This document shows positions 1 to 64,000 of a stretch of DNA of 64,000 bases, piece by piece. A program made the translations under genes and the position numbers. The notes below the pieces were generated by a model. The model saw only the letters and a list, made by a program, of their open reading frames with translations, was not told the DNA's origin and did no database searches. The DNA is from Lactobacillus sp. (GTDB lineage Bacteria > Bacillota > Bacilli > Lactobacillales > Lactobacillaceae), in the NCBI GenBank assembly GCA_022483245.1, contig JAKVNR010000001.1:558001-622000 (forward strand). The letters run 5' to 3'. Every line of letters starts with the position of its first letter. The first letter of the stretch is position 1.

Positions 1-218
1 GACTTGCCTTCTCCAGCTGGTGTTGGACTAATTGAAGTTACGAGGATCAATTTGCCTAGTTTTTTATTTTGACGAATGCGCTTAATCGCCGGCCAGGTAA
101 TTTTGGCTTTATCACGGCCATAGACTTCTAAGTCTTCTGGCTGCAAGTTTAATTTAGCTGCAATTTTTTCAATTTGTTGGGCAACAGTTGCTTGTGCAAT
201 TTCAATATCAGATTTCAT
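1..218 (-). CDS. fhs: Formate-tetrahydrofolate ligase, N-terminal part (runs off window)
   Basis: About 72 residues are visible before the window edge. They read MKSDIEIAQ, then [10 protein letters not shown], then [17 protein letters not shown], which is the N-terminal signature and P-loop-like PTPAGEGK segment of formate-tetrahydrofolate ligase. The enzyme makes 10-formyl-THF from formate, ATP and THF for purine and initiator formyl-Met synthesis in the cytosol. Two in-frame ATGs lie 6 nt apart (224 and 218). AGGAG sits 3-4 nt from the first and about 9 nt from the second, so 218 is preferred. The gene follows the small membrane-protein gene by 13 nt on the same strand. Confidence 0.93.
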
Positions 219-231
219 GGGCATGTTCTCC

Positions 232-576
232 TTAATTTTTCTCAAGAACTAAATAAGTCAGCTGTTTGTAATCAGACAACTTGGCTTGATAAATATGAAT
301 CATCGAAAAGGCAAATAGCAACTTGGTGGACTCAATGGTCTGTGCTTTGCGTTGATAAGGCAATCTAATTTTGGTTTGCTCACCCTCCTTGCTAAGATAA
401 CAAGTCAAAAAACTATAGAGCAAAGCCGCAGCAAACACTGCCCCAACAGCAATGGCAGGCCAAGAGATGCTACGGTTGCTTTCATAGCCGATAATAAAAG
501 CAATAAATAGCACATCCAGCAACCAGCTGTTGTAAATTAGGCCGGCTTTACCTAAAAGCAGGCAATGTTTCTTCAT
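232..576 (-). CDS. Small membrane protein, possibly EbsA-like
   Basis: This is a 114-residue protein with two hydrophobic segments (about residues 9-30 and 38-60), then a basic soluble tail with [10 protein letters not shown] and [11 protein letters not shown]. The layout of two N-terminal membrane helices and a short PH-like tail resembles the EbsA family of lactic acid bacteria; this is recalled from general appearance, not a strong motif match. It lies directly upstream of fhs on the same strand and diverges from the degV gene. The function of EbsA-type proteins is not well established, so no role is assigned. The alternative is an unrelated lineage-specific membrane protein. Confidence 0.6.
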
Positions 577-671
577 AGGCGCTCCTTATGATAAGATTTT
601 CATAGATATTATAGCAGAAAAGCCGGCAACTTGATTGCTGGCAATTGGGATAGAAATTTGGAGTGAACAAC

Positions 672-1547
672 ATGAAAATCGGAGTTTTAACTGATAGTTC
701 CGCCTATCTGACCCCCGAAGAACAGCAGGCAGATGGTATTAAGGTTTTGCCGATTCCTATTATTTGGGGCAAGCAAACTTATTACGACTTAGTCACGATC
801 GGCTTTCACGAATTTTATCAAAAATTAGCCTCAGATTCAGACTTGCCGAATACCTCCCAGCCATCGACTGGGGAGCTAAAAGAAGCAATTGATAAATTTG
901 TTGCTGATGGTTACACAGATGTGTTTGTCATTACTTTATCAAGTGGTATTTCCGGCTTTTACAACAACGTGGTGCAATATGCTCAGCAAGAAGACCGGCT
1001 TAAGATTCACCCCTTTGATTCAAAAGTAACTTGCGCTGGGTTAGCCTTCCAAGCCCAACTGGCTGGTCGTTTAGCCAAAACTGGCGCTGACGCAGAGACA
1101 ATTCAGGCTGCTTTAGAAGACTTGCGCAGCACAACCAGGGTCCGGTTTGAAGTTGATAATTTACAGCACCTAAAGCGGACTGGCCGGCTATCAAACGCGG
1201 CCAGCTTCATTGGGGGCTTGCTGAAAATCAAACCGATTTTAACCATGAATGTTCAAACTGACGGCAAAATTGTAGCGATTGCCAAAGAACGTCAAGAAAG
1301 ACGGGCCCTGCGCCATATCATTACTGATGTGCAAACTGATATAGCCAAAGCTAATTATCCAGTTCAGGGGACGATTTTCCATGCTGATGACGAGGCAAAA
1401 GAAGACGCCTGGTGCAAAGCTTTTCAAACTGAGGTTCCAACTATGCGCTTAGGCCGCAGCATTATTGGCCCAGTAGTTGGAACGCACGTTGGCCAGCATA
1501 CAATGTCGATTATCTGGGCGAAAGACTTAGCTGAATATTTCAAATAG
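672..1547 (+). CDS. DegV family fatty-acid-binding protein
   Basis: A 291-residue cytosolic protein starting MKIGVLTDSSAYL, with the DegV hallmark TDSS at residues 7-10, followed by the STGEL and SSGISGFY segments. DegV/FakB proteins bind a fatty acid; FakB members present it to the FakA kinase so that exogenous fatty acids can be phosphorylated and used for phospholipid synthesis. Which fatty acid is bound cannot be read here. An in-frame GTG at 663 directly abuts the GGAG Shine-Dalgarno, so the ATG at 672 (8-9 nt spacing) is the likely start. The gene is single and ends at a bidirectional terminator. Confidence 0.93.
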   Translation: MKIGVLTDSSAYLTPEEQQADGIKVLPIPIIWGKQTYYDLVTIGFHEFYQKLASDSDLPNTSQPSTGELKEAIDKFVADGYTDVFVITLSSGISGFYNNVVQYAQQEDRLKIHPFDSKVTCAGLAFQAQLAGRLAKTGADAETIQAALEDLRSTTRVRFEVDNLQHLKRTGRLSNAASFIGGLLKIKPILTMNVQTDGKIVAIAKERQERRALRHIITDVQTDIAKANYPVQGTIFHADDEAKEDAWCKAFQTEVPTMRLGRSIIGPVVGTHVGQHTMSIIWAKDLAEYFK

Positions 1548-1562
1548 AAATCTTTCTCACGC

Positions 1563-1592
1563 AAAAAGCAGGACAAAAGTCCTGCTTTTTTT
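1563..1592. terminator. Bidirectional Rho-independent terminator
   Basis: A 12-bp perfect stem (AAAAAGCAGGAC / GTCCTGCTTTTT) with an AAAA loop has T runs on both strands. It sits between the convergent degV gene and the metallophosphoesterase gene. Confidence 0.92.
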
Positions 1593-1593
1593 G

Positions 1594-2808
1594 TTAATAC
1601 TTAAGTTCTAATTGCCAGTTATCGGCCGCTGGGTCAGTATGGTACAAACTTAGCAAATAATCAGGCCGCATAATTTGCTCCTGCACTAGCCAGTTAAAAG
1701 CCGGCGTTTGCTGCAGCGCAGTTAAGTCTTTTTCGCTGATTAGGTTGCTGCCAGTAAAATAAGCCCAGTGCATTTTAGCTAGTAAATGCGTGCCTGCTTG
1801 CCATAACTGCGGATCAATCTCGCGGCCAGCCAATTTTTGTAAAATTGGCCGCTGGTCGCGCTTAAAGAAAATGCTATGCAAATAAGCAGCAAATTCCTGC
1901 TCTGGCCTAGCAAAGCTGCGCCGCTGATAAATTAAACCAGTCGGAGATAACTGCACTACCCCATAACCTTGATCAGTCATACAAAAAGCCGAAGTCACTA
2001 TTTCAGGCAATTTGCGCTGATCATTGGCCGGTAAAATATTTTGAGCATGAATATGACCGGCAAAAACAGCTGTTACTTGGTACTCGGCAAGCAGCCGTTC
2101 AACCTCATCCGCGTTGTCTAAAACAAAACCGCGGTGAATTAAGCGGTTATGCCGGTATAAATCATGGTGCATGAAAACTAAACAGCGTTGCCCAGCAGCC
2201 TTAGCTTCAGCTAATTGACTTTTTACCCACTGCAATTCAGCCTGAGAAATGGCCCCGTTAGTCACGGGATCGTCATAATTGAAAAATGGCTGATATAAGC
2301 ACGAATCAAGCAAGAGCAAACGGTATTGGTCATTCAAATTAACGCTGTATGCTAGTGAACTTGGATCTTGACTCGTCGCATGCATATAAGACGCAAAAAA
2401 CAAATTTTTCCAGTCACTAAGGCTGATTTCACGGGCAAATTCCATCTGCTGACCATGAAAACTGCGGGCCCAGCCATCGTTGATATCATGGTTACCAGGC
2501 ACAACTAGCAGCGGAATGCCTAGTACTTCTAGCGCCGCAAAAATATCCGCTAACCGGCGGGCCGATTCATATTCACCGTTAAAAGTTAAATCACCAGTAA
2601 TAATAATGGCAGTTGGCCGCTTAGTAATCGCTAAGTCAACTAGCCCTTGCAGCCGCCACTCTTGATAAGCCAAATCTTTGCCGGCTGTAGTCAATTCCAT
2701 CCGGCGAAAAGCTGGACCATAATCATGCAAGTTGCGGGCGAGCAAATGGGTATCACTTAAAATCCATAAAACAGGTTCACGACTAGTGGTGATGTTTTGC
2801 TTGTCCAT
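1594..2808 (-). CDS. Calcineurin-like metallophosphoesterase
   Basis: A 404-residue protein with the full binuclear metal-site motif set of calcineurin-like phosphoesterases: SDTH at 18-21, GDL at 72-74, GNHD at 105-108, MHHD at 213-216 and GHIH at 251-254. About 130 residues follow the catalytic domain as a helical C-terminal extension. The substrate is not evident; relatives hydrolyse phosphomonoesters, phosphodiesters or cyclic nucleotides. No signal peptide is visible. The reading frame extends upstream inside rlmL, but the ATG at 2808 (MDKQN) gives a start that overlaps the rlmL end by 26 nt and begins just before the first motif strand. This overlap suggests translational coupling. Confidence 0.88.
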   Translation of the reverse strand: MDKQNITTSREPVLWILSDTHLLARNLHDYGPAFRRMELTTAGKDLAYQEWRLQGLVDLAITKRPTAIIITGDLTFNGEYESARRLADIFAALEVLGIPLLVVPGNHDINDGWARSFHGQQMEFAREISLSDWKNLFFASYMHATSQDPSSLAYSVNLNDQYRLLLLDSCLYQPFFNYDDPVTNGAISQAELQWVKSQLAEAKAAGQRCLVFMHHDLYRHNRLIHRGFVLDNADEVERLLAEYQVTAVFAGHIHAQNILPANDQRKLPEIVTSAFCMTDQGYGVVQLSPTGLIYQRRSFARPEQEFAAYLHSIFFKRDQRPILQKLAGREIDPQLWQAGTHLLAKMHWAYFTGSNLISEKDLTALQQTPAFNWLVQEQIMRPDYLLSLYHTDPAADNWQLELKY

Positions 2809-3928
2809 GGAAGTTGGCCCAATATTGATAAAAATCAGTCCGCAAATTACCGTTAAACAGCTTGCGCTTTTTGTTTGCCTTGGCACCAAAGAAGGATTCA
2901 AACTTAGGATCAGCTGTTAAGTAGTACTGACTAAATGAGCTCAATGGCCGCAAAACCTGCCCCATTTGCCGATAAAGTTCTTCCGCACTGCGGCGGTCTT
3001 TTAATCTTTTACCATAAGGCGGATTGGCAATAATGATCCCATTTTCCAAATCGGTAGCGAAGTCTTTCACTGCGACTTGTTTGAATTCGATATCTTGCAA
3101 AACACCGGCATTATGGGCATTAAGTTTTGCAATTTCTAAAACTGATTGATCAATGTCCCTTGCCCAAATTGGTGCATGGTCTGACTTAATTTGTGCTTTT
3201 GCAGCAGCTACTGCCTCAGCATGCAAATTCTGATCAAACCAGTCAAAATTGTCGAAGGCAAATTCACGCTGAATTCCTGGCGCAATATTTTTAGCAATCA
3301 AGGCCGCTTCAATAGCTAGCGTCCCTGATCCGGTCATCGGGTCAATTAAGGGGTGAGTTCCATTATATGGGGTCAGCAAAAGCAGACCTGCCCCAAAATT
3401 TTCTTTCAGCGGGGCCCCGCCATGTTCAACCCGGTAGCCGCGCTTAAACAAACTAGCACCAGTGGTATCTAAAGACAGGGTCGCCTTATCCTTGTAAATT
3501 CTGATTTCTAAAGGATAAGTTTGGCCATTTTCTGGTAAAAAGCCGCGGCGATGATAAGCCTGCGTCATTTTATCAACGATCGCCTTTTTCACGATTGATT
3601 GCACATCTGGCTCTGAGTGCAGCTTCGACCGTACGCACCGGCCGGCTACGGGAAAGTTGGCATCAACTGGCAACAATTGCGGCCAATCAAAGGCAAAAGT
3701 TTCATCATACAGTTGTTCAAAACTCAGGGCCTTGAATTCTTTAAGCAAGATTTTGATGCGGTCAGCACTGCGCAGCCATAAATTAGTTTTAACAATATCA
3801 GCTTGGTCGCCGCTGAAAAATACCCGGCCATTGCTAGTTTTAGTTTGGTAGCCTAACGCCTGCAGTTCTTTTTTCGTGACGCTTTCAAAGCCAGCGCCCA
3901 TCGTTGCAAATAATTGATAGTTTGCCAT
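2783..3928 (-). CDS. rlmL: THUMP-domain 23S rRNA (guanine-N2) methyltransferase, RlmL/YpsC type
   Basis: A 381-residue class I SAM-dependent RNA methyltransferase. An N-terminal THUMP/ferredoxin-like RNA-binding part (about residues 1-155) is followed by a Rossmann methylase with DPMTGSGT at 196-203 (SAM loop) and the catalytic NPPYG at 302-306, typical of N2-guanine or N6-adenine transfer. Family members act on 23S rRNA. The order ypsA-gpsB-rnpB-this gene matches Bacillus ypsA-ypsB-rnpB-ypsC, which supports the assignment. It lies just downstream of the rnpB terminator and is transcribed in the same direction. Confidence 0.92.
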   Translation of the reverse strand: MANYQLFATMGAGFESVTKKELQALGYQTKTSNGRVFFSGDQADIVKTNLWLRSADRIKILLKEFKALSFEQLYDETFAFDWPQLLPVDANFPVAGRCVRSKLHSEPDVQSIVKKAIVDKMTQAYHRRGFLPENGQTYPLEIRIYKDKATLSLDTTGASLFKRGYRVEHGGAPLKENFGAGLLLLTPYNGTHPLIDPMTGSGTLAIEAALIAKNIAPGIQREFAFDNFDWFDQNLHAEAVAAAKAQIKSDHAPIWARDIDQSVLEIAKLNAHNAGVLQDIEFKQVAVKDFATDLENGIIIANPPYGKRLKDRRSAEELYRQMGQVLRPLSSFSQYYLTADPKFESFFGAKANKKRKLFNGNLRTDFYQYWANFHGQAKHHH

Positions 3929-3944
3929 CTTAATTCCTTTTCTA

Positions 3945-3972
3945 TAAAAAAAGCTGAGTCCAACGACTCAGC
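3945..3972 (-). terminator. Terminator of rnpB
   Basis: On the minus strand, stem GCTGAGTC / GACTCAGC with loop GTTG is followed by seven T residues, directly after the 3' end of RNase P RNA. Confidence 0.9.
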
Positions 3973-4361
3973 CTGCCCCACGCGCAAATTCTGTAAGCCA
4001 CGTTCTGTTCAAATTGCCCCTTGGGGATGGACAATGATCAGCAATCATCTATCTTCACCGAAGTGATCTGACCTTAAGTTCATTTTCTCAGGCCCAGACG
4101 CCCCTACCAAAGTTTGGGTTGCCCGCTTGCAGGGTTTACCTCGTTCCACCAAGGCCATTTCTGGCCTTGCTTCGTCACTGTGGCACTTTTCAGGATAGTC
4201 ACGCATATCCGAAGACTTAGCGCTTTTTCCGCCATCATTGCTCAGCAATGCCTTAGCTTATTAGGCTAAGTACAAACACTACCAGCATCTCAGCTCGTGC
4301 GGGCGTGGACTTTCCTCAGCTGGCTTTAGCCAACCGCGATTGCTCGAACTTGCGCACGCAA
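3973..4361 (-). ncRNA. rnpB: RNase P RNA (class B)
   Basis: The catalytic RNA of RNase P, which removes 5' leaders from pre-tRNAs. The minus strand carries the conserved CR I block GAGGAAAGTCCACGCCCGC (read from 4317 down), the GATAGATGATTGC block, and the 3' block AGAACGTGGCTTACAGAA. The 5' GCGCAAGTTC can pair with the 3' GAATTTGCGC to close helix P1. The length of about 390 nt fits the Bacillus-type (class B) RNA. Neighbours gpsB and rlmL match Bacillus gene order. Exact ends are inferred from P1, the -10 box and the terminator. Confidence 0.96.
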
Positions 4362-4367
4362 GTATTA

Positions 4368-4373
4368 ATTATA
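4368..4373 (-). promoter_or_regulatory. -10 box of the rnpB promoter
   Basis: A perfect TATAAT on the minus strand lies 6-7 nt before the predicted rnpB 5' end. No good -35 hexamer is seen 16-18 nt upstream, where the gpsB stop region begins. Confidence 0.7.
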
Positions 4374-4385
4374 GCAAAAAAAGAC

Positions 4386-4808
4386 CTAATTAGCAGAAAA
4401 GGTTCTATTTTGCCGGTTAATTCTTTGCTCTAAGTTGAAAACTTTGCGTTCCAGGGTCGACAAACGTTGAATAATTGCCATGTTAGTCGTTTCAGCATTC
4501 GTGCTGCCAAAAGTCGAAGTTTGAGCTGTACCTAAAGCTGGGCCAGCTGGCTGGCTTGGATGATATTCTTTAACATCGTCAGCTGCTGGGGCTTGTTCTT
4601 GCTGTTCGTATTTTTCTTGCAGCGATTTTTGCAATTCTTCGATCTGTTCTTGTTGGCTTTCAATGATCGATTCAAAGGCCTTATAATCAGAAATTACTTG
4701 GTCTAAGTATGAATCGACTTCTTGTTCATCGTAGCCCTTCATACTGTGTTTAAATTGCTTTTTTAAAATTGCTTCTGCACTTAGTTTAACTTGATTAGTT
4801 GCTGCCAT
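4386..4808 (-). CDS. gpsB: Cell division regulator GpsB
   Basis: A 140-residue DivIVA-domain protein. The N-terminal membrane-binding and coiled-coil domain contains FKHSMKGYDEQEVDSYLD (about residues 19-36), a strong GpsB/DivIVA signature. A long coiled coil follows to about residue 70, then a Gln/Pro/Ala-rich linker and a short C-terminal helix. GpsB sits at the septum and coordinates penicillin-binding proteins between elongation and division. It is encoded just upstream of rnpB and next to ypsA; pbp1A, a likely partner, lies 1.3 kb away. Confidence 0.95.
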   Translation of the reverse strand: MAATNQVKLSAEAILKKQFKHSMKGYDEQEVDSYLDQVISDYKAFESIIESQQEQIEELQKSLQEKYEQQEQAPAADDVKEYHPSQPAGPALGTAQTSTFGSTNAETTNMAIIQRLSTLERKVFNLEQRINRQNRTFSAN

Positions 4809-4874
4809 AATTTTCTCCTTCGGCTAATCATTTTAGCAAATCCCTGCCGTAGGGCAAGCGGTTCCATCGCTGCT

Positions 4875-5435
4875 TTAATAAAAATTATCATTCTCCTGCT
4901 CAGCTAGTTCTTCAGCCGCCTCCTGCAAATCGTAAAAATCGAGCAGCTGCAAGTCATAGTCACCCCGCTCGGCTGCTTGCTGGACTAATTCATAGTCATA
5001 TTTGCTTTTGCCTGGATGATCAGGATCATAAACCAATAAGGCCCCTTCCGTATGCTGGAGCATAAAGTTTTCATAATTGCGAAGCTGCACAGGGCTTTGA
5101 TAAGGCTGGTTGGAGGTTGAAGCGGCAAAATCTACTGTTTGCTGGAGGTGCAAAAACTGCGCTTGGTGATTTTCATTCCAATTTTTTGCGTAATCAGCAT
5201 ATGGCGTCATCATTGCTACATGCACCTGCTGATCACGCAAGGTCAGCGCCGTTTCTGCTGCCCACTGCTCTACGCCCAATGCACCACCGGTAATCACCCA
5301 GTCCAGTTCATCATCATCTAGCCGCTGCTGCATGGCATTTTTGAGAGCATATTTGATAACTTTTATTTTGGGATCTTTTTGGTCAAAAGCATTAATTTCA
5401 TAACTCCGGTAACCGGTGACCCAAAGCCGCTTCAA
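4875..5435 (-). CDS. ypsA: DUF1273 / SLOG-family protein YpsA
   Basis: A 186-residue cytosolic protein starting MKRLWVTGYRSYE, with WVITGGALGVEQWAAETAL (about residues 46-64), a glycine-rich Rossmann-like nucleotide-site segment of the SLOG/DUF1273 family. In Bacillus and Staphylococcus, YpsA is linked to cell division and is encoded beside gpsB, as here. The ligand is unknown. The gene is divergent from recU, with a short 60-nt intergenic region that must carry both promoters. Confidence 0.93.
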   Translation of the reverse strand: MKRLWVTGYRSYEINAFDQKDPKIKVIKYALKNAMQQRLDDDELDWVITGGALGVEQWAAETALTLRDQQVHVAMMTPYADYAKNWNENHQAQFLHLQQTVDFAASTSNQPYQSPVQLRNYENFMLQHTEGALLVYDPDHPGKSKYDYELVQQAAERGDYDLQLLDFYDLQEAAEELAEQENDNFY

Positions 5436-5467
5436 CTAGCATCGCTCCTACAATTTAAAGTAGATTT

Positions 5468-5476
5468 TGCTATAAT
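5468..5476 (+). promoter_or_regulatory. Extended -10 promoter of recU-pbp1A
   Basis: TGC-TATAAT is an extended -10 element with a perfect hexamer (5471-5476). No good -35 is visible. Transcription would start near 5483, right at the AGGAG Shine-Dalgarno, giving a leader of only about 13-15 nt. Confidence 0.65.
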
Positions 5477-5495
5477 GCTAGCAGGAGTGAGAACT

Positions 5496-6131
5496 ATGGT
5501 CAAATACCCGCAAGGCGTCTCGCCATTTGTTAGCGGCCTAAAGCAGCCCCAATGGTCTAAAGCTGCCCCAGCAAGCACGGCTAAACACCGCCACCGGCGC
5601 GGAGTCAATTTTTCTGATCGGGGCATGACGCTTGAACAGCAGCTAAATGAATCAAACAAGTATTACTTGTCCCAAGGCTTAGCAGTCGTTCATAAAAAAC
5701 CAACACCCGTACAAATCGTTAAGGTGGACTACCCTAAACGGTCCCGGGCTGTCATTCGCGAAGCCTATTTCAGACAAGCTTCAACAACTGACTACAATGG
5801 CGTTTATCAGGGCTACTACTTAGATTTTGAGGCTAAAGAAACGCGCAATAAAAGTTCGTTTCCATTAAAGAACTTTCACCCGCATCAGATTAGCCACTTG
5901 CAGGCTTGTTTAGATCAAAATGGCATTTGTTTTACGGTCTTAAAATTTGTTACCCTAGATCGCTACTTTATCGTACCAGCAAGCGTTATCATTGCTGCTT
6001 GGCAGGACCCAGACCACAGTTCGATTAGTTTAGAGACAATTGTCAGCAAGAGTATTGAATTAGAGTGCGGATATCGCCCGCCTTTACCTTATCTCACTGC
6101 TGTTGACCGTTTAATTAAAGATAGGAAATAA
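5496..6131 (+). CDS. recU: Holliday junction resolvase RecU
   Basis: A 211-residue endonuclease that cuts four-way recombination junctions. RGMTLEQQLNESNKYY lies near the N-terminus. The PD-(D/E)XK-like core includes TDYNGVYQGYYLDFEAKET and is followed by FPLKNFHPHQISHL. The reading frame is open about 117 nt further upstream, but that part lies in ypsA and the promoter. The ATG at 5496 has AGGAG with 8-nt spacing. The gene is followed 4 nt later by pbp1A, the classical Bacillus recU-ponA pair. Confidence 0.96.
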   Translation: MVKYPQGVSPFVSGLKQPQWSKAAPASTAKHRHRRGVNFSDRGMTLEQQLNESNKYYLSQGLAVVHKKPTPVQIVKVDYPKRSRAVIREAYFRQASTTDYNGVYQGYYLDFEAKETRNKSSFPLKNFHPHQISHLQACLDQNGICFTVLKFVTLDRYFIVPASVIIAAWQDPDHSSISLETIVSKSIELECGYRPPLPYLTAVDRLIKDRK

Positions 6132-6135
6132 TCAC

Positions 6136-8427
6136 ATGCCTGAAACTAGAGAAACAGAATCACGCGTGAATATGAACAAACATAAACATCATGGCGGCTT
6201 GATTCTAAAAATCATCAAATGGCTCTTTTTGATCGCCGTATTAGTTATTGTGTCAGGCGTCGGCCTGTTTGCTTATTATGCAAAAGATGCTCCAAGCATT
6301 TCTAAAGATCAATTGCAAAGCGGCGGCAGTTCAAGTCTATATACGACGAACGGCAAGTTTTTACTGACTTTAGGGTCTGAAAAAAGAACCTATGTCACTG
6401 ACAGTCAAATCCCGCAGCAGTTGAAAGATGCGGTTATTTCAGTTGAAGACAAACGCTTTTACAAAGAAGGGCTCGGCCTTGATCCAATCAGAATTGTCGG
6501 ATCAGTCTTACTGAATGCCCGCAGTCAAAAAGTAGCTGCTGGTGGGTCAACTATCACCCAGCAGCTGGTCAAGCTGTCAGTTTTCTCAACGGCCAGTTCG
6601 CAAAGAACCCTGCGCCGGAAAGCGCAAGAGGCCTGGCTAGCCATGAAAGTTGAACGTGATTATTCCAAAGATGAAATTTTGGAATTTTACATCAACAAAG
6701 TCTACATGAACTACAACAATTACGGGATGGGGACAGCGGCCAGCTACTATTACGGCAAATCACTGAAAAAACTTGACCTAGCGCAAATAGCTTTGCTCGC
6801 CGGGATGCCAAACGCGCCAGTTAACTATGATCCTTATTTGCATCCTGAAGCTGCAACTTACCGGCGCAATATCGTGTTAAAAGCGATGTATAAGAACAAA
6901 AAGATCAGCAAGCAGCAATACAAGCAAGCCAGCAAAGAAAGCGTGAAAACTGGCTTAGTCCCGCAGCATAACAATAGCGACTCGACATTGCGTAAAATTG
7001 ATGACCCATATATCAAAGAAACCATTAGTGAGGTTAAGGCTAAAGGCTTTGACCCCTACCGAGACAATTTGAAAATTACGGTCAATATCGATCAAGCCGC
7101 TCAAAACAAACTCTATGAGCTTGCTAACAATGGCTCAGTCCCATTTACCAACAATAAAATGCAAGTTGGTGCGACAGTCGTTAATCCGAATAATGGCCAC
7201 GTAATCGCTATTATTGGCGGACGGAAACTGCCCTCTGTTCAATTAGGATTAGACCGGGCAGTGCAAACTGGCCGTTCAACTGGTTCGAGCATTAAACCAG
7301 TCCTTGACTACGCTCCAGCCATTCAATATTTGTACTGGTCCACTGGTCATATGCTTGATGACTCGCGCTACGTTTACCCTGGCACTAACATCCAGCTGTA
7401 TGATTGGGACAACACTTATATGGGATCAATCACGATGCGTAAAGCCTTAGAGCAATCTAGAAACGTTCCAGCCGTTAAGACTTTAGCCAAGGTCGGGTTA
7501 AGCCGGGCAGCTTTATTTGCAAGAAAAATGGGAATCAGCATTGATTCTGATGCTGGTTTATCCGTAGCAATTGGTGCTAATGCTTCCTCACTGCAAATGG
7601 CTGGTGCCTTTGGGGCTTTTGCTAATCGAGGTATCTATCACAAGCCGCAATTTGTTTCTAAAATTGAAACTCCTGAAGGTTTAGTCCGCAATTATGACAG
7701 CACTGGTTCTAGAGTTATGTCGTCAGCAACTGCCTACATGATTACCGATATGCTCAAAGGCGTTCTAACTAAAGGCTCTGGAACAGCTGCTAAAACTAAA
7801 TATCACGAAGCTGGTAAAACTGGAACGGTTAAATATTCTGATGCTGATTTAATTAAATTCCCAAGTTATAGCTCAACTCCTAAAGATTCATGGTTTGTCG
7901 GCTATACTCGCAGCTATTCTTTAGGTATTTGGACCGGCTACGATAACTTAAAAGATGGCACAATTAGCGGCAGCGGCGAACAATCGGCGCAACTGCTCTA
8001 CAAGCAAATGATGACTTATCTGATGAAAGATAAATCTAACCGCGATTGGTCCATGCCAAGCCATGTTGTTAAAAAGGGCTCTGAATTGTACTACTCTGCA
8101 ACTGCTCATAAGCATAGCAAGCATCATTACAATGACGATGATGAAGAGACTGATACAAATTCGAGCTATGATGCTGATGCGGACAGTCAAGATGGTTCAA
8201 CTACTCAGTCAAATGATGATACAAAGCAAAGTGGTAACGGCAATGATGATAATAATTCAGACAGTACCACTGATAATACGACTGATAATAATCAAAATTC
8301 CAATAGTTCTAATACTAATAATGGGAATGGGGCTACAGGAACCGACAAAAATAATTCACAAACCAACAGTGGCAGCAGCAATTCAAATAATTCCAGTTCA
8401 AACAGTAATAGTTTCACCCTGCCCTGA
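6136..8427 (+). CDS. pbp1A: Class A penicillin-binding protein 1A
   Basis: A 763-residue bifunctional peptidoglycan synthase. A membrane anchor is at about residues 24-48. The glycosyltransferase domain has EDKRFY (104-109) and GGSTITQQLVK. The transpeptidase domain has the active-site TGSSIKP (SXXK), SRNVPA (SXN) and KTGT. The protein polymerises and cross-links cell-wall glycan outside the membrane. The last roughly 100 residues are an Asn/Ser/Asp/Thr-rich, low-complexity tail with no predicted fold. Co-transcribed with recU; a terminator follows. Confidence 0.96.
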   Translation: MPETRETESRVNMNKHKHHGGLILKIIKWLFLIAVLVIVSGVGLFAYYAKDAPSISKDQLQSGGSSSLYTTNGKFLLTLGSEKRTYVTDSQIPQQLKDAVISVEDKRFYKEGLGLDPIRIVGSVLLNARSQKVAAGGSTITQQLVKLSVFSTASSQRTLRRKAQEAWLAMKVERDYSKDEILEFYINKVYMNYNNYGMGTAASYYYGKSLKKLDLAQIALLAGMPNAPVNYDPYLHPEAATYRRNIVLKAMYKNKKISKQQYKQASKESVKTGLVPQHNNSDSTLRKIDDPYIKETISEVKAKGFDPYRDNLKITVNIDQAAQNKLYELANNGSVPFTNNKMQVGATVVNPNNGHVIAIIGGRKLPSVQLGLDRAVQTGRSTGSSIKPVLDYAPAIQYLYWSTGHMLDDSRYVYPGTNIQLYDWDNTYMGSITMRKALEQSRNVPAVKTLAKVGLSRAALFARKMGISIDSDAGLSVAIGANASSLQMAGAFGAFANRGIYHKPQFVSKIETPEGLVRNYDSTGSRVMSSATAYMITDMLKGVLTKGSGTAAKTKYHEAGKTGTVKYSDADLIKFPSYSSTPKDSWFVGYTRSYSLGIWTGYDNLKDGTISGSGEQSAQLLYKQMMTYLMKDKSNRDWSMPSHVVKKGSELYYSATAHKHSKHHYNDDDEETDTNSSYDADADSQDGSTTQSNDDTKQSGNGNDDNNSDSTTDNTTDNNQNSNSSNTNNGNGATGTDKNNSQTNSGSSNSNNSSSNSNSFTLP

Positions 8428-8448
8428 TTAGAAACTTTGATCACATTA

Positions 8449-8486
8449 AAAAACTACAAGCAATTTTTACTGCTTGTAGTTTTTAT
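8449..8486. terminator. Bidirectional terminator between pbp1A and nth
   Basis: A perfect 14-bp stem AAAAACTACAAGCA / TGCTTGTAGTTTTT with an 8-nt loop serves the convergent pbp1A and nth genes. Confidence 0.92.
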
Positions 8487-8502
8487 TTGTTTTCATTTTT
8501 TA

Positions 8503-9117
8503 CTATTTCAAAAAATGATATGGATTTTTATCCTTCGCGCGGGCCGGCCACTGGTAACGCCCAAAATAAATCATAGCGTGATGGGTATGAATCCATTCAT
8601 CCTCTGGCAAGATTTCTTCCAATCTGTGTTCAATCTCAACTGGCGTTGCTGATTGCGGCACAATCTCAAAAGCCTTCGCAATGCGAGCAACGTGCGTATC
8701 AACAGCAATTGCCGGAATCCCAAATCCTTCAGCTAAGACGACGTTAGCCGTTTTAACGCCAACCCCTGGCAGTTCCATCAACTGCTGCTTATTAGCTGGC
8801 ACTTCCCCGTCGTATTTATCCTGCAGCATTTGTGCCATCGCCTTTAAGTGCTTAGCTTTCATACGGAACAAGCCAATTGTGCGAATATCTGTTTCAATGG
8901 CGCTGATGTCCGCTTGCCCTAAAGTCTTCGCATCAGGAAAATCTGCCATAAATTTTGGCATAATCCGATTCACCATTTTATCAGTCGTCTGTGCGCTCAT
9001 CAGTACTGCACACAGCAAGTGAAAATTATTGTCCCAATGAAGTTCTGAGGACGCGTCTGGATACATCTGATCGATCCGCCGTAAAACTTGATAAGCATCC
9101 TGAGTTGATAGCACCAT
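8503..9117 (-). CDS. nth: Endonuclease III lacking the Fe-S cluster cysteines
   Basis: A 204-residue DNA glycosylase/AP lyase for oxidised pyrimidines. The helix-hairpin-helix LPGVGVKTA (116-124) holds the catalytic Lys122, and the essential Asp is D140 in VDTHVAR. Canonical Nth ends in a C-X6-C-X2-C-X5-C motif that binds [4Fe-4S]. This protein ends in FGRYQWPARAKDKNPYHFLK with no cysteine; its only Cys is C36. The catalytic core is intact, so it is probably active without the cluster. It lies downstream of dnaD in the conserved asnS-dnaD-nth order. Confidence 0.94.
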   Translation of the reverse strand: MVLSTQDAYQVLRRIDQMYPDASSELHWDNNFHLLCAVLMSAQTTDKMVNRIMPKFMADFPDAKTLGQADISAIETDIRTIGLFRMKAKHLKAMAQMLQDKYDGEVPANKQQLMELPGVGVKTANVVLAEGFGIPAIAVDTHVARIAKAFEIVPQSATPVEIEHRLEEILPEDEWIHTHHAMIYFGRYQWPARAKDKNPYHFLK

Positions 9118-9134
9118 ATTACTGCCTTTCTAAA

Positions 9135-9776
9135 TTAAGATTGGTTACGGCTTAAATAAGTCTGTACTTCTTGCCCTGTCCGCAAATTCATTTTCTGCCA
9201 ATTGAGTAAAATTCGATCAACATACTTGAAATTATAGACCTGAGCTAGCACTGCTTCACGTAAAGCCAATTTGATGATTTCTGGATCATAGTGATCAATA
9301 CTTAGCCAGTCTGCAATTTCTTCCCGCTCAATTGGACTTAACAAACGGCCAAATTCAATTTCAAATTGGCGCACTAATTGAGAAAGCGGATCATTATCAA
9401 GGACAGAGTTATCCGTTAGTGGCTTGTCTTGTCGTCTTAACACATGTGTCTGCAAATATTGATCTAATTTTTCATAAAGCGGATCTAAACTATAAGCATT
9501 GCTAATTTTTCCATCAGTATCTTGAATTTCCGTTAAAATCAGCAGTTTCTTATCAATTAAACCCTGCAGCAAATTGCTAACTTCGCCAGCGTCAAAGTCA
9601 GTGTTAGCCGCAATTCGGTCGGAACTTGGGAAAGTATCGCCTCTCTGGGCAAATGCTTCTAGTTGTAAAATCACAATAAATTCGGCGCTTGTCAGCTTTA
9701 ACTTAGCATAGTAAGCAAGCAAAGCATTGCTGATGGTAGTAAAGCCTAAGAGGCGGTATTGATTAAAAGCTGTCAT
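9135..9776 (-). CDS. dnaD: DNA replication initiation protein DnaD
   Basis: A 213-residue primosome protein that acts with DnaA, DnaB and DnaI in replication initiation and restart. An N-terminal winged-helix domain (GFTTISNALLAYY onward) is followed by a C-terminal DnaD domain with FEIEFGRLLSPIEREEI and the conserved YNFKYVDRILLNW. The frame is open further upstream, but those codons lie inside the asnS terminator hairpin. The ATG at 9776 (MTAFNQY) matches the family start; 9785 (MKKMTAF) is the alternative. Confidence 0.92.
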   Translation of the reverse strand: MTAFNQYRLLGFTTISNALLAYYAKLKLTSAEFIVILQLEAFAQRGDTFPSSDRIAANTDFDAGEVSNLLQGLIDKKLLILTEIQDTDGKISNAYSLDPLYEKLDQYLQTHVLRRQDKPLTDNSVLDNDPLSQLVRQFEIEFGRLLSPIEREEIADWLSIDHYDPEIIKLALREAVLAQVYNFKYVDRILLNWQKMNLRTGQEVQTYLSRNQS

Positions 9777-9792
9777 CTTTTTCATCTCGATT

Positions 9793-9829
9793 AAAAAAGT
9801 TGAACCAGGCGGTTCCTGATTCAACTTTT
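9793..9829 (-). terminator. Terminator after asnS
   Basis: On the minus strand a 15-bp stem AAAAGTTGAATCAGG / CCTGGTTCAACTTTT (one G-U pair) with loop AACCG is followed by T6. It lies between asnS and dnaD, so read-through probably lowers dnaD-nth expression. Confidence 0.88.
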
Positions 9830-9841
9830 GTGATTGTTTGA

Positions 9842-11140
9842 TTATGGTTGCATTCTGTTGATTAATCTTGGGAATGGAATAGCTTCACGGATGTGGTCTA
9901 ACTTGCAGATCCAAGCAATTGTCCGTTCAAAGCCCATACCAAAGCCTGAGTGTGGTACACCGCCGAACTTACGCAGGTCTAAATACCATTGGTAATCAGC
10001 TAAGTTCAAACCAGCATCTTCGATCTGCTGCTTTAAGACTTCGTAATCGCCTTCACGCTCAGATCCGCCCATGATCTCGCCATAGCCTTCTGGGGCCAGG
10101 ACATCAGCGCATAAGTATTCCTTTGGATTATCTGGGTTCTTCTTCATGTAGAACTGCTTAATCGAAGTTGGGTAATTCACAATAAAGACTGGCCGGTCAA
10201 AGCTCTTGGAAATGACTTCTTCATCTGGAGCACCAAAGTCATCGCCCCACTTGAAGTCACGGCCAGCGTCTTGCAGCATTTTAACCGCATCATCGTATGA
10301 CAAACGAGTAAAGTTGCCTTCAGTCGTTGGACGCAGCTTATCAGGATCACGTCCTAAAATGGACAATTCGTATTGGTTGTGTTCCAAAACTTGCTTGGTC
10401 ATGTAAGCCAAGTATCTTTCTTGGATATCCAAAGATTCATCTTGGTGCATCCAAGCCATTTCAGGCTCCATCATCCAGAATTCGGTCATATGACGACGGC
10501 CCTTTGATTCTTCGGCTCTAAAAGTTGGACCAAAGGTAAAGATTTTGCCATAAGCCATCGCGCCAGCTTCACCGTATAACTGGCCTGATTGTGACAAGTA
10601 AGCATCATGCTTAAAGTAATCAACGTGGAATAATTGCGTGGTGCCTTCTGGAGCAGAGTGCATGAAAATTGGCGCGTCAAATTTGACAAAGCCTTCTTTT
10701 TCAAAGAAGTCGACGGTTGCTTTGAACATAGTGTTCCGAATTTGCATGATTGCAAATGGTTTCTTGGACCGCAGCCATAAATGACGGTTATCTAGTAAGA
10801 AGTCAACCCCGTGTTCCTTGTTGCCGATTGGGTAGCCATCATTGTTAGATACGACTTGCAAGTCTGAAATTTGCACTTCATAGCCGAAGTGGGACCGCTG
10901 GTCTTCATGAATCGTGCCAGTTAAATAAAAACTAGCTTCTTGACGTAGTTCTTTTGCAGCCGCAAAGACTTCTTCTGAAACATCGTTCTTACGCAAGACA
11001 CCTTGGAAAAAGGCTGTCCCATCACGCAGCTGCAAGAACATGATTTTCCCGCTTGAACGTTTGTCAGTCAGCCAAACGTGCAGTCGCACCTCTTCGTTAA
11101 CATGCTTTGGTGCTTCTTTAATACTGATTAGTTCAGTCAT
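9842..11140 (-). CDS. asnS: Asparagine-tRNA ligase
   Basis: A 432-residue class IIb aminoacyl-tRNA synthetase. An OB-fold anticodon-binding domain (about residues 15-100) precedes the catalytic core, with class II motif 2 ([17 protein letters not shown]) and motif 3 ([13 protein letters not shown]) near the C-terminus. [25 protein letters not shown] is the AsnRS-type ATP-site segment. It charges tRNA-Asn directly. It follows tseB at a 71-nt distance, as in Bacillus dinG-ypmAB-aspB-asnS; no aspartate aminotransferase gene lies between here. Confidence 0.97.
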
Positions 11141-11211
11141 TTCATTCCACCCTCTAAAAAAATCTATTCCAATTATACAAAAAAGCCACCTTGCCCACCA
11201 CTGGCAATTGA

Positions 11212-11706
11212 TTACAAATTGTCAATAAATGAAAGTTGTTTGCCGGTCTTGAAAGAATACAAGATATAGGAACAGTTGCCATTTTGTTTACGATAAGCAA
11301 CTTCCCAGACAGGCTGGCCGCGATACCAACCAAGATTAATCGTGGTGTCGCTGTGCTGGCCATGATCGCGCTTGGCTTTCTTCAAGATTGTTTGTGCAGA
11401 CTTGCCTTTGCTGCCAGCGTATAAATATGCCCGCTTGGAATTTGGCAGAAAAACAAAGTAATAGCGGTGGCCGCGTTTATCAAAGCCGCTGGCTGAGACG
11501 CTTTGACAGCTCCGGCTCAAATGATAGGTCTGATCAACTTTAACAATCGGAGTCTTGCGGTTTATCACGCTTTGCATTGCGCGATAGTCGCTGCCGCGAC
11601 TGCTGCCCGCAGCTGCTAGGACCCAACTGGCCGCTAAAGCCAAGACAACAATAATTCCAACTAGCCAGCCTACAAAAATCAGCGTTTGACGATTTTCATA
11701 TCTCAT
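11212..11706 (-). CDS. tseB: YpmB/TseB-like membrane-anchored DUF5590 protein
   Basis: A 164-residue protein with one N-terminal membrane segment (about residues 9-33) and an extracytoplasmic domain of two PepSY-like repeats, ending in [26 protein letters not shown]. Position between dinG and asnS equals that of Bacillus ypmB (tseB), a cell-wall elongation regulator that interacts with PBP2A. The start overlaps the dinG stop by 4 nt. Assignment rests on gene order, topology and general sequence appearance. Confidence 0.85.
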
Positions 11707-14504
11707 GATTTCAAATCCTTACTGAGTATTTTTTCAGCACCCTTTAAGTTTACCTTTTCTGTTTTTACAGGCAAGTTTTCTAGGAAAATTGGTCCATAAT
11801 TTCTATGCCATAAACGCTGGTCAAGCAAAATATAGACCCCATGATCATGTTCACCGCGAATGAGCCGCCCGCAACCTTGTCTGAGCTTTAAGATAGCTCG
11901 CGGCAGCAAGTCAGCCTTGAACTGGTCTTGTCCCTGCAGACGCAGCTTTTTCTGCCTGAGCTTAACTTCTGGCTGCTCAGGTGAATCAAACGGCAATTTC
12001 GTAGCAATTGCTAGATCAACTTGCGCGTGCTGGAAATCGACACCTTCCCAAAAAGTATTCGCCCCAAGTAAAATCGACCGTTTAGCAATCGCAAATCTTT
12101 TGGCAATTCGCTCATTCGAGCCAGTAATCCCCTGCGCTAACACTTCATAGTCCTTAAAATGCTGGTCTGATGCAATTTGATCAAATACGGTCTGTATGGT
12201 TTTCAAATTAGTAAACAAGACCAAAATATGCTGAGCATTCAGCGGCAATTTTCTCAGAAAACGGGCGCAAAAATTATCAAATTCGCTCTGATTTGGATCT
12301 ACTGGAATCTGCTGGTCGCTAATTGCTAACACATGCAGGCGCTTGGTTAAATCAAAGCTGGCCTGACTAAGATAAGTTTGCGTTTTTGCTGGCAAGGCTA
12401 GCTCTTGCTTAGCAAAACTGAAGTCGCCTTGATTAGCCAGCGTGGCGCTCACAAATAACCGCTGCTGAAAACGTGCATAAATGCGCTGAATTTCTTCCCG
12501 CGGATCAAGCATCAGCCAGCTAATATTGGTCGACAATGGATCGCCAGCATTGGTAATATTCAAAATAAATCCGCGCTTAGCCAGCTCCTGCCGGTTGCTG
12601 GTTTGATCAGCTAGCAAGTAGATTTGTTGGGCATAATAATCAAGCCGATCAAGCTGCTGCGATAGGTCTTTAGTTAACGATTCATCATCACTGAGCCAAT
12701 TTTCTTTTTCACCATAAAGCGCGTCTAGACACTGCGTTAGCAGCTGCCGCACAGTATTCATCTTAGCTTGCAAGTCTTTGAACAGGCGGTGGTAGGCTGC
12801 AGGCTGATCAAATAAATCAACCCCGTCAAAGCTTAAGACAATTGTGTCATTAGCTAGTTGATTGCGGCTCAGTGCCTGCCGGCGATGACTATACAGCTGC
12901 TTTTGCAAACGGTTAATGCTATGAATTGTGTTAATAATTGCCGGTTCTAATTTTTGCAAGGGCAAGCTGATTTCTAAGTCTGCGCCAAAGCGGTCGCTCA
13001 GATTGCTTTCGCCAAAGTAAAAAGTGTTGCGCAAATGACTAAGTGAGCCCCATAAGCTTTCTAAATGCAGCTGGTCATTGCGAGAACTAGCTACGCTATC
13101 GACAAAACGGTGGGCTTCATCAATCACTAAAATTGGGTTTGATCCCCAAATCATATCCCCATAGTGGTTAGCTAAATAAGCCTGATTTGTCACCAAAATA
13201 TCTGCTTGTTCAGCGCGGTAGCGGGCCAAATTCCAAAAGTCGACCTCGCTAAAAGCAGTCCCTGTTCTTGCATCCCCTGGGTGCTGGATTTGCGCAAACA
13301 GTGGTGCTTGAAAATTAGTGAGTTGCAATTCATCCAAGTCGCCAGTTTTAGTCTGGGTCAGCCAAATTAAAATCCCCATTTGCAGAATCAAGGTCGGTTT
13401 ATTGGCATCAGTTGGATACAGCGAATTAGCAAACCCATCTAGGTCTAAATAATGGCTGCTAGCTTTAACCAACTGTGCTGACAAGTCCAAACCTGTCACT
13501 TGCAGCATTTGCGGAATTTCAGCCTTGATCAGCTGTTCTTGCAAAACTTTAGTTGGCGCTGCAATCACTAATTTATGCCCCTGATACAATTCATAAGCTG
13601 CTGCAAACAAATAGGCAAATGTTTTGCCAGTTCCATTTGGTGCTTCAACTAGCAAATCATGCTGTTTTTGATCAGTCAAAAAGCCGTGCAAGCGGTTGAT
13701 CAATTTAACTTGCGCGCGGCGATAGCGGACATGACCTTTAAACATCGCCTTTTTTTGCCGGTCACTTTGCGGAAAACGTGCGCTAGCCGCCTGGCTCTGC
13801 CCGACTTGCTCACTTTGTCTGCGTACCACTAGATTATGAATCTGCTGAAAATCCTTGCCGAGAGGCCGCTTTTGCAACCGGGCGACTTGGCTAATTTCTT
13901 GAAAAATATAACTTGTATCGCGCACTAAGCCTTTAGATAAAGCCGACAAAGTATTCAGGGTTGCTTGAGGAAGTTGCTCGACCCGGTTAATAATTTCCAG
14001 TAAAAGTTCAGCCGTTACCAAAGCATCTGAATCAGCCCGGTGGGGATTCAGATGCTTAATGTTCAATCTGGCCGTCAGGTCGCGCAATTTGTAGGACGGA
14101 TAAGTTGGAAAGACAATTTGCGCTAATTCCACCGTGTCAATAGCCCGGTTAGGAAGCGGGTCCAAGCCGGCATTAGTCAATTCATAATTTAAAAATGGCA
14201 AGTCAAAATTGACATTGTGAGCCACAAAAATTGTCCCCTGCAAAATCCGGCGAATCCGTTTGGCAAAATAACGAAAATCCCGTTTATGAGCCACTTCGGC
14301 ATTGCTAATACCAGTTAGGTTTTGAACAGCTTGCGGAATTGAACGATGCGGGTTGATTAAAAATGAATAAGTTTTGACAACTTGCCGGTGCTTAATAATG
14401 GCACACCCAAATTGAATAATCCGATCATGCTGCAAGCGCTGGGTCCCTGTTGTTTCCAGATCAACCACCGCAAACACATCATCTGCAAATGCTGCTTTCA
14501 TCAA
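11703..14504 (-). CDS. dinG: DinG-type exonuclease-helicase fusion
   Basis: A 933-residue protein. The N-terminal DEDDh 3'-5' exonuclease domain (about residues 8-170) has VVDLETTGT, AHNVNFDLPFL and HRADSDALVTAELL. A superfamily 2 helicase-like domain follows, with Walker A PNGTGKT, DEAH in VIDEAHRF and a C-terminal motif VI GCGRLIRG. This exonuclease fusion is normal for Firmicutes. Bacillus-type DinG is known to act mainly as a single-strand exonuclease and lacks the Fe-S cluster of E. coli DinG. It sits between addA and tseB. Confidence 0.95.
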   Translation of the reverse strand: MMKAAFADDVFAVVDLETTGTQRLQHDRIIQFGCAIIKHRQVVKTYSFLINPHRSIPQAVQNLTGISNAEVAHKRDFRYFAKRIRRILQGTIFVAHNVNFDLPFLNYELTNAGLDPLPNRAIDTVELAQIVFPTYPSYKLRDLTARLNIKHLNPHRADSDALVTAELLLEIINRVEQLPQATLNTLSALSKGLVRDTSYIFQEISQVARLQKRPLGKDFQQIHNLVVRRQSEQVGQSQAASARFPQSDRQKKAMFKGHVRYRRAQVKLINRLHGFLTDQKQHDLLVEAPNGTGKTFAYLFAAAYELYQGHKLVIAAPTKVLQEQLIKAEIPQMLQVTGLDLSAQLVKASSHYLDLDGFANSLYPTDANKPTLILQMGILIWLTQTKTGDLDELQLTNFQAPLFAQIQHPGDARTGTAFSEVDFWNLARYRAEQADILVTNQAYLANHYGDMIWGSNPILVIDEAHRFVDSVASSRNDQLHLESLWGSLSHLRNTFYFGESNLSDRFGADLEISLPLQKLEPAIINTIHSINRLQKQLYSHRRQALSRNQLANDTIVLSFDGVDLFDQPAAYHRLFKDLQAKMNTVRQLLTQCLDALYGEKENWLSDDESLTKDLSQQLDRLDYYAQQIYLLADQTSNRQELAKRGFILNITNAGDPLSTNISWLMLDPREEIQRIYARFQQRLFVSATLANQGDFSFAKQELALPAKTQTYLSQASFDLTKRLHVLAISDQQIPVDPNQSEFDNFCARFLRKLPLNAQHILVLFTNLKTIQTVFDQIASDQHFKDYEVLAQGITGSNERIAKRFAIAKRSILLGANTFWEGVDFQHAQVDLAIATKLPFDSPEQPEVKLRQKKLRLQGQDQFKADLLPRAILKLRQGCGRLIRGEHDHGVYILLDQRLWHRNYGPIFLENLPVKTEKVNLKGAEKILSKDLKS

Positions 14505-14517
14505 CTCGCCCTCCTTT

Positions 14518-17500
14518 TCATTCCAATTTTACGCATTTTTGCGCGGCAAGCAAAATCAAATACTGGCCAATCACTGGTCGACCAGAAAAACTAGTCAGTG
14601 CTTGCGCATACAAATTCAGCTGCTGGCGGTAGCGCTGCTTGATTTTTTCAATCGCTGCCGCTTGCTGATTAGGATCAACCTGATCAGTTTTATAGTCGAA
14701 TAAAACGATACCAGTTGGTGTTTCAAAATAGCCATCAATCGTCCCGTGCAGCAGAATTTTCGCTGTTTCATCGCTCACATCAGCAAATAGCCGCTTAGCT
14801 GGCAGCAAGCCTGAAAAAGCTACTTCGCGGTGCAGTTTCTCTGGTGCTTGCCAAAACGGTTTTGCAAAATCGGAGTTAACGAACCATTCCAAAGCATCCA
14901 GCGGCAAATCTTGCGCTAGCTCGGCATTTAATTTACCCGTTTCAATTAAGTGCTTAATCGTATCAGCGACTGGTTGCGGCTGGGCTGCATCGTAAGGATA
15001 GTATTGCAAGACTAAGTGGGCCGCCGTCCCAATTTGAGCGCCAGTAAATTTATCCTGATACAAAAAACTAGGTTTAGTTTCAATCGGCTGTAAATAACGG
15101 TTAGTCGACTGATGCAAATGGCTGTTTTCCAATTCACGCTCATCTGGGTCGAGCCTGCGTTTAAGGTCAGAAACTGATTGATAAGCAGCCTTGGTCGTTT
15201 CGGCCTGATTAGGATATTTAAAACTAAATAAGTCATGCACCCGGTTCAACAAACCAGCACTGACTCTCAATTTTTGAGTAGCCAGCTTATGTTGCGTAGT
15301 CTTTTCCTGCTCGGCATCAATTTGGCCCATGACTAACAAAAACGGACTTTGTTCAGCTGCTAAGTCTACCTGCTCAATTGGGTGCAGGACTTGTTCAGCT
15401 AATTGCAGCTGGCCGCCAATTAAATCTAGGGGCTGGTTTGCGGCAACTGCTTCTGCCGCTGGTAATTTACCAGCAGCTGTCAATTTACGACTCAGTTCAG
15501 TTCCCGTTTTTTGCCAATCAGACATCTGTCCAACTAAAATTAATTTTTGCTCAGCCCGCGTTAAGGCTACATAAGTAATCCGGCTTTCTTCTGCAAGCAT
15601 GCGTTCTTGCTGGTGCATAGCGGCCGCGGTTTTAACCAAGGTATCGACCTTAAACTCAGGTTCAGCAATCGTTAAGCCTAAGCTTTGCTGATCAAACACA
15701 TAATCGCGCTGCAAGTCTTGCCTTGGAAATTTATGCGTTAAGCCAGTGTAAAAAACAATTGGGAACTGCAAACCTTTCGCCCCGTGAATCGTCAGCAGCT
15801 TAACGGCGTTGCCAGCTTCGCTGCTTAATAGCGGCTCTGCTAAGTCTTTATTGGCTGACTGCATCCGGTTAAGAAAGCGGATAAATTGATAGAGGCCTTT
15901 AAAACCAGCACTTTCAAATGAACTAGCCCGCTCGTATAAATTCTCTAAATTAACACGGCGCTGGCGGCCATTCGGCAAGCTAGTCATAATTTCCAGCAAA
16001 TGCGTTTGACTATACAAACTCCAAATCAGTTCAGAAATTCGGTGCTGTCTAGCAAATGTGCGTAGGTCATTCAGCTGCTGCAAAAAACGCTGGCAGCGCT
16101 GGCCTAATTCGTTTTTTTGCAGCGAATAAACGCTAACAGCGGTATAAAAATCGCTGCGCGGTGACCGTACGCGAATCTGTGCTAAATCCGTTGTCGAAAA
16201 ACTAAAAATCGGCGATCTGAGGACAGCCACTAAGGGAATATCCTGCTCGGGATTATCAATTATTTTTAGATAATTTAAAACAATTGATAACTCAAAAGTT
16301 TGAAAATAATTTTGAGCATCAGTAATTAATAGTGGAATCCCCGCTTGCGCAAACGCCGACATAATTTCCAAGTTATCGGACCGGCTGCGGGTCAGAATGG
16401 CAATATCTGAGTATTGCAACGGCCGCTGCCTGCCCAATTTGCCATCGTAAACCTGAAAATGCTCAGCTTGCAGCTGCTGAATGCGCTGAATTAACAGCTG
16501 GCTCAGGGAAAGCTGCTGATTGTCTGGAGTTAAAAGTAATTCGGCTGCTTGCGGGGCCTGATCATAATTGTGATTAGCTGCCAGCAGCTGACTATCTGCT
16601 TCATAATCCAACCCGCCAAAATCTTTAGTCATTAAGCCATTAAAAACTTGGTTGACTAGTTTGGTCACCGCTGGACTCGACCGAAAATTTTCAGCTAAGT
16701 GCAGACATTGGTCAGTTGCACTCGCTTGATACTCGCGGTATTTTTGCAGAAACAATTCTGGCCGAGCCTGCCGAAAGCCATAAATCGACTGTTTGACATC
16801 CCCGACGAAAAACAAATGGTTGCTTGATCCATGCAAACGATTAATCAAAGCGTCTTGCAAGCCATTGATATCCTGACATTCATCTACCAGAATTTCAGCA
16901 AATTTTTCTTGGTAGAAACGACGGGCTTGCTGTCCTTGGGTTGTAGGCATCGTTAAAATCTGATAAGCCATTTGTTCCAAATCGCCATAGTCAAGCAAAG
17001 TTTGCTGGCGTTTGAGCTGGTTATAAGCCGCAATAAAATCAGTTTCCATCGCCACAATCGTTTGCGTCAGCTGCTGACCAGCCTGCAGGGCTTTAATTTG
17101 ATCAGATTCAGGTTGGGCGTAAAAATGCGCTAGTAAACTTAGAACTGCTTCTTTAATTGCTTTTTTAGCGGTTTGACTGTCTTCATAAAATTCGGCAGTC
17201 GCTTCATCCCACTTTTTACTTTTCGCCGTCCTTAGCAAAAAACGGCAATTTTGCAGCAAAGACCGCTGCTGATCATACGGTTGATCACTATCAACTGCAT
17301 GAGTAAAAGCTTGCCAGTTTTGTGCAAAGCCCTGAAAATTCTGTGCTACTTTTTGCAAATCAGGACTCGTTAGCAAAGGATCATCTAAAATCGGCTTTAA
17401 CTGCTCGTTAATATTAGCCAGCTGCAAGTTGATTTGCGGTTTGATTACTGTTTGCCAGAGCTTACTTTGAACCAACTGGTCCTCATCTAACTCATAACGA

Positions 17501-18084
17501 GCCGGTAGAGATTTAAGCCAAGCTTGATAATCAGCCTTAGCCATGGCTTCTTCGTATAAATCAAGCAGGAGATCATCAGCTTGTTGGAAATTACGGTCAC
17601 CAGCAAAATTATTGAAAAGCTGTTTAAATGCTGCTGGCTGTTCGGCCAGCCAATTTTCTTCAACTTGCTGCAAGGCTTTTTCTTTCAGCAATTCCTGCTG
17701 AGTTTCGTCAGTTAAAATGCTAAAACTTGGGTCTAGCTTAATCACGTAATAAAAGCGTTTGATCAAATCGAGGCAAAAAGCGTCAATCGTTGAAATATTA
17801 GCGGTATCAACAGCGAGAATTTGTTCTTGCAGCCAGCGGCGCTTGGCTGGCAATTGATCCTGCATGTCCAACAGCCGCTGTTTAATCCGGATTTTCATTT
17901 CGGCTGCAGCTGCTTTAGTAAAAGTGATGACCAATAAATGATCAATGCCTTGACCATGCAGCAATTCATAGATCACCCGCTCAACTAAAACGGTCGTTTT
18001 TCCTGAACCAGCTGAAGCTGAGACTAATAAGTTTTTGCCTTGTGTTTCAATCGCAGCGGTTTGAGCCGGCGTAAAGTTAGTCAT
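14518..18084 (-). CDS. addA: ATP-dependent helicase/nuclease subunit A (AddA/RexA)
   Basis: A 1188-residue UvrD-like helicase with a RecB-type nuclease, the Firmicutes functional counterpart of RecBCD for double-strand break resection. Walker A SASAGSGKTT lies at residues 22-31, LVITFTKAAAAEMK is motif Ia, VGDVKQSIYGFRQA is motif III, and VKLLTIHGAKGLQFPIV is motif V. The C-terminal nuclease has GTAAHLVLQYY and the catalytic VLFDYKTDQV. Its start overlaps the addB end by 8 nt, so the two subunits are translationally coupled. Confidence 0.97.
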   Translation of the reverse strand: MTNFTPAQTAAIETQGKNLLVSASAGSGKTTVLVERVIYELLHGQGIDHLLVITFTKAAAAEMKIRIKQRLLDMQDQLPAKRRWLQEQILAVDTANISTIDAFCLDLIKRFYYVIKLDPSFSILTDETQQELLKEKALQQVEENWLAEQPAAFKQLFNNFAGDRNFQQADDLLLDLYEEAMAKADYQAWLKSLPARYELDEDQLVQSKLWQTVIKPQINLQLANINEQLKPILDDPLLTSPDLQKVAQNFQGFAQNWQAFTHAVDSDQPYDQQRSLLQNCRFLLRTAKSKKWDEATAEFYEDSQTAKKAIKEAVLSLLAHFYAQPESDQIKALQAGQQLTQTIVAMETDFIAAYNQLKRQQTLLDYGDLEQMAYQILTMPTTQGQQARRFYQEKFAEILVDECQDINGLQDALINRLHGSSNHLFFVGDVKQSIYGFRQARPELFLQKYREYQASATDQCLHLAENFRSSPAVTKLVNQVFNGLMTKDFGGLDYEADSQLLAANHNYDQAPQAAELLLTPDNQQLSLSQLLIQRIQQLQAEHFQVYDGKLGRQRPLQYSDIAILTRSRSDNLEIMSAFAQAGIPLLITDAQNYFQTFELSIVLNYLKIIDNPEQDIPLVAVLRSPIFSFSTTDLAQIRVRSPRSDFYTAVSVYSLQKNELGQRCQRFLQQLNDLRTFARQHRISELIWSLYSQTHLLEIMTSLPNGRQRRVNLENLYERASSFESAGFKGLYQFIRFLNRMQSANKDLAEPLLSSEAGNAVKLLTIHGAKGLQFPIVFYTGLTHKFPRQDLQRDYVFDQQSLGLTIAEPEFKVDTLVKTAAAMHQQERMLAEESRITYVALTRAEQKLILVGQMSDWQKTGTELSRKLTAAGKLPAAEAVAANQPLDLIGGQLQLAEQVLHPIEQVDLAAEQSPFLLVMGQIDAEQEKTTQHKLATQKLRVSAGLLNRVHDLFSFKYPNQAETTKAAYQSVSDLKRRLDPDERELENSHLHQSTNRYLQPIETKPSFLYQDKFTGAQIGTAAHLVLQYYPYDAAQPQPVADTIKHLIETGKLNAELAQDLPLDALEWFVNSDFAKPFWQAPEKLHREVAFSGLLPAKRLFADVSDETAKILLHGTIDGYFETPTGIVLFDYKTDQVDPNQQAAAIEKIKQRYRQQLNLYAQALTSFSGRPVIGQYLILLAAQKCVKLE

Positions 18085-21000
18085 CGAGTTGCTTGCCTCC
18101 TAACACTTCTTTAATCAGCTTGAGCAAATCCGTCTTCGTCATCGAAGGGATCTCGTGGTAGCGGTTGCTTGGCAGCATCGCGTCAAAGAAATAAATATCT
18201 TTAAAGTTTGAATATTGCAGCTGGGTTTGCTGACCCTTGCGGTACGGATTCAGCTTGATCTCCCCGCTCAAAATTTCCCGGCCGGCCTGTTCTAACAAAT
18301 ATTCATCATAGGCTAAGAGCTGCTGGAACTGTGCTTGATTAAAGGTACTAGTGCGCGGCAAGGTCAACCCGCCCTTTTTGCGGACGCTAACCCCGCCGTA
18401 TAACTGGGATTTTTGCTGGGTATTTAAACTCTGATCGGCAGCTGTTAAAAGTTCCGGATCATTAATTAATAAGCCGCGATAAAGCAGGCGCTGCTGACCT
18501 GAGGCTAAATCTGGTTTAAGCTGCAAGTCAGCGTTAAATAAAGTTTTCAGGTTTAAGCGTTCCACCTGACTAGTCATTGTTTGATAAAAAGCACCTAGGA
18601 TCGCCAGCGGCTTTTCACCAGCGAAAAAGTCCTGATGTTTAGCCAAAACGTCTAGATACGACACCATTTGCAGGGCTAAACCAGATGCAAACATCCCTAA
18701 ATCAAAACTTTTAGCAGATGATTTGTAGTCAATAATTTGACCTAAAACCTGCTCAGCTTGTTCTGCTAAATCCACCCGATCAATTTTTCCGCGCAAACTG
18801 ATGCCAGTTTGCTCGTCTAATGAAAAATCTAATCCTGGTACAGGCTGACCTGAGCCAAAGCCTAGCTCTGAATAGCGCGGCTGCAGATTAGTTTGCCGGC
18901 TTTTAGCTTGCCAAGATTTAACCATCTTATGAGTCGTTTGATTTAGCAAACTAAACAAATATTGATTCAGCGGTTCTTGCTGGAGTTGTTGGTAACGCGG
19001 CTGAGCTTGCAGCTTAGCCTGCAGCTGGTTGACGATTTCATTCAACTTACCTGCTGGCAAATCAGCTAGCTGCAAGTTGTGGGACTGCAAGTATTTCACT
19101 AAACTGTCCATCGTTTGGTGATAGTAATTGCCCGCCTGAATCACGTCTAATTCATTTTCTAACCGCGGTTTTAAGCGCAAGCCATAAGTTAAAAAGTATT
19201 CAAAGGAGTTGCCATAATAAGTTTCTAATTGCGAAACTGAGGCCGATAATTTCCGGCCATAAAGCTGCTGCGCCAAAGCCGGGCTAATATTTTTCGGTTG
19301 ATTATCAAAGTCAGCACTAGCTAAGACTTGTTTAGTCAAGGCCGGTTTAAAGTCCGCTGCCAGCTGCAGCAACTCGTCTTGTTTTAAAAAGGTTAAGTAG
19401 CCCAAACTGGCTTCTGGGTTAGTGATAAAATTCAGCAAATCGCTGCCATCTTGAGCCGGCAAATCATGCTGAATAAAAATTGGCCCACTGATTGCTTGCA
19501 ACCGGGTAAAGTAAATCGAAGGTTCTAAGCGCTCATTAGCAGCATTTAAAACGGGATAAGACAGGTAAACCCGCTGACTGGCCAGCGCTAGCGCACGGCC
19601 AAATTGATAAGTTTGATCTAAATTATTTAACTCCTGCTGATCTTCTAAATAAGTTTCATCGGTAAAAGCCGCTTGCACGGCCGCAATATTTTCACTCGTC
19701 ACAAAACCCGGCTGGTGTTCAATTTTTGGCAAAGCCGTACTAGTTGCGCCGATGATGAAAACTTGCTGGTAAGTATGCTGCTGCACCATCCCAAATTCGG
19801 ACACATTCACTGCATCCAGGGTTGACGGAATCTGTGCAAACGACGCTTGACTAAAGCCATTCGTCAATAAATCAAAGAATTCTTCCTGATCGAATTCGGC
19901 TGGCGCCATTAACAGATAGTCTTGCAGCAAATCAGTTAATAAATCCCAAACCTGTTCTGGTTCTTGGGCTGCCTGCTGATCGCCCTTTTGACTGGCATCA
20001 GCGCGCCAGTGGTCAAGCCGGCGGGCTACCCCGCTATTGACTAAAAACTCGAACAAAGTCGTGACGCCTTGACGCGGGTCAGTTTCTGCTTGCAGGCTGG
20101 CTATTAATGGCTGCAAGCGTTCAACTATAAATTTCCGCAAACGTTCTAGGTTATTTAAGATCGCTGGATTGTGATCCATGGCGAGCAAGTCTGCTTGCGC
20201 AAATTGCTGCCAATTTTGCTGCCAGCGCTGGTGATTAATGCCATGGGCCAGCACGAAATTTTCAAGTAAATCTAAATCAGCCGTAAAATCTTGTTCATTT
20301 AAGTACCAAGTAGGCACTAATAAATGCGTTTTTAAAATTGCTAAAATTGCTGGTGTTGACCAATCACCCTGCAGCAATACTTTTAGATTTTCCAGCAAAA
20401 TGACCAGCGGGTGATATTTCATCTGCCGCTGCAAATCATCAAAAAAAGGCACTTGATTTTGCCGCAAAATCGGCAGCAAATAAGTTTCATAAGCCTGCAA
20501 ATCTGGGGCTAAAACCAAAAAGTCCCGGAAACGCGCCTGACCCAAAGCTACCTGCTGATAAATTGTCCGCGCCACAAAATAGGCCTCAGCATAGCGCGAA
20601 TCGGCCTGGGTCAATTGAATAAAACTATGTTCAGTCAAAGTTTGACTATCGGCTGCACTAGCTTGTCCTGTCCAAAAACGATTGAGCTTGGTTTGTTCTT
20701 TTGAGCGTGGCGACGGTTGAGCAACACGCGGACGCCACGATAATCGCCGGCTTTTCCAAAAGCGCTGAAGCCGGTGAATCGTGGTTTGCACCAAGTAATC
20801 GTAGTCGCCTTTAACTGGCTCGGAGTTAATTTGGCCAGTTTTAGTTTCAAAAATTAAACTGACATCTGCTCCCTTGGCAGTCAGCAATTTAATCGTAACT
20901 AGTTCAGGCTGGGAAAAATGGGAAAAACCGCATAAGCAAAAATGCAGCTGGCTGACATCTGTCTCAGCTAGCAACTGATTAAGCTGCAGGAGATAGTCGC

Positions 21001-21535
21001 TGCTTGTTTGAAATTTCCCTTCCATCTCCGCTTGCATGCCTTGAGACAAAATTCCTAAATCATAAAATTTAGCTTGTGCTTCTTCAGCTTGTGCTTGCTG
21101 GCTTAATTCCGTAAAATCTATACCAGCACTGCGACCAATTTGCACTGCTTGATACAAATCGCCCATTAGGCCTGGGTTAGCTTGTTGATCTTGCAACAGC
21201 TGCAGCTGGTCTTGGCATTTTTCAAAAACCTTGCGCATCAGCATTTGCCCGCCAGCATCATCGAGCACAGTTAATTGCTTGCCTGGCGCATCCCGCAAGA
21301 AAAACCAAGCAAGCCGTGAAAATGACAAAACGTGCAAATTTTTAGCAGCTGGCTGCGCCTGTCCAGTCAAGTCGCCAAGCTTGCGGAGAGCCCGGACTTC
21401 TGTGGTAAACTTAATGTGATTAGGAACCAGCAAAAAAGTCTGTCCCTGCGGATATTTTAAATAAGTCGTCACAGCGGTCTGGATCGCTAAACTTTCCAAA
21501 TCATCGCTCTGTCGACCAGTTATCAATGTAATCAT
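18077..21535 (-). CDS. addB: ATP-dependent nuclease subunit B (AddB/RexB), without Fe-S cysteines
   Basis: A 1152-residue partner of AddA with an inactive helicase fold and a C-terminal nuclease (QIIDYKSSAK). The N-terminal P-loop is degenerate (TGRQSDDLES), as in RexB. Bacillus AddB has four cysteines that bind a [4Fe-4S] cluster around the nuclease domain. The matching segments here (SVSQLETYYGNSFEYF and QLQYSNFKDIYFF) have none. AAGGAG lies 7 nt from the ATG at 21535 but only about 1 nt from the one at 21541, so 21535 is chosen. Confidence 0.93.
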   Translation of the reverse strand: MITLITGRQSDDLESLAIQTAVTTYLKYPQGQTFLLVPNHIKFTTEVRALRKLGDLTGQAQPAAKNLHVLSFSRLAWFFLRDAPGKQLTVLDDAGGQMLMRKVFEKCQDQLQLLQDQQANPGLMGDLYQAVQIGRSAGIDFTELSQQAQAEEAQAKFYDLGILSQGMQAEMEGKFQTSSDYLLQLNQLLAETDVSQLHFCLCGFSHFSQPELVTIKLLTAKGADVSLIFETKTGQINSEPVKGDYDYLVQTTIHRLQRFWKSRRLSWRPRVAQPSPRSKEQTKLNRFWTGQASAADSQTLTEHSFIQLTQADSRYAEAYFVARTIYQQVALGQARFRDFLVLAPDLQAYETYLLPILRQNQVPFFDDLQRQMKYHPLVILLENLKVLLQGDWSTPAILAILKTHLLVPTWYLNEQDFTADLDLLENFVLAHGINHQRWQQNWQQFAQADLLAMDHNPAILNNLERLRKFIVERLQPLIASLQAETDPRQGVTTLFEFLVNSGVARRLDHWRADASQKGDQQAAQEPEQVWDLLTDLLQDYLLMAPAEFDQEEFFDLLTNGFSQASFAQIPSTLDAVNVSEFGMVQQHTYQQVFIIGATSTALPKIEHQPGFVTSENIAAVQAAFTDETYLEDQQELNNLDQTYQFGRALALASQRVYLSYPVLNAANERLEPSIYFTRLQAISGPIFIQHDLPAQDGSDLLNFITNPEASLGYLTFLKQDELLQLAADFKPALTKQVLASADFDNQPKNISPALAQQLYGRKLSASVSQLETYYGNSFEYFLTYGLRLKPRLENELDVIQAGNYYHQTMDSLVKYLQSHNLQLADLPAGKLNEIVNQLQAKLQAQPRYQQLQQEPLNQYLFSLLNQTTHKMVKSWQAKSRQTNLQPRYSELGFGSGQPVPGLDFSLDEQTGISLRGKIDRVDLAEQAEQVLGQIIDYKSSAKSFDLGMFASGLALQMVSYLDVLAKHQDFFAGEKPLAILGAFYQTMTSQVERLNLKTLFNADLQLKPDLASGQQRLLYRGLLINDPELLTAADQSLNTQQKSQLYGGVSVRKKGGLTLPRTSTFNQAQFQQLLAYDEYLLEQAGREILSGEIKLNPYRKGQQTQLQYSNFKDIYFFDAMLPSNRYHEIPSMTKTDLLKLIKEVLGGKQLDD

Positions 21536-21602
21536 GCTCATGCTCCTTGCAATCATTTTAGCATAGGCGCTTTCTCCTACTTAGAAAGAAGGACAAATTA
21601 AA

Positions 21603-22514
21603 GTGAAGACTAGTTATGCCGCTCATGGCAAAGTAATTTTAATCGGTGAACATGCAGTTGTTTATGGCTATGATGCTTTAGCTGTCCCCGCTAAAACTTT
21701 GCAAATTGTAACCAGCGTTGAACCAATCAAAAAAGATTTCTGGATGGATACCCCGCGTTATCATGGGCCACTGTTTACTGCTCCAGAAGAATTTGATGGC
21801 ATCAAATATATCGTCCGGGCTATGAAAGCCAAAGCTTACCGCCGGCAAGCTTTAAAAATTACCTACGAAGGCGAAATTCCAATGCAACGCGGACTCGGTT
21901 CGTCAGCAGTGGTGGCTTTAGGGACAACTGAAGCACTCAATGAGTATTACCACCTCCACCTCGACCACGATGATATTATGGCCATTGCCAACCATGCTGA
22001 AATGATCAACCACGGCAAGGCTTCTGGCTTAGATGCAGCTACGGTTGCGGCTAGTCATGCCGTTTACTTTTCAACCAAAACCGGAATCGAAGAATTAAAC
22101 GATAAACTAGGAAGTTTCTTGGTCATCATGGATACTGGCGATTTAGGCAATACTAAAGAAGCTGTGGCTCAAGTACATGACTTATTTGTCAAAGAACGGA
22201 CTGTCCGGCAGAATATGCGCGCTTTGGGTAAACTCAGTCCAGCCTTTAAAAAGGCCTTTTTAGCTGGGGATGCAGCAACTTGTGGTGACTATTTCAACCA
22301 GGCCCAAGAGATTTTAGCTTCATTTAATTTATCAACTGATAAAATCGATCAGATTTGTGCCATTGCCAATCAAAATGGAGCCTACGGGGCAAAGTTATCT
22401 GGCGGCGGCCTGGGCGGAATCGTAATTGCCTTAGTGCCTGACCCAACAGTTGGTCAAAAAATTATTAATCTCTGCCGCAGTCAAATTGAACACGCTTGGA
22501 TCGAGGAAATTTAA
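21603..22514 (+). CDS. mvk: Mevalonate kinase
   Basis: A 303-residue GHMP kinase that phosphorylates mevalonate to 5-phosphomevalonate. Motif 1 is GKVILIGEHAVVYGYDALAVP near the N-terminus. The ATP loop is QRGLGSSAVVALG, and motif 3 is AKLSGGGLGGIVIAL. It starts with GTG after GAAGGA. First gene of a four-gene mevalonate operon, divergent from addB by 67 nt. The stop overlaps the mvaD start (TAATG). Confidence 0.97.
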   Translation: MKTSYAAHGKVILIGEHAVVYGYDALAVPAKTLQIVTSVEPIKKDFWMDTPRYHGPLFTAPEEFDGIKYIVRAMKAKAYRRQALKITYEGEIPMQRGLGSSAVVALGTTEALNEYYHLHLDHDDIMAIANHAEMINHGKASGLDAATVAASHAVYFSTKTGIEELNDKLGSFLVIMDTGDLGNTKEAVAQVHDLFVKERTVRQNMRALGKLSPAFKKAFLAGDAATCGDYFNQAQEILASFNLSTDKIDQICAIANQNGAYGAKLSGGGLGGIVIALVPDPTVGQKIINLCRSQIEHAWIEEI

Positions 22515-23488
22515 TGTCCGCTACTGCGATTGCCCATACTAATATTGCTTTAATTAAATATTGGGGAAAAGCTGATCCCGCCTTGCGCTTGCCGCTCACG
22601 AACAGTTTATCAATGACGCTGGACAAGTTTTACACGCAAACCACGCTGAATTTGCAAGCCAGCGATCAATTTTTCCTAAATAACGCCCAGCAGACTGGTC
22701 AGTCAGCTGAGCGTGTTTTTACCTATTTGCACCGGCTAGAACGTCGCTTACAGCTACCGACTAAACATTATTTAGTTAATTCGATTAACCATGTGCCAAC
22801 AAGCGCAGGCCTAGCTTCTTCCAGCTCAGCCTTTGCAGCTCTAGCGGCTGCTTTTGCCCAGCTGCACCATTTAGACCTCACTAAACAAGAATTATCAATT
22901 CTAGCCCGGCTAGGTTCGGGTTCGGCCACTCGGTCAATTTTTGGCGGTTTTGCCGAATGGCAGACTGGAACTGATCAAACTTCTTATGCCATTCCGATTG
23001 ATGAACATCCTCAGCTTGACTTGCAGCTGTTAGTCGTAGAACTAGACCAGGCTCCGAAAAAAATCTCATCAACAATTGGGATGCAGCGGGCTCAAACCTC
23101 CCCTTTTTATCAAACTTGGCTTGACCGCAACCCAAGCGAAATAGCTCAAATGAAAGCTGCTATTCAAGCTGGTAATTTTGATCAAATTGGGAAGCTGGCT
23201 GAATTAAACGCAAACGAAATGCACGCGCTTAATCTGACCGCACAAGAGCCGTTTACCTACTTTGAACCTGCCACAATTAAATTAATCAAATTAGTGCAGG
23301 ACTGGCGGGCAGATGGCCTGGCTTGCTACTACACCATGGATGCCGGCCCTAATGTCAAAATCCTGACAAGTTTAAAAAATTCCAAAGTTATTCGTCAGCG
23401 GCTTGCTCAGTTATTGCCGAGTGCTAAGATTGTGGTGACAAATTTTGGCCCAGGCGTGAAGAGCTGGTCCAACTCTGACATGGAATAG
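22514..23488 (+). CDS. mvaD: Diphosphomevalonate decarboxylase
   Basis: A 324-residue GHMP-fold enzyme that converts mevalonate diphosphate to isopentenyl diphosphate with ATP. It starts MSATAIAHTNIALIKYWGK, the diagnostic N-terminus. The ATP loop is PTSAGLASSSSAFAALA, GSGSATRSIFGGF follows, and YTMDAGPNVKIL is the C-terminal substrate-site motif. The ATG at 22514 overlaps the mvk TAA by one base and has GAGG upstream, so the longer upstream frame is discarded. Confidence 0.97.
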   Translation: MSATAIAHTNIALIKYWGKADPALRLPLTNSLSMTLDKFYTQTTLNLQASDQFFLNNAQQTGQSAERVFTYLHRLERRLQLPTKHYLVNSINHVPTSAGLASSSSAFAALAAAFAQLHHLDLTKQELSILARLGSGSATRSIFGGFAEWQTGTDQTSYAIPIDEHPQLDLQLLVVELDQAPKKISSTIGMQRAQTSPFYQTWLDRNPSEIAQMKAAIQAGNFDQIGKLAELNANEMHALNLTAQEPFTYFEPATIKLIKLVQDWRADGLACYYTMDAGPNVKILTSLKNSKVIRQRLAQLLPSAKIVVTNFGPGVKSWSNSDME

Positions 23489-23498
23489 AGGTTTCAAC

Positions 23499-24599
23499 TT
23501 GATTTCTGTTAAAGCACCCGGAAAACTGTTTATTGCTGGTGAATATGCTGTTTTAGAGCAAAATTGCCCGGCAGTGTTGGTGGCATTGAACCGATACGTT
23601 TTTGTAACCATTAAAAAAAGCCCAAATGAAACTGGAAGTATTTACTCAAAACAATACTCCCAGGACTATTTGCATTGGGTCAGACATGGGGATAAAATAA
23701 TTATTGATAACCGTGATAATCCCTTTGCTTTTATCCTTTCTGCCATTCAATACGCTGAAAAATATGTGCACGAACGCGGAATCCGTTTAGCGGTTTACGA
23801 CTTGCATGTTAATTCCAACTTAGATTCAGCTGATGGCAAAAAGTATGGTCTAGGCTCCTCAGCTGCTGTTACGGTAGCAACTGTTAAAGCTATCCTGCAA
23901 TTTTACCAACTGCCAGCTTCGCGTGACCTGCTGTTTAAGATAGCGGCCATTGCTCACTATAGTGTGCAACAGAACGGCTCACTTGGTGATGTTGCAGCCA
24001 GCGTTTATGGCGGCTGGCTAGCCTACCAAACTTTTGATAAAAAATGGTTGCAGCAAGAACTGCAGGTCAAAGATTTTATCCAGGTCGTGACTGAAGCTTG
24101 GCCTGGTTTAAAGATCCAAAGCCTTACGCCTCCTAAAGGGATGCAACTTCTCATTGGCTGGACACAGAAGCCGGCTTCGACTTCCCAACTGGTTGACGAG
24201 TCCAATGCTCAAAAAGCGGTTCTTCAATATAGTTATGCTAAGTTTTTGCTCAATTCTCGGCAGTGCGTGCTCAGAATGATTGCTGGTTTTGCTAAAGGCG
24301 ATATCAAACTCATTCAAAAGCAAATTCGCGTTAACCGCTTGATTTTACAAAAATTTGGCCAACTAAATCATATTGCAGTTGAAATTCCGCGGCTTCATCA
24401 GCTCATCCAAATCGCTGAAAAACACCACGGAGCTGCGAAAACTTCTGGCGCTGGTGGTGGCGACTGCGGCATTGTAATTGGCAGCGCTGCAACTGAAGTT
24501 AACGCCTTAAAGCAAGAGTGGCGGGCTAATGGCATTTTGCCACTAGATTTCCAGGTCCACCCTGTTCAGCAAACCGTTGTAACAGAAAGTGAAAATTAA
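23499..24599 (+). CDS. pmk: Phosphomevalonate kinase
   Basis: A 366-residue GHMP kinase that makes 5-diphosphomevalonate. It begins MISVKAPGKLFIAGEYAVLEQNCPAV with a TTG start, preceded by AGAGG. The ATP loop is KYGLGSSAAVTVATV and the C-terminal glycine-rich motif is KTSGAGGGDCGIVIG. It is the third gene of the mevalonate operon, and its stop is one base from the fni start. Confidence 0.96.
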   Translation: MISVKAPGKLFIAGEYAVLEQNCPAVLVALNRYVFVTIKKSPNETGSIYSKQYSQDYLHWVRHGDKIIIDNRDNPFAFILSAIQYAEKYVHERGIRLAVYDLHVNSNLDSADGKKYGLGSSAAVTVATVKAILQFYQLPASRDLLFKIAAIAHYSVQQNGSLGDVAASVYGGWLAYQTFDKKWLQQELQVKDFIQVVTEAWPGLKIQSLTPPKGMQLLIGWTQKPASTSQLVDESNAQKAVLQYSYAKFLLNSRQCVLRMIAGFAKGDIKLIQKQIRVNRLILQKFGQLNHIAVEIPRLHQLIQIAEKHHGAAKTSGAGGGDCGIVIGSAATEVNALKQEWRANGILPLDFQVHPVQQTVVTESEN

Positions 24600-24600
24600 A

Positions 24601-25647
24601 ATGGATGCAGATAAGCAACGAAAAATTGATCAATTACGGTTAGCAAGTTCATTTTTTAAACCTGATAAAAGCAATGACTTTGACCAGATGCACTTAATTG
24701 CGCCGGCTTTACCAGAAACCCGAGTGCAACCAGAAATTCTGGCTACCGAAATTTTTGGCTACCGGATTGCCGCTCCTTTCTTTATTGAAGCGATGACTGG
24801 TGGGTCTGATTTATCATTTCAGGTTAATAAGGACTTGTCGCTAGCCGCTTCGAAAACCCATATTCCAATGGCGTTAGGTTCAGCTTCCATGCTGGAGCGT
24901 GATGAAAAGCAATTAAAGAGTTTTACCGTTGCCCGTGAATATGACCCAGACGGGTTGATTTTTGCCAATATTAATCCAGAAACTTCACCTGAATGTGCAG
25001 GCAGAATTGTCGATGAATTAGGCGCAGATGCTTTGCAAATCCACTTAAATGCCCCACAAGAATTAGTCATGCCTGAAGGGATGCGGGACTTCCACTGGAT
25101 TGACAAAATCGTAGATATTAAAGAAGCAGTTGATGTCCCAGTCATTGTTAAAGCCGTTGGTTTCGGTTTTGATAAAGACAGCCTGCAGCTGTTAATGAAC
25201 AACGGGATTGAATGGGTCGACTTAGGTGGTGCTGGTGGTACCAACTTTGTTCAAATTGAAAATGCTCGTGGACATGGCGACTATGGCTACTTAGGCGATT
25301 TAGGCCTTTCAACTGTCATCAGTTTAATGACTGCTCGGCAATTAAATGCTGATGACCGCAGCCGTAAATTAGGCGTCTTTGCTTCTGGTGGTGTTCGTCA
25401 ACCGCTGGACATCATGAAGTCCTTAGTTTTAGGTGCTCGGATGGTCGGGATTGCTTCAACCTTCTTGCACACAGTCCAAAAAGGCGGTTCAGAAGCTTTA
25501 ATTGCTCAAATTACTGAATGGAAGCAGCAATTAGGCGGTTTGTGTGCCCTCTTTGGCTACAACAACTTAGTAGAAGTTTCTTCTCAAGGCCACTTCTACT
25601 TCGACCTTCCTTTGCAAGCTAAACTTGATCAAATTTTAAAATACTAA
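24601..25647 (+). CDS. fni: Type 2 isopentenyl-diphosphate isomerase
   Basis: A 348-residue FMN- and NADPH-dependent TIM-barrel enzyme that interconverts IPP and DMAPP. MTGGSD near residues 65-70, DALQIHLNAPQE, VIVKAVGFGF, WVDLGGAGGTNF and FASGGVRQPLD are the family motifs for flavin and substrate binding. The ATG at 24601 is used rather than the GTG at 24589 inside pmk. Ends the mevalonate operon at a strong terminator. Confidence 0.97.
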   Translation: MDADKQRKIDQLRLASSFFKPDKSNDFDQMHLIAPALPETRVQPEILATEIFGYRIAAPFFIEAMTGGSDLSFQVNKDLSLAASKTHIPMALGSASMLERDEKQLKSFTVAREYDPDGLIFANINPETSPECAGRIVDELGADALQIHLNAPQELVMPEGMRDFHWIDKIVDIKEAVDVPVIVKAVGFGFDKDSLQLLMNNGIEWVDLGGAGGTNFVQIENARGHGDYGYLGDLGLSTVISLMTARQLNADDRSRKLGVFASGGVRQPLDIMKSLVLGARMVGIASTFLHTVQKGGSEALIAQITEWKQQLGGLCALFGYNNLVEVSSQGHFYFDLPLQAKLDQILKY

Positions 25648-25671
25648 TTTGATCATCATTTTGTTTATACA

Positions 25672-25703
25672 AAAAAAGATCTCCGATAATGGAGATCTTT
25701 TTT
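25672..25703. terminator. Bidirectional terminator between fni and rsmF
   Basis: A perfect 13-bp stem AAAAAAGATCTCC / GGAGATCTTTTTT with a 6-nt loop separates convergent genes; its 3' arm touches the stop codon of the rRNA methyltransferase gene. Confidence 0.93.
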
Positions 25704-27060
25704 AATGCCGTAAACCTTTGGGATAAAAGTTTTTCAAGATTTGATCATTGCCTATTTTGCCGAAACTAAAGATTTGATCATGATAACTGACTAGTACATA
25801 ACCGCGCAGCGAGCTAGTTGTTTTGATCGTTTCTCCATGCAGATAGGCCTTAAAACTTGCTTCATCGTGTAAAGCTAGCACTTGCGTCTGCTTCGCCCCG
25901 CCTAAAACTTGGGCTAATTGCTGGCTAGGAATGAAGCGGTGCGGCTTAAGCTGGCCTAATTCAACGCCATTGCTTAAAACATGTAATCCTTGTAAACGTT
26001 CATCGCTTAATACAGGTGCAACAACATGCCCGTGGCGATTTTGCAAATTGCGCCAGTTAAGCTGCCAAGTAGCCGGTAAAATAAAATTGTCTAAGGCTTG
26101 CTTGACCACTTCCTGATCTGCTTTAGATAAACCCGGCTGCCGTTTTTGTTTACGGCGCTTAATTTGAACACTAGCAGGAGCACCAGGCCGAGTGAACATA
26201 GCTAAATACTGACCCTCGCCAACCCCGTCTTGCGGCCAAAAACGGACCGTGTCAGCTAAAACAGGATTTTGACTAGCTGTCCAATCAGGCCGTCCTGGCT
26301 GGCCAGCTGTTAGCTGCAAAGGTTTAATTTGCAAGCCTTGCTCGAGTAGCCATTCAGCAATTTGTTCATCTTCTTCTGGTGAAAATGTGCAAGTCGAATA
26401 AACCAACCGTCCGCCTGGCTTTAACATTTGGAGAGCGGACTGCAAAATCTTTTTTTGTCGGTCTTGGCAGGTTTGGACATAATCCGGCGACCAGTAATCC
26501 ATGGCCACTGGATCTTTGCGAAACATACCTTCTCCGCTGCAAGGCGCATCGACGACGATACAGTCAAAATATTCCTGAAAATGCGTTGCTAATTGGTCGG
26601 GGCTGGCATTGGTAATGACAACATTGGTTGCACCCCACCGCTCTAAATTTTCACGTAGAATTTTCGCCCGCTTAGCATTAATTTCATTGGCCACGAGTAG
26701 TCCTTGTCCACGCAACTTTTCAGCTAAAGCCGTGCTTTTGCCGCCGGGAGCAGCGCACAAATCCAGGACCCGCTCGCCTGGTTGCACACCGCTAACGGCT
26801 GCTGGAAACATCGCCGCTGGTTCTTGCGAATAAACGGTGCCGCTAACCCAGTCGCTGCTAGTATCATGCACTTGTCCGTAAAAAGCCTGCATTAAGCCAG
26901 GCACTGGCGTTTGCAAGTCAACAGTTTGCGGAGAAACAGCTTTTAACGAATTAACTCGAAAAGCCTTTTTAGTTTCACCGGCAGTTAATGCCTTGAACAA
27001 GTCAGCCGCTTGGCTGCCTAGCAATTTTTGATATTTATCAATAAAGGCTTGCGGAAGCAT
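25702..27060 (-). CDS. rsmF: 16S rRNA (cytosine-C5)-methyltransferase, RsmF type
   Basis: A 452-residue NOP2/Sun-type m5C RNA methyltransferase. The SAM site is VLDLCAAPGGKSTALAEKL, the first catalytic cysteine is in DAPCSGEGMFRKD, and the second is in VYSTCTFSPEEDE. A C-terminal PUA-like part (about residues 290-450) fits the RsmF/YebU architecture in Firmicutes. The start at 27060 (MLPQAF) has GAAAGGA 8-9 nt upstream. It closes a three-gene minus-strand run with only 1-9 nt between genes. Confidence 0.92.
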   Translation of the reverse strand: MLPQAFIDKYQKLLGSQAADLFKALTAGETKKAFRVNSLKAVSPQTVDLQTPVPGLMQAFYGQVHDTSSDWVSGTVYSQEPAAMFPAAVSGVQPGERVLDLCAAPGGKSTALAEKLRGQGLLVANEINAKRAKILRENLERWGATNVVITNASPDQLATHFQEYFDCIVVDAPCSGEGMFRKDPVAMDYWSPDYVQTCQDRQKKILQSALQMLKPGGRLVYSTCTFSPEEDEQIAEWLLEQGLQIKPLQLTAGQPGRPDWTASQNPVLADTVRFWPQDGVGEGQYLAMFTRPGAPASVQIKRRKQKRQPGLSKADQEVVKQALDNFILPATWQLNWRNLQNRHGHVVAPVLSDERLQGLHVLSNGVELGQLKPHRFIPSQQLAQVLGGAKQTQVLALHDEASFKAYLHGETIKTTSSLRGYVLVSYHDQIFSFGKIGNDQILKNFYPKGLRH

Positions 27061-27061
27061 G

Positions 27062-28021
27062 TTAGTTAGTCCTTTCTGCCCGGTTAAAGTGCCGCATGGC
27101 AAGAATGTAAGTCACAATTTCTAGGATGCAGCCAGCAATTAGCAGCCAGGCATACACTTTGCCCGCACTAAAGAAGACCCGGGCACTCATCAGCCAGTAA
27201 GCAATCACCGCAAAACAGGCTTGCAGCAAGCCAAAGCGAAAACTGCGGTTGACCAGCCAATTAGTTAAAAGTGCCCCGTGAATTTTGCTGAGACGAGCGC
27301 CTTCACGGTTAAAGTAAGCATACAAAGCCGCATTGCCCATTAACAGCAGGCACACAACTGCACCAAAGACCCATTGCAAAGCCCGATAAGCGCGGTGGCG
27401 GTGGCGGAATTGCGAAACAAATGATGGCACTTGCGGGCTGGCATGCAAGTAGCTGCTTAAGCGATTAATTTGATTCCGGTTCAAACCATCAATCGTTAAT
27501 TGGTAGTGATTCAGCCAGTCGCGGCTGTTGTCTTGTTTAATACCGGTACTCAAATAATAGCGCGTCTTTTGCGCCTGCTGATTATTTTTTAAGACCCCTA
27601 TTACTGACCAATACCGACTGCCGTCTTCGACATAGCGGTTGTTTTGCGTAACTAGTAATTTAGAAGTGACATTTGGCGTCACGACCGCAAAGGTCACCTG
27701 ACCTTTAAAATCATCGCGGTCAAAATAACGCCCCGAAATGACCGGCATCGTTTTTAAATTGGAATTAGACCACACTAAAACCCTGCTGGGTTGACTGCGA
27801 TCAGCTAAATGAACCTGCACCTTAGGACCAGCGTCTAGCCGCTTGAGCAACGTTCTGACCCGCACATGCCGGTGCGGGGTAAATTGGCGCGTACTCTGGG
27901 ACAACCCATTTTCACTTAAAATTTGATCAGCTGTTAGTGACTGCAAGTTAGAAACAGGAAACGCGAGTGCTAGCAGCAGTAAAAATGAGCAGACGAGTAC
28001 AATTGCTTTTTTAAAATTCAT
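27062..28021 (-). CDS. MacB/FtsX-like membrane protein without an ATPase partner
   Basis: A 319-residue protein with one N-terminal membrane helix (about residues 5-25), an extracytoplasmic domain of about 180 residues including MPVISGRYFDRDDF, and three C-terminal helices (about 215-310). This layout copies one half of an FtsX/MacB ABC permease with its periplasmic core domain. No ABC ATPase is encoded beside it, and the N-terminus is highly hydrophobic. It starts 9 nt after the methyltransferase-like gene and ends 1 nt before rsmF. The function is unknown. Confidence 0.7.
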   Translation of the reverse strand: MNFKKAIVLVCSFLLLLALAFPVSNLQSLTADQILSENGLSQSTRQFTPHRHVRVRTLLKRLDAGPKVQVHLADRSQPSRVLVWSNSNLKTMPVISGRYFDRDDFKGQVTFAVVTPNVTSKLLVTQNNRYVEDGSRYWSVIGVLKNNQQAQKTRYYLSTGIKQDNSRDWLNHYQLTIDGLNRNQINRLSSYLHASPQVPSFVSQFRHRHRAYRALQWVFGAVVCLLLMGNAALYAYFNREGARLSKIHGALLTNWLVNRSFRFGLLQACFAVIAYWLMSARVFFSAGKVYAWLLIAGCILEIVTYILAMRHFNRAERTN

Positions 28022-28030
28022 AATTCAGAT

Positions 28031-28768
28031 TTAACTAACTAAGAAAAATTTTTCATCAATAAAATCAAAACTGGCAAAACTGCGGTTAACCCGCCGCAGG
28101 TCTAGAGAATGATGCAGATGCGCCTGCGTCCAAAACTGGGGCGAATTGGTCGCCCCATCTTGTTCACCAATAAAAAAGAGCGGGGCTGTGAGCTGTAATT
28201 TACGATAAAGCTGCAGCAGTTCCCAATCGGCTTGATTGAAATTCGGCGCCCACGCACATAAAATTGCGTCCACTTGCCCGCCCCATTTTGTTAACGCGGC
28301 TGCTGCCGAGCATTTTTTCACCGGTATAACTGGTTTGGCACCAGTCGCGGACGTGATCGACCATTCTTTTGAATCAGTAGTGATTAACTGGCAGCCGGCC
28401 GCTTGCAAAGCTTGCGACCAATAACCGTTGCCGGCCATCACTTCCAAAACGCGGTGAAGCCGGAAAGACTTGGTTAAAATGCGCGCCGTGGTTAAATTGG
28501 GCAGCGACCAGAGGCCATAAGCCCGTGACAAATAGGCCCGGAAATTATTGAGCAAATTATCAGCCGCATTAATAGCTGGTTCACCATAGAGTTCAGCTAA
28601 GTCCGCCTTTTGATCAGGCAGCAAACCAAGTGGCGGCAAGGCTTGCTCGGGCAAGCGCTGGTCGTCAAGCAAGGCAAGCGTTTCCTTGATCACACCGACC
28701 TGGTCAGTTATAACTTGCGCAGGACAAACCGCACTTAATGACTCAAGCCGCGATAAATATGTCGACAT
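28031..28768 (-). CDS. Putative SAM-dependent methyltransferase-like protein
   Basis: A 245-residue cytosolic protein. VLEVMAGNGYWSQALQAAG (about residues 111-129) is a class I methyltransferase motif I with a Gly-rich loop, followed by an acidic TTDSKEW strand end and DAILCAWAP as a motif IV-like segment. The N-terminal 100 residues are helical. The substrate is unknown. It leads the minus-strand run with the MacB-like gene and rsmF and diverges from lepB. Confidence 0.72.
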   Translation of the reverse strand: MSTYLSRLESLSAVCPAQVITDQVGVIKETLALLDDQRLPEQALPPLGLLPDQKADLAELYGEPAINAADNLLNNFRAYLSRAYGLWSLPNLTTARILTKSFRLHRVLEVMAGNGYWSQALQAAGCQLITTDSKEWSITSATGAKPVIPVKKCSAAAALTKWGGQVDAILCAWAPNFNQADWELLQLYRKLQLTAPLFFIGEQDGATNSPQFWTQAHLHHSLDLRRVNRSFASFDFIDEKFFLVS

Positions 28769-28814
28769 CTCATCACCTATTGAGATTTTAACATTCTGGG
28801 GCCCGAAAATCAGT

Positions 28815-28820
28815 TATAAT
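28815..28820 (+). promoter_or_regulatory. -10 box upstream of lepB
   Basis: A perfect TATAAT lies 31 nt before the lepB start codon and 16 nt before its Shine-Dalgarno. No clear -35 is seen. Confidence 0.55.
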
Positions 28821-28850
28821 AGGGATAGTACGCAAAAGGAGATAATTACT

Positions 28851-29417
28851 GTGTCTAAGAAAAAAGCGGACAATGAATCTTTCACCAGCTGGCTAGTGCA
28901 AGTTTTAGTCCTAACTGCTATTTTAATTGGGGTCTATCTGCTGCTCTTCCACTTTGTTTTTTCAAATGAAACTGTGTCGGGGCCGTCTATGCAGCCCACC
29001 TTTGAATCTGGCGACCGCGTTGTGGCTGTACGTCACACCCAGCTCAAACGCGGCGATATTGTCATCCTTAAGGCGCCCGACCAGCCGAATACTTTGTATA
29101 TCAAGCGGATTATCGGGCTGCCAGGTGATACGGTTTCATCTAAGAATGACACCACGTACGTCAACGGCAAGGCGATTAAAGAGCCATATCTGGACCAATA
29201 TAAGAAAAAGCTCACCATGGGGCAGCTGTACACTAACAACTTCACCCTTTATCAACTGTTCAAAGTTAAACGGGTACCTAAAAACAGTTACTTCGTCATG
29301 GGCGACCACCGCAATGTCTCTAAAGATTCGCGGATGATTGGTTTTATCAAACGGGATGCAATTGTTGGCAAGGTTAACTGGCGCTACTGGCCGCTGAACC
29401 GCATGAAAACCTTTTAA
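28851..29417 (+). CDS. lepB: Signal peptidase I
   Basis: A 188-residue membrane serine protease that removes signal peptides from exported proteins. One membrane helix is at about residues 15-36. The catalytic Ser46 is in SGPSMQPT, and the catalytic Lys85 is in YIKRIIGLPGD. The C-terminal box is VMGDHRNVSKDSR. It starts with GTG at 28851, preceded by AAGGAG at 9-nt spacing; the open frame further upstream overlaps the divergent gene and is not used. Confidence 0.95.
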   Translation: MSKKKADNESFTSWLVQVLVLTAILIGVYLLLFHFVFSNETVSGPSMQPTFESGDRVVAVRHTQLKRGDIVILKAPDQPNTLYIKRIIGLPGDTVSSKNDTTYVNGKAIKEPYLDQYKKKLTMGQLYTNNFTLYQLFKVKRVPKNSYFVMGDHRNVSKDSRMIGFIKRDAIVGKVNWRYWPLNRMKTF

Positions 29418-29478
29418 CGGGCTTTAGATCGCGAAAAGCACTATACTTAAGGTAAGTTAATTAACCAGGAGGCTAATC

Positions 29479-29664
29479 ATGAATCAAGAAGAACTCGCCA
29501 ATGCAATTATTGAGTTTGAAGCCAAACATAATGCAACTGACAACACACTAGCTTTTGACAGCCATTTGTCCGTTGAAAAAGTACACGCAATGAAATCAGG
29601 CAATGGCAGCTACAGCCCAGAAGAAGCCGCTCAATTGCTTGACTTTATCCAAACAAATTTATAA
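29479..29664 (+). CDS. Small LBP_cg2779-family protein
   Basis: A 61-residue acidic soluble protein with DNTLAFDSHLSVEKVHAMKSG, resembling the small LBP_cg2779 family of lactobacilli. It has a strong Shine-Dalgarno (AGGAGG) and its own terminator, so it is a real gene. The predicted fold is helical and HTH-like, but no function is known. Confidence 0.82.
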   Translation: MNQEELANAIIEFEAKHNATDNTLAFDSHLSVEKVHAMKSGNGSYSPEEAAQLLDFIQTNL

Positions 29665-29681
29665 TTAATCACTGAGATAAA

Positions 29682-29717
29682 AAACCTGACGGATCTATTG
29701 ATTCGTCAGGTTTATTT
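29682..29717 (+). terminator. Rho-independent terminator
   Basis: A 10-bp stem AAACCTGACG / CGTCAGGTTT is followed by ATTTTT, downstream of the small LBP_cg2779-family gene. Confidence 0.88.
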
Positions 29718-29734
29718 TTGTGCTAGGTACAAAT

Positions 29735-29763
29735 TTGCTTTTATTTATAAACGATAGTATATT
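29735..29763 (+). promoter_or_regulatory. Promoter of the crcB operon
   Basis: TTGCTT (29735-29740) and TATATT (29758-29763) are separated by 17 nt, placing transcription start about 10-12 nt before the fluoride riboswitch. Confidence 0.65.
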
Positions 29764-29781
29764 TTTAACTGTTAATTTAAT

Positions 29782-29856
29782 CAGGTGATGACGTTCACCA
29801 TTAACCGAGTAACATCTAATGACGTCTGCTTTGCTCTGGGGCAAAGTGGACGTTTT
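29782..29856 (+). promoter_or_regulatory. Fluoride riboswitch (crcB motif) with terminator
   Basis: The aptamer has the conserved core AGGTGATGACGTTCACC, then AACCG and TAATGACGTC. It is followed by a terminator hairpin GACGTCTGCTTTGC / GCAAAGTGGACGTT with T6 (29821-29856), whose 5' arm shares GACGTC with the aptamer 3' strand. That fits a switch in which fluoride binding stabilises the aptamer and prevents termination. It directly precedes two fluoride-channel genes. Confidence 0.93.
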
Positions 29857-29876
29857 TTCATGCGAGGTAATCTTTT

Positions 29877-30269
29877 GTGTTAGTTAAGTTTAAAAATTAT
29901 CTGAGTATTGCAATCTTTGCTTTTTTAGGCGGCATGGCCCGTGCTGCCCTGAACGCCCAGCTTAGTTTTCTGGGAACTTTTTTAGGCAATATCGCAGGTT
30001 GCTTATTACTTGCCACCCTCACCTACTTCTTTTTAGAATTTAATGAATTTTATGATTGGCTCAACTTAGGGCTAGGAACTGGGTTTATTGGCGCCTTTAC
30101 CACCTTTTCGACCTTCAATCTCGATACTTTGAAATTGTTTCAGGCTCACCATGCAATATGGGCCATGACATATTTTTTAGGTTCAATCATTTTTGGCTTC
30201 TTATTTGCCTATTTAGGTATGAACCTTGGTAAAAAATTAGGGACAGCTGTTAGAAGGAGGTTCCAATGA
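29877..30269 (+). CDS. crcB1: Fluoride channel subunit CrcB/FluC (1)
   Basis: A 130-residue protein with four membrane helices. It has the CrcB signature [12 protein letters not shown] (about residues 68-79) and an early GGMARA. It starts with GTG at 29877 behind GAGGT. FluC proteins form dual-topology dimers that export fluoride. Two adjacent, dissimilar copies, as here, usually form an antiparallel heterodimer. Overlaps the next copy by 4 nt and is controlled by the upstream riboswitch. Confidence 0.95.
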
Positions 30270-30643
30270 ATATTTTGTTAGCAGGAATTGGCGCCGCAAT
30301 TGGGGCCATGCTGCGCTATAGTTTGACGAATTATGGGAAGCGGCACTGGGAATGGATCGGCAAAATCTTTTTAAACCTGCCCATTCCGACTTTAGTCATT
30401 AATTTAACCGGAGCATTTATTCTTGGACTGATTTTTTCTATGCAAGTCAGTGTCTTTTGGTATGCACTGATTGGGACCGGCGTGCTAGGCGGATATACGA
30501 CTTTTTCGACCTTAAATACAGAACTGGTTGGTTTATACCACAGCAAAAATTATCGCGGGTTTGTTCTTTACTCGATAGCCTCGTTCATTGGCGGCTTGTT
30601 CTGCATTTATTTAGGCTACGGCATAGGGGTGTTTTTTAGGTAG
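30266..30643 (+). CDS. crcB2: Fluoride channel subunit CrcB/FluC (2)
   Basis: A 125-residue protein with four membrane helices, GAMLRY near the N-terminus, a conserved NLTGAFILG helix, and [15 protein letters not shown], the channel Phe-box and central Na+ site region. It starts inside the end of crcB1 (4-nt overlap, AAGGAGG Shine-Dalgarno). It is the likely second subunit of a heterodimeric fluoride channel. Confidence 0.95.
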
Positions 30644-30713
30644 ATTCATAGTTCAAAATATTTGAATTGACCATAAAATCAGGCAAAATGAAGTCATACA
30701 AGGAGTGACTATC

Positions 30714-30869
30714 ATGCGAGTACCAATAGAAAATACTAGCAAAAAGCGGATCAATGTCTCAAAAATGGACTTTTGGAAAATCATAGCAAAGCAACAAAAT
30801 AAATATGGCAAGATCGATACCTCTGAAATAGATTGGCATAATGATTTAGGGTCAGAAAGAATTGATTAG
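30714..30869 (+). CDS. Small hypothetical protein, 51 residues
   Basis: The ATG at 30714 follows a strong AAGGAG with 9-nt spacing and opens a frame of 51 codons plus stop. The protein is very charged: it begins MRVPIENTSKKRINVSKMDFW and ends HNDLGSERID. No membrane segment or known motif is visible. Size and charge resemble small antitoxins, but no toxin gene is next to it. A terminator lies about 45 nt downstream. Confidence 0.6.
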   Translation: MRVPIENTSKKRINVSKMDFWKIIAKQQNKYGKIDTSEIDWHNDLGSERID

Positions 30870-30911
30870 TTGTATAAATAAACAATCAGATGACACTTCT
30901 TCTCAGAATTT

Positions 30912-30950
30912 AAAACAGGCTTGCATCTTCCCTGACACAAACCTGTTTTT
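30912..30950. terminator. Bidirectional terminator
   Basis: AAAACAGG / CCTGTTTT arms with T runs on both sides lie between the 51-codon gene and the convergent ASCH gene. Confidence 0.75.
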
Positions 30951-30952
30951 TA

Positions 30953-31402
30953 TTATTCAATCTTTTCAAACACTTCACAAACCATTAGCGCCTGCGGATA
31001 AAACGTTTTACCCTGTTCAGCATATTCTCGAGTAAAAAACTCATCGTGAACTTGCCGCCAATACTGATAACTGCGGTCACCTTCGCCTTCATGATAAGCA
31101 TGTTCGGCTGAAATTAAATTATAAGGGATAATCTCGACGCACTTGTCTTGAATCACGCAAATCGGCTCGCCTTGACTATTCAAAATGATGCTGTATTCAC
31201 CTGCTTGTGGCAACGGTTCATCTTTTTCGTACAATTCATAGGCGCTGGTAGTAGCAGTTTTGATGCCACCGTTTACTAATTGTGACAGTTTATCGGCATC
31301 TGCATCTGTCGCCCCGAAAGTCCAAGCATCAACCGGCGTCGATAGCAGCAAATTATGTTTCTTGCAAAAAGCTTGCCAATATTTCTTTAGTTGATCGTCC
31401 AT
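30953..31402 (-). CDS. ASCH-domain protein
   Basis: A 149-residue soluble protein with the ASCH layout: WTFGATDADADKLSQLVNGGIKTATTSAYELYE, then a beta-rich PUA-like core (GEYSIILNSQGEPICVIQ), then GDRSYQYWRQVHDEFF. ASCH domains bind RNA or nucleotides; some members are N4-acetylcytidine amidohydrolases. No catalytic assignment can be made here. Single gene with its own terminator. Confidence 0.88.
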   Translation of the reverse strand: MDDQLKKYWQAFCKKHNLLLSTPVDAWTFGATDADADKLSQLVNGGIKTATTSAYELYEKDEPLPQAGEYSIILNSQGEPICVIQDKCVEIIPYNLISAEHAYHEGEGDRSYQYWRQVHDEFFTREYAEQGKTFYPQALMVCEVFEKIE

Positions 31403-31731
31403 TCTTCCTCTTTAGCTATTCCAAAAGATATATGAATTTATAATACACTAATTTTTAAACTTTCCAGCCCCAATCACAATAAAAGGTGAAGAAGCAAGTT
31501 CTTCGCCCTTTTTTATTAATAATTTTTAGCTTATTCCCTTAGAGAATAAGAGACGTTACTTTTATATCAATGCTTAAGCTAGCTTTTTCTTGTTTTGGCA
31601 GACTTCTGGTAGACCGCCTTAAAGCGCCAGCTTCTGAAACACGACAACCTACTCGATAGAAAAATAAAAAGGTGACGTATATTAACTTCTCAAAAAAGCT
31701 AGATGCATTTCTATTTAATTAAAATTTATTA
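31403..31731. other. Gene-free AT-rich stretch at the island's left edge
   Basis: No coding frame with a ribosome site is seen. It holds a terminator-like hairpin (31482-31513), a small stem CTTATTC / GAATAAG near 31530-31548, and TTTTGGCAGAC at 31593-31603. The last element recurs at 37738-37748 on the other side of the AT-rich island. A short block at about 31600-31665 has higher GC than its surroundings and may be the end of a lost mobile element. Confidence 0.5.
31482..31513. terminator. Hairpin with T tracts
   Basis: Stem GGTGAAGAA / TTCTTCGCC with one wobble pair is flanked by A and T runs. It may end minus-strand transcripts from the glycosylase pseudogene. Confidence 0.6.
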
Positions 31732-32331
31732 CTACTCATTAATTTTATCTTGTAAAATTATTTGAACTCTTTTTTGCAATTCCGGAACTACCTGTTCTTC
31801 AAACCAAGGATTTTTTACCTCCTAAATCTGATTTCGTGGTGAGGGATGAATAATAGGAAAATAATTTGGCAGATATTGTTGATAGTTTCTAACAGTATCA
31901 GTTAACCGATCCTTATACTTTAAGTGAAGATACTTTCTCGTAGAATAAGCTCCTACTAAAATAGTTATTTGAATATTAGGCATCAATTCTAACAATTGCG
32001 GATGCCATTTTTCAGCAAAATTTTTGCGAGGAGGTAGATCACCAGATTTTCCCTTTCCTGGATAATAAAAATCCATTGGTAAAATTGCAATTTTTCCAGA
32101 ATTATAGAAAACGTCTCTAGTAACCCCTAGCCAAGACCGAAGGCGGTCACCACTAGGATCATCCCAGAATTTCATTTTTTCTTGAGCAATCCGCCCCGGT
32201 GCCTGACCAATGATATTGATTCTTGCAGATGCAGAAGCATAGTAAAGTGGTTTTATCCCTCGCTTTGTAAAAAGTTCATTATCAGGATCTGCTTGAATTT
32301 CTTGAAAAATTTTTTGAAATTCACTTTGCAT
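31732..32331 (-). pseudogene. Uracil-DNA glycosylase family gene with an internal amber codon
   Basis: The frame reads as a typical roughly 199-residue uracil-DNA glycosylase family protein: INIIGQAPGRIAQE (motif A), FYPGKGKSGDLPPRK, ITILVGAYSTRKYL, and the motif B-like HPSPRNQI. A TAG at 31822-31824 then interrupts it. In the same frame the sequence continues as EVKNPWFEEQVVPELQKRV and stops at 31732, the normal C-terminus of the family. A TGG-to-TAG change at a conserved Trp is the likely lesion. The truncated 169-residue product keeps both active-site motifs, so residual function cannot be excluded. Confidence 0.85.
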
Positions 32332-32383
32332 CTAAAACAACCTGCCTTCCTTTTATTTTCTAAAAAGATACAACGTAAATACC

Positions 32384-33016
32384 CTATTCGAATAATTCGA
32401 TTTGACGCAATTTACGTTTTAATTGGCCTCGTTTTTCTAATAAAGCGAACTTACGAGACAAAGTTTCAGGTGTTGTTCCAAGATATAAAGCTAAATCCTT
32501 CATTTTTAAAGGTAAATTAAAATTATTTTTATTTATTTCATTCGCATACATTTGTAAATATTTTAATAACCGATCTTCAATCTTAGGTAATGTCAACAAG
32601 TGAATCTGCGTTTGCATTTTCACAACTTTAGCCACATTTAGTTCTAGTAATTTAACACTTAATTCTGGCTGTTCATTCATCAGTTTAAGTAAATCCTGCC
32701 GTTTTAATAAACAGATTTCACTATCTTCCGTAGTATCTACATAATTATTGATATTCTCTTGACCAAAAAGCCAACTCTCGCCAACGTAATCACCTGTATG
32801 CAATATCTCTAAAACATTTTCATTGCCGTCTTCATCTAATGTATACTGCTTAGCATTACCATTGGCTACAATTATTAAATTAGCACTCATCATAGGGGCG
32901 ATCACTATCTCACCCTTTTGATATTTTTTATGCTGAAATAATCTTTCGATCTGTATTTTTTCATCTTGTGGTAAAGCATTAAATAACGGTACTAAATTAA
33001 CACATAAATCAGCCAT
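32384..33016 (-). CDS. flp: Crp/Fnr-family regulator, FLP type
   Basis: A 210-residue FNR-like activator. A cyclic-nucleotide-type sensor fold (about residues 15-125) is joined by a long dimer helix (about 120-140) to a C-terminal HTH (about 165-200). The cysteines are C5 and C102, the same positions as the redox-active disulfide pair recalled for Lactobacillus casei FLP. There is no N-terminal cysteine cluster for Fe-S. The recognition helix ETLSRKF keeps the E--SR residues that give E. coli FNR its TTGAT specificity. Last gene of the ATPase-chaperone-Dps-like run; three matching boxes lie nearby. Confidence 0.92.
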   Translation of the reverse strand: MADLCVNLVPLFNALPQDEKIQIERLFQHKKYQKGEIVIAPMMSANLIIVANGNAKQYTLDEDGNENVLEILHTGDYVGESWLFGQENINNYVDTTEDSEICLLKRQDLLKLMNEQPELSVKLLELNVAKVVKMQTQIHLLTLPKIEDRLLKYLQMYANEINKNNFNLPLKMKDLALYLGTTPETLSRKFALLEKRGQLKRKLRQIELFE

Positions 33017-33038
33017 TACATTCTGCCTCCCCTCTTAA

Positions 33039-33581
33039 TTAAAAATCTTCAGACTCTTCAGTATACAATCCTTCTCTTAAATTATGACCTAAAAAGTTTT
33101 GAGTTATTCGGATCTGTTCTTTAATCCAAATCAATAAATTGACCAAATTAGTAGATAATTCTGACCAATTTTCATTTTCAGCTAAAGCAATCGCCTTGGT
33201 GATAAAAAGAATTTGCGTGTCAAAATCCTTTATCAAAGCAAATAATTGTTCTTCACCTTCGAGATATTTGCTACTGCCGTTTTCTTCTAACACAGAATAT
33301 TCTTCAAACTGAGATAAAATCGTTGGAATACTTTCACCATTATTAACTAATAGTTGACTTAATTGATCAATTTCTCGACGTTCATAAGCTATCCAATTAG
33401 TACCCTTATCTGCTAAAAAAAGATTGGCAACTCCTTTAACAAATAAACTAGCTTGGCTAATTTTTAAAGAATGAATTAACAAGTTAGAAATAATATGACC
33501 GGTCATAGCTGCCGCAGTTGGTTTATGGTGATCAAGATCACTTTGCTTCAATTCAGCTTGATACTTTTCTTCTGCATTCAT
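33039..33581 (-). CDS. Dps/ferritin-like protein with degenerate metal site
   Basis: A 180-residue, all-helical soluble protein that resembles Dps: HSLKISQASLFVKG can be aligned with the family HNYHWYVKG segment, and ERREIDQLSQLL with the ferroxidase Asp/Glu helix, followed by NNGESIPTIL like the GGxPxxTL turn. Most ferroxidase His/Asp ligands are not in place, so iron oxidation is doubtful. A role in DNA protection, metal buffering or partner binding is inferred from context only. The start overlaps the chaperone stop (TAATG). Confidence 0.68.
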   Translation of the reverse strand: MNAEEKYQAELKQSDLDHHKPTAAAMTGHIISNLLIHSLKISQASLFVKGVANLFLADKGTNWIAYERREIDQLSQLLVNNGESIPTILSQFEEYSVLEENGSSKYLEGEEQLFALIKDFDTQILFITKAIALAENENWSELSTNLVNLLIWIKEQIRITQNFLGHNLREGLYTEESEDF

Positions 33582-33811
33582 TAGTTAAGCTCCTTTTCCT
33601 TAATTTCTTGCACTTCATAACCCATTTTTTCAACGGCTACCTTAACGTCAATAACCTTAGTCTTATCAGGATCTAGAATGAATTTCAGTTTTCCTGCATT
33701 AAATAAAATTTTTATTTGATCGGTTCCATCTAAACTATCAATCGCTTTTTCAATTTTGCTCAAACATGAGGGACAAGTCATGCCAGATAATTTCATCATT
33801 ACTTTTTCCAT
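33581..33811 (-). CDS. CopZ-like heavy-metal-associated chaperone
   Basis: A 76-residue HMA domain with the metal-binding MTCPSC at residues 11-16, the beta-alpha-beta-beta-alpha-beta layout and a terminal GYEVQEI strand. Such proteins carry soft metals, usually Cu(I), to P1B ATPases. The adjacent ATPase has no N-terminal HMA domain of its own, so this is probably its detached metal donor. It is preceded by a perfect FNR-type box at 33875-33888. Confidence 0.92.
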   Translation of the reverse strand: MEKVMMKLSGMTCPSCLSKIEKAIDSLDGTDQIKILFNAGKLKFILDPDKTKVIDVKVAVEKMGYEVQEIKEKELN

Positions 33812-33874
33812 AGTTCAATCTTCTTTCACGTTAATTTATATGTTTAATGCTACATTGTTCCAATCATTACAAAA

Positions 33875-33888
33875 TTGATAGCTATCAA
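33875..33888. promoter_or_regulatory. FNR-type box upstream of the chaperone gene
   Basis: TTGATAGCTATCAA is a perfect 14-bp palindrome matching TTGAT-N4-ATCAA. It overlaps the ATPase stop codon. A possible -10 (TAGCAT, 33847-33852 on the minus strand) lies exactly 22 nt beyond the box, which puts the box centre at -41.5. Confidence 0.8.
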
Positions 33889-35738
33889 CTTTTTTGATTA
33901 AATTTAATTAATCTCATCCCATTTAAGATAACGACGAGGATACTGAATTCGTGAACAAACATCCCACTTGCCATTTCAACATAACCAGCAAACAAGCCGA
34001 TAAACAATATCAAAACTGTCAATAAAGCTATCACTATGTTTTCATTCATGTTCAAGACCGTTTTCTTGGATAAATTTATGGCATAATTAATTTTTCGTAG
34101 ATCATCTTTAACTAAAACGACATCTGAAACTTCAAGTGCAATATCCGTTCCACTACCGATAGCAACTGCAACATTAGCATTAGCTAAGGCCGGACTATCA
34201 TTAATACCATCCCCGATAAACGCAATATGATGACCTTTAGTTCTTTCCTGTTTAATAAATGCTGCTTTAGCTTCTGGCAACATTTGACCATGTACTTCAT
34301 CAATTGGTAATTTTGCCGCAATTTGTTCAGCAGTTTCTTGTTTATCACCAGAAAGCAGCACTAATTTTTTAACTCCTAATTTCTTTAAGTGAGTTAGAGC
34401 TGCTTTAGCTTCTGGGCGTAATTGATCTTTAATCCCAAAAACAGCTAATTGACTTTGATCTTTATTAGCAAAGACAACAACTGAATTACCTAATTGACTA
34501 AACTGATTAGTTATTCTGTCTAATTTGTCATTGGCGTGAGTATTTTCAACGATAAAATTTTGACTACCTAAAAAGTATTTTTTATTTTTTAAACTAGCTA
34601 TGACTCCCTTGCCCTTAACAGTTTGAATTTTAATTGAAGCTAATTTTTGCCTATTTAATTTAGCAATTGCCTGAGCTAACGGGTGGTTGCTTTGACTCTC
34701 AATTTGGGCGGCTAATTTAATAATTTCGTTTTTTTGACCATTCAATACTTCAATTAGATTAACTTCTGGATGACCAACGGTTAAAGTCCCGGTCTTATCA
34801 AATGCAATTTCATCGATCTTATGAGCTTGATCCATAACTTGAGATCCTTTAAACATAATTCCGTTTTTTGCACCATTGCCAATACCAGCTACTGTAGATA
34901 CTGGTACACCAATAACTAAGGCTCCTGGACAGCCCAAGACCATAACTGTAATAGCCAATTTAAGGTTTTTAGTAATCAGACCAACAATGAGTGCAATTAT
35001 AAGAACAGCAGGAGTGTAATATTTTGAAAAACGATTAATTAACTTTTCAGCATGTGACTTTGTATCTTGTGCTTCTTCAACCATTTCGATAATTTTACCA
35101 AAGGTCGTATCTTCGGCGACTGCAGTAGCTTTGACAGTCAATATTCCGTTTTCAAGAATTGTGCCTGCATATATTTCATTACCGACTTTCTTGTTAGCCA
35201 ATTTGGATTCACCATTAACATTGGCCTCATTAAAATAACCAGAACCTGAAATGATTTTTCCATCAACTGGAACTTGATCACCGGTTTTAATTAAAACTTT
35301 TTCACCAGGATCAATAAAATCAATATCCTCTTTCTCAGTTGAACCATCATCTTTAACAACTAATGCTGTTTTCGGCGCCATTTTGGTCAAATCAGAGACT
35401 GCTGACCGAGTTTTCTTTAAGGTTAATTCTTCTAGCATATCCCCTAGCGAAAATAGCCAGGTAACAATGGCCGCTTCATTAAATTCACCTATAATAAAGG
35501 CCCCGATTACCGCTAAAGATACCAACACATCAATCGAAATTAATTTAACCTTTAAAGATGAAATGGCTGTCAAAACAATGGGAATCATCCCAACAATTCC
35601 CATAATTAGCATTAAAACCTGATACGATAAATCCATGTGTAATAGCCACTTGAATCCTTCAGCGAGCAGAAGCAGAATAGTGTAAATAAGTAAAAGCTGC
35701 TTTCTATATTTCACAAAGAATTGCTGTAATCTAATCAT
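33885..35738 (-). CDS. Heavy-metal P1B-type ATPase with a CPG membrane motif
   Basis: A 617-residue P-type ATPase. It shows the actuator domain (TGDQVPVDGK, VNGES), phosphorylation site DKTGTLT at about 314-320, the P1B-specific HP dipeptide in QSNHPLAQAI, and GDGINDSPALANA. The ion-site helix reads LGCPGALVIGVP at about residue 270, that is CPG instead of the CPC of Cu+ or Zn2+/Cd2+ pumps or the SPC of Fe/Co pumps. There is no N-terminal metal-binding domain. The ATG at 35738 has AGGAG at 8 nt; 35744 is too close to it. The metal is unknown. Confidence 0.9.
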   Translation of the reverse strand: MIRLQQFFVKYRKQLLLIYTILLLLAEGFKWLLHMDLSYQVLMLIMGIVGMIPIVLTAISSLKVKLISIDVLVSLAVIGAFIIGEFNEAAIVTWLFSLGDMLEELTLKKTRSAVSDLTKMAPKTALVVKDDGSTEKEDIDFIDPGEKVLIKTGDQVPVDGKIISGSGYFNEANVNGESKLANKKVGNEIYAGTILENGILTVKATAVAEDTTFGKIIEMVEEAQDTKSHAEKLINRFSKYYTPAVLIIALIVGLITKNLKLAITVMVLGCPGALVIGVPVSTVAGIGNGAKNGIMFKGSQVMDQAHKIDEIAFDKTGTLTVGHPEVNLIEVLNGQKNEIIKLAAQIESQSNHPLAQAIAKLNRQKLASIKIQTVKGKGVIASLKNKKYFLGSQNFIVENTHANDKLDRITNQFSQLGNSVVVFANKDQSQLAVFGIKDQLRPEAKAALTHLKKLGVKKLVLLSGDKQETAEQIAAKLPIDEVHGQMLPEAKAAFIKQERTKGHHIAFIGDGINDSPALANANVAVAIGSGTDIALEVSDVVLVKDDLRKINYAINLSKKTVLNMNENIVIALLTVLILFIGLFAGYVEMASGMFVHEFSILVVILNGMRLIKFNQKS

Positions 35739-35795
35739 TTTCATCTCTCCTTTATTTAGCCTTACATATCATAGGAGAAAAAAGAATTATATAAA

Positions 35796-35809
35796 TTGAT
35801 TCTTATCAA
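35796..35809. promoter_or_regulatory. FNR-type box upstream of the ATPase gene
   Basis: TTGATTCTTATCAA matches TTGAT-N4-ATCAA perfectly. On the minus strand a TATGAT (35768-35773) lies 22 nt beyond it, giving a centre at -41.5. A second possible -10, TATAAT (35786-35791), lies only 4 nt from the box; use of that one would make the box a repressor site. Confidence 0.85.
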
Positions 35810-35826
35810 GAATAAAGCCTACAAGA

Positions 35827-35868
35827 AAAAGCTAGAATCTATGTAGAAAATCATAGATCCTAGCTTTC
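35827..35868 (-). terminator. Terminator of the His-rich EF-hand-like gene
   Basis: On the minus strand the stem AAAGCTAGGATCTATG / CATAGATTCTAGCTTT (one mismatch or wobble) is followed by TTTC, just after the gene at 35890-36447. Confidence 0.82.
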
Positions 35869-35889
35869 AAGTTTTATTTCTATAAAAAA

Positions 35890-36447
35890 TTAATGCATTA
35901 ATTTAATTTCACCAGCGGCAATTGGCAAAGTCGTATGAGCATCATAGCTCATAACATCCCCAGCAACACTAGATGGCAATTCAAGATCTGCCGGAACGCC
36001 ATGAACATAAACTACTCGCTTATCTAATTGAAGATCATCACTGCCAAATGCTTCTTTAAATTTTGCCTGAAGCTTTGTTAATTGAACGTCAATTTCATAT
36101 TCATAATATCCTTTTTCATCCGCTACAGGATAGCCATCATGGGGTATATTCATATCTTCAGGGGCATCATCTAAAGGTACCATGGTTGTACCAGAAACAG
36201 CCGCAGTTTCAGGTAAATCAATAAAGCCATCATGGTTAACATCTTCTTTTTTAGTTGGAACATGAGCTTTAGTGCCATCAGGAAAACCATGAAAATGTTC
36301 CCAGTGTTCTATGTTAGCTGGAGTATCAAACATCTCAACATGAATATGTAATTTATCACCATCTTCTTCGAAGGTGGCGATACCATGAGCTTTAGTACCA
36401 ATCTTTTCTTCGTTTAATGGTTCAATATTTGCAATATATTTTGTCAT
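35890..36447 (-). CDS. His-rich, EF-hand-like, CHRD-type metal-binding protein (putative)
   Basis: A 185-residue acidic protein with no signal peptide. HIH at 34-36 and HWEHFHG at 48-54 form a likely metal-binding cluster. DVNHDGFIDLPE at 69-80 fits the Ca2+-binding EF-hand loop pattern DxNxDGxIDxxE. The C-terminal half, with VYVHGVPADLELPSSVAGD, resembles CHRD-type domains. The function is unknown. It has its own promoter with a perfect FNR-type box and belongs to the same predicted regulon as the ATPase and chaperone. Confidence 0.7.
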   Translation of the reverse strand: MTKYIANIEPLNEEKIGTKAHGIATFEEDGDKLHIHVEMFDTPANIEHWEHFHGFPDGTKAHVPTKKEDVNHDGFIDLPETAAVSGTTMVPLDDAPEDMNIPHDGYPVADEKGYYEYEIDVQLTKLQAKFKEAFGSDDLQLDKRVVYVHGVPADLELPSSVAGDVMSYDAHTTLPIAAGEIKLMH

Positions 36448-36509
36448 AATAGATTTCCTTTCTGCCTAAATATCTAAAGTGATTATATTATGATGCGATA
36501 ATAGATAAC

Positions 36510-36523
36510 TTGATCTGGATCAA
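36510..36523. promoter_or_regulatory. FNR-type box upstream of the His-rich gene
   Basis: TTGATCTGGATCAA matches TTGAT-N4-ATCAA, extended to AACTTGAT / ATCAAGTT arms. A perfect TATAAT (36482-36487, minus strand) lies exactly 22 nt beyond it, placing the centre at -41.5, the class II activator position. No good -35 exists, as expected for an activator-dependent promoter. Confidence 0.88.
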
Positions 36524-36595
36524 GTTATTTATATTTTTCCGATCATCAACAAAAAGATTAGTTATTTATTTTCGATTCTATTGCCTAACCAATAA

Positions 36596-36985
36596 GGCAA
36601 TGCTACAAATACTCTTCCACCCCTTACAATTGGAAGTTTAAGTGTAGACAGAGTGCTGGCTTTTGCAGACAAAGAAGATTATAAAGGATTAACTAATTAC
36701 TTACTTCAAGGACTGCAAAATCTTAAAAATGCAGGGGTTCAATTTGCTAGTTTGACTGGTATGACACCTCATCTAGTAATTAATGAACTAAATAAAAAGA
36801 GTCCCATTCCAATTGTTAATATGCTATCTACAGCCAAGAACTATGTGATAAAAAATAATTACAAAAAAGTAGCACTTTAGGGAACTAAACCTACAATGTC
36901 TAATGGATTCTTTCAAAGAGAATTTGAAAATACCGATATAACTCTGGTCACACCAAATTCGGCAGAACAAGAAAAAATTTACTCC
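36596..36985 (+). pseudogene. Aspartate/glutamate racemase remnant
   Basis: One frame reads TIGSLSVDRVLAFADKEDY, then LTGMTPHLVINEL, then IVNMLSTAKNYVIKNNYKKVAL, the middle of an Asp/Glu racemase. A TAG at 36878-36880 interrupts a family-typical LLGTKPTM segment (TTG to TAG). The N-terminal GGMG region and the C-terminal third with the second catalytic Cys are missing. The frame then runs directly into the YheO-like regulator remnant, so a deletion fused the two genes. The boundary at about 36985 is approximate. Confidence 0.85.
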
Positions 36986-37591
36986 AATCTTTGCAAATAT
37001 CTAGCTGCAACTTTGGGTTCAGATTATGAAGTTATAGTTCATTCTGTTGATAATGCACACGTTGTAGCAATTGAGAACGGTTATATTAGTGGTCGTAATC
37101 TTGATTCACCAATCACTAATTTAGCTATTTCATTAATTAAAAGTGGTTACTATAAAGATCATGATTTCAAAGTTCATTACAAAGCCAAAACCAAAACTCA
37201 ACGCTAAGTTATCGGCTCCACCTTTTTTATTAAAAATGACCAAAATCAAATACAAGGTATATTATGTATAAATCATGATATAAGCAAAAATAAACAAGTT
37301 ATTGATAATTTGATGGATATTCTTAATATTCCGCAAGAATCAGAAAAAAGCAATCATACAGACGAACCAGAAGAAGTACTGGCTACTTCTGTAGAGGGTT
37401 TAATTTATTCCGTGGTTGACCCTAAGATGCTCCAAAGCAATATGCTCCTAAGTCCAAAACAAAAAGAAAAATTAATCAGTGAATTGCATATTAAAGGCGT
37501 TTTTTCTGTCAAAGGCTCGGTCCAAAAAGTCGCTAAAATTTTACGTATTTCTGAACCGACAATTTATCGCTATCTAAGAAATCTTAAGTAA
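36986..37591 (+). pseudogene. YheO-type PAS-HTH regulator remnant
   Basis: The PAS part reads CKYLAATLGSDYEVIVHSVD then ENGYISGRNLDSPITNLAI, typical of YheO-like PAS domains. The HTH part ends in KVAKILRISEPTIYRYLRNLK. Between them a TAA at 37205-37207 interrupts an otherwise continuous frame (probably CAA to TAA). The N-terminus is fused in frame to the racemase remnant. YheO-like regulators often sit beside amino-acid racemase or metabolism genes, so both remnants probably come from one former locus. Confidence 0.85.
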
Positions 37592-37617
37592 TTTTATTTA
37601 ATTGATTTCTCATACAA

Positions 37618-37656
37618 AAAGCTCTCAATTTCATTGAAACTGAGAGCTTTATTTTT
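37618..37656 (+). terminator. Terminator after the regulator remnant
   Basis: Stem AAAGCTCTCA / TGAGAGCTTT with an inner TTTCA / GAAA pairing is followed by ATTTTTG. Confidence 0.85.
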
Positions 37657-37837
37657 GTCATATTTTTGATAAGAACGATAATGCTTTTGAATCAAATATC
37701 ATCTTTCTCAACATATGAACCATTAAAGTTTGTAGACTTTTGGCAGACAACCAAACTATTTTTTATTATTTCATCTAGATTTTAACCTTTCGCAATGTAG
37801 TTAAATCAGGATTCCCTCATAACTTAACATTGTCCCT

Positions 37838-38668
37838 TTATTCTGCTTCCACAAAGTCGCGCAAGAGCCACGAGTTGATGCCGAAGAACACTGCATCAAT
37901 TACCAGCAAGATCAAATTATCAACCCACAACTCCGTGTTGCCTTCAAGCATAATCATAATCCAGCGATTGTAGGCGTCGTTAAAAATATTCATCAGCCAG
38001 AAAGCTAAAATGATAAAGATAACCCCAATCACAAACCGGCCGAGCTTAGCCATATTTGTTGGCAAATAATCTGCCAAAGTCCGTGAGCCTAAATTAATTA
38101 AGGAAATACCGGTATAAACTAACAAGCCAAACACGAGCATAAAGACAATACCGCCTAAAATTGACCAAGGATCAATTTTGCTCAAAACTTCTGCGGAAAA
38201 CAATTTTTGAATCGATCGAGTAGTTTCTGAAATATTCCTTTTATCTAGTAAAACTGGCAGTAATAAGAGCGTGCCAATAACTGAGTAAATCAGCCCCAGG
38301 ATAATATAGGAAAGAAAGGCTGACAGCAGGTTACTCCCATAAAATTTAGCCGTAGAAATTGGGATCAACCGCCAGGTTGCCGACCGATTGATCTTTTCGT
38401 TTTGCCGAACTGAGATAAAGAAGTAAGCGATAATGCCCAGCATGCCCCAAATCAAAACGCACGTGCCTAATAACAAACAAATGCTAGAAAATGGGCTCAA
38501 TTCGCCGTTACTCAACATTTCTTCATAAAAATGTCCTCTAGCCGCGGATTTAATCATCGCAATAATCAGTGATACGACCGAAGCTAAGAGCGTCACCCAG
38601 AGGACTTGCCAGACACCATGCCGCTTGCGGGCAAACATCGCTTTAAATGTCATTCCAAAACTACTCAT
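37838..38668 (-). CDS. ABC-2 type membrane permease
   Basis: A 276-residue protein with six predicted membrane helices and no recognisable catalytic motif. It is the membrane part of an exporter whose ATPase is encoded immediately upstream. The ATG at 38668 overlaps the ATPase stop by 8 nt and has AGGAGG 6 nt before it, so the longer frame is not used. The operon order GntR-ATPase-permease is that of YtrA-type systems that respond to cell-envelope stress or antimicrobial peptides; the substrate here is unknown. Confidence 0.85.
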   Translation of the reverse strand: MSSFGMTFKAMFARKRHGVWQVLWVTLLASVVSLIIAMIKSAARGHFYEEMLSNGELSPFSSICLLLGTCVLIWGMLGIIAYFFISVRQNEKINRSATWRLIPISTAKFYGSNLLSAFLSYIILGLIYSVIGTLLLLPVLLDKRNISETTRSIQKLFSAEVLSKIDPWSILGGIVFMLVFGLLVYTGISLINLGSRTLADYLPTNMAKLGRFVIGVIFIILAFWLMNIFNDAYNRWIMIMLEGNTELWVDNLILLVIDAVFFGINSWLLRDFVEAE

Positions 38669-39365
38669 CTTCGCCCTCCTGATAGAAACTTTCGTAATAT
38701 TGCTCAATCGATTGTCCTTTAGCTCGGATATCGTCCGCGCCTTGTTTAGCTAAAACAGTTTGGTCCTTAACGATGACAACTTCATCTAACACAGACGAGA
38801 TTTCATTAACAAAGTGGTCTGACAATAGGATTGTTGACTGGTCGTTCTTCCACAGCAGAATTGAATTAATGATCCGTTTGCGCGCCATCACATCAATCCC
38901 GCTGAATGGTTCATCCAGTAAATACAGCGGCACTTGCCGGGCAAAAGTTAGTGAAATAATCAGCTTCTCTTTCATCCCGCGCGACATTTCCCGCAAACGC
39001 ATATCAGGCGACAGGTTCATAAATTGCTGCAGCTTGCGATATTCTTCTCGGTCAAAGTCTGGAAAAACCTGCTCATAAAAATCTGCTACTTGGCTGATTT
39101 TCATTGCTTTATTAAAACCAGATAACTGGTCAGTAAAGGAAATGCAAGCTTTGCGAGCTGCTTCATTATCTTGACCGTCTACCGTCACTTGTCCATGCCA
39201 GTGCTTAGCCTGTCCGCTAATAATCCGCATCAAGGTCGTTTTACCTGCCCCATTGGCACCTAACAAAGCCACAATCTTTCCTGGTTCTAAATCAAGGCAG
39301 ACGCCTTGCAAAATCAACTTGTGGTGTTTGCTGTAACTCAAATTTTTAATGCTCAGAATCGCCAT
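38661..39365 (-). CDS. ABC transporter ATP-binding protein, YtrB-like
   Basis: A 234-residue ABC ATPase: Walker A LLGANGAGKTTLM at about residues 34-46, a signature region degenerate to REMSRGMKEKL, Walker B VPLYLLDEPFSGID, and a switch His in LLSDHF. The missing LSGGQ consensus (SRGMK) is common in this drug-export/YtrB subfamily. Its start overlaps the GntR gene by 20 nt. Confidence 0.92.
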   Translation of the reverse strand: MAILSIKNLSYSKHHKLILQGVCLDLEPGKIVALLGANGAGKTTLMRIISGQAKHWHGQVTVDGQDNEAARKACISFTDQLSGFNKAMKISQVADFYEQVFPDFDREEYRKLQQFMNLSPDMRLREMSRGMKEKLIISLTFARQVPLYLLDEPFSGIDVMARKRIINSILLWKNDQSTILLSDHFVNEISSVLDEVVIVKDQTVLAKQGADDIRAKGQSIEQYYESFYQEGEDE

Positions 39366-39729
39366 CTTGCTCCTCTTTTCTTAGATAGTTCTCTAACGCT
39401 GCTTGTGCTGATCTATGCTCTAAGCCCAAACCCTGCATTTCTTTCAAAAAATCAGTCACCGCTTGTTTGATGAGTTGTTCTTTGGTGTCAGCGATTAAAT
39501 CCTGATCATCGGTCACGAAGTTGCCTTCGCCGCGCTTGGTATAAATAAAGCCCTGCATGTTCAGGTCCCGCAGCGCCCGCTGGACCGTGTTGACATTAAC
39601 TGTCTCAGTGACAGCTAATTTGCGAACCGATGGCAACCGGTCACCTGCTTGCAGCTGACCTTGGACAATCTGCTTAATCAATCGTTGCTCGATTTGCAGA
39701 TAAATTGGGACATTATCTTTGAATTCCAC
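39346..39729 (-). CDS. GntR-family regulator, YtrA subfamily
   Basis: A 127-residue repressor: an N-terminal winged HTH (PIYLQIEQRLIKQIVQGQLQAGDRLPSVRKLA and VNVNTVQRALRDL) with only a short C-terminal helical dimerisation tail, which defines the YtrA subfamily. It leads the exporter operon and probably represses it by binding the inverted repeat at 39744-39767 until an inducer appears. Confidence 0.94.
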   Translation of the reverse strand: MEFKDNVPIYLQIEQRLIKQIVQGQLQAGDRLPSVRKLAVTETVNVNTVQRALRDLNMQGFIYTKRGEGNFVTDDQDLIADTKEQLIKQAVTDFLKEMQGLGLEHRSAQAALENYLRKEEQDGDSEH

Positions 39730-39743
39730 CTGCTCACTTCCTT

Positions 39744-39795
39744 ACTGTTATATTTATCTAATACAGTATTATATACTCTTTTCCAGCAGATGCAA
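39744..39795 (-). promoter_or_regulatory. Promoter and candidate operator of the GntR-ABC operon
   Basis: On the minus strand TTGCAT (39790-39795) and TATAAT (39768-39773) are 16 nt apart. Directly after the -10 lies the inverted repeat ACTGTATT / AATAACAGT-like (39744-39767; ACTGT arms), where a repressor would block transcription start. Confidence 0.7.
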
Positions 39796-39844
39796 GTGTA
39801 ATTTCTGGCAATAGTTTCACAAATTTAAACTAGCTTTTTTTAGC

Positions 39845-39896
39845 AAAAAAATAAGACCATAAATGCTTTAATAGCAGGCATTATGGTCTATTTTTT
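39845..39896 (-). terminator. Terminator downstream of pepT
   Basis: Stem AGACCATAATGC / GCATTTATGGTCT with flanking A/T tracts (T7 on the minus strand). It could also act on the plus strand. The remaining bases up to 40019 show nothing recognisable. Confidence 0.82.
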
Positions 39897-40019
39897 AAGC
39901 AAAAGACTACAAGTGTATAACTTTTAGTAAAGATTTTGCAACCTCTTACATCACTAATATTTTAGGATTTTTAAACTGTGTAAAAATCAGCCGAGTTAGC
40001 AAAAAATCCGATTTTTGTT

Positions 40020-41258
40020 TCACTTATTCTGCTGATAATTGAGTTCTGCAATCCGAATTAAAACATCAACAGCTTTTTCCATTGATTCCAGCACCGTGTA
40101 CTCATAGCGGCCATGCATGTTTTCTTCACCCGCAAACAAATTCGGGCATGGCAGGCCCATAAAGGTCAAAGTTGACCCATCCGTGCCGCCGCGAACAGGG
40201 TCTTCGTTAATTGTCAAACCTTCATCACGATATGCTTGCCGGGCAAGGTCTATGATTTCCATATGCTTCTTCAGTTCATCGGCCATGTTGTAGTATTGAT
40301 CGTGCATGTTCAAAGTTAAGCGTTTGACGCCCTGCTCTTCGTTCATTTTAGCGACCAGATCTTTGACAACTTGCTTGCGCCGCTCTAAACCATCGCGTTC
40401 AAAATCGCGGATAATGTATTCCATGTGCGCATTATCAACGGTTCCATTAAACGATAGCAAATGGTAAAAGCCCTCTAAGCCATCAGTATGCTCTGGGTCT
40501 TCATCTTTTGGCAGACCATTTTGGAAAGCAATTCCTAACTTAACGGCGCTGACCATTTGCCCTTTAGCCACCGCTGGGTGAACATTCACGCCTTGAATAT
40601 CAAGCGTAAATTCAGCCGCGCTAAAAGTTCCCCAATCAAGTTTGCCCGGTGCTTCGCCATCAACAGTAAATGCAAAATCGGCGTCAAAATCAGCCACGTC
40701 AAATTTTTGCGTACCCGTGCCGATTTCTTCATCAGGCGTAAAGGCTAACCGAATCCGGCCATGTTTAACTTCTGGGTGATCGACCAAGTATTTGACAAAG
40801 GTCATCAGTTCTGAGCAACCGCACTTATCATCCCCGCCCAGCAAAGTATCACCAGAAGCAGTAATAATCGTTTGACCTTCATAGTTTTTCAAATTAGGAA
40901 AGACTGCCGGGTCTAGGTAAAATTCGCTGTCACCCAGCTGAATCTTGGAGTGGCCATCGTAATTTTTGTGTACTTGCGGCTTCACATGTTCTGATTCAAA
41001 ATCAGCCGTATCACAGTGCGCGATAAAACCGATCGTTGGCACTTTTTCTGCAACGTTAGCAGGAATATCGGCAATCACCGCTGCTGATTTTTGATTATAG
41101 TGCACATCAGTTACGCCGATTTCAGCTAAATCAGCCATGATTACCCGTTGAAAATCAACTTGCCGCTGAGTCGACGGGAAACGGTCGGCATGCTCGTCAG
41201 AGCGTGAATTAATTTGCACGTACTTTAAAAAATACGGCAGTAAAACATCATACTTCAT
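40020..41258 (-). CDS. pepT: Peptidase T (tripeptide aminopeptidase)
   Basis: A 412-residue M20B zinc aminopeptidase that releases N-terminal residues from tripeptides in the cytosol. Metal-site motifs are FIAHCDTADF, LGGDDKCG, FTPDEEIGTG and FTVDGEAPG; GGTDGSTLTFMGLP is the C-terminal site. It starts 2 nt after the amino-acid permease stop, with AAAGGAG inside the permease end, so both are likely co-translated in peptide and amino-acid use. Confidence 0.97.
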   Translation of the reverse strand: MKYDVLLPYFLKYVQINSRSDEHADRFPSTQRQVDFQRVIMADLAEIGVTDVHYNQKSAAVIADIPANVAEKVPTIGFIAHCDTADFESEHVKPQVHKNYDGHSKIQLGDSEFYLDPAVFPNLKNYEGQTIITASGDTLLGGDDKCGCSELMTFVKYLVDHPEVKHGRIRLAFTPDEEIGTGTQKFDVADFDADFAFTVDGEAPGKLDWGTFSAAEFTLDIQGVNVHPAVAKGQMVSAVKLGIAFQNGLPKDEDPEHTDGLEGFYHLLSFNGTVDNAHMEYIIRDFERDGLERRKQVVKDLVAKMNEEQGVKRLTLNMHDQYYNMADELKKHMEIIDLARQAYRDEGLTINEDPVRGGTDGSTLTFMGLPCPNLFAGEENMHGRYEYTVLESMEKAVDVLIRIAELNYQQNK

Positions 41259-41260
41259 TC

Positions 41261-42871
41261 TTAATGCTCCTTTGTTAAAGCTTGATTCAATTGGGCAGCC
41301 TGCGGGTCAACCGTCCCTAAGCTAGAACGAACACCCCATTGATAAAAGATCAAAGCTACTACCACAATGACTACAAAGTCCCAAGGATATGATAAATAAT
41401 TTTGACCGCCAAAGCCACTGCTGCCTAAATACGACATAACTGCCATAAAAATCAGATAAATTAGCAGCCAGGCCGCGTGTCCTAATTGCTGCCTCAAATC
41501 AGCATGCTGGTACTTAAGCTCATAATACAGATAAAGCGGCAGCCCCAAAGCGATCACGAAAATCACTTGCACTGTGGTCGGCCACATCGACCAGTAAATC
41601 GCTAGACTAGTCAAAACGAAAGCCACTGGTGCCAAGATTTTCATATATTTCGGATTAAATGGCCGGTGCAGTTCGGGGTTAGTTTTTCTAAGCGCCATTA
41701 CCGTCACTGGACCCGTCAAATAAGCGATTAAAGTCGAGGCAGCAATGACTGTGGCCAGCAAGTTCCAATTCCGAAACACGCTGACTAAAATCACCGCCAG
41801 CACATAATCCGTCAGCATTGCATAGCGCGGGATCAGGTATTTTTGGTTGAGTTTGCCGAGCCATTTTGGCAAATGGCGGGTGTGCGTCATCGCTGCTAGC
41901 GCTCTGGAAGCCGTAGCCACAAACGCAACTCCCGTCCCAAAGGGCGACACAAATGCATCTAGATAAAGCAAAATAACCAGCCAATTAATCCCTAAAATAA
42001 TTGCTAGGTCTGCAAATGGTGAACTGAAATTAATCCCATGCCAGCCAGTTTTGGCAAGCATCTCCGGTTTGACTGCCCCAATAAAGGTGATTTGCAGCAT
42101 GATATAAATCGCCGCCGTAATCAGCATCGAAATCAGCACACCCCGGACCACATTTTTGCGCGGATTTTTCAGCTCTCCGCCCATATTGATGGTCGTTTGA
42201 AAAGCATCATAAGACATGATAATGCCAGACACAGATGTAGCTTCAAAAATCGATCGGCTGCCATAAGGCATGAATTCCTGCCAATTGCTCCCAAAATTTT
42301 GACTATGAAACCCGCTCAAAAGCAGCGTCACAATCGTAAGCGTTGGCAGCAAAATTTTAAAAATCGAGATCAAATTGGTAAAGTGCGTCATTAGCTTAAC
42401 CGACCAAAAGTTGATCAAGGTAAAGACCAGCATAAACGCGCATACTACTAGTAATCCAGCCGAAGTAATATTGCCGCCCTGCATAAAATGCTTAGTCCAA
42501 TTAGCCCAGCTCCACGGCCAAGACGACATGTATTGCACTGCCGCTACTGCTTCCATCGGCACCAAAATAATCAGTGAAATCCAATTAGCCCACGCCGCGA
42601 TAAAGCCAAGCAGCGGCCCATGGCTGTATTGGGCATACCGGCTCATCCCGCCGCTTTCAGGAAACATCGCACCGAGTTCAATGTAAGTCAAAGCAATGGC
42701 GATGATAATCACGGCCCCTAAAATCCAGGAAATAATGGCCGCTGGGCCAGCAATTTTTGCCGCTGAACCTGATCCAAAGAGCCAACCTGACCCAATCAAA
42801 GAATTCAGCGAGAGCATGACGGCTGAAAAGAGGCCGATCTGATGCCTGGTTTGCTGTTGATTGTTTTCCAT
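41261..42871 (-). CDS. APC-superfamily amino-acid permease
   Basis: A 536-residue membrane protein with 12 or more helices. It has the N-terminal GSGWLFGSGSAAKIAGPAAIISW and IELGAMFPESGGMSRYAQYSHG motifs of amino acid-polyamine-organocation transporters. The C-terminal helices are of the AGT subfamily kind. The specific amino acid is not clear. It is placed between nif3-like and pepT with 2-9 nt gaps, so it may be the distal part of the rpoD-trmK-nif3 transcript. Confidence 0.92.
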   Translation of the reverse strand: MENNQQQTRHQIGLFSAVMLSLNSLIGSGWLFGSGSAAKIAGPAAIISWILGAVIIIAIALTYIELGAMFPESGGMSRYAQYSHGPLLGFIAAWANWISLIILVPMEAVAAVQYMSSWPWSWANWTKHFMQGGNITSAGLLVVCAFMLVFTLINFWSVKLMTHFTNLISIFKILLPTLTIVTLLLSGFHSQNFGSNWQEFMPYGSRSIFEATSVSGIIMSYDAFQTTINMGGELKNPRKNVVRGVLISMLITAAIYIMLQITFIGAVKPEMLAKTGWHGINFSSPFADLAIILGINWLVILLYLDAFVSPFGTGVAFVATASRALAAMTHTRHLPKWLGKLNQKYLIPRYAMLTDYVLAVILVSVFRNWNLLATVIAASTLIAYLTGPVTVMALRKTNPELHRPFNPKYMKILAPVAFVLTSLAIYWSMWPTTVQVIFVIALGLPLYLYYELKYQHADLRQQLGHAAWLLIYLIFMAVMSYLGSSGFGGQNYLSYPWDFVVIVVVALIFYQWGVRSSLGTVDPQAAQLNQALTKEH

Positions 42872-42880
42872 TAGGCTAGC

Positions 42881-43678
42881 CTAACTCAAGTTTTGGAATG
42901 GATCAGTTGAAACTTGTGAAATGATAATCTCAACCTGCCATTTTAAAGCTGGTGCCCATTTCTGCAAAAGCTCAGCAACTTTATACTTAAATAACTTTTC
43001 AGTGTAGTGGCCTGGGTCAACTACGGTTAGGCCATTTGAAATAATGTCGTGGCCGGTATGATAGTAAACGTCGCCAGTCACATATGCATCCAGGCCAGCT
43101 TTAACTGCTTCTGGCCAGAATTTATTGCCGTCCCCGCACACTAGTCCAACGCGTTTAATTGGCCGCTGGTTGTCGCCTGTAATCAGACGCACAAAGTCGA
43201 CTTGCAGCTTGTCTTTGACGTAGTCGGCAAATTCCCGCGCCGTCAGCACTTGCGGCAATTCACCCCGACGGCCAATGGCAATGCCATCTAGGTCAAGACA
43301 GAACGGATTAATATCTTCTAAATCTAAAGCTTCTGCTTCCCACTGACTAGACCCATTTTGAGCCTTATCGGAATTAGTATGAATAGCGTAAACAGCAATC
43401 CCATGTTTGATCAAATCGCCATACATCCGCATTTGTGGATCAGTGAAATCTAGATTTTTAGCTGGACGGAAAATAACCGGGTGGTGGCTAACAATGAAAT
43501 CCACCTGCTGATCAATTGCTTCCTGGACAACTTGCGGACGCACGTCTAATGTGGTCATCACTTTGGTAACTTCTGCTTCAGGATCGCCAATTTGCATTCC
43601 CACTGGGTCGCCCTGTACGGCTAAATCTTCCGGGAAAAATTTTTGCAGCTGGGCAATGATGTCTTTGACCTTAGTCAT
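42881..43678 (-). CDS. Nif3-like dinuclear metal centre protein
   Basis: A 265-residue protein of the GTP cyclohydrolase I type 2/Nif3 family. Metal ligands appear in FIVSHHPVIF, YAIHTNSDKA and a C-terminal GHYTEKLF. This is the short form, without the PII-like insert found in about 370-residue Bacillus homologues. The biochemical role is unsettled. It overlaps trmK by 8 nt, the same pair as Bacillus yqfN-yqfO next to sigA. Confidence 0.93.
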   Translation of the reverse strand: MTKVKDIIAQLQKFFPEDLAVQGDPVGMQIGDPEAEVTKVMTTLDVRPQVVQEAIDQQVDFIVSHHPVIFRPAKNLDFTDPQMRMYGDLIKHGIAVYAIHTNSDKAQNGSSQWEAEALDLEDINPFCLDLDGIAIGRRGELPQVLTAREFADYVKDKLQVDFVRLITGDNQRPIKRVGLVCGDGNKFWPEAVKAGLDAYVTGDVYYHTGHDIISNGLTVVDPGHYTEKLFKYKVAELLQKWAPALKWQVEIIISQVSTDPFQNLS

Positions 43679-44351
43679 CTAGTTCTCCTTTGATTAACTC
43701 AATTTGTTCGGTTAACTTGGCAATTTTAGCATGATCCGGCTGAGCCGCTTGCTGCAAGTTACGCAGCAGCCGCTGATAGTATGTCAGCTGCCCTGACCAT
43801 TTACGTGCAAAAGCAGGATTGTCATCCTTTTTGGCTAAAATCTTCGGGCCAAATAAAGCTTCTTTCAGCGTCAAAGGATGTGTCTGGTCAGTTAGTTCAG
43901 CCTTAATTAATTCATAGCTATGCCCTTTAACCCAAAGCAATTGTTCATCAATGATTTGGTACTGATGATCTACCAGCCAAGCGCGAACTTGCGGTTCGCC
44001 AATATTGGGTTCCAGCACTAAATTCGGAAACCGCAACGGGCTTTGCGTCAAAATTTCAGTCATTAATTGACCGCCAACGCCGGCGATAACCACGGTTTCA
44101 ATGTGGTCTTCAGCTTTAATCGTAGCTAGGCCATTGCCCAGCCGCGTTTCAATCTGACTGCTAAGCCCGGCTGCTTGAATATCAGCTTGAGCATTGGCCA
44201 GCGGGCCTGCAGCGATGTCGCTGGCAATTGCAAAGGGAATTTTTCCAGCCTGCACCAGTGCAATCGGCAAGTAAGCATGGTCAGTCCCAATATCGGCCAG
44301 CCGCGTGTTAGCTGGCACCATCGCTGCTAAAGCTGCTAAACGTGCATCCAT
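43671..44351 (-). CDS. trmK: tRNA (adenine(22)-N1)-methyltransferase TrmK
   Basis: A 226-residue class I SAM methyltransferase (COG2384) that makes m1A22 in tRNA. It starts MDARLAALAAMVP; LADIGTDHAYLPIALV (about 18-33) is motif I, VIAGVGGQLMTEIL is motif IV, and a C-terminal coiled-coil tail follows. Position after rpoD matches Bacillus sigA-yqxD-yqfN. Confidence 0.95.
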   Translation of the reverse strand: MDARLAALAAMVPANTRLADIGTDHAYLPIALVQAGKIPFAIASDIAAGPLANAQADIQAAGLSSQIETRLGNGLATIKAEDHIETVVIAGVGGQLMTEILTQSPLRFPNLVLEPNIGEPQVRAWLVDHQYQIIDEQLLWVKGHSYELIKAELTDQTHPLTLKEALFGPKILAKKDDNPAFARKWSGQLTYYQRLLRNLQQAAQPDHAKIAKLTEQIELIKGELDD

Positions 44352-44373
44352 CTAAAGTCGCCCCTTTCTACGG

Positions 44374-44399
44374 AAAAAGCTACCGGTTGACCGGTAGCT
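44374..44399 (-). terminator. Terminator-like hairpin after rpoD
   Basis: A 9-bp stem AGCTACCGG / CCGGTAGCT with a 4-nt loop is followed on the minus strand by TTTTCC. It probably attenuates trmK-nif3 read-through. Confidence 0.85.
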
Positions 44400-44404
44400 A
44401 GTTA

Positions 44405-45544
44405 TTATTCATCTAAAAAATCTTTCAATTGGTTAGACCGGCTAGGATGACGCAATTTGCGCAGAGCTTTAGCTTCAATCTGCCGAATCCGTTCCCGAGT
44501 CACGCCAAAGACTTTACCTACTTCTTCTAAAGTCCGAGTCCGGCCATCGTCTAAACCAAACCGCAAACGCAGGACATTTTCTTCCCGGTCAGTCAGCGTG
44601 CCCAAAGTTTCTTGCAATTCCTGTTTTAAGATTTCAAAGGACGCATGCTGCTCAGGACTAGTAGCATCTTTATCTTCGATAAAGTCGCCTAAGTGGGAAT
44701 CGTCTTCTTCACCAATTGGCGTTTCTAAGGAAACTGGTTCTTGGGAAATCTTCAATGTATCGCGTACTTTATCAGCTGACATGCCGATTTCTGCCCCAAT
44801 TTCTTCAGGACGAGGTTCTCTGCCCAAGTCTTGCAGCATTTGCCGCTGAGTCCGGATCAATTTATTAATCGTTTCCACCATGTGGACCGGGATTCTAATT
44901 GTTCGCGCTTGGTCAGCAATTGCCCGGGTGATCGCTTGCCGAATCCACCAAGTGGCGTAGGTTGAAAACTTAAAACCTAATTTGTAGTTGAACTTATCAA
45001 CTGCCTTCATCAGACCCATATTGCCTTCTTGAATTAAATCCAAAAAAGACAAACCGCGGCCAACGTAACGTTTAGCAATTGAAACTACTAACCGCAAATT
45101 GGCTTCTGCTAATTCCTGCTTGGCAGTCTGGTCACCGTCTTCAATCCGTTTAGCTAAATCTACTTCTTGTTCTGGCGTTAATAGCGGCACCCGGCCAATT
45201 TCTTTTAAATACATCCGGACGGGATCATTCATCCGCACGTTGGCTGGGGCTGACATATCCTTTAATTCAGCCTGTTCAACATGCTTTTGTTTTTGTAAAG
45301 CAATCGGTGCTGGATTGCCGTCAGCATCTACGATGCTAATCCCGTTATCTTCAAACTCTTGCACTAATTGATCAACTGCCTGGCCAGTTAACTGGTAAGG
45401 AGTGACCAATTGATCGATAAATTCAGTTTCTGAGATAGTTTTTGTCTGTTTAACCTGCTTAACAACTTTTTTCACCGCTGCTGCTAAGCCAGACTGTTTA
45501 TCTGGGGATATTGCCTGTCGATGGTTGGCTGCTTGTCGAGCCAT
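44405..45544 (-). CDS. rpoD: Primary RNA polymerase sigma factor (SigA/RpoD)
   Basis: A 379-residue sigma-70 factor. Region 1.2 [17 protein letters not shown], region 2.3-2.4 [31 protein letters not shown] segment, region 3 HMVETINKL and region 4.2 [28 protein letters not shown] are all present. It directs transcription of housekeeping genes. The ATG at 45544 has AAGGAGG at 7 nt; a TTG two codons upstream is not used. Follows dnaG by 12 nt. Confidence 0.98.
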
Positions 45545-45556
45545 GACCAAGCCTCC

Positions 45557-47356
45557 TTAATTGTTTGCTCTTTTCAGAGAAATAATCTGATTAGTGATCT
45601 TCAGTTGAGCTGCCACGTCTGCCCGACTGCGGGCGGCAGCTAATTTTGTCTGTAATTGATTAATTTGTTCGTCGCGCTGCTGGCACTGCAAGGTATTAAT
45701 GATTTCGTCAATTTCATCGTTGCTATAGTCAGCCGGATAGGGTTTCATTTCCAGATTAACCACAATCTGCTGCTCTTGTTCAGACAAGTCATTAACAAAA
45801 TCATTAGGATTGGCTTGCATATGTGTTTCTTCATACTGCAGCCAGTGTTCAGCTAAGTCCGCATAATGCACGTCAGGAAAGAGAAAGTGCCGACTTAATA
45901 AATAATCGCGCGCTGATTCTGAATGAATAAACAGGTAGAGCAAGCGGTCTAAATCAGGCCGATTCGGTACAGCTGCCCTCTGCTCAAGTTCTGCTTGCAC
46001 TGGCGCGCTAGCTGCTTCAGTCTCGCGGCTGCTAGTTGTATGCTGCTGAACGCGGCGCTGAACCCGCCTAGCTTTAGCCAAATTAGCTGCCAGCAAATCA
46101 TGGCTAACCCCAGTTTGCTTCGCTAATTTATTTAAATACACGTCTTCGGCTAATGGGTCGCCTAAGCGCGCCACTTCCGCTACTGCCGCATTGATAAAAT
46201 TGAGCTGCTCGCGATCATTATTGAAGTCAGTATCAGCTGCTAATTGCCGAATGAAAAAATCAGTCGGGCTAATTGCCGCTTTGACTTCGCCTTGGTACTT
46301 TTCAGGGCCATATTTTTTGACGTATTCGTCAGGGTCCAGCTTTTCGGGAAGGACCACAATCCCTAAATTAAACCGGCCAGCCCGCGCAAACATTCGCGCG
46401 GCTCTGCCAGCTGCATGCACGCCAGGATCATCGCCATCGTAATTGATGATGATATTTGGCGTAATCCGTCTGAGAAGGTAAACCTGTCCGCCAGTTAAAC
46501 TCGTCCCCATTGAGGCAACGCCTGCCTGCACACCAGCTTTGTAGGCGGCTATGACATCCATATAACCTTCATACAAGAGCAAGTGCCCTTCTTTACGGGC
46601 AGCTTTTTTTGCCTCCGCTAAATGAAACAGCAACTTCGACTTGTCAAAAATCTCTGTTTCAGGACTATTCATGTACTTAGCGACAGTTTTATCGTTACTT
46701 AGCCGGCGGCCAGAAAAGCCGACTACTTGCCCGCTTTCATTGGCTAGCGGGAACATCAACCGGTCGCGAAAGCGGTCAAATAAGCGTCCATCCTTAGTCT
46801 GCACGAACAAACCGCTTTTAGCTAGCAACTCGTCATCATACTTTTGTGCCTTTAAAAAAGTCAGTAAGATTTTTTCATTATCAGGGGCATAGCCAATCTT
46901 AAAATGACGCAAAGTTTCATCGTTGAGCTCACGCTTGCGTGCATAAGCCAGGCCCCGCTCGCCAGCTTTAGTCGCTAGCAAGAGGTGCTGATAAAACTGA
47001 CAAGCCGCCTGGTAGACTTTTTTGAGCGGGCTGATTGGTGCCACTGCTTTGCCCAAGCCAGCTGGCATTGGGATATTGACGAAATTAGCGACTTGTTCAA
47101 CACTTTCAGGGAAGGTTAACCCTTCTTTTTCCATTAAAAACTTGAACACATTGCCGCCGCGTCCGCAGCCAAAGCATTTGAAAAATTGGTTGGCCTCATT
47201 AACCGTAAATGAAGGCGTTTTTTCTTGGTGAAAAGGGCAAAGACCCAGATAGTCTTTGCCTTTTTTCGTCAGTGAAACATACTGACTAACGACATCAACA
47301 ATGTTGACGGCGCTGCGTACTTCATTAATAAAATCTTCAGGAATTCGTCCAGCCAT
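45557..47356 (-). CDS. dnaG: DNA primase
   Basis: A 599-residue primase for Okazaki and leading-strand RNA primers. The N-terminal zinc ribbon has CPFHQEKTPSF and FFKCFGCGRGG (about residues 41-67). The TOPRIM catalytic core has LLLYEGYMDV and NYDGDDPGVHAA. A C-terminal helicase-binding region follows from about residue 440. It is part of the classical rpsU/dnaG/rpoD-type macromolecular synthesis operon. Confidence 0.98.
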   Translation of the reverse strand: MAGRIPEDFINEVRSAVNIVDVVSQYVSLTKKGKDYLGLCPFHQEKTPSFTVNEANQFFKCFGCGRGGNVFKFLMEKEGLTFPESVEQVANFVNIPMPAGLGKAVAPISPLKKVYQAACQFYQHLLLATKAGERGLAYARKRELNDETLRHFKIGYAPDNEKILLTFLKAQKYDDELLAKSGLFVQTKDGRLFDRFRDRLMFPLANESGQVVGFSGRRLSNDKTVAKYMNSPETEIFDKSKLLFHLAEAKKAARKEGHLLLYEGYMDVIAAYKAGVQAGVASMGTSLTGGQVYLLRRITPNIIINYDGDDPGVHAAGRAARMFARAGRFNLGIVVLPEKLDPDEYVKKYGPEKYQGEVKAAISPTDFFIRQLAADTDFNNDREQLNFINAAVAEVARLGDPLAEDVYLNKLAKQTGVSHDLLAANLAKARRVQRRVQQHTTSSRETEAASAPVQAELEQRAAVPNRPDLDRLLYLFIHSESARDYLLSRHFLFPDVHYADLAEHWLQYEETHMQANPNDFVNDLSEQEQQIVVNLEMKPYPADYSNDEIDEIINTLQCQQRDEQINQLQTKLAAARSRADVAAQLKITNQIISLKRANN

Positions 47357-47369
47357 TCATGCTCAGCCT

Positions 47370-49442
47370 TTACTTAATGACTAATTTGCTCAAATCTCCC
47401 ATGCGATCGGCTAATTCACTGACAGCGGCCAATTGAGCGAGCCGGTTATGCCGCACTTCTAAGTCCTTATCCATAATCATGTTGGCCTTAAAGTAGCGGT
47501 CAATGACTGGCTGCAAGGCGACAAAGCCGGCGTACAGTTGGTCTAAATCAGTGGCATCCAACTTTTGCAACTGGTTAACTGCGTCAGCCAATGCTTGTTC
47601 AGATTCGTCACTAAATAGTTTAGCATCTACAGCCGTTGAACCGGTAAATTTACCCTTGGCCAAAATATTGTTGATCCGAGTTAAACTTTCAACAACTGGC
47701 TTGAAGTCAGCATCATCGTGGTGATCTTGCAGAACTTTAGCAGCTTGTAAAATATGCTGCGGGTCTTGCTGGCTTGAAGCAAGCACGGCGTCAATGACAT
47801 CGTATTGGTAATCACGGGTTTGCAAGTATTGCTTGACCCGGCCGCGGATAAAGTCAGCGATTTCTTGTTCACTGTCCTTGTCTTTTGGCAGCTTAGCTGG
47901 AGTCTTGCCTGCAACGGCTGACACCAGAGTTGGCAATGCTTCACTAAAATCAAGCGACCAGTTTTGTGCTAATAAAATCCGCACAATTCCGTAAGCAGAA
48001 CGCCGCAGTGCGTATGGGTCGTTGGATGAGCTTGGGATCATCCCAGCGCCGAAGAAAGTAATAATCGTGTCCAGCTTATCAGCAATTGATAGCAAAGCGC
48101 CGACTTTTGTAGCTGGCAAATCGCCTTCAGCTGAACTTGGCAAGTAGTGTTCCTTAATAGCTAAGGCAACATCTTCTTTTTCACCAGCCAAACGAGCGTA
48201 ATGCATCCCCATCACGCCTTGCAGTTCGGCAAATTCGCCAACCATGGCAGTAACTAAGTCAAACTTGTACAAGTCAGCAGCCCGGTCAAAGTCCTGCATA
48301 GTTTCAGCATTAAAGCCAAATTGTTTGCCTAGCCAGTCACCAATAATCTTAGTTCGCAGCATCTTTTCAGCCATTGAACCAATCTTGTCGTGGAAGGAAA
48401 CGTTCTGTAGGCGGTCAACAAAGTGCTGCAATGGGTACTTCTTGTCTTCATCAAAGAAGAATTGCGCATCGTCCAAGCGGGCCACTAACACTTTTTCGTT
48501 TCCGGCAATGACATTGTTTAAGTATTGTTCATTACCGTTGCGGACAGCGATAAAGTGGTTAATCAAATTGCCATCTTGGTCATAAACTTCAAAGTAGCGT
48601 TGGTTGTCCTTCATGGAAGTAATTAAAACTTCATCAGGAATTTGCAGGTATTGCTTATCAAAGCTGCCAGCAAACACAGTTGGGTATTCAACCAAGTTGG
48701 TTACTTCTTCAAGCAAGCTTGGGTCAAGCTTAACTTGCCAGTGGTGCTGCTCAACTAAGTTGGCAATCTGCTTTTTAATCATCGCCTTGCGTTCGGCTGC
48801 GTCAGCAATCACAAATTGACGCTTCAAAGCAGTTTCATAATCATCAGCACTGGCTAAGACCACGCTGTCGCCTAAGAAGCGATGCCCTTGCGTTTTCCGG
48901 CCAGCGGTAATGTCTAAAATTTTAACTGGGACGATTTCGCTGCCGAGCAGAGAAACTAACCAGTGCAGCGGACGGATAAATTCAAAGTCGTAGTGGCTCC
49001 AGCGCATCTTGGTTGGGAAAGTCATAGCTTTAACGACTTGGTCCATCCCTAGCAAAATATCCTTAGCTAACGTGCCAGATTTTTGTACGTGGACATAAGC
49101 ATACTGAGTACCTTTGAAGTCTTCAAAGTAAATGTCATCAGCCGTTAAGCCTTGACCGCGGGCAAAACCTTCAGCCGCTTTGGTCCAATTGCCGTTTTCA
49201 TCTTGGGCAATCCGCTTAGCTGGGCCTTTTTTGATTTCGTCAATGTCAGCTTGCTTTTCGGCCAAATCGTGCACTAAGACAGTCAGCCGGCGCGGAGTTG
49301 AATAGGTATCAATTTCGCCAAAAGTCAGGCCGTTTTCTTCCAGAAACTTCTTGGTCCGGCTAGCGAGCTGTTTAACGCTGCGTGTTACCACGTGAGCTGG
49401 CATTTCTTCAACGCCAATTTCAAACAAGTAATCTTTAGTCAT
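47370..49442 (-). CDS. glyS: Glycine-tRNA ligase beta subunit
   Basis: A 690-residue tRNA-binding subunit of the bacterial alpha2-beta2 GlyRS. It starts [38 protein letters not shown] and [13 protein letters not shown] are family segments, and the C-terminus has a DALR-like anticodon-binding part ([11 protein letters not shown] upstream of it belongs to the HD-like domain). Its start overlaps the end of glyQ by 8 nt. Expression is governed by the glycine T-box upstream of glyQ. Confidence 0.97.
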
Positions 49443-50346
49443 TGTCTGCCCCCGCTTTCAGTTCAGCACTCTTTAATAATGGGAAGCCGCGTTTTTCTCG
49501 TTCTTCAACAAAGCTTGACGCCACTTCATGAGCCAAGTTTCTGATCCGTGCCAGGTAGCCAGCCCGTTCAGTTACTGATACAGCCCCGCGTGCATCCAGT
49601 AAGTTGAAAGTATGACTGCATTTCAAGATGTAGTCGTAAGCTGGGTGAACTAAGTTCATGCCGAGCAAACGCTTAGCCGTCTTTTCATAAATATCAAAGA
49701 AGGCCAGCAATTGTTCTTGATTGCTTTCTTCAAAGGCGTACTTGGAGTGTTCATATTCAGGTTCTTTAAAGATATCACGGTACAAGACGCCATGACCCCA
49801 TTCCAGGTCAAAGACGGAGTTAACGTCTTGAATATAGGAAGCAAGCCGTTCAACCCCATAGGTGATTTCTGACATCACCGGCTTAACGTCTAATTCACCG
49901 ACTACTTGGAAGTAAGTAAATTGCGAAACTTCCATACCGTCAAGCCAAACTTCCCAACCAACACCGGCACAACCCATTGATGGGTTCTCCCAGTTGTCTT
50001 CAACGAAACGGATATCGTGCTCTAGCGGCTTAATGCCCAGGGCTTCCAAGCTGTCCAAGTAGTACTGCTGTACATCCAGTGGGGACGGCTTAATAACCAC
50101 CTGAAACTGGTGGTGTTGGTACAAACGGTTAGGGTTTTCACCATACCGGCCATCAGCTGGCCGACGTGATGGTTCCATGTAGCAAGCTGCCCATGGTTCT
50201 GGTCCAACAGCTCGCAAAAAGGTATACGGACTCATGGTCCCAGCACCTTTTTCAACGTCGTATGAAGGCATTACCATGCAGCCTTTTGAAGCCCAGAACT
50301 TTTCTAACGTAAAAATCATGTTCTGGATGTTCAATTTATCTGACAT
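49435..50346 (-). CDS. glyQ: Glycine-tRNA ligase alpha subunit
   Basis: A 303-residue catalytic subunit of GlyRS, class [19 protein letters not shown], then [17 protein letters not shown] and [23 protein letters not shown] are diagnostic. The ATG at 50346 has GGAGG 6 nt upstream; the longer frame would lie in the T-box terminator. First gene after the T-box leader. Confidence 0.97.
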
Positions 50347-50365
50347 ATTTTTCCTCCCTCTGCAA

Positions 50366-50556
50366 GGCCATAAAAAAAGCCTATGCAAAAATAGATTGCA
50401 TAGGGACGATTAAAAATCGCGGTTCCACCCTAGTTCAGACAAGTTTTGTCTGCTCTTAATTAAGGATTGGCTAAGGGTGCCTTTTCTTAGATGCCCTCTT
50501 ACCGGCCGGCACTCGCTGAACTAAGCTTTTTCTAATTCCCTATCATTGCCAAATCA
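50366..50556 (-). promoter_or_regulatory. Glycine T-box riboswitch
   Basis: The minus strand has the T-box bulge AGGGTGGAACCGCG (50418-50431), followed by the terminator CCTATGCAA / TTGCATAGG with T7 (50371-50404). Upstream is a compact Stem I-like region with a candidate Gly specifier GGC near 50479-50481. Uncharged tRNA-Gly would stabilise the antiterminator and allow glyQS transcription. An extended -10 (TGC-TAGAAT at 50563-50568) probably starts it, independent of recO. Confidence 0.93.
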
Positions 50557-50591
50557 AGAAAAATTCTAGCATACTCAAGGGCAAAATACTA

Positions 50592-51350
50592 CTAAAACTC
50601 GCTCAGCCGCAGTTCATCTAAAAAGCGCTTGCTCTTTAAATCTAAATCTAGCGTTTCACCATAAATCCGGTCAATGGCCTTACGAGTCGCTTGTTTAGTG
50701 TCCGCTTTAATTGTTATTTGACCTAGTTGCTTAATCGGGACCAGCGCCAGCGTTCTTAGCAAGGCGGTTGCTTGGGCCGGCAAGTGCATGCGCGCAGCCT
50801 GGCTAAAATGACGCTGGCAAATCACCCCGCCAGCCTGAATTGAATAGTCAAATGGCATCCCGCGACTTTCTGGACCATAAACGCAGTGCGCAAATTGCGG
50901 CCCGACCCCATAAGCTGGCAGCAGCTGCAGTTGAACTAGCTGGGTAAGCAGTTCAGGATCTTGTTTTTGGTCTAGCCGCTGCAAAACTTCCATAATTAGG
51001 TCATAGTAAGCGCCAATTGGTTCATATTCGACAAAAGCATGCCTGGTCAAATCCAGCAAGTAGCTAGCATAAGCATTAGCGGTTAAATCACTAAATAAAT
51101 ACTCAAATTGCTGGCTGCTTTTAACATTGCGCAAAGTGCTCAGACCATGCCCGCTAGTCATAATGATATAAGTGCCAGACGAAAAATTCACGCTGGCCCC
51201 TGCCAAGCGTGAATTCTGTTTGAGCGCGCCATGAATAATCACCGTTAAAAACCCAGCTTCTTTTGTCAGCATTTGTGCTAGTACATCTGCTTCATGGAAA
51301 CGCTGGTGGTGGAAAATCAAGCCGTGCACATCTTGCAAATAGCGTGCCAT
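50592..51350 (-). CDS. recO: DNA repair protein RecO
   Basis: A 252-residue recombination mediator that loads RecA with RecR. An N-terminal OB fold (GLIFHHQRFHEADVLAQMLTKEAGFLTVI) is followed by a helical part. Only two cysteines (HCVYG and VICQRH) remain of the usual four-Cys zinc site. The start overlaps the era stop by one base (TAATG). Confidence 0.95.
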   Translation of the reverse strand: MARYLQDVHGLIFHHQRFHEADVLAQMLTKEAGFLTVIIHGALKQNSRLAGASVNFSSGTYIIMTSGHGLSTLRNVKSSQQFEYLFSDLTANAYASYLLDLTRHAFVEYEPIGAYYDLIMEVLQRLDQKQDPELLTQLVQLQLLPAYGVGPQFAHCVYGPESRGMPFDYSIQAGGVICQRHFSQAARMHLPAQATALLRTLALVPIKQLGQITIKADTKQATRKAIDRIYGETLDLDLKSKRFLDELRLSEF

Positions 51351-52258
51351 TAACTAAGATCCTTCTTGCTGTAGCCGATTTTTTGCAAAAAGGTTGGATC
51401 CTCGCGCCAGTGCGGTTGAACTTTGACCCACAAGCGCAAATTAATTTTTTCACCGAGCAGGCGTTCAATCTCTTGACGGGCGGCAATTCCAATCTGCTTC
51501 AGCATCTGGCCATTTTTACCGATGATAATGCCTTTTTGACCAGGCCGTTCAACATAAATCGTGGCCACTACCTGCCGCTTGTCACTGCGGAACTCATTCA
51601 TCTGTTCTACGGCTACTGCTGTTTCGTGAGGTACTTCCTGTTTAGTCAGGCGCAGAATTTGTTCCCGAATCAGTTCAGCCACGATGAAATATTCCGGCCG
51701 GTCAGTCAGTTGATCGCGGTCGTAATATTGCGGGCCAGCTGGCAGATACTCAGTTAAGCCGTTAATTAGATCAGACACGTTAATGCCTTTAGCTGCAGAA
51801 ATCGGGTAAGTTTCAGCGAACTTGCCTAGCTTTTGGTAGTCAGCAATCACTGGCAGCAAAGCATCGGGATGGACGGAGTCAATTTTATTAATTACCAAAA
51901 AAACTGGGGCCTTCACCTTGCGCAAATGTTCAGCAATTTTTTTATCTTCAGCGCTGACTTTAGTCGGCTCCACCATGAACAAAACCGCGTCCACATCTTT
52001 TAAAGCCGACAAACTAGCTTGGTCCATATAGTTATCTAAACTATTTTGCGCTGGGTGCAAACCGGGCGTATCCAAAAAAACAATCTGCTGGTGGTCGTCA
52101 GTATAGATGCCAGCAATTTTATTGCGGGTCGTTTGCGGCTTCGGTGACATAATTGCAACTTTTTCACCTACTAAATAATTTAGCAAAGTTGACTTGCCAA
52201 CATTTGGTTCGCCAATTAGCGCCACAAAACCGGATTTAAATTCACTTGTTTTGTCCAT
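51350..52258 (-). CDS. era: GTPase Era
   Basis: A 302-residue ribosome-assembly GTPase that binds the 3' end of 16S rRNA. G1 is GEPNVGKST (about residues 16-24), G2 region [11 protein letters not shown]3 DTPG, and G4 NKID. The C-terminal KH domain has [15 protein letters not shown]. Two consecutive ATGs (52261, 52258) are possible; the second has better spacing to AGGA. Its start overlaps the end of cdd. Confidence 0.97.
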
Positions 52259-52664
52259 CATGCAAATCCTGTTCAGTAAAGTAATATGGCAAAATACCTT
52301 CTAAAGTCGTCCGTTTGACGTCGCCCTGTTCGTTGGTCAAAAGAACTGGGGTATCATGCTGCATAAATTCCGTCATGACTTGCCGGCAGGCACCACATGG
52401 TGAAATTGGGCCCGGCGTATTGCCAGACACCATTAACATTTTAATCGGATCATTAATCAGCCCCTGGTTAACGTAAGAAAACAGGGTAACCCGCTCAGCG
52501 CACAAACCTTCTGGGTAAGAAGAATTTTCAATATTAACGCCCAGGACCACTTGCCCGCTCTCCGTAATTAAGCCAGCACCCACCTTAAAATGGGAGTATG
52601 GCACGTAAGCGCGGTCCATGTGCTTGCGGATTTGCTCGTATAATTTTTGTTCTTCTGAATTCAT
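52242..52664 (-). CDS. cdd: Cytidine deaminase
   Basis: A 140-residue tetrameric-type cytidine deaminase for pyrimidine salvage. Zinc and catalytic motifs are GLCAERVT (Cys-Ala-Glu) and [19 protein letters not shown] is the substrate-binding start. The ATG at 52664 has GAGG at 6 nt. It sits between ybeY and era, as in many Firmicutes, but without the diacylglycerol kinase gene (dgkA) that is often there. Confidence 0.96.
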
Positions 52665-52672
52665 AATTTTCC

Positions 52673-53173
52673 TCAATTTCTATGTAGGGGGAGTCCGTAT
52701 TCGGTTAAAATTTCGCCCTGCAGGCCAAACATAACTTTCGCCTCATCAGGCTTAATGTGATCATAGCCATTTAAATGCAAAAAACCGTGCACGCAAGTGT
52801 AGCCAAATTCACGGTCAAAGCCGGTTTCATATTCTTGACCATGGACCTTGACCACATCTGGACAAATAAACAAGTCGCCGATATCTTCGACAAAGTCTGG
52901 GTCAGCCGCAAAGCTGCTTAAATCCAGCTGCTCATCCCCATCTTCAATCGCAAAGGAAATGACGTCAGTAGCCCGGTCCTTGCCCCGGTATTTTTTATTA
53001 ATTTCGTGAATCCGGGTCTGGTCAACAAAATTAATGCTCATCTCCAGTGAATTCTGCTTGCCGATTTTTTCCTTAGCTTGCAGGAGCAGCTGCTGGATCC
53101 AGCTTTTCCAATCACGTTGACCACTGGTTAAAAAACCAACTTCATCGTTGAAAGTAATCGTAAGTGGTGCCAT
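52673..53173 (-). CDS. ybeY: Endoribonuclease YbeY
   Basis: A 166-residue zinc endoribonuclease for 16S rRNA 3'-end maturation and ribosome quality control. The three-His motif is HGFLHLNGYDH, preceded by KYRGKDRATDVISF. It directly follows phoH (0-1 nt), the conserved pair. Confidence 0.96.
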   Translation of the reverse strand: MAPLTITFNDEVGFLTSGQRDWKSWIQQLLLQAKEKIGKQNSLEMSINFVDQTRIHEINKKYRGKDRATDVISFAIEDGDEQLDLSSFAADPDFVEDIGDLFICPDVVKVHGQEYETGFDREFGYTCVHGFLHLNGYDHIKPDEAKVMFGLQGEILTEYGLPLHRN

Positions 53174-54136
53174 TTATAAACCGTCCTTTTCATAGGCTCT
53201 GACAATTTTAGCCACAACTGGGTGGCGGACAACATCATTAAATGAAAAGTTGATAAATTCGATTTGGTCAATCCCGGCCAAAATACGGGTCGCTTGCACT
53301 AAACCGCTTTGGGCGTTGCCCGGTAAGTCAATCTGAGTAATATCGCCGTTGACGACCATCTTAGAATCAAAGCCGAGCCGGGTCAAAAACATCTTCATCT
53401 GTGCCTGGGTAGTATTTTGCGCTTCATCTAAAATGACAAAGGCATCGTCTAGCGTCCGCCCGCGCATATACGCTAGCGGGGCGACTTCAATTAGGCCACG
53501 TTCCATTAAGCGGTTAGTTGCGTCAGTCCCCAGGACCGCATTCAGCGAGTCATAGATTGGCCGCAGATATGGATCAACTTTTTCTTTTAAGTCACCTGGC
53601 AAAAAGCCAAGCGACTCGCCAGCTTCAACGGCTGGCCGAGTCAGCACGATCCGGGAAACTTCGCCTTTTTTAAAAGCGGCTACTGCCATCACCACGGCCA
53701 AGAAAGTTTTACCAGTCCCGGCAGGACCAATGCCAAAGACCACATCGTGGCTTTTAATGGCGTCAACGTAGCGCTTTTGCCCCATATTTTTTACCCGGAT
53801 AGCCCGGCCCTTAGCATCATGCAGCAAAATTTTGCGGTACAAATCGCCAAAAGCCGACATCGTCCCGCGCTGGTTCATTTTGATTGCGGACACGACATCA
53901 GTGCCTTGAATTGTGATCCCGGTATCAACTACCCGTTCCAGCGCATGCAGGATTTCAGTGACGGCGGTTAATTTAGCTTCGTCATCACCAGAAACGGTGA
54001 TTTGACTACCAGTATCAACCACCTTCACGTCAAATTCATCAGCTAACAGGTGCAAGTTGCTGTCATTGACACCGACTAAGCTCAAGAGATTTTCTGGCTT
54101 TTGCGGTGTAAAAGTTCGGCTTAAAACTTCTCCCAC
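53174..54136 (-). CDS. phoH: PhoH-like ATPase
   Basis: A 320-residue protein with a P-loop NTPase core: Walker A GPAGTGKTFLAV (about 138-149), Walker B FVILDEAQNTT and the family GESLGFLPGDLKEKVDPY. PhoH2-like N-terminal helices precede it. It is believed to act in RNA metabolism together with YbeY, its immediate neighbour. Confidence 0.95.
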   Translation of the reverse strand: MGEVLSRTFTPQKPENLLSLVGVNDSNLHLLADEFDVKVVDTGSQITVSGDDEAKLTAVTEILHALERVVDTGITIQGTDVVSAIKMNQRGTMSAFGDLYRKILLHDAKGRAIRVKNMGQKRYVDAIKSHDVVFGIGPAGTGKTFLAVVMAVAAFKKGEVSRIVLTRPAVEAGESLGFLPGDLKEKVDPYLRPIYDSLNAVLGTDATNRLMERGLIEVAPLAYMRGRTLDDAFVILDEAQNTTQAQMKMFLTRLGFDSKMVVNGDITQIDLPGNAQSGLVQATRILAGIDQIEFINFSFNDVVRHPVVAKIVRAYEKDGL

Positions 54137-54152
54137 TAACTACTCCCCCATC

Positions 54153-54599
54153 TTACTTGTTTAATAATTTGCCGACCAAGCCCGAAACAGTCTTGCCATC
54201 AGCACGGCCTTTAACTTTTGGCATGATAGCTTTCATCACTTTGCCAAAATCTTGCTTGCCTTTAGCATCAACGGCTTTAATTGCATCTTCAACTAACTTG
54301 GTCAGTTCGTCTTTGGTCAGCGGCTTCGGCAGATAACGTTGCACGATTTTTAGCTCGGCTTGCGTGCTGTCGACTAAATCTTGGCGGCCAGCCTTAGCAA
54401 ATTCGGCAATCGATTCTTTGCGCTGCTTAACTTCCGTGCTCAAAACGCTTAATTCGTCATCAGCGGTTAAGTCGCGGCCCAGCTTAATTTTAGCATTCAT
54501 TAACGCTGCTTTGATCAATCGAATCGTATTTAAAGCAGTTTTATCATGCTGCTTCATCGCTGTCTTCATATCTTCCATAATTTGCTGTGATAAAGTCAT
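54153..54599 (-). CDS. yqeY: GatB/YqeY domain protein
   Basis: A 148-residue helical protein with LRLIKAALMNAKI-type and IVQRYLPKPLTKDELTKLV segments and a C-terminal GRADGKTVSGLVGKLL, all typical of YqeY. It resembles the tRNA-binding tail of GatB; its role is unclear. Follows rpsU, as in Bacillus. Confidence 0.95.
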   Translation of the reverse strand: MTLSQQIMEDMKTAMKQHDKTALNTIRLIKAALMNAKIKLGRDLTADDELSVLSTEVKQRKESIAEFAKAGRQDLVDSTQAELKIVQRYLPKPLTKDELTKLVEDAIKAVDAKGKQDFGKVMKAIMPKVKGRADGKTVSGLVGKLLNK

Positions 54600-54615
54600 A
54601 ATTATCTCCTGTACA

Positions 54616-54636
54616 AAAAAACTCCCGCAGGAGCTG
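54616..54636 (-). terminator. Attenuator between rpsU and yqeY
   Basis: On the minus strand AGCTCC-TGCG-GGAGTT is followed by T5-6. Stem is short, so partial read-through is likely. Confidence 0.7.
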
Positions 54637-54661
54637 TATCCAACGAGAGCTTTTTTAAAAA

Positions 54662-54838
54662 TTAATAATGTCTACGCTTGCGAGCAGCTTCAGATTTTAA
54701 CTTGCGGCGAACACTCGGCTTTTCGTAGAATTCACGTTTGCGGTATTCTTGCAAGGTACCACTTCTAGAAACGGAACGTTTGAAACGACGAAGAGCATCA
54801 TCAATCGACTCATTTTCGTGAACAATTGTCTTGGCCAT
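54662..54838 (-). CDS. rpsU: 30S ribosomal protein S21
   Basis: A 58-residue basic ribosomal protein: [20 protein letters not shown], then [20 protein letters not shown]. It starts at 54838 behind GGAGGGATC. It leads the macromolecular synthesis block. The leader contains a perfect hairpin GGTACG-CAGT-CGTACC-like element (54863-54878), which may regulate it. Confidence 0.97.
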
Positions 54839-54894
54839 GTATGATCCCTCCTTCCATTTCTTGGTACGCAGTCGTACCCATACAGTATGTTTTT

Positions 54895-54923
54895 ATTATA
54901 GCCAACCTGAAAAAGCTGGTCAA
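54895..54923 (-). promoter_or_regulatory. Promoter of rpsU
   Basis: TTGACC (54918-54923) and TATAAT (54895-54900) are spaced by 17 nt, a near-consensus vegetative promoter. Confidence 0.85.
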
Positions 54924-54943
54924 TACAATCTCAGGCGCTTTTC

Positions 54944-55759
54944 TTAATTCTTGCCCAAATAATTGCTGGCTTGCCCGAACCATTTTTTATTTAAGGCGGC
55001 TAGCTGCCCATTTTTCTGCAAAACTGCTAGGCCACGGTTAACTTTTGCTTGCAAAATGCGATCACTTTTTCGCATCCCCACTCCGAATAAATCAGCTGGC
55101 ACGGATTGATTGACGATCACCCGGTAATTGCGGCTCTTAGCTAATTTAGCCAAATAATAATTTGCATAGACCTCATCGAGCAGCAGACCTTGAATCCGGC
55201 CCGAATTCAAATCCAAAAAGCCATTCGGCAGCTGGTCATATAAAACTGGCTGCCCGCACTGCAGCAAATGCTGCTGGCCTTCATACCACTGCTCAGCGGT
55301 GGACCCTGTCTGCATTCCGATTTGTTTGCCTTTTAACTGTGAAAAATTGTGGTACTTGCTATTCTTGCGGACAACTAAAATTTGCCGATTTTTTAAATAC
55401 GGCCGGGAAAAGGCAAGTTTACGCTCCCGCTGTGGGGTAATGCTAAACCCGTTCCAAATCAAGTCAATTGTGCCGTTGCGCAGTTCAGTCGTATTCATCG
55501 ACCAGTCAATGGTTTGAAAGTTCACCTTGATGCCATACAGCTTAAACACAGCCCGGGCTAAATCGATGTCATAGCCGGTTAGCTGTCCATTTTTCTTAGT
55601 AAAACCCATTGGGACAAAGGAATCATCTAAGCCAACCACCACTTCTTTTTTCTTGGCAAGTTGGTTCCAGTGGTCGCTACTTGCAGCTGGTGTCTGTTTC
55701 GAACAGGCAGCTAGCGGCAGCAGGCATAGGCAAGCTAAGACTAAGAAGAATTTTTTCAT
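54944..55759 (-). CDS. Amino-acid ABC transporter substrate-binding lipoprotein
   Basis: A 271-residue solute-binding protein. A lipoprotein signal ends in LPLAAC with the lipidated Cys at about residue 19. The mature part has VGLDDSFVPMGF, GYDIDLARAVFKLYG and IGMQTGSTAEQWYEG, the type 2 periplasmic-binding fold used for polar and charged amino acids. The ATG at 55759 is 8 nt from GGTGAGG. Third gene of the T-box-controlled permease-ATPase-binding protein operon. Confidence 0.93.
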   Translation of the reverse strand: MKKFFLVLACLCLLPLAACSKQTPAASSDHWNQLAKKKEVVVGLDDSFVPMGFTKKNGQLTGYDIDLARAVFKLYGIKVNFQTIDWSMNTTELRNGTIDLIWNGFSITPQRERKLAFSRPYLKNRQILVVRKNSKYHNFSQLKGKQIGMQTGSTAEQWYEGQQHLLQCGQPVLYDQLPNGFLDLNSGRIQGLLLDEVYANYYLAKLAKSRNYRVIVNQSVPADLFGVGMRKSDRILQAKVNRGLAVLQKNGQLAALNKKWFGQASNYLGKN

Positions 55760-55764
55760 GATCC

Positions 55765-56385
55765 TCACCTTTCCTGCACGGGCTCAATTCGCAAAACGTC
55801 TTGACCTAACTGCTCGGCAAACGGCATATCGTGCGTGATGATTAATTGCGTCAGACCTGTTTGCTGCAGGCTTAAAATCAGTTCTCCCACCGCTTGGCGC
55901 AAGTTGGGATCAAGGGCGCTGGTCGGCTCGTCGTAGCATAAAACTGCTGGCCGCATGGCTAGCGCCCGAGCAATGGCTACCCGCTGCTTTTGCCCACCGG
56001 ATAATTGGTAAGGATATTGGTCAGCCAGAGCCGCCATTTGCAGGTCAGCTAAAAACTGGCGAGCACGTTTTACCGCCTGCTCCTTAGTTTGGTGCAGGAC
56101 TAATTCGGGCGCTAAGGCCACATTTTGCAAAACAGTCAGGTGCGAGAACAAATTGAAATCTTGAAAAACGACTCCAATTTGGCCTGGCTGCACCGGCTCA
56201 TGATCAAGCAGAATTTGACCCTGATCTTTAGTTTCTAAGCCAGCAATAATCCGCAGCAAGGTGGTTTTGCCAGCACCTGACGGGCCAACAATCGTTAAAA
56301 TTCCGCCGGTTTTAACAGTAAAAGATAGGTTGCGCAGGATCTCGCATTGATTAAAAGCTTTGCTTAAATTTTTGACTTCTAACAT
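55765..56385 (-). CDS. Amino-acid ABC transporter ATP-binding protein
   Basis: A 206-residue ABC ATPase of the polar amino-acid family, somewhat shorter than the usual 240 residues. Walker A is VGPSGAGKTTLL, the signature is YQLSGGQKQRVAIARAL, and Walker B is VLCYDEPTSALD with H-loop ITHD. Sequence ends soon after the H-loop. Starts 16 nt after the disrupted permease gene. Confidence 0.94.
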   Translation of the reverse strand: MLEVKNLSKAFNQCEILRNLSFTVKTGGILTIVGPSGAGKTTLLRIIAGLETKDQGQILLDHEPVQPGQIGVVFQDFNLFSHLTVLQNVALAPELVLHQTKEQAVKRARQFLADLQMAALADQYPYQLSGGQKQRVAIARALAMRPAVLCYDEPTSALDPNLRQAVGELILSLQQTGLTQLIITHDMPFAEQLGQDVLRIEPVQER

Positions 56386-56401
56386 TTAACTCGCCCGCCT
56401 T

Positions 56402-57042
56402 CTATTTATAGTAGGAAAAGTGCCCTTCTAGTTTGCGCTGGGCAAAAGAACAGAGGCTAATCAGTAACAGATAAATCAAGCCGACTAACAAAAGTGGCAC
56501 CATCGTCACGTCCCGCGCCATTGCCACGTTGCCTGCCCGGAGCAAGTCGCCCAGGCCGATAACATAAACCAGCGAGGAATCTTTTACCAAGTTGATGGTT
56601 TCATTGCCAATTGACGGGAGCACAATTTTGACCACCTGCGGGATAATGATATGAATCAGCGTCTGCCAGTGATTCAGCCGCAAGACCTGTGCCGCTTCAA
56701 ACTGCCCAGTTGGCACTGCTTGCAAACCGCCCGGAAAATTTCAGCAAAATAAGCAGCGTAGTTTAGGATGAAGGCAAATAAAGCTGCTTGGTAACGCGGA
56801 AAGACAATCCCGATCAGCGGCAAGCCGTAAAAGACAAAGATCAATTGCAGCAGCAGCGGCGTACCCCGCATGATCCAGACATAAAACCTGACTAGCCACT
56901 CAAGTGGTTTAAACTTGCTCAGTTCACCAACGGCCACCAGTACCCCTAATGGCAAAGACACGATTAAGGTCCAGAAAAACACACGCAGGGTCAGCCAAGT
57001 GCCTGAAAGCAATGCTGGCATAATTTGCATAATGTACTTCAT
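56402..57042 (-). pseudogene. Amino-acid ABC transporter permease, frameshifted
   Basis: Two frames together make one normal roughly 214-residue His/Glu/Gln-type permease. The first (from 57042) ends its good match at NYAAYFAEIFRA. The second resumes with LQAVPTGQFEAAQVL, the conserved EAA loop. The junction near 56727-56733 reads GGGCGGTTTGCAA where GCG-GGT-TTG-CAA (A-G-L-Q) is expected, so one G is missing. This is either a real inactivating deletion or a sequencing error; both flanking genes are intact. Confidence 0.88.
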
Positions 57043-57062
57043 TCTAATTCCCACTTCCTACT

Positions 57063-57444
57063 AAAAAATCCTCCCAGGCTGCTTAGCCTGAGAGGACGTC
57101 TCAACGTGGTTCCACCTCAACTTTACGGCTGATTTGCACCAGCCGCCTTACTAGGTTGTTAGTCAAACAAGGTAACAAAAAACGCCCTCAGGCCATCAGG
57201 CCTTGAGGACGTTTTGCGCGCGTTTCCACCTCAACTTCGCCGCTAATTCACACTAGCAGCCTCAGCTGGTTCGATTTAACAACCTTTAGCGATAACAGGC
57301 TAATCCTGAACTGTTTTACTAAATTTCAAACAGTTAACTCCGAGATGTGCCGCAGCTGCACCTTTATCTGTTTCCACCAACCAGACTCTCTGTCAAAGGC
57401 TGACAGCTGTTTCTTCTCTTCGCGGTTCTTGAATATTGGTTATT
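57063..57444 (-). promoter_or_regulatory. T-box leader with two antiterminator/terminator modules
   Basis: A Stem I region (about 57300-57440, with AGAGAGTCTGGTTGGTGGAAAC) is followed by T-box GAGGTGGAAACGCG (57219-57232) and a terminator with T6 (57175-57215). A second T-box GAGGTGGAACCACG (57105-57118) and terminator with T6 (57063-57097) then follow without a second Stem I. Each T-box is preceded by a similar GC hairpin (GCTGCTA / TTAGCGGC and GGCTG / CAGCC), so the whole Stem III-antiterminator-terminator block appears duplicated. The specifier codon could not be fixed by eye. Confidence 0.88.
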
Positions 57445-57473
57445 ATATTAGACCGATATTAAATCTTTGTCAA
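57445..57473 (-). promoter_or_regulatory. Promoter of the amino-acid ABC operon
   Basis: TTGACA (57468-57473) and TAATAT (57445-57450) are 17 nt apart, just downstream of the aminotransferase stop. Confidence 0.8.
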
Positions 57474-57476
57474 TTT

Positions 57477-58658
57477 TTAATTTTTGGCTAAGAATTGCTT
57501 GATCCGGTCTAAGCAGGTTTGCAGATTTTCAGTTGAAGCTGCATAAGACAAGCGGACATGGCCCGCCCCGCCTAAGCCAAAGGCTGAACCAGGCGTCAAA
57601 CCAACTTTAGCTTTTTCTGCTAATTCCTCACAGAACTTAACATCATCAGTGCCGTATTTAACTGGAATTTCTGGGAAGATATAAAAGGCCCCTTGCGGCT
57701 TCATCATCTTAAAGCCCATTTTTTCCAGGCCAGCCACCATCAAATCGCGGCGTTTTTGATAAATATCGCGAGCAGCTAAAGCATCCGCATCACCGTTATT
57801 GAGGGCCTCAGTGCCAGCAGCTTGGACATTATCAGTGACGGTCATGACCGACAAAGCATGGAACTTGGCCATTTCTTTGATAATTTCGGCCGGCCCAGCC
57901 ACGTAGCCGCAGCGCCAGCCGGTCATCGCATGTGATTTCGACAAGCCGGAAATCAAAATTGTCCGCTCAGGAATAAATTTAGCAATGGAAGTGTGCTTAA
58001 CGCCATATACTAATTCGCTGTAAATTTCATCAGTTACAGCATATAAATGGTGCTTGGCAATAACTTTAGCTAAGGCTTCCAGCTGGTCAGCTGAGTATTC
58101 ACGCCCAGTTGGATTAGATGGGTAATTTAAAACAACGGCTTTAACACCCTTGCCTTCCCGCTCGATGGCAGCTTCCAGTTTTTCTGGCGTCAGCATAAAG
58201 CCGTCAGCGGAAGTATCAACTTGAACTGGCGTCCCGCCGGGCAGCTGGACAAATTTAAAGTAAGGCGACCAGAGCGGCGTCGGCAAGATCACCTTGTCAC
58301 CAGTGTTAAGCAGCGTTGACATGGTCGCAAAAGCACCTTCTGTTGCCCCAACTGTGACTAAGATTTCACCATCAGGGTTGTAGCTAACGCCGCGGGTGCG
58401 CTGCAAATAATTGGCGATAGCCTGCTTAAATTCAGGTTTGCCAGTTTGCGGAGCGTAATGCGTATCGTTTTTTTGAATATCTTTAATAGCGGCGGCTTTA
58501 ACATGGTCTGGGGTATTCAAATCTGGTTCACCGATCGTCAGTTTGATAATGCCGGGAATCTTTGAAATTTTGGCATCAAAGGCCCGGATTGGGGATGGCT
58601 GCAAAGCATCCAACTTATGATTAATAATTCCTGCTAAATCTCCTGCTAAACGAGGCAT
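57477..58658 (-). CDS. PLP-dependent class I/II aminotransferase
   Basis: A 393-residue fold type I aminotransferase. IGEPDLNTPDHV is near the N-terminus, YPSNPTGREYS holds the substrate carboxylate-binding Asn, VTDEIYSELVYG has the pyridine-N Asp, and ISGLSKSHAMTGWRCGY has the PLP Schiff-base Lys. It resembles PatA/AraT-type enzymes of lactobacilli (acetyl-diaminopimelate or aromatic amino-acid transamination); the substrate cannot be settled by sequence reading alone. Confidence 0.92.
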   Translation of the reverse strand: MPRLAGDLAGIINHKLDALQPSPIRAFDAKISKIPGIIKLTIGEPDLNTPDHVKAAAIKDIQKNDTHYAPQTGKPEFKQAIANYLQRTRGVSYNPDGEILVTVGATEGAFATMSTLLNTGDKVILPTPLWSPYFKFVQLPGGTPVQVDTSADGFMLTPEKLEAAIEREGKGVKAVVLNYPSNPTGREYSADQLEALAKVIAKHHLYAVTDEIYSELVYGVKHTSIAKFIPERTILISGLSKSHAMTGWRCGYVAGPAEIIKEMAKFHALSVMTVTDNVQAAGTEALNNGDADALAARDIYQKRRDLMVAGLEKMGFKMMKPQGAFYIFPEIPVKYGTDDVKFCEELAEKAKVGLTPGSAFGLGGAGHVRLSYAASTENLQTCLDRIKQFLAKN

Positions 58659-58790
58659 GATTAAGCTTCCTTTCTAATACTGCAAATTTCCAAACTCAGT
58701 GTAGGTAATTTGCCCATCAGTTGCAAGTTTTTCCGCGCTGGTGCAGATTTTTTGCTAAACTTGAACTAAGTAATTAAAGAAGGAACTCAC

Positions 58791-59669
58791 ATGAACAAAC
58801 TGAATCAATTAGCCAGGCGCTACAATTTTTTGTCGAAATTATCGGCCGCCCTCTTATACGCCATTGCCGTGGGCGTGGCCTTAAATTTCTTCTGGGAGCC
58901 TGGTCATATTTATTCATCAGGGATCACCGGTTTTGCCCAGATTGTCAATTCGCTGACCAGCCGGTATTGCCCGGTGACATTAGCCACTTCGCTAATGTAC
59001 TTTCTGTTGAACATCCCCTGCTTTATCCTGGGCTGGTTCAAAATCGGCCATAAATTTACTTTCTACACCATCATCGCCGTTATCATGGGTGCGATTATGA
59101 TGCGGGTGATTCAGCCAGTGAATATCCACCTCGACCCGATGATTTGCGCGATTTTTGGGGCGGTCATCAATGGGGCTGGGACTGGATTATGTTTAAAAAG
59201 CGGCGTGGCAACTGGCGGTTTAGACATCGTGGGTATTATTGTCCGGCATAAAACTGGGACAAGTTTTGGCAAGGTCAATATTGCGATCAATTTGGTAATC
59301 ATCGTCTTTGCCGGTTTTGTCTTTGGCTGGACGCGGGCGCTGTATACGGCTTTGAACATTTTTATCAATGGCCGCGTGATCGACGCCGTTTATAACCAGC
59401 ACCAAAAGCTCGAAGTCATGGTGGTGACGAACCACCCCAAGCATATTATTCAAGGGGTCCAGCATAAGATGCACCGCGGAATTACGATTTTGCATGATGC
59501 TGAAGGTGCTTACGCCCATAATGAAAAAACCGTCCTGATTACGGTCATCGATCACTATGATTTGTATGATATCAACAACATTATCTTTAATAATGACCCA
59601 GAAGCCTTTGTAACCGTCAGCAAGGTCCTGCATGTTTACGGACGGTTCAAGGAACAAGAAATCGTGTAA
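58791..59669 (+). CDS. YitT family membrane protein
   Basis: A 292-residue protein with about five membrane helices (residues 15-200). GVATGGLDIVGIIVRHKTG is the conserved YitT segment. A C-terminal cytosolic DUF2179 domain (HRGITILHDAEGAYAHNEKTVLI) follows. The function is unknown. Single plus-strand gene with its own terminator. Confidence 0.92.
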   Translation: MNKLNQLARRYNFLSKLSAALLYAIAVGVALNFFWEPGHIYSSGITGFAQIVNSLTSRYCPVTLATSLMYFLLNIPCFILGWFKIGHKFTFYTIIAVIMGAIMMRVIQPVNIHLDPMICAIFGAVINGAGTGLCLKSGVATGGLDIVGIIVRHKTGTSFGKVNIAINLVIIVFAGFVFGWTRALYTALNIFINGRVIDAVYNQHQKLEVMVVTNHPKHIIQGVQHKMHRGITILHDAEGAYAHNEKTVLITVIDHYDLYDINNIIFNNDPEAFVTVSKVLHVYGRFKEQEIV

Positions 59670-59671
59670 AG

Positions 59672-59722
59672 AAAAAGTCGATAAACAGCGATTTTTAAAC
59701 GCTAGTTTATCGGCTTTTTTGT
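59672..59722 (+). terminator. Terminator after the YitT gene
   Basis: Stem AAAAAGTCGATAAAC / GTTTATCGGCTTTTTT with a large loop and T6. Confidence 0.9.
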
Positions 59723-59745
59723 GTGTTCGTCATTAAGGATATTTG

Positions 59746-59838
59746 CTATTTTAAAGTGCCCCGTCGCAATTCTTGATGAGTAGTAATCGTAGTAAAGCGA
59801 ATATTTTTCTTTCGATCAATTTTGTAATAGATGACTAG
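59746..59838 (-). pseudogene. C-terminal remnant of a YafQ/RelE-type toxin
   Basis: The frame after the antitoxin stop reads LVIYYKIDRKKNIRFTTITTHQEL and stops at 59746. This is the typical end of a YafQ/RelE mRNA interferase (Y-x-I-D-x-x-x-x-x-I-R-F-T-R-x-G-T-H). A TGA lies immediately before it in frame, and the first two-thirds of the toxin are missing. The overlap with the antitoxin end suggests an internal deletion of the original toxin gene. Confidence 0.75.
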
Positions 59839-60140
59839 TCACCTAGCCGCTTAAAATAAGCATCTAAATTATCTACTCTGTTGTCATCATCAGGAATTAG
59901 CCCATTAATAATTGCTAATTGACGGATCATTTCTTTTTTACTTTCCTCGTCAATGTCCAAATCAGATTTATCCGGTACCACTTTGAGTTCAAACGGTACG
60001 GCTTGTTCTCTAGCAACCCGTTTAACAAAGATATTAAGCAAGGCTGAGGAAGTAAGGCCTAAGTTCTCTGCTACTTCGGTGAAGTGCTTTTTGGTTGTCG
60101 GATCAGTTTTAAAATTCATTGGGACGGTAGAAGCTGTCAT
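59835..60140 (-). CDS. RelB/DinJ-family antitoxin, now without toxin
   Basis: A 101-residue antitoxin. The N-terminal ribbon-helix-helix part reads MNFKTDPTTKKHFTEVAENLGLTSSALLNIFVKRV, typical of DinJ. The acidic C-terminal tail (DNRVDNLDAYFKRLGD) would neutralise a YafQ-type toxin. The ATG at 60140 has GGAGTG 7-9 nt upstream. The cognate toxin is reduced to a remnant. It probably autoregulates through the repeat at 60178-60198. Confidence 0.92.
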   Translation of the reverse strand: MTASTVPMNFKTDPTTKKHFTEVAENLGLTSSALLNIFVKRVAREQAVPFELKVVPDKSDLDIDEESKKEMIRQLAIINGLIPDDDNRVDNLDAYFKRLGD

Positions 60141-60177
60141 AATAATCACTCCAATGTTATATACAAAAGATATTAGC

Positions 60178-60198
60178 CTTATATCTAAATAATATAAG
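60178..60198. promoter_or_regulatory. Candidate antitoxin operator
   Basis: A perfect inverted repeat CTTATAT-N7-ATATAAG lies 38-58 nt upstream of the antitoxin start, at the promoter, a normal place for RHH autoregulation. Confidence 0.55.
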
Positions 60199-60246
60199 AT
60201 AGACTACTAAATACAAATAATAAGCACTAATAATCTAGCCATAGTA

Positions 60247-60282
60247 AAAGCCCCAAAAGTCAGCTAACTTTTGAGGCTTTTT
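60247..60282 (-). terminator. Terminator of the 60.3-61.5 kb SLAP gene
   Basis: On the minus strand AAAAAGCCTCAAAAGTT / ACTTTTGGGGCTTTT with a 5-nt loop and T4; also usable on the plus strand. Confidence 0.88.
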
Positions 60283-60313
60283 AAAAATATTTGCTTGTTT
60301 GACTAATGTTTAA

Positions 60314-61516
60314 TTAGTTGCGGAAGCGAACGTAAACTTGCGTGGATGGAACCCATTGGTTACCACCTAAGTTGTACCAAGTAGTGCCATTAACTTCGGT
60401 CTTCTTGAAGAAGTGCCAAGCTGTCTTGTTGGCTAAACGCTTCTTGGTTGGGTTCTTGCCCGGTTCACTATAAACAGTAATTGGCTTGTTGTAAGCAACT
60501 ACTACCGTGCCGCTGGTCCGTTGAGCTAATTCTTTATCAATGTCAGCTTGGGTTTGTTTTTGACCAGAAACGCGGACATACTTCAATGGAATCCATTGAT
60601 TACCACCTAAGTTGTACCAAGTTTCGCCGTTAACTGTTGTCTTAGCAAAGTACTTCCAAGAAGTATTCCGCTTCAAGTAGCGCTTGGTTGGCTTAGCACC
60701 AGGTTCAGCCCAGACAACGATTGGGGTCTTGTAATTAACAGTAGCTACGCCTTGTTCAGCTGTCTTGGTGTAGTTTTGGTTAACATCAGTCTTTGAATCA
60801 GACTTAGTGTCAGTCTTGGTGTTAGTTTTAGTGTCTGTTGAAGACTTGGAGTTATCATTTGAGACAATCTTAGAGGTGTTTTCGCCTTCAGTATCGGACT
60901 CACGGATCCATTGCTTACCACCAAGGTTGAGCCACAATTCACCATTGTTGCGAACCCAGAAGACTTTCCAGGAAGTGCCATCCTTTAAAACCCGGCTAGT
61001 CTTAGTAGCTTTGTCTGGGTCAGAGTATAAAGTGACACCTTTGCCATCTTTAGTCTTAATTGTGACAACACCGGTTGCTTTGGCGGTGTACCAATTATTA
61101 GCCTTGGTATCATCCTTCTTGGTGTCGGTCTTAGAATCAGACTTGTCGGCATCTTTCTTAGTAGTAGTTGAGCTATCTACTTGGTAGTCGGCATCAGTTG
61201 ACTTAATCCATTCATTAGTACCAATCTTGAACCAAATAGTTCCTTCAGCTAACTGAATATCTTGAACAGCGAATTTTTGGCCGTTGTCAACTGACAAGCC
61301 AGAATAAGAGTTGGTGTTGGCAGCAGTATAAATACGAGCAGCATTACCGCTAGCAGCTTTGATCGTAATTGATTGAACATTAGCTACTGGTTTAGTTGCA
61401 GTAGTTGTAGTTTTAGCAGTGTTAGTTGCAGTGTCAGCAGCTTTAACTTGCGTTGCGCTTAAAGCAGCAACGGCTAAGACGCTAGCTGAAACAGTTAGAA
61501 CTTTGCTATACTTCAT
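60314..61516 (-). CDS. Secreted SLAP-domain cell-wall protein
   Basis: A 400-residue exported protein. A signal peptide of about 26 residues ends in TQVKA-A. The mature part has about four SH3-like SLAP modules, each ending in a Trp/Gly-rich motif (KIGTNEWIKS, LNLGGKQWIRE, YNLGGNQWIPL, YNLGGNQWVPS), separated by Thr/Asp/Lys/Ser-rich spacers. SLAP modules bind secondary wall polymers or teichoic acid non-covalently and are typical of Lactobacillus. No catalytic domain is seen; it is likely a structural surface protein. Confidence 0.92.
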   Translation of the reverse strand: MKYSKVLTVSASVLAVAALSATQVKAADTATNTAKTTTTATKPVANVQSITIKAASGNAARIYTAANTNSYSGLSVDNGQKFAVQDIQLAEGTIWFKIGTNEWIKSTDADYQVDSSTTTKKDADKSDSKTDTKKDDTKANNWYTAKATGVVTIKTKDGKGVTLYSDPDKATKTSRVLKDGTSWKVFWVRNNGELWLNLGGKQWIRESDTEGENTSKIVSNDNSKSSTDTKTNTKTDTKSDSKTDVNQNYTKTAEQGVATVNYKTPIVVWAEPGAKPTKRYLKRNTSWKYFAKTTVNGETWYNLGGNQWIPLKYVRVSGQKQTQADIDKELAQRTSGTVVVAYNKPITVYSEPGKNPTKKRLANKTAWHFFKKTEVNGTTWYNLGGNQWVPSTQVYVRFRN

Positions 61517-61571
61517 TTTTTAATTCCCCCATGAAGGCAAAACAAAATTGTTAGTGTTTTTTGCCGTCCTC

Positions 61572-61580
61572 ATTATAGCA
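61572..61580 (-). promoter_or_regulatory. Extended -10 promoter of the first SLAP gene
   Basis: TGC-TATAAT on the minus strand, inside an ATGGTGCTATAAT block that recurs upstream of the neighbouring SLAP gene. Confidence 0.65.
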
Positions 61581-61618
61581 CCATTTTTTCAGATCGAATC
61601 ATTAAGAAAAAGCAAAAT

Positions 61619-62434
61619 CTAATTTACTGAAACGTCAAGGGCGTGTACCCATTGATTGCCGCCAACGTTGTACATCCCCAGGCCATAATTCTTAGAACCA
61701 AAAACCTTCCAGCGGCTGCCGCGTGGCAAAACCCGACTAGTGGCTTTGGCGCTTGGATCAGAAGAAGAACCTAAATATATTCTGGCCCCTGTTTTGCTGG
61801 TGACAGTGGCCACGCTGCCGCGGTGATAAGCTGGTGTGTAGTGAGCAATTCGCGGATCTTGACCAAAGTTGACATAGCGGCCTGGGATCCATTGATTGCC
61901 ACCAAGGTTGTACCAAAACTCACCATTTGAAGTTTCGACGACCTTAAAGTATTTCCAAGCGCTGTCTTTTGGTAAATAGCGCTTAGTTGGCTTAGCACCA
62001 GGTTCAGCCCAAACAACAATTGGCGTCTTGTAAGTTACGCGGGCCGTGCCTTGTAGGTCAAGCACATGTTGGTCACCCTGGTTTGATTTATTGCTAGTAG
62101 TTGGAGCAGTTAATGAAGCATCGACAACCTTAATCCATTGATTGCTGCCGACTTTATACCAGCGCACGCCGTGACCATATTGACCTGAAACTTTCCAAGT
62201 TGAACCTGCTGGTAGAAAGCGGCTAGTTTTAGTTTCATAAACAGGATCAGAGTAAAGGACAGCACCTTTCGGATTAGTAATTTTAGCAATCGAGCCAGCA
62301 GCAACTGGCGTGACGACAGCATCGCGGCTGCTTGGCAAATTATTATTCTGCATCGCTGCAGAAACAGGAGCAGCCACAACAACTGACAGAGCTAATGCAC
62401 TAACTGAAGCTAAAGAAATTTTAGTTAATTTAAT
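61619..62434 (-). CDS. Secreted SLAP-domain protein with a non-standard start
   Basis: Three SLAP modules follow a signal peptide (KLTKISLASVSALALSVVVAAPVSAA). No ATG, GTG or TTG precedes this signal peptide in frame; the first legal codon is a GTG at 62377 in the middle of it, which would remove the export signal. GAGG (about 62441-62446) and a good promoter sit just before GTA (62438-62440) and ATT (62432-62434). An ATT start at 62434 gives about 271 residues and a perfect signal peptide, so it is used here; a start-codon mutation (silent gene) is the alternative. Confidence 0.72.
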   Translation of the reverse strand: MKLTKISLASVSALALSVVVAAPVSAAMQNNNLPSSRDAVVTPVAAGSIAKITNPKGAVLYSDPVYETKTSRFLPAGSTWKVSGQYGHGVRWYKVGSNQWIKVVDASLTAPTTSNKSNQGDQHVLDLQGTARVTYKTPIVVWAEPGAKPTKRYLPKDSAWKYFKVVETSNGEFWYNLGGNQWIPGRYVNFGQDPRIAHYTPAYHRGSVATVTSKTGARIYLGSSSDPSAKATSRVLPRGSRWKVFGSKNYGLGMYNVGGNQWVHALDVSVN

Positions 62435-62476
62435 TTTTACGCCTCGCGTGAAATGTTACATTTCTGTTACAAGACT

Positions 62477-62485
62477 ATTATAGCA
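62477..62485 (-). promoter_or_regulatory. Extended -10 promoter of the second SLAP gene
   Basis: TGC-TATAAT in the same AATGGTGCTATAAT block as at 61572-61580, about 40 nt before the predicted start. Confidence 0.65.
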
Positions 62486-62517
62486 CCATTATGACAGCCT
62501 GATAGATTCATCTTCAA

Positions 62518-62557
62518 AATAAAAACATGGCTTCTGAACCAAGTCAGAAACCATGTT
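62518..62557 (-). terminator. Terminator of the adhesin gene
   Basis: Minus-strand stem AACATGGTTTCTGA / TCAGAAGCCATGTT with a 6-nt loop is followed by TTTATTTT. Confidence 0.9.
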
Positions 62558-62570
62558 GATGAATTAAAAA

Positions 62571-64000
62571 CTATTTATGTTGCTTTCTTCTATGCTTTAA
62601 ATCCTCGCCTAATCCTAATAATCCTAACCCGGCAAAAATTGAACCGACAATTGCAGCCATTGTGCTTTGATCACTGCTGCCTGTTTGCGGTAATCGTCCA
62701 ACGGTTTGCGGATCTTTATTAATTTTAAGACCTGGCTTCGGTTTCCCAATTACAGGTTTATTTTCAGGAATACTGATCAAATCAGCTGGTTCTACCGGTT
62801 TTTCTGGCTCTTGAGTAGTATCAGATGGCTCGTCAGTCATTTCTGGCTGATCAGTTGGTGACTGATGATCGTCTCCAGAACCACCACCTGATGGATGATG
62901 CTCCTCTTCTCCGCCTTGATCAGTCGTACCGCCACCCTGGGACGTAATAGGTTCATATATGACCTTAATTTTAATATCTGCAGAATCATGAGTGATACCA
63001 GAAATAGCTTCAACGTTATTTTCGTTGTCGCCATGTGCTGAAACTTTCTTGATCTTATAGCCAATCTCTGTTGGTGAAATTACTTTTTCAAATTCTTTTT
63101 TACCGTCTTTCCAATTAATTTTAACTTCATCAGAATTATCCGGATCAACTACTAAAGTATGATTAGTATCATTTAACTTCTTAGCATGAACCATCTTCCC
63201 GGTTACTTTGTCGACATAAGCCATACCTTGGAAGGTTAAGGTTTGGTTGGCATTAGCAGGAACTTTACCAGTAAAAGTAGTTCCATCACTGTTTACGTAG
63301 TTTACAGTCAATTTAACAGCTTTGGTTAAGTCATCTTTAGTAACTTTACTGCCTTCAGGAATATTGTCCGGTGTTACTTCTTTGACACCATGTGTTAGGT
63401 AAACTATGACATTTTGAGCTTTCTTTGGATCAGTATCAAATTTTACTGGTAAATCGGCTTTGCTTACCAACACATATCCATCATTCAAATATGCATTAAC
63501 AACATCTTCATACTTTTGCTTCGTATCTTCTGGAATCTTCGCATTAGATGACCCAGTTGCTAGCACTTTATCTTGGACAAGTTTCTTACCTTCTCCAGCA
63601 CTATCAATATCTGCATCGTCAATGATTGTATAAGTTAATTTTTGACCCGATAGAGGCTCATATGTAACCGTAATTTCAATAGTTTCAGAATTATAGGTAA
63701 TACCAGAAATAGCTTTAACGTTATTATCTTTATCACCATACGGTGTAGGTATAACGCTCTTGATCTGATAGCCAGTCTCTTCTGGTGAACTAACTCCTTC
63801 AAATCCTGTTTTTCCGTCTTTTTCGGTCCAAGTAGGTTCCACTGCAGTCTTATTGTCTGGATCGGCTCCTAGTTTACCGTGAAAGTCTTTTGTATGGACC
63901 ATCTTACCAGTTAATTTGTCGACATAAACCGTACCTTCGAAAGTTAAAGTCTGTTTGGCGTTAGCAGGAACTTCACCAGTAAATGGAGTTCCATCACTGT
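62571..64000 (-). CDS. LPXTG-anchored mucin-binding-type adhesin, C-terminal part (runs off window)
   Basis: About 476 residues are visible; the N-terminus lies beyond the window. Two related MucBP-like modules flank a Mub B2-like segment (YTIIDDAD, then VVNAYLNDGYVLVSKADLPVKFDTDPKKAQNVIVYLTHG). A Gly/Ser/Pro/Glu-rich wall-spanning linker (DDHQSPTDQPEMTDEPSDTT) follows. The sortase signal is LPQTG, then a hydrophobic stretch and the basic tail KHRRKQHK. The protein would be covalently anchored to peptidoglycan and may bind mucus or epithelial glycans, by analogy with Mub proteins. Confidence 0.93.
   Translation of the reverse strand, partial: SDGTPFTGEVPANAKQTLTFEGTVYVDKLTGKMVHTKDFHGKLGADPDNKTAVEPTWTEKDGKTGFEGVSSPEETGYQIKSVIPTPYGDKDNNVKAISGITYNSETIEITVTYEPLSGQKLTYTIIDDADIDSAGEGKKLVQDKVLATGSSNAKIPEDTKQKYEDVVNAYLNDGYVLVSKADLPVKFDTDPKKAQNVIVYLTHGVKEVTPDNIPEGSKVTKDDLTKAVKLTVNYVNSDGTTFTGKVPANANQTLTFQGMAYVDKVTGKMVHAKKLNDTNHTLVVDPDNSDEVKINWKDGKKEFEKVISPTEIGYKIKKVSAHGDNENNVEAISGITHDSADIKIKVIYEPITSQGGGTTDQGGEEEHHPSGGGSGDDHQSPTDQPEMTDEPSDTTQEPEKPVEPADLISIPENKPVIGKPKPGLKINKDPQTVGRLPQTGSSDQSTMAAIVGSIFAGLGLLGLGEDLKHRRKQHK
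62949..63302 (-). repeat. Adhesin repeat, copy B
   Basis: About 118 residues starting NYVNSDGTTFTGKVPANANQ and ending IKVIYEP; matches copy A closely over its whole length. Confidence 0.88.
63654..64000 (-). repeat. Adhesin repeat, copy A (cut by window edge)
   Basis: Begins SDGTPFTGEVPANAKQ at the edge and ends ITVTYEP. DNA identity to copy B is visible, for example in the shared plus-strand stretch GTTCCATCACTGT and GCAGGAACTT. More copies may follow outside the window. Confidence 0.88.

Follow-up and report, generated by a model that had tools for sequence, protein, structure and literature searches.

Introduction

The first descriptions of FLP regulators in lactic acid bacteria date from the late 1990s. 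The FLP protein of L. casei, on which Gostick reportedly published in 1998, is said to be a member of the CRP/FNR family that possesses Cys5 and Cys102, for which disulfide-type sensing was proposed, and that recognizes a TGA-N4-TCA core site. The flpA and flpB genes of L. lactis, the subject of work by Gostick in 1999 and Scott in 2000, reportedly form three-gene operons in the order HMA-Dps-FLP. FLP-type proteins are characterized by the Cys5/Cys102 pair without further cysteines, and a reversible intramolecular disulfide controls their DNA binding; four cluster cysteines are the trait of Fe-S FNR, and an Arg-Ser in the phosphate-binding cassette is the trait of CRP, which responds to cAMP. 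To our knowledge, the physiological targets of FLP regulators have been poorly placed so far.

Here we describe a gene cluster in a 64,000-nucleotide stretch of a Lactobacillus genome; this whole stretch is referred to below as the window. Coordinates are those of the window, all features of the cluster lie on the minus strand, and ORFs are mechanical calls throughout. In our reading, to which we assign a probability of about 0.72, the cluster constitutes one FLP-type class II regulon with three promoters, which would be auto-controlled, receive a redox signal through Cys5 and Cys102 and have a metal-stress response as its output.

Results

The regulator gene (positions 32384 to 33016) encodes a protein of 210 amino acids with the CRP/FNR architecture (Pfam cNMP_binding and HTH_Crp_2; PF00027 and PF13545 above cut-off). 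Its AF2 model has a mean pLDDT of 92.7; the structure search returned mostly cyclic-nucleotide-binding domains and was left aside for family membership. The preliminary description had assigned it FNR-type E--SR recognition residues together with Cys5 and Cys102, and both are present: the recognition motif reads ETLSR, and the two cysteines are the only ones in the protein, which thus lacks the four of an Fe-S FNR. The Arg-Ser of the CRP phosphate-binding cassette was not found either; by eye, that region of the regulator contains GESWLFGQENINNYVD. The E--SR residues occur together with nearby TTGAT/TGA-N4-TCA sites, with which contact is predicted. The cysteine pair and E[TS][LIF]SR are conserved in 64/64 regulator ORFs (loci L016-L086, window's own included), and the regulator is encoded in 34 of the 41 loci fetched with the ATPase.

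With the same regulon, the two cysteines might instead serve as a sensor for a metal such as zinc or copper, or as partial ligands of an Fe-S cluster; the signal would then be metal or O2. The ATPase and the HMA protein of the cluster do belong to metal-handling families, and 14 of the 64 regulators contain more than two cysteines, which weighs against our reading. Nine of these, from Clostridia and allies, contain between 4 and 6 cysteines, the extra ones mostly N-terminal in ORFs whose starts were guessed from the first codon. A passage of PMC3616900 places FlpA among the metal-homeostasis regulons, and an excerpt of PMC5039431 cites an oxygen-labile Fe-S cluster for L. lactis FlpA. Against metal or cluster sensing, 50 of the 64 regulator ORFs (window included) contain exactly two cysteines, fewer than the four of FNR. 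We regard such sensing as rather unlikely; by analogy with L. casei FLP, the most likely signal would be a disulfide formed when Cys5 and Cys102 are oxidised.

Three perfect TTGAT-N4-ATCAA boxes had been proposed, each 22 nt from a minus-strand -10 element, and all of them are present. The box of the HMA-Dps-regulator operon (TTGATAGCTATCAA, 33875 to 33888) overlaps the end of the ATPase ORF (33885) and is followed, with a start exactly 22 nt after the box, by the -10 element TAGCAT (33852-33847). At the same distance, TATGAT (35773-35768) follows the box of the ATPase gene (TTGATTCTTATCAA, 35796 to 35809) and TATAAT (36487-36482) that of the His-rich gene (TTGATCTGGATCAA, 36510 to 36523). The box centres are located at -41.5 relative to predicted starts near 33840, 35761, and 36475; the first start had been given correctly, and the earlier values of 35762 and 36476 each differ by one base from those obtained in this way. 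That none of the promoters has a good -35 can be upheld only with a reservation for the ATPase promoter, where a promoter scan (17 sites vs 23.0 in shuffles) placed a -35-like TTTATA (4/6) 16 nt before TATGAT. Between the His-rich gene and the ATPase gene, a 17-pair stem with a T-rich tail (35827 to 35868; MFE -22.6 kcal/mol, z -4.42) probably acts as terminator of the former, and it was absent from the terminator scan output.

The same layout recurs in relatives upstream of the same genes. A box with a -10 element (at least 4/6 matches to TATAAT) at exactly +22 was found in 48 of 60 HMA-chaperone upstreams (0.175 in shuffles), 21 of 43 ATPase upstreams (0.065), and 18 of 32 His-rich-gene upstreams (0.16). 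These counts refer to distinct upstreams from protein-fetched loci, window's own included, and are not independent events because many relatives are near neighbours; a box-fetched set of 75 genomes of the genus was excluded because the box itself had selected its loci. The best TTGACA match with a spacer of 16-18 scored below 4/6 in 83 of these 87 sites (48/48 HMA, 18/21 ATPase, 17/18 His-rich). A box with at most one mismatch was missing from 11/60 HMA, 22/43 ATPase, and 6/32 His-rich upstreams, and in 11 of the 22 boxless ATPase loci a box precedes the HMA gene, which there lies before the ATPase gene. Eight His-rich boxes deviate from +22, six having their -10 at +21 and two (L049, L150) at neither position. 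The His-rich gene adjoins the ATPase gene as in the window in seven loci (L047, L049, L053, L061, L150, L151, L155), and among them the +22 layout was seen only in L053, L061, and L155, with TAGATT, which makes the His-rich promoter less conserved than any other element of the cluster. Beyond the lactobacilli, the layout recurs before HMA genes of Clostridia and allies in loci with an ATPase ~40-42% identical, occurs twice on the L. lactis plasmid pA12-4, and occurs at four sites on the E. faecium plasmid pR39-1-A, before the Dps, regulator, HMA, and ATPase genes, in a scan that would list only boxes having a -10 at +22. Recurrence upstream of the same genes, together with a single FNR-like match in the genome (E <= 0.001), supports the proposal that a single FLP/FNR-like regulator acts on three targets from -41.5.

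The second TATAAT, which begins 4 nt after the ATPase box, had been taken as a possible sign of repression there, and one or more of the promoters might be repressed by the regulator. In line with this, divergent FLP-like/His-rich pairs have their box at a distance of 19-35 nt from the predicted start of the regulator as well. However, no ATPase site listed for the relatives contains the second TATAAT, yet the -10 at +22 was kept in 21/21 box-bearing ATPase sites (window included), so that an operator-type role of this element found no counterpart among them. The -41.5 position and the weak -35 fit activation, and we consider repression improbable.

The HMA operon begins with a metallochaperone-like protein of 76 amino acids (33581 to 33811; Pfam HMA) with the motif GMTCPSC; among the 68 ORFs scored, window's own included, 59 have CPSC and 9 CPTC. 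It is followed by a Dps-like protein of 180 amino acids (33039 to 33581), for which no Pfam match at 0.001 was found. The ferroxidase ligands of Dps proteins are His31, His43, Asp58, and Glu62 in L. innocua numbering. The Dps-like nature given in the preliminary description stands (profile matches 1zs3, E=3.9e-41, and 1zuj, E=4.5e-36; among solved structures L. lactis DpsA matches best, and the protein is related to L. lactis DpsA/DpsB), but in a gapless alignment the ligand positions are occupied by S45, A57, D72, and Q76, so that only Asp58 is kept. With most ferroxidase ligands missing, an iron-storage Dps is disfavoured, and the iron-detoxification reading is weak.

P1B-4 ATPases have SPC in TM6 and HEG(S/G) in TM8. 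According to profile matches and alignment with 7qbz, which we take to be sCoaT of the P1B-4 subclass, the P1B-type ATPase of the cluster (33885 to 35744, 619 amino acids) has HEFS at the position of HEGS in TM8 and CPG at that of SPC in TM6. CPG was present in 36 of 38 ATPase ORFs scored; of the two exceptions, L081 has APC and L082 is represented by the ORF of an unrelated ATPase. The pattern H[EI]xS matched 65 ORFs, 63 of them with HExS, and missed L081 and four fragment or wrong ORFs. An HMA domain was not found inside the ATPase. By E-value, its nearest solved chain is the zinc ATPase 4umv. It scored 451.3 against TIGR01512 (cadmium family), above the cut-off of 313.5, and 396.5 against TIGR01511 (copper), just below the cut-off of 397; CPG and HExS disfavour a canonical copper pump, despite the latter score and despite a table of PMC5663981 in which a pump encoded next to a Crp/Fnr gene on a Listeria plasmid is labelled copper-translocating. 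The literature matches listed included no recognised description of a CPG pump class, and "CPG" occurs 0 times in the available portion of PMC7558416.

The His-rich protein (35890 to 36447) comprises 185 amino acids without cysteine. It had been proposed as a target, and box and -10 recur in 18/32 upstreams; its label can be amended to a protein with possibly an SOD/CHRD-like fold. All 50 Foldseek matches listed for its model, which is weak (mean pLDDT 54.7), are Cu/Zn SODs. The CHRD family score was 13.9 bits vs a cut-off of 24.1, Sod_Cu was not listed, and an EF-hand-type loop is present. No informative match to this protein came from PHROGs or NCBIfam, profile matches in PDB all had E >= 0.6, and the literature matches listed for CHRD/SOD, Lactobacillus, and FNR contained nothing on it. 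In 15 of 30 fetched loci, the gene near the His-rich gene encodes an FLP-like regulator that belongs to a different branch.

The cluster seems to have spread horizontally, and it might be an acquired, decaying remnant whose regulation was lost in this host. Its G+C content is 33% vs 43% for the window, broken-looking ORF pieces are visible by eye at 36653-37591, and the L. johnsonii operon is 93-98% identical to seven other lactobacillus loci of several genera. Decay is nevertheless highly improbable, as none of the five ORFs is broken and each of the three promoters retains a perfect box and a -10 element at +22.

The window contains 5 perfect palindromes vs 0.09 expected (at least 5 in 0/100 shuffles), and the two outside the cluster (17281, 27028) lie within ORFs. 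In the genome (1,555,094 bases, one contig), 15 distinct perfect boxes were found, and the only 3 outside ORFs are those of the cluster. Allowing one mismatch in the box or in TANNNT at +22 yielded 11 sites (reversed-pattern control, 2), namely the three cluster sites and 8 with the box inside an ORF. TTGAYN4RTCAA matched 39 sites, with one additional intergenic site without a -10 at +22. Thus, none of these three scans revealed a further intergenic site in the genome with box and -10 at +22; a two-mismatch search (173 matches, control 86) was kept out of the results. It is scarcely credible that these palindromes arose by chance or are the sites of a different regulator, despite the 12 other perfect boxes, since all 12 lie inside ORFs, the layout is conserved far above shuffles, and one FNR-like protein was found in the genome.

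Discussion

The cluster very likely forms a single FLP-type class II regulon, because within the genome perfect boxes are intergenic only here, the layout exceeds shuffles by far, and the cysteine pair and E--SR are present in all regulator ORFs scored. The regulator, with its FNR-type recognition helix, would bind the boxes of the ATPase gene, the HMA chaperone-Dps-regulator operon, and the His-rich gene at -41.5 and would recruit RNA polymerase as a class II activator, standing in for the missing or weak -35; binding and activation are predicted from position, conservation, and the weak -35. As the HMA box heads HMA-Dps-regulator, the regulator gene would be controlled by its own product, which fits the self-control part of the positive autoregulation suggested in the preliminary description, the positive sign being presumptive. 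Under oxidising conditions, the output would be a metal-stress response: a metal would be moved by the HMA protein together with the P1B pump, DNA would be protected by a Dps that lacks a normal ferroxidase site, and the putative SOD-fold protein would bind metal or handle superoxide.

We suggest more tentatively, as a possibility that we would not yet favour, a mobile, Firmicutes-wide stress regulon of a two-Cys FNR-like protein with a rigid 22-nt box-to--10 rule. Its targets would be a P1B pump class of its own, marked by CPG in TM6 and HExS in TM8, a Dps whose ferroxidase site is not the normal one, and, in the Lactobacillaceae, an SOD-fold protein that is cytoplasmic, contains no Cys and has an EF-hand-type loop. 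The fixed distance is common to lactobacilli and some Clostridia as well as to plasmids of other Lactobacillales, and offers a simple rule for listing FLP targets across many genomes. Two proteins appear worth study, the CPG/HExS pump class and the possible SOD-fold protein. Lactobacilli are usually said to depend on manganese instead of SOD; if the fold is correct, the latter would add to these bacteria an antioxidant or metal protein that has gone unrecognised.

Compared with the P1B-4 ATPase sCoaT (7qbz), the pump has a similar TM8 motif and differs in TM6. FlpS of Streptococcus suis/ArcR is an FNR-like activator of a Gram-positive bacterium, as the window regulator is predicted to be, but it acts on the arginine deiminase operon, as stated in a section of PMC5039431. 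The weak model of the His-rich protein suggests a possible Cu/Zn SOD-like fold, whereas the protein differs from Cu/Zn SOD and from the CHRD domain by the EF-hand-type loop and scores below the CHRD cut-off. The kind of regulon is already known, as FlpA is listed among the metal-homeostasis regulons of lactic acid bacteria (PMC3616900, in part); less expected are an ATPase with CPG and HExS, a Dps without most ferroxidase ligands, and a His-rich protein whose model resembles the Cu/Zn SOD fold. The window regulator shares family, Cys5/Cys102, proposed disulfide-type sensing, and core site with L. casei FLP, and its targets can be named from conserved boxes. The order HMA-Dps-FLP is that of the L. 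lactis flpA/flpB operons, to whose DpsA/DpsB the Dps-like protein is closest; in contrast to these operons, the window and pA12-4 have a P1B ATPase with its own box upstream, and the window adds a putative SOD-fold-like gene.

Box positions and promoter layout

The three perfect TTGAT-N4-ATCAA boxes upstream of the HMA protein gene (33875-33888), the ATPase gene (35796-35809) and the His-rich protein gene (36510-36523), and the -10 elements TAGCAT, TATGAT and TATAAT that begin exactly 22 nt after them (+22) on the minus strand, lie precisely where the preliminary description had placed them, with the box centers at -41.5 relative to predicted starts near 33840, 35761 and 36475. Its statement that none of the promoters has a good -35 holds with a reservation at the ATPase promoter, where a promoter scan found TTTATA (4/6) with 16 nt to TATGAT. 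Five perfect palindromes are present in the window against 0.09 expected; the two that had gone unmentioned are both within ORFs. The box of the HMA gene reaches into the ATPase stop codon, and the HMA (33581-33811), Dps-like (33039-33581) and regulator (32384-33016) genes follow in the same direction with short gaps between them. Because the His-rich gene is followed by a stem of 17 base pairs and a T-rich tail (35827-35868, z -4.42), the ATPase gene (33885-35744) probably needs its own promoter.

Conservation of the layout in relatives

The loci compared, plasmids among them, had been collected for the similarity of their proteins or operon and not for the presence of a box. Distinct upstream regions entered the count when the gene began at least 100 bases from the edge of the locus; for the ATPase, at least 38% identity was also required. 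A box with at most one mismatch and at least 4/6 matches to TATAAT at exactly +22 was found upstream of HMA in 48/60, of the ATPase gene in 21/43 and of the His-rich gene in 18/32 cases, counts that include the window's own copies and, as many loci are closely related, do not represent independent events. The background in 200 rounds of approximate dinucleotide shuffling was 0.175, 0.065 and 0.16, respectively, and keeping one box per upstream region gave 47, 21 and 18. On average, agreement with TATAAT was highest at +22 (ATPase 5.0, HMA 4.73, and His-rich 4.27 of 6), compared to 0.7 to 3.5 at the other spacings from 8 to 35. No box with at most one mismatch was found in 11/60 HMA, 22/43 ATPase and 6/32 His-rich upstream regions; in 11 of the 22 boxless ATPase loci, HMA precedes the ATPase gene and carries the box. 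On the E. faecium plasmid pR39-1-A, a filtered scan revealed four sites with box and -10 at +22 (4127-7602 of the fetched locus) in a Dps-regulator-lgt-HMA-ATPase cluster, before Dps, regulator, HMA and ATPase. By this comparison, the predicted regulon with its class II layout is strongly supported, most for HMA and ATPase and less for the His-rich gene.

The preliminary description had held that many unrelated perfect boxes in the genome would speak against the regulon. The genome contains 15 perfect sites including the three in the cluster (reversed-pattern control, 3 per strand); the 12 others thus exist, but all 12 lie within ORFs, which were called mechanically with a minimum length of 50-60 amino acids. 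Codon usage may account for this excess in coding sequence. Allowing at most one mismatch in the box or in TANNNT at +22 gave 11 sites (control, 2), namely the three in the cluster and eight with the box inside an ORF. Among the 39 TTGAYN4RTCAA sites, 24 are imperfect; 23 of these lie in ORFs, and the single intergenic one has no -10 at +22.

The regulator

The regulator is a CRP/FNR protein by domain content and the only FNR-like match in the source genome at E <= 0.001. C5, C102, E184, S187 and R188 were invariant in an alignment of 28 chosen sequences. The cysteine pair and E[TS][LIF]SR occurred in 64/64 regulator ORFs (best per locus, window included), 50 of which contain exactly two cysteines. 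A cAMP-type Arg-Ser was not seen in its phosphate-binding region when the alignment was judged by eye. The regulator would sense redox state via a disulfide and presumably acts as an activator.

Nine regulators of Clostridia and allies (L066, L067, L070, L072, L073, L075, L076, L080, and L083 among the fetched loci) have 4 to 6 cysteines, the extra ones being mostly N-terminal, where starts are uncertain. The two-Cys form may thus derive from a cluster-binding ancestor. A second FLP branch (Cys5/Cys103-104) was located near the His-rich gene in 15 of 30 loci (L148-L175), with a box upstream of that gene in 14 of the 15. A uracil-DNA-glycosylase superfamily gene (31822-32331, minus strand) adjoins the regulator gene, and the two are neighbors also in several relatives.

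Predicted target proteins

The ATPase is accepted by the P1B models TIGR01525 and TIGR01512, and among solved chains the zinc ATPase 4umv is nearest to it. CPG in TM6 was present in 36/38 ATPase ORFs scored, and HExS in 63 of the 65 ORFs that matched the pattern H[EI]xS; the ATPase of locus L081 (32% identical) has APC and lacks such a TM8 motif. In the alignment to 7qbz, the P1B-4 ATPase sCoaT, CPG lies opposite SPC and HEFS opposite HEGS; judged from these motifs, the pump, which would move a metal, therefore resembles P1B-4 in TM8 but differs from it in TM6. The HMA protein carries CPSC or CPTC in 68/68 ORFs. The Dps-like protein matched L. lactis DpsA and DpsB best. A gapless alignment with Listeria Dps sets other residues against three of its ferroxidase ligands (S45 for His31, A57 for His43, Q76 for Glu62), whereas the fourth, Asp58, is kept as D72. 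Within its possible SOD-like fold, the His-rich protein (35890-36447, minus strand) carries an EF-hand loop pattern of 12 residues, DVNHDGFIDLPE.

Spread and comparison with known systems

The locus has a G+C content of 33% compared to 43% in the window. Compared with the operon of L. johnsonii, those of seven other lactobacillus loci, including Limosilactobacillus and Ligilactobacillus species, are 93-98% identical and that of the window is 82% identical. Full copies of the cluster are found on plasmids of L. plantarum and L. lactis, and also of E. faecium, where the gene order differs; on plasmids of L. paracasei and Pediococcus, ATPase-HMA-Dps is present, with no regulator among the genes listed. 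Next to the cluster, at 36653-37591 (plus strand), lies a row of short ORFs that look like gene remnants; by eye they resemble fragments of an Asp/Glu racemase-type gene and of an HTH regulator.

Regulons of this kind are already known: PMC3616900 places FlpA among the metal-homeostasis regulons of lactic acid bacteria that the paper expanded, PMC5039431 refers to the FLP switch of L. casei and to the FlpA cluster of L. lactis, and on a Listeria plasmid a gene table in PMC5663981 gives the order Dps, Crp/Fnr, Lgt, copper chaperone, ATPase. The regulon predicted here is a solid and useful addition to them; what is unusual in it is the CPG pump and the possibly SOD-like protein.
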